Source of the DNA: Balneolales bacterium
GTDB lineage: Bacteria; Bacteroidota; Rhodothermia; Balneolales; HLUCCA01
DNA: 32,064 bases
Direction of reading: 5' to 3'
Assembly: GCA_024711145.1 (NCBI GenBank)
Contig: JANJTJ010000047.1
Span: 1-32,064 of the forward strand
Under the pieces are notes generated by a model, which worked only from the letters and a program-made list of their open reading frames with translations, was not told the origin of the DNA and did not search any database. Below, in pieces: positions 1 through 32,064 of the stretch (position 1 is the stretch's first letter; each line of letters starts with the position of its first letter). The translations under genes were made by a program, and so were the position numbers.

Positions 1-387
1 ATCCAACATCTGATAGGTCTCCGCCAACCGGTATCGGAACAGGGGATTGGCCGAATCGGCCGCCACCAGGTCCTGGTACGCATCGCGGGCTCCCGTCCAA
101 TGCTCGCGCTCAGCCAACAATCCGGCAAACAGCACCCGCGCCGCCCGATGCGTGCTGTCGCGGCCGATCACGGTCTCGGCCATCGATTCGGCCAAACCCG
201 ACTGGCCCGCCTGTCTCAGGGTGCGCGCCATCAGAAACATGAGGTTCAGGTCGTCCGGCCGCCGCGCCCGCGCCAGATGCAAGGCCTCCACGGCCTCATC
301 CAAACGGCCTTCATCGATGAGCGCCAATGCCGTGGAATCGGCCACCGGAGCATGGAATGCGAGCAAAAGTATCAAGGACCATATCAT
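1..387 (-). CDS. TPR-repeat exported protein (3' end cut by window edge)
   Basis: The reading frame is open from an ATG at 387 down to base 1, giving 129 residues with the C-terminus outside the window. The N-terminus (MIWSLILLLAF...) is a short hydrophobic segment with no basic residue, and it looks like a minimal export signal or membrane anchor. Residues from about 18 on form helix pairs of TPR style (DEGRLDEAVEALHLARARRPDD; AGLLAEREHWTGARDAYQDLVAADSANPLFRYRLAET), with repeats of about 34 residues. TPR proteins are protein-protein scaffolds, so no specific partner can be named. The gene lies 33 bases downstream of argS on the same strand, behind an AT-rich islet holding its own -10-like box, so it may be transcribed separately. 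Without the C-terminus an extra domain cannot be excluded. Confidence 0.8.
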   Translation of the reverse strand, partial: MIWSLILLLAFHAPVADSTALALIDEGRLDEAVEALHLARARRPDDLNLMFLMARTLRQAGQSGLAESMAETVIGRDSTHRAARVLFAGLLAEREHWTGARDAYQDLVAADSANPLFRYRLAETYQMLD

Positions 388-393
388 GGTCCC

Positions 394-400
394 TATAATA
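394..400 (-). promoter_or_regulatory. -10-like box for the TPR gene
   Basis: On the minus strand TATTAT occupies 400-395, and its first T is 13 bases before the ATG at 387. This is near the position expected if transcription starts at the start codon. It overlaps the edge of the inverted repeat at 399-414. No clear -35 was seen. Confidence 0.35.
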
Positions 401-414
401 CTAATACGTTAGTA
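399..414. repeat. AT-rich inverted repeat between argS and the TPR gene
   Basis: TACTAA (399-404) and TTAGTA (409-414) are perfect 6-base inverted arms around TACG, in an unusually AT-rich islet within GC-rich DNA. It could be an operator for the TPR gene or a weak argS 3' hairpin. There is no T-run to make it a standard terminator. Confidence 0.35.
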
Positions 415-420
415 GGAAAC

Positions 421-2091
421 CTACATGCTCTCCGGCGCCGAAATGCCGAGTATGCCCAGCCCGTTGCGCAGCACCCGGGCCGTCGCATGCAACAGCCCCG
501 TGCGGGCCGCGGCCAGCGCCGGCGCCTCGCCCAGGATGCGGCAATCGTGGTAGAATTTGTGGAAGGCGACGGCCGTCTCGTTCAGATGATTGATGAGGCG
601 GTGCGGCTCCTTGCTTTCGGCCGCGCTGGAGATGGCGTCCGGAAAAGCGATGAGCTGTTTGATGAGCCCCAGTTCCGACTCGTGCGCGAGCAGACCCAGG
701 TCGGCTTCGGCAGACACGCCGGCTTCTTCCACCTTGCGCAGGATGCTCCGGATGCGGGCATGCGCGTATTGCAGATAGAAGACGGGGTTCTTCTCGCCGG
801 CTTCCTTGGCCTGGGCGATGTCGAATTCCAGGTGGGTGCCCGGCGACCGCATGAGGAAGAAGAAACGGGTGACATCGGCGCCCACCTCATCCATCAATTC
901 GTCCAAGGTCACGAAATTGGCCTTTCGCGTACTCATCTTGAAGGGCTTGCCGTCCTGCACAATGGTCACGAACTGGTACACCAGCACGTCCACTTTTTGC
1001 TCGTCGTAGCCCAGGGCCTTGAGGGCGGACAACACATCGGGGTAGGTAGCGATGTGGTCGGCGCCGAAGATGTCCACGCACCGGTCGTACTTCCGCTCGA
1101 GCTTGTTCACGTGGTAGGCGATGTCGGGCAGGCGGTAGGTGGGCTCGCCGGTGCTTTTCACGAGCACGGTGTCTTTCTCCTTGCCGAATGCGGTGGTGCG
1201 GTACCAGACCGCGCCGTCCTGGTCATATACCAGGTCTTTGGCACGGAGGCCGTCGAGCACGCGCTCCAGGGAGCCGTCGCGGTACAGGTCGTCTTCGTTG
1301 AAGAAGCTGTCCATGCGGATCTGCATGCGGTCCAGGGTGCGCTGGATGTCGGCGAAGATGAGCTCTTCTGCGATGGCCTTGAAGGAGGGGTCGTCCTGGC
1401 TCACATCGGTGCGCACCCCATGGCGCGACACATACTCCCGGGCGATATCGCGGATGTAATCGCCTTCGTAGCCGCCCTCGGGAAAGTGGAAGGGATGCGA
1501 GAAGCGGATCTCCACGCCATCGCCGACCCCACCACCCAGGTCCACGCTGAGTTCGTGGTAGCGTGCGGCCACGCTTTCGCCAAGCACGCGCATCTGGCGG
1601 CCGGCGTTGTTGAAATAATACTCGCGGGTGACCTCGGCGCCGATCCATTCGAACAGGCGGGCCAGGGTGTCGCCGAGTACGGCGTTGCGGCCATGCCCCA
1701 CCGTGAGCGGACCCGTGGGGTTGGCGCTCACGAACTCGACCAGTACTTTTTTGCCGGCCCAGGCGGCGGTTTTGCCGAAATCGGGTTGATCGAGGATGGC
1801 CCGTACCTGGTGCTGCAACCAACCGGCGGCGAACCGGAAGTTGATGAAGCCGGGCCCGGCGATTTCCAGTGCCGCCACACGGGCATCGTCCTTGGGAAAC
1901 GCATCCACCAGCTCCTGGGCCACCTGGCGCGGGTTTTTGCCCACGGACTTGGACAGCACCAGGGCCAGGTTGGTGGCGGCATCGCCATGCTCGGGCAGGC
2001 GGGGTTTGTCAATCTGAGGAGTGGGGATGGCGGCACCCGGGTACAGGCGGGCGGCGGTTTCGGACAGCGTGGCGGAGAGATAGGCGTGCAT
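421..2091 (-). CDS. argS: Arginyl-tRNA synthetase
   Basis: This class I aminoacyl-tRNA synthetase charges tRNA-Arg with arginine in the cytosol. The 556-residue protein has the N-terminal ArgRS additional domain (about 1-85). The HIGH-type ATP motif is TVGHG at 130-134, preceded by the family-typical VEFVSANPTGPL. KMSTRK, the KMSKS equivalent, is at 385-390, and a helical DALR anticodon-binding domain forms the C-terminus. The length is normal for the family. A TTG two codons further upstream is possible, but the ATG at 2091 gives the usual N-terminus (MHAYLSATLSETAA). TACCTTTG lies only three bases before this ATG, suggesting little or no leader. The gene is divergent from the DUF3857 pair. 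Confidence 0.97.
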   Translation of the reverse strand: MHAYLSATLSETAARLYPGAAIPTPQIDKPRLPEHGDAATNLALVLSKSVGKNPRQVAQELVDAFPKDDARVAALEIAGPGFINFRFAAGWLQHQVRAILDQPDFGKTAAWAGKKVLVEFVSANPTGPLTVGHGRNAVLGDTLARLFEWIGAEVTREYYFNNAGRQMRVLGESVAARYHELSVDLGGGVGDGVEIRFSHPFHFPEGGYEGDYIRDIAREYVSRHGVRTDVSQDDPSFKAIAEELIFADIQRTLDRMQIRMDSFFNEDDLYRDGSLERVLDGLRAKDLVYDQDGAVWYRTTAFGKEKDTVLVKSTGEPTYRLPDIAYHVNKLERKYDRCVDIFGADHIATYPDVLSALKALGYDEQKVDVLVYQFVTIVQDGKPFKMSTRKANFVTLDELMDEVGADVTRFFFLMRSPGTHLEFDIAQAKEAGEKNPVFYLQYAHARIRSILRKVEEAGVSAEADLGLLAHESELGLIKQLIAFPDAISSAAESKEPHRLINHLNETAVAFHKFYHDCRILGEAPALAAARTGLLHATARVLRNGLGILGISAPESM

Positions 2092-2094
2092 CCC

Positions 2095-2102
2095 CAAAGG
2101 TA
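2095..2102 (-). promoter_or_regulatory. -10/-7 box TACCTTTG for argS
   Basis: TACCTTTG reads on the minus strand from 2102 to 2095 and matches the Bacteroidota -7 consensus TAnnTTTG exactly. Its first T is 11 bases before the argS ATG, so the transcript would begin at or next to the start codon. No TTTG was found at the -33 position. Confidence 0.45.
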
Positions 2103-2110
2103 CGGAGGGC

Positions 2111-2142
2111 TTTGCAGATGCGGGGGCTTCGCCCTATGTTGC
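2111..2142 (+). promoter_or_regulatory. Candidate promoter for the DUF3857 gene pair
   Basis: TTTG at 2111-2114, 20 bases, then TATGTTGC at 2135-2142 resembles the Bacteroidota pattern TTTG-N~19-TAnnTTTG. The expected start near 2149 would leave a leader of about 24 bases before the ATG at 2173. Confidence 0.35.
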
Positions 2143-2172
2143 CTGCGAACCTACCAATCATCCCCCATCCGC

Positions 2173-4167
2173 ATGCATACTCTTCGCTCCATCCGCTTCC
2201 TTTTGGGCCTGCTATCGGCCCTCTGCATCTGGCCGGCTACGAGCTCGGGCCAAGTCCAACATCGCGAACTACGTTGGGGTCGCATCCCCGATGAGCATCT
2301 GGCAATGCGGGATTTTCCCGCCGATACCTTGGCCAGTGCCGTGTATTTGGCGGATCACGGCGAGGTGTACATCACCACCGATTTCAAGCTTCGGTTCACG
2401 CGTCATTTCCGCATCAAGGTGTTGGATGAGCGTGGGTTGGAGTATGGGGACTTCCGGATCACCTACTACAGCAAGGACGGTGCCCAGCGCATTCATGAAA
2501 TCCGGGCTCAGACCATCAACCCCGGAGATGGGCGCCGGCCCGACATCAAACGCTTGGGCCGGCGGGATTTCAGAACCGAAAACATCGACGACCGGTACTC
2601 CAGCACGGTGTTCACGCTACCCGATGTGCAGCCCGGGTCGGTACTGGAAGTGGAATACACCATGATATCGGACACACCCTTCTTTTTGAGCGATTGGGCC
2701 TTCCAGAAAGAGATTCCGGTTATGTATTCGCAATTCCGCGCATTCTTGCCGAATCCGCTCACCTACAGCCGGGTGTTCCAGGCGGCTTTACCCCTTGCCG
2801 TGCAGGATGTATCGACCTATTACGCAACAGACCGCCGCGACATCTACCTGGACGGGTTGGGTGGGCAGGTGTACACCTGGGGCATGGAAGATGTGCCCGC
2901 ACTGAGGGATGAACCCTTCGTGGCGGCCTTGGACAACCATCGTTCGGTCATGCGGTTCCAGTTGGCGCGGGTCGCTTTTGCGGGGTCGCCAGCGCGCACC
3001 ATACTGACCGATTGGAATTCCCTCAAAGAGGATGTTCTGAAAGGAGATATGGGCAGGCATTTGAGGCCCCGGCGGGAGTGGCGCGACGTGGTGAGGCAGG
3101 TGGTTCCGGAAGGCGCGGCCGACGAGCTCAAGGCCCGGCTTCTGTTCCGGCATGTGGCCGATTTGCCGGGTAACAACCGGCTTTCCTTTGTTGCCGATAC
3201 CGACCCGGAAAACGTATTGACCGGAACCCCGGGCAACTCGGCCAGCAAAGCCCTGTTATTGGTTGGTCTGCTGCGTGAAGCCGGTCTGGAGGCGAATCCG
3301 GTATTGGTCAGTACCCGGTCGAACGGGTTGGTGCGGTGGGAGTATCCCCTGATCAATCAATTCAACCACATGGTGGTCGAATTGAAGATCGGTAACAAGG
3401 ATTGGTTGTTGGACCCTCTCGACGCCTACCAGCCCTTCGGCGTGCTCTCCTTCCAATCCCTGAACGACAAAGGCCTGGCCATGGCTCCCGGCCCATACCG
3501 GCTTGTGAGCCTGGAGCCCACCGAGGGCATCCGGATCCGGAGCCAGATGAATCTGGCACCCGATTCGACCTTGGGGGTAACCGGTACCTTGCAATTCCTG
3601 CTGGACGGGTATGCGGCCGTGGGTGTACGGCGGACATTGAAACAAGCCACCGACCAGGACCAATACATTCACGAACAGTATCTGAGCGACATCCCCGGGG
3701 CGGTCCGGTTGAGCCATTCCATAACCGGATTGGACCATGCCGATTCGACCTTGATGGTTATGGTGGACTTCCGGAGCGACCAACTGCTGCAAGATGCGGG
3801 CGACCTCCTGCTCATGGATGTGGTGCTGTTCAATCGGGTGAAGGCCAATCCGTTCCTGAGGCCCAACCGGCGATTCCCGGTCGATTTCGGCACCACGCAA
3901 GACTACCAGTTCGTATTGAATGTAACTCCTCCGGCCGGTTTCGAATTGGAAACGCTTCCTCCCCCCGCACGGACCTCGCTCCGACAGGACGCCCAGTTCC
4001 TCATGCAAGCCGTTCGGACACCAGACAGGGGTGCGGTTATCAGCAGCCAATTGCGCTTCCGCAAGCCGGTGTATTCGACCAGCGATTACGCCCCATTGCG
4101 CGAGTTTTACGACCGTGTGGCCACTGCGCATCAATCCCAATTGCTGTTCAAGCGGGTGGAACCTTGA
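2173..4167 (+). CDS. Exported DUF3857 / inactive transglutaminase-fold protein
   Basis: The 664-residue protein begins with a standard signal peptide (MHTLRSIRFLLGLL... cleaved near SSG-Q at about 26), then a DUF3857 beta-rich domain (about 50-230). A transglutaminase-like domain follows (about 290-430). The catalytic Cys is missing: the usual GxCK stretch reads GNSASK, with Ser356 in the region. His399 (FNHMVVE) and Asp414 (LLDP) are kept. This Cys-less form is known in Bacteroidota members of the family and implies a binding rather than an enzymatic role. A long beta-rich C-terminus follows. The function of the family is not established. The ATG at 2173 was chosen because it opens the signal peptide; the frame extends far upstream across argS, but only as antisense. 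The stop overlaps the next start by one base. Confidence 0.9.
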   Translation: MHTLRSIRFLLGLLSALCIWPATSSGQVQHRELRWGRIPDEHLAMRDFPADTLASAVYLADHGEVYITTDFKLRFTRHFRIKVLDERGLEYGDFRITYYSKDGAQRIHEIRAQTINPGDGRRPDIKRLGRRDFRTENIDDRYSSTVFTLPDVQPGSVLEVEYTMISDTPFFLSDWAFQKEIPVMYSQFRAFLPNPLTYSRVFQAALPLAVQDVSTYYATDRRDIYLDGLGGQVYTWGMEDVPALRDEPFVAALDNHRSVMRFQLARVAFAGSPARTILTDWNSLKEDVLKGDMGRHLRPRREWRDVVRQVVPEGAADELKARLLFRHVADLPGNNRLSFVADTDPENVLTGTPGNSASKALLLVGLLREAGLEANPVLVSTRSNGLVRWEYPLINQFNHMVVELKIGNKDWLLDPLDAYQPFGVLSFQSLNDKGLAMAPGPYRLVSLEPTEGIRIRSQMNLAPDSTLGVTGTLQFLLDGYAAVGVRRTLKQATDQDQYIHEQYLSDIPGAVRLSHSITGLDHADSTLMVMVDFRSDQLLQDAGDLLLMDVVLFNRVKANPFLRPNRRFPVDFGTTQDYQFVLNVTPPAGFELETLPPPARTSLRQDAQFLMQAVRTPDRGAVISSQLRFRKPVYSTSDYAPLREFYDRVATAHQSQLLFKRVEP

Positions 4168-6041
4168 TGATCCTGATCCTGCTTTGGGCGTTGGCCATCG
4201 ACCCACCCGATTTCCGCATCGCCCGTTCCATACCGGCCGAACTGACCCACAATGTGGATGCCGTTCTTCGCCATCACAACCAGGTCTTCACCCATCGCGG
4301 GGCCGGTCAGGGAACCATGACCGTAACGCGGGTCGTGACCGTGTTGAATGCGGACGGCAGGCAGTATGCCGACCTTGTCCATCATTACAACGCATTCTCT
4401 TCCGTTCGGGACATTTCCGGAACCTTGTATGATGCGGATGGAAAGGTCCTGAGGCGGCTCCGGAACCGGGACATCATCGATCGGAAAGCCTTCGATTCGG
4501 GCACCCTGATGTCGGATATCCGCTTGAAACATGGTTCGGCACGGCATACCGTCTATCCATACACCGTGGAATGGACCTATGAAGTGCGTTACACCGGGTT
4601 CGTGGACTTCCCTTATTGGAACACCACCTACGGCCGCATGGCTTTGGAATGGGCCCGGTACGAGGTGGTCACCCAACCGGGCACGCCGGTCCAGTGGGCA
4701 TGGACCAACGGCGGGCCCGAGCCGGAAATCAGCCGCGATGAGCGCAAGGAGCAGCATGTATGGACCCTTCGCAACCGGTTGCCGCGGGATTTGCAGCCTT
4801 TGTCATCGGGGGCCTTGGCACGTTCATACCTGGTGGTCAATTCCCCTCTGTTCCGCATGCAGGAAGCGGGCACGTTGGACAGTTGGCAAGCCTTCGGCAC
4901 CTGGAGCCATCGCTTGTGGTTGGACAGACAGACCCTGCCGGCCGAAGAGATCGCCCAAGTCCGTTCGATGACCGCCACTGCGGCCGACACCCGCGAAAAA
5001 GTGGCCATCATCTATCGGTATATGCAATCCCAGACCCGGTATGTGAGCATCCAGCTCGGGTTGGGTGGTTGGCAGACCGAAACCGCAGCGGCTACTTCGG
5101 TCAGCAAATATGGCGATTGCAAAGCGCTGACCAACTACATGATGGCGTTGCTGAAGGCCGTAGGTATCGACTCGCATCCGGTGTTGATCAATCGTGGGCA
5201 CGACGAATCGGACCTGTTCACCGGTTTCGCGCACAACCGCTTCAACCATGTCATTCTTCAGGTCCGGTTGGACGATGTCGAAACCATGTACTTGGAGTGT
5301 ACCAGTAAAACCTACCCTCCGGGGTACTTGGGGTCAGACAACGCCGCCCGCCAAGGGTTGCTCATCCTGCCTGATGGGGGCCGATTGGTAACGATTCCGG
5401 ACGCCGCCGCCGAACAGAACCGCCAGACCCGGGTCATCGATTTGGAGGTCAGCAACCTGGGTTCCGCCACGGCAACGGTAGATACCCGGTACACCGGCTT
5501 CCAACACGAACGGTTTCGGTACATCCAGCACGAACTGAATGCCCGCGACCGCGACATGGCCATCCGGAACCAGGTCGCCGTGCCGGGTCAGACCATTACC
5601 GCGATCGGGTTGGAGGTGGACCCGGCCACCGACCAGGCGCGGATCCAAGCCCGATTCGGCATTTCCCGGTTCGGTTCATGGGCAGGTGGGCGGCTCATAC
5701 TGGCACCCAATCTGCTCGAGCGGCCCAAGTTCAGTACCCCGCCGGTAGAAAACCGGGTGGACCCCATCGATCTCGGATATGCCTACGAAGACACGGACAC
5801 CGTCCGGATCCGGATTCCTGAAGGGTTGAGGCCGGACCCCCTGCCCGAACCGATCCGATTGGAAACCGATTTCGGGTCGTACACGGTGGATTATGCGTTC
5901 GAAAACGGGCTGTTCCTCTTCGTGCGCCGGTTGCGGATCGACCGGTACCGGTTGGAAGCCGAGCGGTATGCCGATGTGCGCGCCTTCCTGACCGCGGTCA
6001 CGACCACCGACTCCCGACGCGTGGTGTTCGTTCGGAACTGA
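4167..6041 (+). CDS. DUF3857 / transglutaminase-like protein with intact catalytic Cys
   Basis: The 624-residue protein has an N-terminal DUF3857 domain (about 20-200) and a transglutaminase-like core (about 260-380). Cys318 lies in YGDCKAL, His361 in FNHVIL and Glu377 in YLECTSK, the usual acidic position of this subfamily. It may therefore be an active peptidase, amidase or cross-linking enzyme, but the substrate is unknown. The start MILILLWALAIDPPD is a very short hydrophobic leader without a basic residue, so export is likely but atypical. The ATG shares its A with the preceding TGA (TGATG), so the two are probably translationally coupled. The Cys-less and Cys-containing pair suggests partners acting on the same envelope substrate. 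The stop lies four bases from the convergent radC stop. Confidence 0.9.
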   Translation: MILILLWALAIDPPDFRIARSIPAELTHNVDAVLRHHNQVFTHRGAGQGTMTVTRVVTVLNADGRQYADLVHHYNAFSSVRDISGTLYDADGKVLRRLRNRDIIDRKAFDSGTLMSDIRLKHGSARHTVYPYTVEWTYEVRYTGFVDFPYWNTTYGRMALEWARYEVVTQPGTPVQWAWTNGGPEPEISRDERKEQHVWTLRNRLPRDLQPLSSGALARSYLVVNSPLFRMQEAGTLDSWQAFGTWSHRLWLDRQTLPAEEIAQVRSMTATAADTREKVAIIYRYMQSQTRYVSIQLGLGGWQTETAAATSVSKYGDCKALTNYMMALLKAVGIDSHPVLINRGHDESDLFTGFAHNRFNHVILQVRLDDVETMYLECTSKTYPPGYLGSDNAARQGLLILPDGGRLVTIPDAAAEQNRQTRVIDLEVSNLGSATATVDTRYTGFQHERFRYIQHELNARDRDMAIRNQVAVPGQTITAIGLEVDPATDQARIQARFGISRFGSWAGGRLILAPNLLERPKFSTPPVENRVDPIDLGYAYEDTDTVRIRIPEGLRPDPLPEPIRLETDFGSYTVDYAFENGLFLFVRRLRIDRYRLEAERYADVRAFLTAVTTTDSRRVVFVRN

Positions 6042-6045
6042 GCCC

Positions 6046-6750
6046 TCACCACCCGGCGAGCGAGCCTTGCATGCGCAGGCTCAGGTGGTCGTGCCCGGCG
6101 ATGATCACATGGTCTTCGAGCAGGACGCCCATCAGATGGCCCACTTCGATGAGGCGTTTGGTGAGGGCCAGGTCGGCTTCGGAAGCCCTCAGGTTCCCGC
6201 TCGGGTGGTTGTGGACCACAATCACCGAATGGGCGTCGTTCAGGATGGCCTGGCGCATCACCTCGGCGGGGTCCACGATGGTGGCCGTCTGCCCACCCAC
6301 CGAAATGCGCTCGTAGCCGATGAGCACTTTGCGGGCGTTCAGGAAACTGACGATGAACACCTCCTTTCGCTGGTCGCGCAGGGTGGGACCGAAATACCGT
6401 GCCACATCCTGAGGGGTGCGGAACTGTATCGTCGATCCCGGTTCCCAGCGCTCCAGCCGGCGGGCCAGCTCCAGAGCGGCTTCCAGCGTTACCGCTTTCA
6501 CCGCTCCCACCCCGGGCATCGTTTTGAGGTGGAGCCATCCGCGCCGTGCCATTCTGTGCAACCCGCCCGATTGTTCCAACAACAGGCGGGAGGTTTCCAC
6601 CACATTGCAGCCCGGGCGGCCCGTGCGCAGCAGGATGGCGATCAATTCGGCTTCCGACAATGCCTCGGAGCCGAGTCGCATGAGTTTTTCGCGCGGTTGT
6701 TCATCGGCAGGCAGGTCGCGCACCATTCCCGCCTTGATCGAGGTTTCCAT
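6046..6750 (-). CDS. radC: RadC / JAB-domain protein (MPN+ family)
   Basis: The 234-residue protein has an N-terminal helix-hairpin-helix region (about 20-100, LGSEALSEAELIAILLRTG and MPGVGAVKAVTL) and a C-terminal JAMM metalloprotease-like domain. Its metal motif is intact: His180 and His182 in HNHPSGN, then Asp193. The length is normal for RadC. The old DNA-repair role is doubtful in the literature, and the biochemical function of the family remains uncertain. It is the last gene of a minus-strand run (histidine kinase, amn, GNAT, radC), 24 bases after the GNAT stop. No separate promoter box was recognised. Confidence 0.95.
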   Translation of the reverse strand: METSIKAGMVRDLPADEQPREKLMRLGSEALSEAELIAILLRTGRPGCNVVETSRLLLEQSGGLHRMARRGWLHLKTMPGVGAVKAVTLEAALELARRLERWEPGSTIQFRTPQDVARYFGPTLRDQRKEVFIVSFLNARKVLIGYERISVGGQTATIVDPAEVMRQAILNDAHSVIVVHNHPSGNLRASEADLALTKRLIEVGHLMGVLLEDHVIIAGHDHLSLRMQGSLAGW

Positions 6751-6774
6751 ACCTCTACAAGGCGGTTCGAGCGC

Positions 6775-7223
6775 TTACCTGACCGAACTTTCGTTCCGGA
6801 ATCGGTGCATTTTGAAATGCGGCCCGAATACGGGCACCTCGAACCGCTCGCCCACCACCACCCACCCGTACCGGGCATAGAAGGGCACGGCTTTCTCGCG
6901 GGCGTTGCACCAGAATTCGGTGGCATGGCCGCTTCCGGCCGCTTCCGTTTCGGCGTAATCCAACAAGGCCCCTCCCCAACCGGAGCCCCGGTAGTCCGGG
7001 TCGGTGGCCATACCCCGCAATTGCCAGGCATTCCGCCCTTCCCATTGGCTTTTCAACAACGTGAGGCAGGCTACCACACGGTCGCCGTCGAATGCGGCGT
7101 AATGCCGGGTGTCCGGATGATAGTCCTCCGGAAAAAACGCCGTTTCGAACGGCAACCCGGCCCGCAGCACCCGATGCCGCAGCGGACGGATGGTGTCGGC
7201 ATCCACAACTCGGCACGTCCGCA

Positions 7224-7224
<1 letters not shown>
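6775..7224 (-). CDS. GNAT-family N-acetyltransferase
   Basis: This is a 149-residue single-domain GNAT enzyme that would transfer an acetyl group from acetyl-CoA to an unknown amine. The CoA-binding stretch is recognisable at about 80-105 (QLRGMATDPDYRGSGWGGALLDYAE), with the R-G-x-G-x-G/A pyrophosphate loop. It is followed by the C-terminal AVPFYARYGW segment typical of the fold. The ATG at 7224 overlaps the TGA of the AMP nucleosidase gene by one base, which indicates coupling. A longer upstream frame exists but would run inside amn. The substrate cannot be predicted. Confidence 0.88.
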
Positions 7225-8375
<1,151 letters not shown>

Positions 8376-8378
8376 GGG

Positions 8379-8386
8379 ATAAAATA
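8379..8386 (-). promoter_or_regulatory. -10-like box TATTTTAT for amn
   Basis: TATTTTAT reads on the minus strand from 8386 to 8379, three bases before the ATG, with its first T at -11. A TTTG lies 14 bases further upstream, which is shorter than the usual spacing. A leaderless or near-leaderless transcript is suggested. Confidence 0.35.
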
Positions 8387-8421
8387 CCCCAGCTTCCGGC
8401 CAAATCCTTCCCGAAATGGAT

Positions 8422-9117
8422 TCAGCCGCGCAGGGGCAACCGCAAGCGCATCGTGGTGCCCACGGCATCGTCCCATTCCAACGTGGCCCCGATCTGTTCC
8501 GACAACATTCCGATGAGTTGGGTGCCCATGCCGGTACCATGCAGGGCCGGCGCAGAGCGGCCCACTCCGTCGTCGGCCACCTCCAGCAGGATGCCGTCGG
8601 GCCGGCGCTCCAGCCCGACCCGCACCGTACCCGCCCGGCCCATCGGAAACGCGTACTTGGTCACGTTCGTGAGGGCTTCGTTCATGATGATGCCGATGGA
8701 GACCGACAGGTTGGTGGGGTATTCCACCGCGTCGAAGCGGGTTTCCACCCGCACGCCGGGCCGGCGCATGCGCATGGGGTCCAGGATCTCGGCAGAGATG
8801 GTGGCCAGATAGGTATCCAGCTGCAGGGATGCGATCGTTTCGTCGAATTCGAGATGGCGGTACAGATCGGAAATGGTCATCACGCGGGAGCGCAGATCCG
8901 CCAGCACCTGCACCGCGGTGGGATGTTCCACGGCATCCATTTCCAAATCGATCAGGCTCACGATGGTGGCGAAGCTGTTGCGGATGCGGTGCTGCAGCTC
9001 CTTCAACATCACTTGGGGTGCGGTTTCCACGCGGATATCTTGAACAGTTTGAAGTATGGGCGACCTCGACGACGAATGACTATGCTCGGCGCAATGTACG
9101 TTTGTCGCACGCCCCAA
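8422..9117 (-). CDS. Soluble HisKA_2-type sensor histidine kinase
   Basis: The frame gives 231 residues from a TTG at 9117. GTG at 9030 and ATG at 9009 are alternative starts. The phospho-acceptor His43 lies in ELQHRIRNSFATIVSLI, the H-box style of the HisKA_2/HWE group. The N box is NEALTNVTKYAF, and the ATP lid carries DDGVGR and GTGMGTQLI. No transmembrane segment, PAS, GAF or receiver domain is present, so the kinase must sense through a partner or a very short N-terminus. No response regulator lies nearby. It begins five bases after the stop of the M20 gene if the TTG is used. The kinase core is clear; the start is not. Confidence 0.82.
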   Translation of the reverse strand: MGRATNVHCAEHSHSSSRSPILQTVQDIRVETAPQVMLKELQHRIRNSFATIVSLIDLEMDAVEHPTAVQVLADLRSRVMTISDLYRHLEFDETIASLQLDTYLATISAEILDPMRMRRPGVRVETRFDAVEYPTNLSVSIGIIMNEALTNVTKYAFPMGRAGTVRVGLERRPDGILLEVADDGVGRSAPALHGTGMGTQLIGMLSEQIGATLEWDDAVGTTMRLRLPLRG

Positions 9118-9122
9118 TCAAA

Positions 9123-10421
9123 CTATCTGAATGACGGACTCTCCAGCACCAATGCGGTGAAGGCCCGCACCCCCAGCAGGAAACCGGATTCATCCAACAC
9201 GAACTCGGGGGTGTGGTGGCTGGGGCCTGCGCCTTCGGGCAAGCTCGGGTTTTGGCCGCCCAGGAAGAAATAGACGCCGGGAGCTTCCTGCGCGAAGAAG
9301 CTGAAATCCTCGGCACCGAGCTCGGGGGTGCGTTCCCAGGCCTTGCCGGGGCCGGCCACCTGTTGCAGCACGGGAGCGGTTTTGGCCATGAGGGCCGGTT
9401 GGTTGTAGGTGACGGGGTAGGCCGTGGAATAGGGTAGCAACACCTCGGCTTCGGCCCCGAACGCGGCCGCGGTGGAGGTGGCTACGGCGCGGATGCGTTC
9501 GTGCAGCCGGGCGCGGTCCTCTACCGACAGGGCCCGCACGGTGCCGTCCATGACCACCTCTTCGGGGATGATGTTGAACCGCACGCCGCCCTGGATGCGC
9601 CCGATAGTGACCACCGAGGCGTTCTGGTCGATGCGCATGTTCCGGCTCACGATGCTCTGCAGGGAGGTGACGATATGGGAAGCTGCCAGGATGGGGTCCA
9701 CACTGTCCCAGGGTGCCGCACCATGCGCCTGCTTGCCCCGCACGATGATGCGCAGATCGTCGGCACTGGCCATGATGCCCCCCGAGCGGTAGGTGATGGA
9801 ACCGGCCGGCAATTGGGAATCGATATGCAGGCCGAACACCATGTCCACCCCATGGTCGCGCATCACCCCTTCTTTCACCATGAGCTCGGCACCACCTTCC
9901 TCGCCTGCTGGCGCGCCCTCTTCGGCCGGCTGGAAGAGGAAGACAACCGTGCCGGGAATGCGGTCGCGGTGGCGGGCCAACACGGTGGCCGTACCCAGCA
10001 GGATGGCCACGTGGGAGTCGTGGCCGCAGGCGTGCATGACCCCTACTTCCTGCCCGTTGTACACGGAGGTGACCCTGGAGCGGAAGGGCAGGTCGTTGCG
10101 CTCGGTCACGGGCAAGGCATCCATATCGGCCCGCAAGGCCACCACGGGCCCCGGGCGGCCGCCCTTCAGCACGCCAACCACACCCGTATGGGCCACCGAG
10201 TCGCGCACCTCGATACCCAAGGACCGCAAATGGTCGGCCACCAACCGCATGGTGCGGTATTCCCGGTTGCCCAGCTCGGGATGCTGGTGGATGTCGCGGC
10301 GCCAGGCCACCACCTGCGCCTCCACCCCGCGGATGGTGGATTCGATGGCGGCCGGTATGGGCGATTGGGCGGCGGACGGGGCGGCCCACAAGAGCACTGG
10401 AAGCAGTAGGAGTACACGCAT
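9123..10421 (-). CDS. Exported M20-family amidohydrolase / carboxypeptidase
   Basis: The 432-residue protein starts with a good signal peptide (MRVLLLLPVLLWAAPSAAQ, cleavage at about 19). It then has the M20D amidohydrolase fold: DIHQHPELGNREYRT, LRADMDALPVTE (about 97-107), HACGHDSH with Cys132 and His134, and FQPAEEG with Glu167-Glu168, all zinc or catalytic residues. A lid/dimerisation domain sits in the middle. Relatives hydrolyse N-acyl amino acids, IAA conjugates or hippurate; the substrate here is unknown and would be periplasmic. An upstream ATG at 10439 would only lengthen the signal peptide. TAGATTCT lies just before the chosen ATG. The gene is divergent from the E2 gene across a 162-base region with a palindrome. 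Confidence 0.92.
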   Translation of the reverse strand: MRVLLLLPVLLWAAPSAAQSPIPAAIESTIRGVEAQVVAWRRDIHQHPELGNREYRTMRLVADHLRSLGIEVRDSVAHTGVVGVLKGGRPGPVVALRADMDALPVTERNDLPFRSRVTSVYNGQEVGVMHACGHDSHVAILLGTATVLARHRDRIPGTVVFLFQPAEEGAPAGEEGGAELMVKEGVMRDHGVDMVFGLHIDSQLPAGSITYRSGGIMASADDLRIIVRGKQAHGAAPWDSVDPILAASHIVTSLQSIVSRNMRIDQNASVVTIGRIQGGVRFNIIPEEVVMDGTVRALSVEDRARLHERIRAVATSTAAAFGAEAEVLLPYSTAYPVTYNQPALMAKTAPVLQQVAGPGKAWERTPELGAEDFSFFAQEAPGVYFFLGGQNPSLPEGAGPSHHTPEFVLDESGFLLGVRAFTALVLESPSFR

Positions 10422-10426
10422 GGGGA

Positions 10427-10434
10427 AGAATCTA
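10427..10434 (-). promoter_or_regulatory. -10-like box TAGATTCT for the exported M20 gene
   Basis: TAGATTCT reads on the minus strand from 10434 to 10427. Its first T is 13 bases before the ATG at 10421. A TTTGCAGCG element lies eight bases further upstream on the same strand. Confidence 0.38.
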
Positions 10435-10442
10435 GGCATTCG

Positions 10443-10521
10443 CGCTGCAAACCGGATCATATGCGCGAACGCGCATATCCCGCACATCCTGGAAGCGGTC
10501 CATCTCGGGCGATTTGCAGCG
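10443..10521. repeat. Inverted CGCTGCAAA / TTTGCAGCG arms in a divergent promoter region
   Basis: Perfect 9-base inverted arms lie at 10443-10451 and 10513-10521, flanking the 20-bp palindrome. Read outward, each arm is TTTGCAGCG followed within 6-8 bases by a -10-like box (TAGATT toward the M20 gene, TATATT toward E2). They may be paired activator or -35-region elements. Confidence 0.4.
10459..10478. promoter_or_regulatory. Perfect 20-bp palindrome, candidate operator
   Basis: ATATGCGCG (10459-10467), AA, then CGCGCATAT (10470-10478) is a perfect 9-bp inverted repeat in the region between the divergent M20 and E2 genes. A two-base loop makes a hairpin role unlikely and fits a dimeric regulator site. 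No second copy was noticed in the window. Confidence 0.5.
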
Positions 10522-10527
10522 GATGCG

Positions 10528-10535
10528 TATATTCA
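10528..10535 (+). promoter_or_regulatory. -10-like box TATATTCA for the E2 operon
   Basis: TATATTCA lies 56 bases before the E2 ATG, which predicts a leader of about 44 bases. The 9-mer ATATTCATC occurs here (10529-10537) and again at 10547-10555. Confidence 0.3.
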
Positions 10536-10583
10536 TCGCTTAAGGCATATTCATCCCGAAATCACTCTTTTTTCCCGCTTCCC

Positions 10584-11969
10584 ATGGCACGTATTGATGT
10601 GGTCATGCCCAAAATGGGCGAATCGATCATGGAAGGAACCATCATCGAGTGGTCCAAACAGGTCGGTGATACCGTCGAACTGGACGAAACCCTCCTGGAG
10701 ATCGCCACCGACAAGGTCGATTCGGAGGTACCCTCGCCGGCGGCCGGTGTGTTGGTCGAGATCAAGGCCCAGCCGAACGATACCGTGGAAGTGGGACAGG
10801 TGATCGCCGTAATCGACACCGACGCCGGTGCTCAGGCAACCGTGGCCGGCGGGCAGAAAACGGAGGCACCCGCTCCGGCCCCGGCTCCCGCTCCCGCTCC
10901 CGCATCTACTCCAGCGGTAGAGACCCCACCTACCACCCACCACCAACCACCTACCCAGGCCGAAGGCCGGTTCTACTCCCCTCTGGTGCTTTCCATCGCG
11001 AAAGAAGAGGGCGTCTCCCAGGCCGAGCTGGATTCCATATCCGGCACCGGCGCCCAGGGCCGCGTGTCCAAGTCGGACGTGCTGGCCTTCCTGGAAGCCC
11101 GCAAGGGTGGGGCGAAAGCCGCTCCCGCACCGGCGGCTCCGGCACCTGCGCCCGCACCAGCGCCCGCACCAGCACCAGCACCCGCTCCGTCGGCAGCATC
11201 GGGCAACGGCGAGATCCGCGCCGGCGAAATCAACATCCATCGTCCGTCCGGGGCGGTCGAAATCATCCAGATGGACCGCATGCGCAAGCTGATCGCGGAC
11301 CACATGGTGAAATCGAAAGCCACCTCGGCCCACGTGACCACCTTCGCCGAAGCCGATGTGACGCGGTTGGTGCAGTTCCGCGACAAGCACAAGGCCCGTT
11401 TCGAGAAGGAGAACGGCTACAAGCTCACCTTCACGCCTTTCTTCGTGGAGGCCACCATCCAGGCCCTGCGCGAGTTCCCCTTGATGAACAGCTCGGTGGA
11501 CGGCGACAAGATCCTGGTGAAACGCGACATCAACTACGGCATCGCGGTGGCCCTGGGCGAATCGGGCAGCGGCGGCCTCATCGTTCCGGTCATCAAGAAT
11601 GCCGGGGAGTTGAATCTGAACGGCATCGCCCGCAGCGTGAACGAGCTGGCCCGCAAGGCCCGCACGAAATCGCTCTCGCCCGACGACCTCACCGGGGGCA
11701 CCTTCACGCTCACCAACTACGGCAGCGTGGGCAACCTCATGGGTACGCCCATCATCAACCAACCCCAGGTGGCCATTTTCGGCACCGGCGCCATCAAGAA
11801 GCGGCCGGTAGTGATGGAAACCGAAGTGGGCGACGTGATCGCCGTGCGCCACATGATGTTCCTGAGCATGAGCTACGACCACCGCATCATCGACGGTGCC
11901 CTGGGTGGCGCCTACATGCAGCGGGTGGTGGAGCTGCTCGAGAATTTCGATGTGAGCCGGTCGCTCTGA
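10584..11969 (+). CDS. 2-oxoacid dehydrogenase E2, dihydrolipoamide acyltransferase
   Basis: This is the acyltransferase core of a 2-oxoacid dehydrogenase complex, passing acyl groups from the lipoyl arm to CoA. The 461-residue protein has a lipoyl domain at 1-78 with lipoyl-Lys44 (ATDKVDSEV). An Ala-Pro linker follows (94-107), then a peripheral-subunit-binding domain (about 130-172, YSPLVLSIAKEEGVSQAEL) and a second Ala-Pro linker (179-200). The catalytic domain (about 222-461) has His433 and Asp437 in SYDHRIIDG. No E1 gene is nearby, so the substrate is not fixed. The leucine/valine-type dehydrogenase downstream favours branched-chain 2-oxoacids, but pyruvate or 2-oxoglutarate cannot be ruled out. 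It heads a tight run with panC, panD and an rRNA methyltransferase. Confidence 0.93.
   Translation: MARIDVVMPKMGESIMEGTIIEWSKQVGDTVELDETLLEIATDKVDSEVPSPAAGVLVEIKAQPNDTVEVGQVIAVIDTDAGAQATVAGGQKTEAPAPAPAPAPAPASTPAVETPPTTHHQPPTQAEGRFYSPLVLSIAKEEGVSQAELDSISGTGAQGRVSKSDVLAFLEARKGGAKAAPAPAAPAPAPAPAPAPAPAPAPSAASGNGEIRAGEINIHRPSGAVEIIQMDRMRKLIADHMVKSKATSAHVTTFAEADVTRLVQFRDKHKARFEKENGYKLTFTPFFVEATIQALREFPLMNSSVDGDKILVKRDINYGIAVALGESGSGGLIVPVIKNAGELNLNGIARSVNELARKARTKSLSPDDLTGGTFTLTNYGSVGNLMGTPIINQPQVAIFGTGAIKKRPVVMETEVGDVIAVRHMMFLSMSYDHRIIDGALGGAYMQRVVELLENFDVSRSL
10866..11183 (+). repeat. Two Ala-Pro codon-repeat linkers within E2
   Basis: Alternating Ala-Pro codons occur at about 10866-10904 and 11118-11183, on either side of the subunit-binding domain. 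Such linkers are normal in E2 proteins and act as flexible hinges. The repetitive DNA could expand or contract by slippage without frame loss in six-base steps. Confidence 0.75.
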
Positions 11970-11979
11970 CCGGAACCGG

Positions 11980-12825
11980 ATGACGGCCACACGGGAAGTC
12001 GGCGGGCTGCGCCTCGCGGTCCGTGCCTGGAAACAGGCCGGCCTGCGCGTCGCTTTGGTGCCCACCATGGGCGCCTTGCATGCCGGCCACCTGGACCTGG
12101 TGCGCCAGGCGCGGGCCCAGGCCGACCGGGTGGTCATGAGCATCTTCGTGAATCCCACCCAGTTCGGTCCCAATGAGGATCTGGCCCGCTACCCGAGGCC
12201 CCTCGAACGGGACCTGGCGCTGGCCGCCGAGGTCGGCACCGACCTGGTGTTCAACCCGACGGTGGAAACCCTGTACCCGGGGCCGACCCGCCTGGGCATT
12301 TCCATAGCCGGCATGGCCGACCACCTCTGCGGCGCATCGCGGCCGGGGCATTTCAACGGGGTGTTGCAGGTGGTGAACAAGCTGTTCAACCTCGTGCAGC
12401 CCGATGTGGCGGTATTCGGGCAGAAAGACATCCAGCAGTACCGCCTCATCGAAACCATGGTGGCCGAATTCGACCATCCCATCCGCCTGGTGCGGGCGGC
12501 CACCGTGCGCGAGCCCGACGGCCTGGCCCTCAGTTCCCGCAACGTGTATCTGAGTGCCGAGGAACGTGCCAAAGCCCCGGCGTTGTTCAGGGAACTGAAC
12601 CGGGTGGTCGCCGAAATCGGCGGTGGCGGTTCCGTAAGCCGGAGCATTGCCGAAGCCAAGGCCCGCCTGGCCGGAGACGGTTTCAAAGATGATTATCTTG
12701 AAGTCGTCGACTACGACAGCCTGGCTCCGGTCGCGCAGGTAGCCGCCGGCGCAACCCATATCGCGGCCGTGGCCCAATACCTGGGCACCACCCGTCTGAT
12801 CGACAATGTGATCTTCCCGCCATGA
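11980..12825 (+). CDS. panC: Pantothenate synthetase (pantoate-beta-alanine ligase)
   Basis: The enzyme joins pantoate and beta-alanine with ATP to make pantothenate, the CoA precursor. At 281 residues its length is standard. The HIGH-type motif is PTMGALHAGH with His34 and His37. Further family stretches are FVNPTQFGPNEDLARYPR, GHFNGVLQVVNKLFN, DVAVFGQKDIQQ and the KMSKS-like GLALSSRNVYLS. The ATG is ten bases after the E2 stop. The stop overlaps the panD ATG by four bases (ATGA), so the two enzymes are coupled: PanD makes the beta-alanine used here. Why E2 precedes them is unclear, apart from the shared link to acyl-CoA metabolism. Confidence 0.97.
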   Translation: MTATREVGGLRLAVRAWKQAGLRVALVPTMGALHAGHLDLVRQARAQADRVVMSIFVNPTQFGPNEDLARYPRPLERDLALAAEVGTDLVFNPTVETLYPGPTRLGISIAGMADHLCGASRPGHFNGVLQVVNKLFNLVQPDVAVFGQKDIQQYRLIETMVAEFDHPIRLVRAATVREPDGLALSSRNVYLSAEERAKAPALFRELNRVVAEIGGGGSVSRSIAEAKARLAGDGFKDDYLEVVDYDSLAPVAQVAAGATHIAAVAQYLGTTRLIDNVIFPP

Positions 12826-13226
12826 CTTTCGAAATGTTCAAATCCAAGCTGCACATGCTCACCGTAACGGAGGCCGACCTCTATTACGAAGGCAGCATCA
12901 CCATAGACCAGGACCTGCTGGATGTGGCCCAGCTCCTGCCGTATGAGAAAGTGCAGGTGGTGAATGTGAACAACGGCAGCCGGTTGGAGACCTACACCAT
13001 ACCGGGCCCGAGGGGCAGCCGCGTGGTGTGCCTGAACGGCCCCGCCGCCCGCCTGCATGCCGTGGGAGACCGGGTCATCGTGATCAGTTACGCCCAGATG
13101 ACCCCCGAAGAAGCCAAAGCCCACAAACCCCGCATCGTGATCATGAACAAAGAGAACGAGCCGGTGAAAGTGGTGGACGAAAGCGTGTACCGCGAGACCT
13201 ACGCCGCCGAGATCGGCCTACGCTGA
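12822..13226 (+). CDS. panD: Aspartate 1-decarboxylase precursor
   Basis: The enzyme decarboxylates aspartate to beta-alanine. It is a pyruvoyl enzyme made by self-cleavage. In the 134-residue sequence the cleavage site Gly24-Ser25 is intact in YYEGSITID, and lies at the same residue numbers as in the E. coli enzyme. Lys9, His11 and Tyr22 around the site are also kept, as is the RVVCLNGPAAR turn. It overlaps panC by four bases and is followed one base later by the methyltransferase gene, so it sits inside a tight operon. Confidence 0.97.
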   Translation: MTFEMFKSKLHMLTVTEADLYYEGSITIDQDLLDVAQLLPYEKVQVVNVNNGSRLETYTIPGPRGSRVVCLNGPAARLHAVGDRVIVISYAQMTPEEAKAHKPRIVIMNKENEPVKVVDESVYRETYAAEIGLR

Positions 13227-13227
13227 C

Positions 13228-14373
13228 ATGAAATTCGCCAAAACGCTGGCCGGCCTGGAAGCCGTGCTGGCCGACGAGCTCCGTACCTGGGGAGCCACCC
13301 ACATCCGCCAGACGGTCCGCGGTGTGGAATTCGAAGCCACCGACGAGGCCTTCTACGCCTGCATGATGAACTGCCGTACCGCCTTGCGGTTTCTGGTACC
13401 CATTGCGGAGGCCTATGTCGAAAACGAGGCGGCGCTCTACGAATTCGTGAAAACGGTGCCTTGGTGGGAGCATTTCCGCCGGAACAACACCTTCGCCATC
13501 GACACGCTCACCCTGCACGATGCCATGAACCACGGCATCTTCCTGTCCCAGAAAACCAAGGACGGCCTGGTGGATGTGTTCCGCGACAAATTCGGGGAGC
13601 GGCCTTCGGTGGATGCCAAGAATCCCGATGTGCTCGTGCATCTGTATCTGAACCGGGAGGGAAAGGCGCACCTGTACCTGGACGCATCCGGCCGGAGCCT
13701 GAACCAGCGCGGCTACCGCGATGCCGATTGGAAAGCGCCGCTCAACGAAGTGTTGGCGGCCGGGCTCATTCTGCTGAGCGGATGGGACGGCGACACCCCC
13801 TTCGTGGATCCCATGTGCGGATCGGGCACCTTGCTCCTCGAAGCCGCCCTCATCGCCAAACGCAAGGCCCCGGGCCTGGTGAACGAGGAGTTCGGCATCC
13901 GGAAATGGCCCACGTTCCGGTCCAGCCTGTGGTCGGGGGTGCGCATGGAGGCGTTGAACCGGGTACGGCGCGATGTGGATTGGATCTGGGGCAGCGATAT
14001 CGCCCCGGAAGCCGTGGCCGCCACCAAACGCAACCTGCGCAAGGCCAACCTCACCCGGAACGTGAACATCCGGGTGGCATCGGTCGAGGAAACCTGGATT
14101 CCGCCGGGTCCGGGCCTCATCCTGACCAACCCGCCCTATGGGGAACGCATCGGCACCAAGGAGTCGGTCCGGGACCTCATTCCGCTGTTCCAGCAGATGC
14201 TCAAAACCAAGGCCCGGGGCGGTTACAAGGTCGGTGTGTTCACCGGAGACCCCGGCTTCAAACGGGTTTTCGGATTGAAGGAAGACCGCATCATTCCCTT
14301 GAAAAACGGCCCCCTGGATGCGGAACTGCTGTTGTACACCGTGTACGACCGGCGGCGCACCCTATCCGATTGA
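13228..14373 (+). CDS. THUMP-domain class I rRNA methyltransferase (RlmL N-half type)
   Basis: The 381-residue protein has an N-terminal ferredoxin-like/THUMP RNA-binding region (about 1-160) and a Rossmann SAM-dependent methyltransferase domain. Its motif I is FVDPMCGSGTLLLEAA, and its catalytic motif IV is NPPYGERIG with Asn301-Tyr304. NPPY is typical of N2-guanine or N6-adenine RNA methylation. The architecture matches the YpsC/RlmL type that makes m2G2445 in 23S rRNA, but without the C-terminal RlmK half found in E. coli. The target base is inferred only. It begins one base after panD. A 6-bp hairpin (CCGATT/AATCGG, 14366-14382) covers its stop codon. Confidence 0.9.
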   Translation: MKFAKTLAGLEAVLADELRTWGATHIRQTVRGVEFEATDEAFYACMMNCRTALRFLVPIAEAYVENEAALYEFVKTVPWWEHFRRNNTFAIDTLTLHDAMNHGIFLSQKTKDGLVDVFRDKFGERPSVDAKNPDVLVHLYLNREGKAHLYLDASGRSLNQRGYRDADWKAPLNEVLAAGLILLSGWDGDTPFVDPMCGSGTLLLEAALIAKRKAPGLVNEEFGIRKWPTFRSSLWSGVRMEALNRVRRDVDWIWGSDIAPEAVAATKRNLRKANLTRNVNIRVASVEETWIPPGPGLILTNPPYGERIGTKESVRDLIPLFQQMLKTKARGGYKVGVFTGDPGFKRVFGLKEDRIIPLKNGPLDAELLLYTVYDRRRTLSD

Positions 14374-14416
14374 AAAAATCGGTAATCGGCTGGAAGCGCT
14401 TTTCCCGAATGATGGC

Positions 14417-14424
14417 TATCTTTC
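14417..14424 (+). promoter_or_regulatory. -10-like box TATCTTTC for the amino-acid dehydrogenase gene
   Basis: TATCTTTC differs from TAnnTTTG only in the last base. Its first T is 15 bases before the ATG at 14432, so any leader would be only a few bases long. It lies in the 58-base gap after the methyltransferase gene. Confidence 0.35.
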
Positions 14425-14431
14425 CGGACCT

Positions 14432-15607
14432 ATGAACAGTGCCGTCCTAGCGCCTGAAAAGGCCACAAACAACCACACGGAATCCGCATTTCCTTGGTTC
14501 GACCAGATCGATACCAAAGAGCATGAGCAGATCATCATCTGTTCGGATCCGGAAGTCGGTCTTCGGGCCATCATCGCCATCCACAACACGGCGCTGGGTC
14601 CGGCCTTGGGCGGTACCCGCCTCTGGCCCTACGCCTCCGAAGCCGACGCCCTGCGCGACGTGCTCCGGCTGTCCCGCGGCATGACCTACAAAGCCGCCGT
14701 AGCCGGGCTGAACCTGGGCGGTGGCAAGGCGGTCATCATCGGCGACCCCAAGAAACTCAAGAGCGAAGCCCTGTTCCGCGCCTACGGCCGGTTCGTGGAA
14801 GGCTTGGCCGGCCGCTACATCACGGCCGAGGATGTGAACATCACGGTGCGCGACATGGAATACGTGCGCATGGAGACCAAATACGTGACCGGCATCTCCC
14901 GCGCCCTCGGCGGTTCGGGCGACCCCAGCTCGGTAACGGCCCTGGGCACCTACATGGGCATGAAAGCCTGCGCCAAAAAAGTGTACGGTTCCGATTCCCT
15001 GGCCGGCAAGAAGATCGCCATCCAGGGCGCGGGTGCCGTGAGCACGCATCTGGCCCATTTCCTGCAGAAGGAAGGCGCCAAGATGTATGTATCGGACATT
15101 TTCTCCGAGAAGGTGAACCGTCTGGCGGCCGACGTGAACGCGGAGATCGTCCCGTCCGAAAAGATCTACGACACCGACGCCGACATCTTCAGCCCCTGCG
15201 CCTTGGGCGGTATCCTGAATACCGACACCATCGCCCGCCTCAACTGCGCCATCGTGGCCGGTTGTGCCAACAACCAGTTGGACAGCGAGCGCCAGCACGG
15301 GCCCATGCTCATCGAGAAGGGCATCCTGTACGCACCCGACTACGTGATCAACGCCGGCGGCTTGATCAACGTGGCCAACGAGTTGGAAGGGTACAACCGG
15401 GACTACGCCCACGAGCAGGCCACCCGCATCTACGACACCATCCTGAACATCCTGGATCGGGCCGAAGCCGAGGGCATACCGACCTATGAGGCTTCGAACC
15501 GCATCGCGGAAGACCGCTTGCGCCAGATCGGCCGCATCAAGCAGGTCTATGCCTCCACCAGCCACTATTCCGGTCGATTGGGTGAGTTGAATCAAGCACG
15601 CAACTGA
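14432..15607 (+). CDS. Glu/Leu/Phe/Val-family dehydrogenase (leucine/valine type)
   Basis: The enzyme would oxidatively deaminate a hydrophobic amino acid to its 2-oxoacid with NAD, or run in reverse for synthesis. The 391-residue protein shows the dimerisation and substrate half (TALGPALGGTRLWPY) and the catalytic pair Lys87 and Lys99 in MTYKAAVAGLNLGGGKAVI. The NAD-binding Rossmann motif is IQGAGAVSTHLA (about 228-239), and PCALGGILN follows. The Gly-rich substrate loop matches leucine/valine dehydrogenases better than glutamate dehydrogenases. Its product would be a substrate for a branched-chain E1-E2 complex, which fits the E2 gene upstream. The ATG at 14432 gives the usual N-terminus; an upstream ATG would lie within the methyltransferase gene. 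A strong terminator follows. Confidence 0.93.
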   Translation: MNSAVLAPEKATNNHTESAFPWFDQIDTKEHEQIIICSDPEVGLRAIIAIHNTALGPALGGTRLWPYASEADALRDVLRLSRGMTYKAAVAGLNLGGGKAVIIGDPKKLKSEALFRAYGRFVEGLAGRYITAEDVNITVRDMEYVRMETKYVTGISRALGGSGDPSSVTALGTYMGMKACAKKVYGSDSLAGKKIAIQGAGAVSTHLAHFLQKEGAKMYVSDIFSEKVNRLAADVNAEIVPSEKIYDTDADIFSPCALGGILNTDTIARLNCAIVAGCANNQLDSERQHGPMLIEKGILYAPDYVINAGGLINVANELEGYNRDYAHEQATRIYDTILNILDRAEAEGIPTYEASNRIAEDRLRQIGRIKQVYASTSHYSGRLGELNQARN

Positions 15608-15640
15608 AAAGAGCATATACCCTGAAACATCCCTAACACG

Positions 15641-15676
15641 AAAGGCGGGCCGGTGACACGGTCCGCCTTTTTTTTT
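15641..15676 (+). terminator. Intrinsic terminator after the amino-acid dehydrogenase
   Basis: GGCGGGCCG (15644-15652), loop GTGACA, then CGGTCCGCC (15659-15667) forms a 9-bp stem with one G-U pair. It is followed directly by nine T (15668-15676). It is the only textbook terminator seen in the window and isolates the dehydrogenase from hslO. Confidence 0.92.
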
Positions 15677-15687
15677 GCCGGTCGCCG

Positions 15688-15695
15688 TACCTTCG
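15688..15695 (+). promoter_or_regulatory. -10-like box TACCTTCG for hslO
   Basis: TACCTTCG starts 12 bases before the hslO ATG and 12 bases after the terminator T-run. Transcription would begin at the A of the ATG. The T-run ending in TTTG lies upstream but too close to act as a normal -33 element. Confidence 0.42.
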
Positions 15696-15699
15696 GTGC

Positions 15700-16602
15700 A
15701 TGAATCAGAAAGAAGCGTTCCTCAAAAAAGACCGGCTCATCAAGGGCATCACCGAAGACGGGTTCTTCAAGGCCTCGGCCGTCAAAACCACCGAACTGGT
15801 GGAACTGGCGAGGGTCCAGCACGGCCTATCCCCTTTGGCAACCGTGCTGCTGGGGCGGGCCATGACCGGCACCCTTCTGCTGGCGGCCGAACTGAAGGGC
15901 GAAGAGCGGATCCGGTTGGACATACAAGGCAACGGGCCCATCTCCATGATGGTGGTCGAAGCCAATGCCGTCGGCGAAGTGCGTGGGTATGTGGATGCTC
16001 CCCATGCGGAATTGGACCTTCAAACGGCGAAATCGGTGGGCGACGGCCTCGGGTTGGGCGTCTTGTCCCTATCGAAAACCTTGTACAACGAGGCCCAGGC
16101 GGTTACCGGAACGGTAGAGCTGCGGTCGGGGAACATCTCGGACGACCTGGCCTATTACCTGCTGCAATCCGAACAGGTGGCTTCGGCCATCACGGTGGAT
16201 GTCCGGCTGGCCGACGACGGATCCGTGGTGTCGGCGGGGGGTGTGCTGGTGCAGGCATTGCCCGGAGCCCCGGAAGACCCCATCACGTCCATCGAAGAAA
16301 ATCTGAAGGTGCTCAGTCCGGTCGCCGAAACCTATGAACGGGGCATGTACATCGACGACCTGATGTGCGCCGCCCTCAATCCCTTGCCCGTGAAGGAGTT
16401 GGGCAGATACCCGGTGCATTTCTTCTGCCGGTGCACCAAAGACCGCTTCACGGCCGCCATCAACATGCTGGATGTGACGGACTTGGAGACCATGATGGAT
16501 ACCGAGCAGGAGCTGGTATGCCATTATTGCAACAAGCACTACCACATAACGGCGGCCGAAATCCAGGAAATGGCCCGCAAGAAGCGGATATCGCTGAACT
16601 GA
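15700..16602 (+). CDS. hslO: Hsp33 redox-regulated chaperone
   Basis: This is a cytosolic holdase that is switched on by oxidation, when its zinc-bound cysteines form disulfides. The 300-residue protein has the N-terminal Hsp33 core (RLDIQGNGPISMMVVEA, GEVRGYVD). The complete C-terminal zinc switch is Cys243-x-Cys245 and Cys274-x-x-Cys277, a CxC-N28-CxxC spacing typical of the family. The ATG at 15700 gives the normal length, and the four bases before it follow a TACCTTCG box, so the message may be leaderless. The TGA abuts the convergent M20 stop exactly, the two stops forming TGATCA. Confidence 0.96.
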   Translation: MNQKEAFLKKDRLIKGITEDGFFKASAVKTTELVELARVQHGLSPLATVLLGRAMTGTLLLAAELKGEERIRLDIQGNGPISMMVVEANAVGEVRGYVDAPHAELDLQTAKSVGDGLGLGVLSLSKTLYNEAQAVTGTVELRSGNISDDLAYYLLQSEQVASAITVDVRLADDGSVVSAGGVLVQALPGAPEDPITSIEENLKVLSPVAETYERGMYIDDLMCAALNPLPVKELGRYPVHFFCRCTKDRFTAAINMLDVTDLETMMDTEQELVCHYCNKHYHITAAEIQEMARKKRISLN

Positions 16603-17787
16603 TCAGGCCGAGCCTTCGGCCAGGGAGAGCAGCAGTTCGGCCATGAGGGCCGCCGTGGGGGCGATGGCGGCCTCGTCCACATCGAACCGGTTGCTGTGCA
16701 GCGCATACCCGGTTTGCGCGTCTTTCCGGGTGCCGCAGCGCAGGAACACGCCGGGAATGTGGGCGGTGTAGTGGCCGAAATCCTCGGCGCCCATGCTTTG
16801 GTCGCGCTCCACCACGGCGGCGGTGCCGAGCACGGCCTGCAACTTGCGGGTGACCCTTGCGGTGAGGTCGGCGTCGTTCACTACCGGTGGCGACCCCTGG
16901 TGGCGCACCCGTTCGATTTGGCAGCGGTACATTTCGGCATATCCCTTCACCAGGCGGTCCACATGGGCCTCAATGGCATTCCGCTCCGTTTCGCCCGATG
17001 TCCGGATGGTACCGCTGAAGCGCACGGTGCCGGGAATGGCGTTGATGGCCTCGCCCCCGTGGAAGGTGCCCAAGGCGACCACACAGGGCACGCGGGCGTC
17101 GGTGATGCGCGTGGGCAGGGCATAGAGCTCCTGGGCCAGCTTGAGTGCCACCCAGAGGGTGTCCACCCCCGTGTGGGGCCGTGCCGAGTGCAGCACATCG
17201 CCGCCGGAGACGGTGATTTCGAACCCGTCGAAGCTGGCGGTGTCGGGGCCGGCGCGCAAGGCATAGGTGCCGGTGGGCAGGGTGGGGTCGCAATGCAGGC
17301 CCAGCACGCATTCGGCATCGGCCAACACGCCGGCGTTCCAGATCTCGGGAGCGCCGCTGGGCGAGGTCTCTTCGGCGGGTTGGAAAAAGACGCGGATCCG
17401 CTTGCCCAACCGGTCGGCATAAGGCGCTACGAGGGTGGCCACGGCTACGGCCACGGTGCTGTGCACGTCGTGCCCGCACAGATGGCCGAAGCCCGGCCGC
17501 ACGCTGCGGTAGGGTACGTCTTTGAGGTCTTCGATGGGCAGGCCGTCGATGTCGGCGCGCCAGGCGACCAGGGGTGCCCCGGCCGGCCCGGCGTCGATCC
17601 AGAAGCCGGTTTCCACCACGGGTGCGCTCGGTACCAGGCCGGCCTGCATGGCGGCCGCCCGTAGGCGCGCCGACGTCCCATGCTCCTGGAAGCCGGTTTC
17701 CGGCTCCCGATGCAGGGCCCGCCGGAGGCCGATCCAGTCGGCTTCCAAGGCCCGTGCCCGTGCGAGCAGGTCCCCGGCGCGGCTCAC
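16603..17787 (-). CDS. Cytosolic M20-family amidohydrolase / peptidase
   Basis: The 394-residue zinc hydrolase of the M20D type has no signal peptide, unlike its relative at 9123-10421. Visible motifs are [36 protein letters not shown] with Cys104 and His106, FQPAEE with Glu139-Glu140, and the late metal ligand region [10 protein letters not shown]. It probably removes an acyl or amino-acid group from an amide; the substrate is unknown. The start is GTG at 17787, which overlaps the stop of the Fe-S carrier gene as GTGA. Upstream frame extensions are antisense-like and Arg-rich. A 6-bp hairpin (16606-16621) lies in its last codons without a T-run. Confidence 0.92.
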
Positions 17788-18128
17788 GTGCTGAAACTGG
17801 ACCCGCAACCGCAGGTGGACTTGGCGCGGGGGTTCGAGAACACGAACCCGCGGTTGTCCAATCCTTCTTTGAAATCGAGTTCGGTGCCGTCGAGATAGAG
17901 CAGATGGCGTTTGTCCACCACCAACTCCACCCCTTCGCATTCCAGGCGCACATCGTGCTCGCCGGGCCGGTCGAATTCCAGGATGTAGCTCAATCCCGAA
18001 CAACCGCCCCCCTTGAGGCCGATGCGCAGCAAACGGTCCCCTTCGACCCCATCCGCTTGCCGGATCTTGGCGATCTGGCGGGCGGCGCCGGGGGTCAGGC
18101 GTACTCCTTCGGTCTGTTGGATCATCAT
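17784..18128 (-). CDS. A-type Fe-S cluster carrier (IscA/ErpA/SufA family)
   Basis: The 114-residue HesB-fold protein carries Fe-S clusters to client enzymes. The three cluster cysteines are present: Cys43 in GGGCSGLSY, and Cys106 and Cys108 in CGCGSSF. In this window LipA is an obvious possible client. Two adjacent ATGs (18128 and 18125) open the frame; the first has TAATTTCG with its first T exactly 12 bases upstream. The stop overlaps the GTG start of the M20 gene (GTGA), an unexpected coupling. The sequence does not decide between the IscA, ErpA and SufA subtypes. Confidence 0.93.
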
Positions 18129-18132
18129 ACCC

Positions 18133-18140
18133 CGAAATTA
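18133..18140 (-). promoter_or_regulatory. -10-like box TAATTTCG for the Fe-S carrier gene
   Basis: TAATTTCG reads on the minus strand from 18140 to 18133. Its first T is 12 bases before the ATG, predicting transcription from the start codon. It lies in the 25-base gap after the AlbA_2 gene, so this gene likely has its own start site. Confidence 0.42.
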
Positions 18141-18153
18141 GGCATTTTCCCGT

Positions 18154-18819
18154 TCAAACGGGATCGGTGGCATGGGTGAAGAACTCGGTCTTCTCCTGGG
18201 TGAAATGCCGCAACACGCCCGCACTCACCAGGTCCACCAATATGCGGCCGGCCCGGCGCTGGGAGATGTTGACCAGGTCGGCGTATTCGCGCACGGTAAC
18301 CCGGCCGTATTCGGCCAGGTAGCGGAACAGGCGTTGCTCGTTGGGGCCGTACCGGAAAGTGACGCCCCTCCCGGAGGTCTCGTTCCGCAACAGGGTGGCG
18401 GTTTCCCGGCTGGCCTGCACCGATTTGTCTTTCTGACGGATGAACACGGCCCGTTTTCCATCCGCTTCCACATACACGGGTTTGCGTTCGGCTTCGGGAA
18501 TGCGCACGATCACCACTTCCCGGTTCTTCCACTCCAATAGTTCGATTTCGGCGTCCACGGGCGGGTCGCAGCAGTAATCGAGGGCCTTTTCCAGGGCGGG
18601 CTCCTCACCCCAGAAGCTTTCCACACCGGTTACGGTGCGGTTGTCTTCCACTCCGATGAGCAGGATGCCGCCACGGGTGTTGGCGAAAGCGGCGATTTCG
18701 CGGGCCACTTTTTCGGGGGAGGAAATGGTGCGTTTGAACTCGAGGTAGGTGCCCTCCCCCGTGTTCACCAGGCGTTGGAAATCGCCTGGGGACATTCTGG
18801 AAGGTTGGGGCGGCCGCAT
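18154..18819 (-). CDS. AlbA_2 (Schlafen-like) domain protein with C-terminal winged helix
   Basis: The 221-residue protein opens with an AlbA_2/Schlafen-type domain (about 18-135): EGTYLEFKRTISSPEKVAREIAAFANTRGGILLIGVEDN is the family signature. The C-terminus (about 160-215, FRYLAEYGRVTVREYADLVNISQRRAGRILVDLVSAGVL) is a winged helix-turn-helix. The family is usually annotated as putative transcriptional regulators or ATP-binding proteins, and no target is known. ATG at 18819 is three bases after the gpsA stop; ATG at 18795 is an alternative. The position inside a lipid and Fe-S gene run could mean local regulation, but that is a guess. Confidence 0.85.
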   Translation of the reverse strand: MRPPQPSRMSPGDFQRLVNTGEGTYLEFKRTISSPEKVAREIAAFANTRGGILLIGVEDNRTVTGVESFWGEEPALEKALDYCCDPPVDAEIELLEWKNREVVIVRIPEAERKPVYVEADGKRAVFIRQKDKSVQASRETATLLRNETSGRGVTFRYGPNEQRLFRYLAEYGRVTVREYADLVNISQRRAGRILVDLVSAGVLRHFTQEKTEFFTHATDPV

Positions 18820-18822
18820 GGG

Positions 18823-19833
18823 TCAGGAGAGGGGATGTTCCTCTTTCGCCTCGCGCGACATGAGCTCGCGCAGGGCCTCCATGGGGCATTTGTCCTCGAA
18901 GAGGATGCGGTACACGGCATGCGTGATGGGCATTTCGACCCCCAGCTGTTTGGCCCAGAAAAATACCGAACGGGTGGTGGCCACGCCTTCGGCCACCATG
19001 TTCATGCGGGCGATGATGTCGCCCAGTTTTTCGCCTTTGCCGATGTGGTAGCCCACATAACGGTTGCGGCTGTGCTCGGAGGTGCAGGTGACGATCAGAT
19101 CGCCCAGGCCGGTGAGCCCGGCGAAGGTATCGCTCGAGGCGCCCAGGCGCAGCCCGAGGCGGCGCATCTCCTGCAGGCCGCGGGTGAGCAGGGCGGCCTT
19201 GGCGTTGTCGCCCAGGCCGGCGCCGTCGCAGATGCCGGCGGCGATGGCCATCACATTCTTGACCGAACCACCCACCTCCACGCCGATCACATCGTGATTC
19301 ACATACACGCGGAACATCTGGGTCATGAACGCCTGCTGGATGTACATGGCGGCTTTCTTGGAATTGGCCGCCGAGGCCACCAGGGTGGGTTTCAGGCGGC
19401 TCACCTCTTCCGCATGGGACGGGCCGTACAAGACGCCGATGTGGTCGGTGTCGATCTTGTCGCCCAGGGTTTCGCCGAGCACCTGGGTCATGGTCAAGAA
19501 GGTCTCGTTCTCGATGCCTTTGGACACGCTCACCACGATCTCCTCGCCATCCAGGTAGGGTTTCACCTTGATGGAGACTTCCCGCATGGTTTGGGAGGGT
19601 GTGGCAAAGACGATCAGGTCGCGGCCGCGGGCGCAATCGGCCAGGTCGGTGAAGGCGCGGATCCCGGAGGGCAGCTCCAGATCGGGCAGGTAGGTGGGGT
19701 TGTGGTGGTTCAGGTTGATCGCGTCGGCGATTTCCCGTTCGCGGGCCCATATGGCCACGTCGTGCCCGTTGCTGGCCAACACCACCGCCAGGGCCGTGCC
19801 CCAGCTGCCGGCGCCGATCACGGTCGCTTTCAT
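18823..19833 (-). CDS. gpsA: NAD(P)-dependent glycerol-3-phosphate dehydrogenase
   Basis: The enzyme reduces dihydroxyacetone phosphate to sn-glycerol 3-phosphate, the backbone for phospholipids. In the 336-residue protein the dinucleotide motif GAGSWG is at 7-12. Further family stretches are FATPSQTMRE, SVSKGIE, GPSHAEEV, VEVGGSVKNVMAIAAGICDG and LTGLGDLIVTCTS. Its ATG overlaps the plsY stop by four bases (ATGA). Its product is the direct substrate of PlsY, so coupling the two makes metabolic sense. Confidence 0.97.
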   Translation of the reverse strand: MKATVIGAGSWGTALAVVLASNGHDVAIWAREREIADAINLNHHNPTYLPDLELPSGIRAFTDLADCARGRDLIVFATPSQTMREVSIKVKPYLDGEEIVVSVSKGIENETFLTMTQVLGETLGDKIDTDHIGVLYGPSHAEEVSRLKPTLVASAANSKKAAMYIQQAFMTQMFRVYVNHDVIGVEVGGSVKNVMAIAAGICDGAGLGDNAKAALLTRGLQEMRRLGLRLGASSDTFAGLTGLGDLIVTCTSEHSRNRYVGYHIGKGEKLGDIIARMNMVAEGVATTRSVFFWAKQLGVEMPITHAVYRILFEDKCPMEALRELMSREAKEEHPLS

Positions 19834-20462
19834 GCCGATTTGCTCCCCCAGGCGGGCAGGCGGCTTTCCTCGCCGCGGAGCAACCGCCGGATGTTCGAAT
19901 GATGTTTGATGATGACCATGAGCGGAATCACGATACCGGCGATGCGCAGGTACAGGTCCACATCATGCCCCAGGAACCACAGGCGGGTGTACAGGACCAA
20001 CGGGAAACTGATGACCGCCAGGATGGAGGCCAGGCTCACGTAGCGCGATGAGAACATGGTGACCAGGAACACGCCTATGGCCCAACTGGTGGAGACGGGA
20101 GCCACACCGAGCATGACCCCGGCGGCCGTGATGGCGCCTTTGCCGCCGCGGAACCCGGCGAAGAGCGGAAACACATGCCCCAGGATGGCACAGAGGCCGG
20201 CCGTCATGCTGATGAGCACATAATATTCGCCATGGGGCACCAGTTTGGCCACCATGTTGGAGGAGAACCACCCCTTGCCCAGGTCGATTAGGGCCACCAT
20301 GGCGCCGGCTTTCCAGCCCAGCACGCGGAAGGTGTTGGTGGTACCCATGTTTCCGCTGCCGTGCTCGCGGATATCGATACCACGGGTCAGTTTCCCGGCC
20401 CAGAGGGCGGAGGGAATGGACCCAAGTATATAGGAAATGACGACAACGGATAGCAGTTCCAC
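19830..20462 (-). CDS. plsY: Glycerol-3-phosphate acyltransferase PlsY
   Basis: This integral inner-membrane enzyme transfers an acyl group from acyl-phosphate to glycerol 3-phosphate, the first step of phospholipid synthesis. The 210-residue protein has about five membrane helices and the three family motifs: GSIPSALWAGK, HGSGNMGTTNTFRVLG and GHVFPLFAGFRGGKG. The start is a GTG at 20462. No ATG fits, the frame upstream runs into lipA, and TATATTCG lies four bases before this GTG. It is followed by gpsA with an ATGA overlap. Confidence 0.94.
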   Translation of the reverse strand: MELLSVVVISYILGSIPSALWAGKLTRGIDIREHGSGNMGTTNTFRVLGWKAGAMVALIDLGKGWFSSNMVAKLVPHGEYYVLISMTAGLCAILGHVFPLFAGFRGGKGAITAAGVMLGVAPVSTSWAIGVFLVTMFSSRYVSLASILAVISFPLVLYTRLWFLGHDVDLYLRIAGIVIPLMVIIKHHSNIRRLLRGEESRLPAWGSKSA

Positions 20463-20466
20463 GGGG

Positions 20467-20474
20467 CGAATATA
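20467..20474 (-). promoter_or_regulatory. -10-like box TATATTCG for plsY
   Basis: TATATTCG reads on the minus strand from 20474 to 20467. Its first T is 12 bases before the GTG. It occupies most of the 13-base gap after the lipA stop and supports both the GTG start and a separate plsY-gpsA transcript. Confidence 0.42.
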
Positions 20475-20475
20475 C

Positions 20476-21342
20476 TCAGACGTGGCGTTCGGCGTGGTAG
20501 GAGGATCGCACCAGCGGTCCGCTTTCCACATGTCCGATCCCCTTGGCTTCGCCCACTTCCTTGTAGGAGGCGAAGATGTCGGGATGTACCCATTCCACCA
20601 CATCGTGGTGCATGGGCGTGGGTTGCATGTATTGGCCGATGGTGAGCACGTCCAGGTCGATGGCGGCGCAATCATCCATCAGTTCGAAGACTTCGGCGGG
20701 AATCTCGCCCAAGCCGACCATGATGCCGGACTTCGACTTGAGGCCTTGTTTCTTCACGATATCCAGCAATTCCAGGCTGCGGCGGTATTTCGCCTGGGGG
20801 CGCACATCCGGGTATTTGCGCTGCACGGTTTCCAGGTTGTGGCTGAGCACGTCGGGGCGGGCGTCGATCACGATCTGCAGGGCGTCCCAGATACCCCGGA
20901 AATCGGGAATGAGTACCTCGATGGTGACGCCGGGAATCTCGTCGCGCAGGCGGTGGATGGTTTCGGCGAAAATGGGAGCGCCGCCGTCCTTGCGTTCGTC
21001 GCGGTTCACCGAAGTGAGCACCACGTGTTTGAGGCCCATGAGGCGGGCGGCATCGGCCACGCGGTTCGGTTCATCCCAATCCAGGTCTTTCGGAGGCCGG
21101 CCCGTCTTGATGGCGCAGAAGGCGCAGGAGCGGGTGCATACGTCGCCCAGGATCATGAACGTGGCCGTGCCGTTGCCCCAGCACTCGCCCATGTTCGGGC
21201 AACGGGCCTCCGCGCACACGGTGTTGAGCTTGTGCGTGCGGATGATGTCGGCCACGTTCCGGTAGGTTTCGCCCTGGGGCAGCTTCACGCGGAGCCAGTC
21301 GGGGCGGCGTTGGGCGGCGGGTTTTTCGGCTTCGAGGATCAT
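20476..21342 (-). CDS. lipA: Lipoyl synthase
   Basis: This radical-SAM enzyme inserts two sulfurs into protein-bound octanoyl chains to make lipoyl groups. The 288-residue protein carries both clusters' cysteines: Cys43, Cys48 and Cys54 ([12 protein letters not shown]) for the auxiliary, sulfur-donating cluster, and Cys69, Cys73 and Cys76 (CTRSCAFC) for the radical-SAM cluster. The C-terminal RSSYHA serine motif is present. The ATG at 21342 is preceded by TATTTTCC with its first T at -12. The gene follows lipB by 16 bases. It would modify the lipoyl domain of the E2 encoded at 10584. Confidence 0.98.
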
Positions 21343-21346
21343 GTGT

Positions 21347-21354
21347 GGAAAATA
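21347..21354 (-). promoter_or_regulatory. -10-like box TATTTTCC for lipA
   Basis: TATTTTCC reads on the minus strand from 21354 to 21347, with its first T 12 bases before the lipA ATG. It lies in the short gap after lipB, suggesting that lipA can be transcribed on its own. Confidence 0.42.
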
Positions 21355-21358
21355 CGGG

Positions 21359-22039
21359 TTATGGGGATTCCTTGTGGATAACCACCCCGAATACCTCGGT
21401 GAAATGATGCAGCAGGCGGGCTTTGACCTCGGGGACCGACACGGGAGCGCCGGTGAGTTCGGCCAGGCTGGTTACGCCCTTGTCGGGGATGCCGCAGGGC
21501 ACGATGTGCCCGAACCAGCCCAGGTCGGTGTTCACATTGAGGGCGAACCCGTGCAACGTGACCCACCGCGAGCATTTGACGCCGAAAGCGCACACTTTGC
21601 GGTCGTTCACCCACACGCCGGTAAGGCCGGGTATGCGGATGGCGGTGTGCCCGTAATCGGCCACGGTGCGGATGACCACCTCTTCCAGCTCCCGCAAATA
21701 GCGGTGCAGGTCGTGGTAGAAGGCGTCGAGGTCCAGGATGGGATATCCGACGATCTGGCCCGGCCCGTGGAAGGTGATGTCGCCCCCGCGGTCGATATGC
21801 ACGAGTTCCGCTTCGGGGCGCAGGAGGTGGCCGGCGTCGCCGCTTTTGCCCAAGGTGTACACCGGCGGATGCTCCACGAAGAGCAGGCGGTGTTCGGGAG
21901 GGGCGGCATCGGCCGGCACGGATTCCCCGCGCCGGCGCCGCAGTTTCGCGTCGATGAGGGCCCGTTGCAGCGAAGCCTGGTACTCCCAGGCTTCGCGATA
22001 GGGCATGGTTCCCAGGTCTTCGACCCGGAGGGTCACCAC
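21359..22039 (-). CDS. lipB: Octanoyltransferase (lipoate biosynthesis)
   Basis: The enzyme moves octanoyl from acyl carrier protein to lipoyl domains, giving LipA its substrate. With the GTG at 22039 the protein has 226 residues. It contains [18 protein letters not shown] (84-101), and its catalytic Lys148 (DRKVCAFG) and Cys182 (IVPCGI) are 34 residues apart, as in known LipB enzymes. This start gives the N-terminus [20 protein letters not shown], which fits the family, and lies one base after the lpdA stop. GTG at 22036 is equally possible, and a GTG at 22075 would add 12 residues overlapping lpdA. Confidence 0.95.
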
Positions 22040-22040
22040 A

Positions 22041-23462
22041 TCAGTGTTTTTTCGCGGGGGTTCCGAGATGGACACCCTCGCCGTAGGCCTCCGCCACGGC
22101 TTCCATCACCGCTTCCGACATGGTCGGGTGCGGGTGGACGGCCGCGATGATCTCGTGGCCGGTGGTTTCGAGGTCGCGGGCCACCACGGCTTCGGCGATC
22201 ATGTCGGTCACGCCGTGGCCGATCATGTGGCAACCGAGCCACTCCCCGTATTTGGCATCGAAAATCACCTTCACGAAGCCTTCGGGATGCCCCGAAGCTT
22301 GGGCTTTGCCATTCGGTGCGAAGGGGAATTTGCCCACTTTGATATCGTACCCGGCTTCGCGGGCGGCCTTTTCGGTGAAGCCGACGCTGGCGATCTCGGG
22401 TTTGCAGTAGGTACACCCGGGGATGTTGTCGTAACGGATGGCTTTCGGGCTGAGGCCGGCCAGTTTCTCCACGCAAACCAAGGCCTCGTGGCTGGCTTTG
22501 TGGGCCAACCAGGGCGCTCCGGCCACGTCGCCGATGGCGTAGATGCCGGGTACGGAGGTCTGGTAGGTGGTACGGTCCACCACGATGGAACCCCGCTCGG
22601 TCTTCACGCCGATCCCTTCCAGGTTCAGGCCTTCGATGTTTCCGGTAACGCCCACGGCCGAGAGCACCACATCGGTTTCGACCACTTCCTCGCCTTTGGG
22701 GGTTTTCACGGTCACCTGTACGGCACCGCCTTTCTTCTCGACTTTCTCCACCGTGCTTTCCAGCATCAGGTTCATGCCGGCTTTCTTGTAGATCTTGCCG
22801 AGCTCCTTGCCCACCTCTTCGTCTTCGATGGGTACCAGGGTCTTCTGCAGTTCCACAATGGTGACCTGCGTGCCGAGGGTGTGGTAGAAATAGGCGAACT
22901 CCACGCCGATGGCGCCGGCACCCACGATGAGCATGCGCTTGGGCTGTTTTTCGAGCTTCATGGCGCGCTCGGAGTTGATGACGGTCTCCCCATCGAACTT
23001 GAGCGAGGGCAGCTCGCGGCTGCGCGCGCCGGTGGCCACGATGATGGTCTTGGCTTTCAGGCGGTCGGTCTCCTTCCCGCTTTCATCCGTGATCTTCACT
23101 TCGGTGGCGGAGACGAACGAAGCGTGGCCCATGACCACCTCGATCTTGTTCGTCTTCATGAGGAACTGGATGCCCTTGCTCTGCTTGTCGGCCACCCCGC
23201 GCGAACGCTTGATGATCTTGTCGAAGTCGGCTTTGATCTCGGAAACCGTGAACCCGAACTCTTCGGCATGTTTCAGGTTTTCGAGGGTCTCGGCCGATTT
23301 GAGCAAGGCCTTGGTCGGAATGCACCCGATGTTGAGGCACACGCCGCCGAGGTCGCGCTTTTCGACGATGATGGTTTTGAACCCGAGCTGGGAGGCCCTG
23401 ATGGCCGCGACATACCCGCCGGGGCCTGAACCGATGACTACAACGTCCGCTTCTTTTGCCAT
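22041..23462 (-). CDS. lpdA: Dihydrolipoyl dehydrogenase (E3)
   Basis: This flavoprotein re-oxidises the dihydrolipoyl groups of 2-oxoacid dehydrogenase complexes with NAD. The 473-residue protein has the FAD motif GSGPGG at 11-16 and the redox-active disulfide Cys42/Cys47 in [13 protein letters not shown]. The NAD motif is [12 protein letters not shown], the second FAD motif is YAIGDVAG, and the C-terminal catalytic His-Glu region is [10 protein letters not shown]. It sits 28 bases after metK and directly before lipB and lipA, so E3 and the cofactor builders are co-located. E2 is 10 kb away on the other strand. Confidence 0.97.
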
Positions 23463-23490
23463 GATCGTATGGGAACTGGGTGATGGATGC

Positions 23491-24639
23491 TCAGTGGAGA
23501 CGGTTCACGTGGTCGAGCCGCTCCCAGGGGAAGTCGGGGCGACCGAAGTGGCCGTAAGCCGCCGTCTGGCGGTAAATGGGGCGTTTCAGGTCGAAACGGG
23601 CCGTGATGCCGGCGGGCGTGCAGTCGAAGGTCTTGGCGACCAGGGCCGACAATTCCACATCGGACTTCCTGCCGGTGCCGTAGGTGTTCACGTTGATGGA
23701 GACGGGTTCGGCCACGCCGATGGCATAGGCCAATTGCACCAGGGCGCGGTTGGCCAGGCCGGCGGCTACCAGGTTTTTGGCGATGTGGCGGGCGGCGTAG
23801 GCGGCCGAGCGGTCCACTTTGGAGGGGTCTTTGCCGGAGAACGCCCCGCCGCCGTGGGCGCCATGGCCCCCGTAGGTATCCACGATGATCTTGCGGCCGG
23901 TGAGGCCGGTGTCGCCGTGCGGGCCACCGATCACGAATTTGCCGGTGGGGTTCACGTGCAGGATGGTGTGCTCGTCCATCATGCCGTCGGGAATGATGGC
24001 GGGCAGCAGATGCTTGCGGATGTCGGCCTTGATGGTGGCTTGGTCCACGTCTTCGTCGTGCTGGGTGGAGATCACGATGGTGTCCACACGCACGGGTTTG
24101 CCGGCCGCATCGTACTCGATGGTCACCTGGCTTTTGCTGTCGGGTGCCAGGTAGGGCATGATGGAGGTGGTTTTGCGGATGCGGGCCAGGTCGCGCAGCA
24201 GGTCGTGCGAGAGTTGCAACGAAAGCGGCATCAGATGCTCGGTTTCGTTGATGGCATAGCCGAACATCATGCCTTGGTCGCCGGCACCCTGGGCTTTGTT
24301 GGCATCGGAATCGACGCCCTGGGCGATGTCGGGGCTTTGGCTGTGCAGGGTGACCATGATGCCGCAGCTGGCCGCATCGAACTGGTAGCTGGACTTGGTG
24401 TAGCCGATGTCTTGGATCACCTGGCGTACTGTGTCTTGCACGTCCATGTAGGCCTTGTAGGCCTTGGTGGTCACTTCACCCGAAATGACGGCCAGGCCGG
24501 TGGTGACCAAGGTTTCGACGGCGACCCGGCTCTGGGGGTCGTCTTTCAGGAAGGAATCCAGAATGGCGTCGGATATCTGGTCGGCGACTTTGTCGGGATG
24601 GCCTTCGGAGACCGATTCGGACGTGAAAAGACGTTTCAT
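23491..24639 (-). CDS. metK: S-adenosylmethionine synthetase
   Basis: The enzyme makes SAM from methionine and ATP. In the 382-residue protein, GHPDK is at 13-17, and the signature stretches [12 protein letters not shown] and [19 protein letters not shown] are intact. The ATG at 24639 gives the normal N-terminus ([18 protein letters not shown]); 24 further upstream codons are open but non-homologous in style. SAM is the co-substrate of LipA and of the methyltransferase in this window. The 65-base divergent gap to the next gene holds no recognisable SAM riboswitch. GTATTTTAC at 24685-24693 (minus strand) is a possible -10 with a leader of about 41 bases. Confidence 0.97.
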
Positions 24640-24704
24640 CAAGGCGTTCGGAAATGATGGATGTACAGGTTGGAAACAGGTCGGGTAAAATACGAACTTG
24701 CGGG

Positions 24705-24965
24705 ATGTCATTTGTCCTGTCGACCATCGTCACCTTGGGTGTGATCACCGCGGTGTTTTTCCTGATCCGCCAGTCTCTCCGCCGCTCCGAACGCCTTACG
24801 GGCACGCAGTGCCCCACCTGTGGGCGCGAGATGGACCGCATCCACCGCAATGTGGTGGTCAAGGCCATCAGTTCGGCTCTGCCCATGCGCACGCTGTTCT
24901 GCCGTGCCTGCAAAAAAAAGCGGTATCGGGTGAAACCCCTCAGGACGGCGGCGCTTCCGGAGTAG
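24705..24965 (+). CDS. Small membrane-anchored zinc-ribbon protein, function unknown
   Basis: The 86-residue protein has one membrane helix at about 3-21 ([19 protein letters not shown]), then a basic stretch and a zinc-ribbon-like set of cysteines: Cys36, Cys39 (CPTC), Cys66 and Cys69 (CRAC), followed by a very basic tail. The ribbon would face the cytosol if the helix is an N-out anchor. The ATG at 24705 was chosen because it starts the helix; the frame is open upstream to 24654 but overlaps metK. The gene is divergent from metK, and its last 26 bases overlap the ruvB 3' end tail to tail. No function is assigned. Confidence 0.78.
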
Positions 24966-25974
24966 CGAAGAGGTCGGGCCCGCGGGTCTGGTACGGAATG
25001 CCCAGGTACTCGTAGCCCTTGGGCGTCACGATGCGGCCTTTCGGGGTGCGCTGCAGAAAGCCCTCCTGAATGAGGAAGGGTTCGTAGACCTCCTCGATGG
25101 TGCCCTTGTCTTCACCCACGGCTACGGCCAGGGTGCCCAAGCCCACGGGCCCGCCCCGGTAATTGCCGATGATGGCGTTCAGGATGCGGATGTCCATGTC
25201 GTCCAGCCCGCGTTTGTCCACGTCCAGGGCGTTCAGGGCCTTGTCGGCTATGGCCTCGTCGATGGTGGTTTTGCCGGCCACTTCGGCGAAATCGCGGGTA
25301 CGGCGCAACAGGCGGTTCACGATGCGGGGCGTGCCCCGGCTGCGGCGGGCGATCTCGAAGGCCCCTTGGTCTGTGATGCCCATGCCCAGGATGCGCGCCG
25401 AGCGCAGTGTGATGTGGTGCAAGAGCTCCACGTCGTAATAATCCAACCGGGCGTCGATGCCGAACCGCGCCCGAAGCGGTGCGGTGAGCAGCCCTTTGCG
25501 GGTGGTGGCGCCTACCAGGGTGAAGGGCTTGAGGTCGATCTGGATGCTGCGCGCGGCCGGACCCGAATCGATGATGATATCCAGCTTGAAATCCTCCATG
25601 GCCGAATAGAGGTATTCCTCGATGACGGGGTGCAGCCGGTGGATCTCGTCGATGAAGAGCACGTCGCCTTCATCCAGGTTGGTCAGCATGCCGGCCAGGT
25701 CGCCGGGTTTCTCCAGCACGGGCCCCGTGGTGGTTTTCAGCTTCACGCCCATTTCGTGGGCGATGATGGCGGCCAGCGTGGTTTTGCCCAACCCGGGCGG
25801 CCCCGACAGGAGCACGTGGTCCAGCGCTTCGCCCCGGTTGCGGGCCGCCGTAATGAAAACACGCAGGTTGTCCACCAATTTCCGCTGCCCGATGAATTCG
25901 TCGAGCGAGGCCGGCCGCACCGATTGTTCGAAGGCGGCATCGCGGGTGGTTGGGTTCAGGAGCGGATTCGACAC
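24940..25974 (-). CDS. ruvB: Holliday junction branch-migration helicase RuvB
   Basis: This hexameric AAA+ motor drives branch migration with RuvA during recombination repair. The 344-residue protein shows Walker A GPPGLGKT (58-65), Walker B with DEIH (109-112), sensor GATTR (155-159), the arginine-finger region PLRARFG (166-172) and a C-terminal winged helix ([17 protein letters not shown]). No ATG fits the N-terminus. GTG at 25974 gives [21 protein letters not shown], and the frame further upstream crosses the divergent ppk gene. The spacing and TACCTTTC at 26008-26001 support a short leader. No ruvA or ruvC was seen here. Confidence 0.96.
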
Positions 25975-25991
25975 GGGATTGCTGATTTCGG

Positions 25992-26008
25992 TACTTTCCG
26001 GAAAGGTA
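25992..26008. promoter_or_regulatory. Shared divergent promoter element of ruvB and ppk
   Basis: CTTTCCGGAAAG (25994-26005) is a perfect 12-bp palindrome. It is flanked so that TACTTTCC reads toward ppk (25992-25999) and TACCTTTC reads toward ruvB (26008-26001). Each first T is 34 bases before its start codon. Both genes may use overlapping, mutually exclusive -10 boxes. Confidence 0.42.
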
Positions 26009-26025
26009 CGTCCACCAACCCCTTC

Positions 26026-28083
26026 ATGCGCGACCCCTCCCGATTCCGGAATTACGAACTGAGCTGGTTGTCTTTCAACTGGCGGGTGCTGCATCAGGCA
26101 CTGGACGAAGACACCCCCTTGTTGGAGCGGGTGAAATTCATCGGCATCACGGCATCGAACCTGGACGAATTCTTCCAGAAGCGGGTGGGTGGCCTCAAAC
26201 GGCAGCTCCAGGCCGGCGTGGTGCATCTGTCGGTGGATGGCAAGACCCCCGAAGAGCAATTGCGGGCGGTGCGCGCCGAGGTGAAACAGATGATCCGGTC
26301 GTTGAGGGGCACGTTCTTCGACCTGTTGGTACCGGCCATGGAACGCGAAGGCATCCGGTTCATGAAATACCGGGACCTGCCCGAACCGGCCAAATCCAAG
26401 CTCGACCGCTACTTCGACAAACAGCTGTATTCCATCCTCACGCCCCTGGTGGTGGACCAATCGCATCCGTTTCCTTTCATCTCCAACAAAAGCCGCAGCT
26501 TCGCGGTCGAACTGCGGGACCGCCGGACGGGGGAGAAAGTGTACGGGCGCATCAAGATCCCATCCAACCGGCCGCGGTGGATCAAAGCCATGGAAGAGGA
26601 GAACGGGCCGCTGGTACTGGTTCCCATAGAAGACCTCATCCGATCCAAGGTGGACCGCCTGTTCCCCGGCGCGGACCTGTTGTCGGCCAACGTGTTCCGG
26701 GTAACACGCAACGCCGACGTGGAGCGCAACGAGGAAGAGGCCGACGACCTCCTGGAGCTCATATCCGAAGAATTGCGGGAAAGGCGCTTTGCCGAGGTGG
26801 TGCGCCTGGAAGTGGACGCCGCCACACCGGCCCACGTGAAACAGTGGCTCATGGAACGCACGGGGGTGTCGCCCATCGACGTCTTCGACATCGAAGGCCC
26901 CATCGGCCTGGCCGATGCCGTCGAATTGTACGGGCTGAAAGGGTGGGACCACCTGCGGTACAAGCCCTACCAACCGGGGTTGCACCCGCGGTTGCGCCAT
27001 GCCGGCGACGAAGAGAAGCGGGATTTTTTCGACGTGATGCGGCAGGGCGATTTCCTGGTGCATCATCCGTACCAGAGTTTCGCCTCCAGCGTGCAACGGT
27101 TCGTGGAAGAGGCGGCCGCCGATCCCCAGGTGATGGCCATCAAGCAGACCCTGTACCGCACCAGCAAAGACTCGGCCCTGTTGCACGCCCTCATGCGGGC
27201 CGCCCAGGGGGGCAAACAGGTAGCGGTGCTGGTGGAGCTGAAAGCCCGTTTCGACGAGGAACGCAACATCGAGTGGGCCCAGAAGCTGGAAAAAGCCGGG
27301 GTACACGTGGCTTACGGCCTGGCCGGCCTAAAAATCCACAGCAAACTCACCCTGGTGGTCCGCGACGAGGACGACGGGTTGCGCACCTATTGCCACATCG
27401 GAACCGGCAACTACCATCCGGGTACGGCCCAGTTGTACGAGGATCTGGGTCTGTTCACCGCCGATGAGGACATCGGCGCCGACGTGACCGACCTCTTCAA
27501 TTTCCTCACCGGGTTCGCGCCCGACCAGGACTACCGGCGACTGTACGTGGCACCCAACCACCTGCGCGACAAAATCACCGCCCATATCCGGTTCGAGACC
27601 GAAGAGGCCCGTGCCGGCCGCCCGGCGCGCATCTTCATGAAAATGAACAACCTCGAAGATGCCGACATGATCGACCTGTTGTATGAGGCCAGCCAGGCCG
27701 GCGTACAGATCGATGTGATGGCACGCAGCGTGTGCCGGGCATTGCCCGGAGTGGCCGGGTACAGCGAGAACCTCCGGGTGCATTCCATGGTGGGGCGGTT
27801 CCTCGAGCACAGCCGCATCCATCATTACCATGCCGGTGGCAAGGACATCTGGCTGATCGGATCGGCCGACATGATGCATCGGAACCTGGACGCCCGGGTG
27901 GAAGCGTTGGTGCCCATCCGCGATGCCGGCCTCAAGCGCTACCTGCAGGAATTGGCCGATGGCTACCTGGCCGATACGCGCCTGCGATGGGAGATCACCC
28001 CGGATGGCGGCCACCGGAAAGTGGCGCCCCGGGAAGACGATCCCGGGCTGCACCAGCGCCTCATGGATCGGCACGGGCCCTGA
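26026..28083 (+). CDS. ppk1: Polyphosphate kinase 1
   Basis: The enzyme polymerises the ATP gamma-phosphate into inorganic polyphosphate, reversibly, and is usually membrane-associated. The 685-residue protein has the PPK N domain ([16 protein letters not shown]), middle domain ([18 protein letters not shown]) and two C-terminal phospholipase-D-like domains. Phospho-acceptor His438 is in [11 protein letters not shown], and the second catalytic His595 is in RFLEHSR. Both are offset by three from E. coli His435 and His592. [18 protein letters not shown] is also intact. The ATG at 26026 gives the family N-terminus. Its last 23 bases overlap the small gene on the other strand. No ppx or PPK2 gene is adjacent. 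Confidence 0.97.
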
Positions 28084-28240
28084 ATTCGGCCTCCAGCACC
28101 CGCAGCACCATCCAGGTATCCACCTCGGCGGCGGCTATGGGATCTTCGAGCAGCTCATCCCACAGGGGGTCGTCCTCCAGGGGTCGGCCGGCATCCAAGC
28201 CGCGTTCCAGGCGGCACCAGGCCGGTTCGGGGCGGTTCAT
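28061..28240 (-). CDS. Small acidic protein coupled to the sigma factor gene
   Basis: This 59-residue protein starts at an ATG that overlaps the sigma factor stop as ATGA (28240-28237). The sequence is strongly acidic (about 16 Asp/Glu against 7 Arg and no Lys) and has no membrane segment or zinc motif. A DDPLWDELLEDP core and a helical tail ([19 protein letters not shown]) stand out. The tight overlap argues that it is a real, co-translated gene. By position it could be a small regulator or anti-sigma of the sigma factor, but nothing in the sequence proves this. It overlaps the ppk 3' end by 23 bases on the opposite strand. Confidence 0.6.
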   Translation of the reverse strand: MNRPEPAWCRLERGLDAGRPLEDDPLWDELLEDPIAAAEVDTWMVLRVLEAEFRARADP

Positions 28241-28782
28241 GCGTCCCCCTCGCCCACACAGGTGCGCAAGATCTTGATGATGCGGTGTTTCCGGGCGAAA
28301 CAGCGGTTGGCATCGCGGATTTCGGCCGCATCGGACGGAAACCGGCTGCGGTCGGGTTGCTCGAACCAGCGCAGGATGAACCGCCTTTGGTCGATGGGGA
28401 GGGCCGACAGGCACGATCGTACCCGGTTCAGGCGCTCTCGGTCCACCAAATCCTCCAGGCTGGAGCGGGTATCCACCGGCTCGTAGGCGGCAACCGGTTC
28501 GTTCACTCGGAACGTGCGCAAATGCAGCCGTTGGTATTCGCGTTTGCAGATGGTTCGGGCGTAGGCACCCAGGCGGTCCTCGTGGCGGACCAATCCTTTC
28601 CGGACGGCTTCGGTGAAAGCGATCAGCGTCTGTTGGACGGCATCATGCGCATCGTCCTCATCGGCATGGAACGTGAGTCGCAGATAAAGCAATAACGACG
28701 ACTGGACCAGCCGGAAAGGCGCTTCGACATGACGATCATCCCCAGACTCGATCGCCTCCTTCAATTCAACGATTCCTCTCAT
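28237..28782 (-). CDS. ECF-like sigma-70 family RNA polymerase sigma factor
   Basis: The 181-residue protein has a sigma region 2 (about 22-90: LVQSSLLLYLRLTFHADEDDAHDAVQQTLIAFTEA, then AYARTICKREYQ). Its region 4 (about 120-175: LSALPIDQRRFILRWFEQPD... RCFARKHRIIKILR) has a helix-turn-helix of divergent type. This two-region layout without region 3 is that of extracytoplasmic-function sigma factors, which redirect polymerase to a small regulon. No classic membrane anti-sigma gene follows; instead a 59-residue acidic gene overlaps the stop. A well-formed promoter lies upstream, with about 37 bases of leader. The assigned subfamily and signal are unknown. Confidence 0.85.
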   Translation of the reverse strand: MRGIVELKEAIESGDDRHVEAPFRLVQSSLLLYLRLTFHADEDDAHDAVQQTLIAFTEAVRKGLVRHEDRLGAYARTICKREYQRLHLRTFRVNEPVAAYEPVDTRSSLEDLVDRERLNRVRSCLSALPIDQRRFILRWFEQPDRSRFPSDAAEIRDANRCFARKHRIIKILRTCVGEGDA

Positions 28783-28825
28783 CGGTGAAGGGGGAAGGGG
28801 GTTGTCAGGGGTTTATTGTCCTATG

Positions 28826-28854
28826 AATCTAACAGGGGCGAACCGGCCTGTCAA
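28826..28854 (-). promoter_or_regulatory. Promoter TTGACA-N17-TAGATT of the sigma factor gene
   Basis: On the minus strand TTGACA (28854-28849), a 17-base spacer, then TAGATT (28831-28826) gives a perfect -35 and a four-of-six -10 with ideal spacing. A start near 28819 leaves about 37 bases before the ATG at 28782. It is the only such -35/-10 pair noticed in the window. Confidence 0.5.
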
Positions 28855-28890
28855 TGGGACGAACCGCACAATCGTTCCGGAATTTGGACA

Positions 28891-29832
28891 TCACATCCCG
28901 ATTCGGACCATGGGGCCCGGAGCGTAGGGATCGGGCAGCAACCGCACCTTGCGATACCCTTTGCGGGAAGGCCACCAAGCATCGATCAGATGCAGGGCAT
29001 ATGCGGCACCCAATGCATAGGTGGCGCTCCGTCGGCGGTCGTATGCCGTCACCAGGTTGGCGTGGGCCTGTTCCATGAGGATGGCGAAATCGTCCACAAC
29101 CACCTCCACGGCCAGGTTGTAATCGCGTACCGCTTCCTGATAGGAGGCATCCGCCCGGTTGTGAGCAATCCGGGTGTGGTTCCACCACAAAAGGAGCCCG
29201 ATGTTGAGTCCTATGAGAGCGGTCCCTTTCACCCGCTCCTGCTCATAAAGCTGGCTGATACCCGGTAACGGCGACCACAACAGGGAAATGGTGCGGTCCG
29301 GTCTGAAATAACGGACCACTCGGAAATTCCGATAGGTGTCGTAATTCAAGATCCACGTTCTTTCTCCCCCCATGGGATGCCGCATTTCCAGCCGATAAGG
29401 CCCTTTGTCCAGTGGAAGGTCATACCACGACGGACCCCTGATCAATTCCGCTCCGTTGAGGAAGATTCGGGTATCATCTTCGGTCTCCACATACAGATTG
29501 GCCTGGTTCCTGATTCCGAACCAACCGGATTTCTGAGGATCGAAGGGTTCGAATAGGCGGATGACGGGGTACCGCACTTCCGCCGTATCGCCCTGCTGGG
29601 CTTCAATGCCGAATACCATGTCGGCATACTCCGGATGCATGACCCGGACCATTGTGTAGCCAATAGCTACATCGATGGTTTCCCTGGCGCTGATGGATCG
29701 AAGGGTCGTCGGGTCCTCGTCGAGCATCATCAACAGCGGTTCGATCCCATCCACATGCACCAGGGTAATCCGGGCCCTGGTCATGTCGGGTGGTTGAATC
29801 AGCGCCAGAAAAAACAGCAATGCGGGAATCAT
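28891..29832 (-). CDS. PEGA-like envelope protein with DUF5683-like C-terminus
   Basis: The 313-residue protein begins with a short hydrophobic leader (MIPALLFFLALIQPPD) lacking a basic residue. A PEGA-like beta domain may cover 20-85 (VGYTMVRVMHPEY-type turn). A clearer one covers 111-178 (NLYVETEDDTRIFLNGAEL ... GPYRLEMRHP). From about 184 the sequence SPLPGISQLYEQERVKGTALIGLNIGLLLWW resembles the membrane-associated DUF5683 type, followed by a helical segment and a further hydrophobic stretch (ATYALGAAYALHLIDAWW). It is probably anchored in the envelope and binds surface polymers or proteins. The domain calls are by eye. TATAAT lies exactly at -12 before the ATG, so the message is probably leaderless. 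Confidence 0.78.
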   Translation of the reverse strand: MIPALLFFLALIQPPDMTRARITLVHVDGIEPLLMMLDEDPTTLRSISARETIDVAIGYTMVRVMHPEYADMVFGIEAQQGDTAEVRYPVIRLFEPFDPQKSGWFGIRNQANLYVETEDDTRIFLNGAELIRGPSWYDLPLDKGPYRLEMRHPMGGERTWILNYDTYRNFRVVRYFRPDRTISLLWSPLPGISQLYEQERVKGTALIGLNIGLLLWWNHTRIAHNRADASYQEAVRDYNLAVEVVVDDFAILMEQAHANLVTAYDRRRSATYALGAAYALHLIDAWWPSRKGYRKVRLLPDPYAPGPMVRIGM

Positions 29833-29836
29833 GGGT

Positions 29837-29844
29837 GGATTATA
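29837..29844 (-). promoter_or_regulatory. -10 box TATAAT for the PEGA-like gene
   Basis: A consensus TATAAT reads on the minus strand from 29844 to 29839, with its first T 12 bases before the ATG at 29832. The only room for a start site is at the start codon itself. Confidence 0.48.
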
Positions 29845-29868
29845 GGCTAAAAAAACCGGTCTACTGCA

Positions 29869-29876
29869 TACATTCC
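29869..29876 (+). promoter_or_regulatory. -10-like box TACATTCC for the lipoprotein gene
   Basis: TACATTCC starts 12 bases before the ATG at 29881. With the opposing TATAAT at 29844-29839 it makes a 48-base divergent region in which both genes would be leaderless. Confidence 0.45.
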
Positions 29877-29880
29877 TTTC

Positions 29881-31557
29881 ATGAGTCGGCTTTCACCCCT
29901 ATGGATCCTCTTGTTGTGTGCGGCCTGCGGATCTCCACCCACAGCGGTTGTCCGAGACAATCCGAACGACTTCGGAGGGAGTGCGCCGCGGGTTCCCACA
30001 CCTGAATTCCGCAGCATCAACTGCACCTACACCACGGTGGGTGTCGGTTGGAGTCTGGCGGCCAAGTTGCCAGCCGTCGTACTGGGCATCGTTGAGGAAG
30101 GAAGCGTGTTCGACTCCATTGCGGGTGGCGGCCAATCATTCCGATCGTACCACATACCCATCCCGGAAATCGGTCTGCGGACCTTCCGTTTCGCGGCCTA
30201 TGCGCATCGGGAGGGCCTGTATTCCGATACGGCCGTATACGATGTGGATGTCATCGGCCTGGTGGATTTCACCAAGGCGCCGACCTACCCGAACGGTCCG
30301 TCGTTGGAAATCCGGTCCACTCCCGGAAACAACCGCTTCATCTGTTATCCGGAAATGAGCCTCGGACGTATCCGAGTGGTGACTTTGGCCGACAGCATGC
30401 GCATTGCGCGCGACACCGGTACCGGCTTCGAATCCACCCCGATCCACTACGGTAGTGTGGGCACCTACCTGGACCAGACGTTTGCGGGAGACAGCGTCCG
30501 GTACATGACCCAACCCATCCGTTCGGGGAAAGCCGGGCCGGCTTACGAATCGCCTTGGTTCTACCGATCATATTGGGTCATGAATCCGACCGTATTGCTG
30601 CAGCCCCCGGCCAACCATGTACTGACCGTGCATGATACCGAACACGCGCAAACCACCGCAGCCGGTCCCGTTCGGATCCTGGTGCAGTATCAGGACGATT
30701 ACTCGAATACCAACCGGATCTACAGAGTCGGTGTGGATGGGCAGATCCTGGATCAGATGCCGATCCCACGGGGTTATGTGTTCATGCCCCATGTACAAGC
30801 CCGAAATATGCTGCCCAAGTATCATGAACAATCGGGCCGCTATTACATCAATTATGGTGGCTCATTCATCCGGGAGCTGAGCCCGACCGGTAACAGCTTC
30901 CGCATGGTGAGGTCCTCTGCTTCCGGTATCAGTTATCCCTATATGGATCTGGATGGCGATGCTTTGGTTTTCGGATATCAAAACACCGGAACCGGGCAGC
31001 GGCAGGTAGTCCGGCATGAATTGGTCGGGGGCACCGAGACCGTGATCACGACGTTTTCGGGAACGCTGGTATGGTTGGACCATGATTCGGAACGGGACCT
31101 GTTGATGTGGATCGAACAGGATTCCGAGGGATACCGGATCAAGGCGATTCGGTTGTCGGATGGGGCCACCCTGTACGGCGCATCCCTGCCACACCCGGTC
31201 AAAACCGTGCATCCCTCCGGCAACGACCTGATCCTGCTCGAACCGGGGCTCACCTCGGCACGGTATCTGGTTGTTCGAACCGAGTCCGGTACGGTAGAGG
31301 AGCGGGTGGTTCCGGGGGTCACCCGGTCCTTGGTACCCGACATCCGGGACGGGCACCTGGTCCAGGTTGCCACAGACCGAATCCGGCTCATCCATGCCGA
31401 TCATCCCGAAACACCGATCAACGAGTTCCGACACGTGAACTTTCCACATGGCAACCGACCCATCGGGTTCGGCTCGGGAGAGCTTCCCAACATCATCCAT
31501 GCCTCAACCACCCAGTTGCTCCGACATCAACTCGAATATGGTTATGCCATCCGTTGA
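29881..31557 (+). CDS. Putative surface lipoprotein with FN3-like and beta-propeller-like regions
   Basis: The 558-residue protein has a lipoprotein-type leader (MSRLSPLWILLLCAAC), with Cys16 the likely lipidated residue although the -3 position is Cys rather than Leu. Nine residues on is RDNPND (25-30), shared with the next gene. A fibronectin-III-like beta domain follows (about 38-125; VGVGWSLAAKLPAVVLG), then a second beta region. From about 240 to 550 there are short repeated beta blades (YRVGVDGQILDQ, VFGYQNTGTGQRQ, LMWIEQDSEGYRIKAIRLSDG) like a propeller. Probably it is exposed on the outer membrane and binds something; no enzyme motif was seen. Its end overlaps the next gene by 14 bases. 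Confidence 0.8.
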   Translation: MSRLSPLWILLLCAACGSPPTAVVRDNPNDFGGSAPRVPTPEFRSINCTYTTVGVGWSLAAKLPAVVLGIVEEGSVFDSIAGGGQSFRSYHIPIPEIGLRTFRFAAYAHREGLYSDTAVYDVDVIGLVDFTKAPTYPNGPSLEIRSTPGNNRFICYPEMSLGRIRVVTLADSMRIARDTGTGFESTPIHYGSVGTYLDQTFAGDSVRYMTQPIRSGKAGPAYESPWFYRSYWVMNPTVLLQPPANHVLTVHDTEHAQTTAAGPVRILVQYQDDYSNTNRIYRVGVDGQILDQMPIPRGYVFMPHVQARNMLPKYHEQSGRYYINYGGSFIRELSPTGNSFRMVRSSASGISYPYMDLDGDALVFGYQNTGTGQRQVVRHELVGGTETVITTFSGTLVWLDHDSERDLLMWIEQDSEGYRIKAIRLSDGATLYGASLPHPVKTVHPSGNDLILLEPGLTSARYLVVRTESGTVEERVVPGVTRSLVPDIRDGHLVQVATDRIRLIHADHPETPINEFRHVNFPHGNRPIGFGSGELPNIIHASTTQLLRHQLEYGYAIR

Positions 31558-32064
31558 CTCCCGAACGGCCCCCATCCTGTTTGGATTGGCCCTGATGGTG
31601 GCATGCACCGAGCCTACGGCCTTCGTGCGGGACAACCCGAACGACCCCGGATCGGAAGTCTACCAGGTGCCCTCACCCTCCCAATTGGTGACGATCGCCA
31701 CCCCCAACAACATGCGTGTGGCCTGGTCCCTGAATGCCACCGTACCCGAAGTGGCCCTGTTCCGACGCCAGGACGGGGGGGCTTGGGTAGAGGTCGGCCA
31801 GTTTCCAAGCACGACCACCCTGTTCTGGGATGGCAATATCTCCTACGGCCGACCCACCGACTACCAGTACCAAATTGTTGCGCGGCACAATGGCCGGGTA
31901 TCCAGTGCGCTCGTGGGGCCGACCATGCAGATCCGGCATGCCTGGGGTTGGAATCTCAACGTGCTGACCGGCGCCCAACTCCGGATGTATTTCAACTCCT
32001 TTTTGCCCGACATCAGCAACCACCCCGGCGGAGATGTGGTCCTGGTTCGCAGGCGGGTGGATTC
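31544..32064 (+). CDS. Second RDNPND lipoprotein with FN3-like domain (3' end cut by window edge)
   Basis: The frame is open from ATG 31544 to the window end (173 complete codons). The leader ILFGLALMVAC ends in Cys21, a better lipobox (VAC preceded by hydrophobic residues) than in the upstream gene. RDNPND at 29-34 comes eight residues after the Cys. The following region aligns with the upstream protein: VPSPSQLVTIATPNNMRVAWSLNATVPEVALF against VPTPEFRSINCTYTTVGVGWSLAAKLPAVVLG, which marks a tandem duplication. The fold looks like fibronectin type III. The 14-base overlap with the upstream gene suggests co-translation. The rest of the protein is unseen. Confidence 0.8.
   Translation, partial: MPSVDSRTAPILFGLALMVACTEPTAFVRDNPNDPGSEVYQVPSPSQLVTIATPNNMRVAWSLNATVPEVALFRRQDGGAWVEVGQFPSTTTLFWDGNISYGRPTDYQYQIVARHNGRVSSALVGPTMQIRHAWGWNLNVLTGAQLRMYFNSFLPDISNHPGGDVVLVRRRVD

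Follow-up and report, generated by a model that had tools for sequence, protein, structure and literature searches.

A candidate reduced, soluble anti-sigma factor encoded in overlap with a divergent ECF sigma factor gene in Balneolales

The locus described here raises the question of what a 59-residue protein does when the start of its gene overlaps the stop codon of an ECF-type sigma factor gene. The window (the whole stretch of DNA that was analysed, 32,064 nucleotides of contig JANJTJ010000047.1 from a Balneolales bacterium, assembly GCA_024711145.1) had been the subject of a preliminary description, which proposed a compact pair of a sigma factor and a small regulator and suggested that the latter might be an acidic mimic. 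The compact pair is still the best reading of the locus, although not as a sigma factor with an unrelated acidic mimic. In our reading, to which we assign a probability of about 0.58, the pair consists of an ECF sigma factor and a reduced, soluble anti-sigma factor. The features of the locus and the corresponding forms in other genomes are presented in Table 1.

Table 1. Features of the window and of short or partnerless loci in other genomes (positions are those of the window).
Feature	Position or size	Strand	Basis or context
ECF-type sigma factor gene, 181 aa	28237-28782	minus	Pfam/NCBIfam matches, family profile, homologues across the order
59-aa soluble partner ORF	28061-28240	minus	Frame, codon-position signal, model, place between sigma gene and ppk1
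ATGA stop/start overlap of sigma gene and small ORF	28237-28240	minus	Translational coupling inferred
ppk1 (polyphosphate kinase 1)	26026-28083	plus	Convergent with small ORF; positional anchor
ruvB	24940-25980	minus	Second positional anchor; start approximate
Sigma-70-like promoter TTGACA-17 nt-TAGATT before sigma gene	28826-28854	minus	Consensus match only
G003 short form	78 aa		Starts 6 nt after sigma gene, then ppk1
G012 short form	87 aa (101 from upstream GTG)		Ends where membrane helix would be
G121 short form	60 aa (80 from upstream start)		Then convergent ppk1
G125 short form	59 aa		Then convergent ppk1
G124 short form	77 aa		Then convergent ppk1
G002, no partner	10 nt		Between sigma and ppk1 ORFs
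G001, no partner	8 nt		From sigma gene to ppk1 tail lying in second frame
G126 and G127, no partner	19 nt		Gap
G078, no partner	11 nt		Gap

Both frames and the ATGA overlap joining them were found as previously described. The final 23 nt of the small ORF lie within ppk1, which converges on it and has its stop at 28083, and therefore no membrane anti-sigma gene follows the sigma gene, in agreement with the earlier claim. The product was also correctly described as soluble, since no membrane segment was found in the 59-mer and its highest 19-residue Kyte-Doolittle mean was 0.87, compared with 2.06 in the membrane form of L113. A purine run, GAGGGGG, is located just 5' of the ATG. When the ppk1 overlap was excluded, G or C was present at codon positions 1, 2 and 3 in 42, 23 and 42 of 52 codons, respectively (position 2 against positions 1 and 3, Fisher p = 7e-6), which is the pattern of the other genes in the window. 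The 59-codon ORF is very probably coding; a chance ORF was considered and is unlikely given this codon-position composition. The encoded protein contains 15 D/E and 7 K/R residues, a net charge of -8.

On the upstream side, the promoter pattern occurred once in 27900-29000 compared with a mean of 0.2 in shuffled sequence. An autoregulated ECF promoter was considered and not retained; upstream regions were inspected by eye only, and it is a TTGACA-type promoter that precedes the sigma gene of the window. The gene immediately upstream (28891-29832, minus strand) has a weak likeness to DUF5683, with an E of 0.13 that falls short of the cut-off. Many relatives have a divergent scpA at the same spot, so that the window is different on this side; scpA was absent from its positions 24901-30000, where the best match was 20/72 residues.

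The sigma factor itself matched Pfam Sigma70_r2 with E = 3.6e-4 and the four best NCBIfam ECF models with E = 2e-6 to 3e-5, all below the respective cut-offs, and no separate region 4 match was obtained for this protein alone in Pfam or NCBIfam. A profile built from 11 sequences of the sigma family matched ECF sigma factors of solved structure, with alignments that span regions 2 and 4 and are best over positions 35-171. Judged by these matches the window protein is an ECF sigma factor, sound but divergent. Residues C124 and C175 (window sigma numbering) were invariant in 11/11 aligned sigma factors, including two which have no partner. A sigma match at E <= 1e-22 was present in at least 118 of 128 genomes of the order, a count which pools copies, many genomes having two.

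In the order as a whole, the usual arrangement is scpA, then the sigma gene followed by its partner, then ppk1 or ruvB. The usual partner is a protein of 247-340 aa which begins with a conserved domain, here called the N-domain (pattern I..Y..G.L...E...LW......P), and continues with a membrane helix, after which come TPR repeats. Among 23 loci of the named collection, 20 contained the sigma gene followed by a 247-333 aa protein starting with the N-domain; scpA was divergent upstream in 17 loci, while ppk1 was found downstream in 12 and ruvB in seven, one of these loci having both. Sigma gene and N-domain lay no more than 500 nt apart in at least 90 genomes of the order, and in at least 86 of these the open frame was 230 aa or longer. 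Beyond the 86 long frames, this tally includes G091 (frame 151, reaching the contig end), G093 (frame 199) and the short forms of G012 and G125; the short cases of G003, G121, G124 and the window stand outside it. The region beyond the N-domain was examined in few proteins only. TPR was recognized by Pfam in two long partners, above the cut-offs in one and below them in the other, and the L113 partner (L113:3628-4416) had a membrane-type segment and, in its model, TPR helices. In a view of 26 genomes the long form was seen in G112, G114, G115, G116, G028 and G034; genomes of this set other than those named in this report for a long form, a short form, no partner or no sigma gene gave no usable locus view. 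The window retains the order of its relatives, with sigma gene and partner followed by convergent ppk1 and by ruvB, and its positional equivalence is that of the ppk1/ruvB side.

More distant arrangements also occur. On contig G000:C134 (14537-15043 and 19512-19670) a second sigma factor of the family was found together with an N-domain protein (263-aa frame), which is encoded on the same strand approximately 4.5 kb upstream, and contig 2 of G006 has similar spacing between the two.

When scored against the N-domain profile, the 59-mer reached 6.8 bits, a value equalled by 16/20,000 shuffled sequences, and 8.0 bits with a second scoring (30/50,000 shuffles), while profile alignment to the family gave P = 0.0008 with 0/400 shuffles as high. 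The 78-aa form of G003, compared with a profile of 23 longer-form domains, gave 24.8 bits (0/20,000 shuffles). Pairwise comparison of the 59-mer with G003, its nearest short form, was no better than chance (130/300 shuffles), and comparison with 17 other single domains was equalled by 0 to 61 of 300 shuffles. The N-domain profile did not return the 59-mer from the genome of the window even at E <= 10, only its own locus fell below E = 0.01 when 59 genomes were searched directly with it (next, 0.013 in G050), and no Pfam or NCBIfam family matched it at E <= 1. In a 19-row alignment of the 59-mer with 18 relatives, G, W and P formed three invariant columns; in the 59-mer they occur in family order with the LW motif at a similar distance from the start, the G-to-W spacing being two residues less than in the relatives. 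Helices were predicted at residues 7-16, 26-32 and 34-57 of the 59-mer (pLDDT 83.6) and at 2-16, 22-34 and 37-60 of the L113 protein, where they are followed by 73-91 and then TPR helices; the 59-mer prediction used the relatives' alignment, so that this likeness is partly built in. Against solved structures the model gave a single Foldseek match (E = 9.9) and no VIA-align match at Z >= 2 (2 chains). Taken with the shared position, on which the case leans, homology of the 59-mer to the family N-domain is likely, although weak by sequence alone. The 59-mer is best read, with support that is weak, as a stand-alone N-domain without the membrane helix and TPR part.

Whether the N-domain is an anti-sigma domain was approached through profile and structure comparisons. 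The N-domain profile aligned in register with zf-HC2 N-termini at a probability of 35% and with DUF4880/FecR-type N-termini at 23%, in both cases with 0/60 column shuffles as high; each comparison set had three rows, the zinc rows being L136, L137 (identical to each other as far as printed) and L135, with L138 left out of the set as its motif was absent by script. Among single N-domains, 2/14 touched zf-HC2 (best E 0.0019) and 2/14 touched RsrA (0.014), and the anti-sigma-E model was also matched; these matches were hardly stronger than those to the unrelated GatE, VEFS-Box and chorismate mutase. None of the 10 matches of the N-domain profile to solved structures was an anti-sigma factor, the best being a 19-residue stretch of rat RAP (E 4.4e-5). 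For the long form, the 50 listed of 1501 fold matches consisted mostly of TPR or designed repeat proteins, without any named anti-sigma among these 50. The zinc motif Hx3Cx2C is absent from the 59-mer. One trait of class I anti-sigma domains is present, namely a small helical domain whose coding sequence adjoins an ECF sigma gene. Profile likeness and gene order together favour, if weakly, the N-domain as a putative zinc-less anti-sigma domain.

The preliminary description had also proposed, as a test, that the small ORF be looked for beside the same sigma factor in other genomes, and the outcome was mixed. A short partner was found at the locus in six genomes (window, G003, G012, G121, G124 and G125) whereas five genomes had no partner gene there (G001, G002, G078, G126 and G127), and in most of the relatives seen the longer protein takes its place. 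The short and missing forms fall into two families, f1 and f4 (genera g10, g29, g38 and g39). Because f3, f4 and f5 all commonly have the long form, the simplest view is that reduction of the partner, and its loss, would each have taken place repeatedly. The genomes G118, G119 and G122 of genus g38, and also G049, had no sigma match at E <= 1e-5; the G119 genome is 98% complete. Within g38, the three genomes without a sigma match thus have congeners which retain both the sigma gene and a short partner. In the draft genome G001, ppk1 is split in two frames (L082:4260-6453; a 639-aa frame and a 108-aa tail), through either an error of assembly or a genuine frameshift.

From the architecture of the common Balneolales form we infer that its three-helix N-domain would retain the sigma factor within the cytoplasm, while the TPR domain, beyond a single membrane helix, would sense or relay a signal. 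In the lineage of the window the membrane and TPR parts would have gone and the N-domain alone would be left, the ATGA overlap allowing it to be read in direct succession to the sigma gene. The 59-mer most likely would still bind newly made sigma factor and would keep part of it inactive; control would then lie in the relative amounts of the two proteins, in their turnover or in a signal from the cytoplasm, instead of coming from the cell surface. A wider proposal is that a membrane anti-sigma factor of Balneolales shrank repeatedly until its gene encoded the sigma-binding core alone, which as a free soluble protein would modulate the sigma factor by inhibition or by FecR-like activation and in the window would be made in step with the sigma factor by the start/stop overlap, converting a surface-signal switch into an internal rheostat. 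We offer this as a tentative proposal, with the odds somewhat against it.

Inhibition of the sigma factor appears likelier, with activation of the FecR/RskA kind a live rival. For FecR, FpvR and RskA, soluble N-terminal fragments (51-85 residues for FecR and FpvR) suffice to act on a sigma factor (PMC9249621, PMC7509140), as would be the case for the 59-mer. Those fragments were laboratory-made or proteolytic while the core in the window is a separate gene, and the outer part of the Balneolales long protein is TPR. The FpvR, FecR and RskA fragments differ in sign. If it activates, the 59-mer would be a co-activator (pro-sigma), a freed domain which constantly stabilises or activates its sigma factor as laboratory FecR fragments do. 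FecR N-terminal fragments of at least 59 residues turn FecI on without signal, and the shortest such fragment is given as 51 residues in one passage while FecR56 fails in another; in the same source the 67-residue FpvR fragment inhibits, so that the sign varies between systems (PMC9249621). Truncated RskA can activate SigK and its N-terminal part is also needed for activation, but that part alone suffices to inhibit (PMC7509140).

Divergence of the sigma factors bears on the same option. Identity to two f3 references was 0.247-0.307 for partnerless sigma factors (n = 5), 0.296-0.356 for those with a short partner (n = 6; window 0.342) and 0.334-0.363 for Balneolaceae sigma factors with a long partner (n = 7), while ppk1 values were similar among the groups compared. 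Partnerless sigma factors are hence more diverged from the f3 references than most short-partner and all long-partner ones, as if the short partner mattered, a contrast that is suggestive only and is not phylogenetically independent. It was absent for the window (0.318) and G003 (0.261) when f5 references were used, neither being above the partnerless range of 0.271-0.319, and it does not separate an activator from an inhibitor. We regard a co-activator as fairly unlikely.

The 59-mer could instead be a functionless remnant, decaying between a membrane anti-sigma factor and complete loss; in favour of this there is a graded series, from the long form through the 87-aa G012 protein cut at the membrane helix and the forms of 59-78 aa to none, with G118, G119 and G122 lacking a sigma match too. 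Constraint on the short form is weak. Between G121 and G125 its dN/dS was 0.45 (58 codons) or 0.36 (55 codons), compared with 0.042 for the sigma factor and 0.030 for ppk1 of the same pair, i.e., the short form is approximately 10-fold less constrained than its sigma factor (0.45 against 0.042). Sigma factors of the family of the window also diverge fast, those of G002 and G003 being identical at 62/184 positions compared with 514/731 for ppk1. Against decay, the short form of G121 and G125 is under purifying selection, far weaker than that on the sigma factor (55 codons, bootstrap 0.14-0.75, with 0.75% of the 400 replicates reaching 1 or more), and on this point the earlier expectation of a constrained small ORF held in the sole pair that could be measured. 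The short form is open in three g38 genomes, and G124, although too distant for dS, keeps the frame; near relatives of the window suited to a selection test were not found, and its family comprises four genomes. In the window the ORF still has the ATGA overlap together with a strong signal of codon position, and seven stand-alone N-domain genes with no adjoining sigma gene of the family indicate that the domain alone can persist. A remnant is, in our judgement, unlikely.

An unrelated ORF, either arising by chance or a new gene at the former place of the anti-sigma factor, would account for the marginal sequence similarity to the family and the little space before ppk1, but it is improbable given the codon-position bias, the start/stop overlap and the matching place of the gene, together with G, W and P in family order, the similar LW distance and the profile comparison which no shuffle equalled. 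The acidic DNA mimic of the preliminary description, which would block a DNA-binding region of the sigma factor, can be dismissed, as the net charge of -8 over 59 residues on which it and the term "highly acidic" were based is real but ordinary for the family (0 to -9 over the first 59 residues of 41 related N-domains), what is conserved is G, W, P and a hydrophobic pattern, and the 59-mer reads as the N-domain of a longer Balneolales protein.

A reduced, soluble anti-sigma factor, the reading we prefer, has to be set against known systems. A soluble anti-sigma factor is a known kind, because approximately 35% of proteins with a class I anti-sigma domain (ASDI) are reported to be soluble, approximately 72% of the soluble ones carrying a zinc motif (PMC7406223), and a review names ECF groups with soluble anti-sigma factors (PMC8999054). 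The 59-mer resembles the ASDI proteins without zinc in being a small helical domain beside an ECF sigma gene which in many relatives is N-terminal in a membrane protein (PMC7406223). It differs in lacking Hx3Cx2C, in being only 59 aa long and in its resemblance to a membrane protein cut short. The anti-sigma factor of EcfG, NepR, is likewise small (approximately 60 residues) and soluble with no membrane part, and is not known to be of the same family. A further comparison is with the Balneolales N-domain/TPR protein (L113:3628-4416; Gracilimonas L117), which occupies the same place after the same sigma family and has the same N-domain (weak by sequence), but is 247-340 aa long with a membrane helix and TPR which the 59-mer is without. 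What would be new is a core of 59 aa, with no zinc motif, that remained once the membrane and TPR parts had been lost. No paper combining "Balneolales" and "sigma factor" was found among those searched, and in literature on truncated, orphan or soluble anti-sigma factors, TPR anti-sigma factors and Balneolaeota the case was unreported among the matches listed.

In laboratory tests, anti-sigma fragments without membrane or sensor parts act on sigma factors, some inhibiting and some activating, and the soluble 59-mer would be a natural counterpart of such truncations. With one conserved locus that has a long form, a stub, the core only or no partner in related bacteria, natural proteins could be used to test both the sign of the fragment and the need for it, and the stepwise dismantling of a surface-signalling system would become visible. 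The pair in the window is real and modestly interesting, and is best used as one entry in this natural truncation series.

The stand-alone N-domain genes found elsewhere in the order encode soluble proteins of 53-70 aa which scored 50-61 bits against the N-domain profile (L068:1986-2171, L069:2019-2231, L070:1977-2180, L071:1980-2141, L072:2004-2204, L075:2032-2208 and L076:1907-2110), and suggest that cores of this kind may be regulators that have escaped notice. The stretches around the seven genes contained no sigma gene of the family. Six of the seven are located in genomes which also show the long form, and in G081 and G082 the stand-alone gene adjoins mreB (assigned from L072, and for L070 by likeness).
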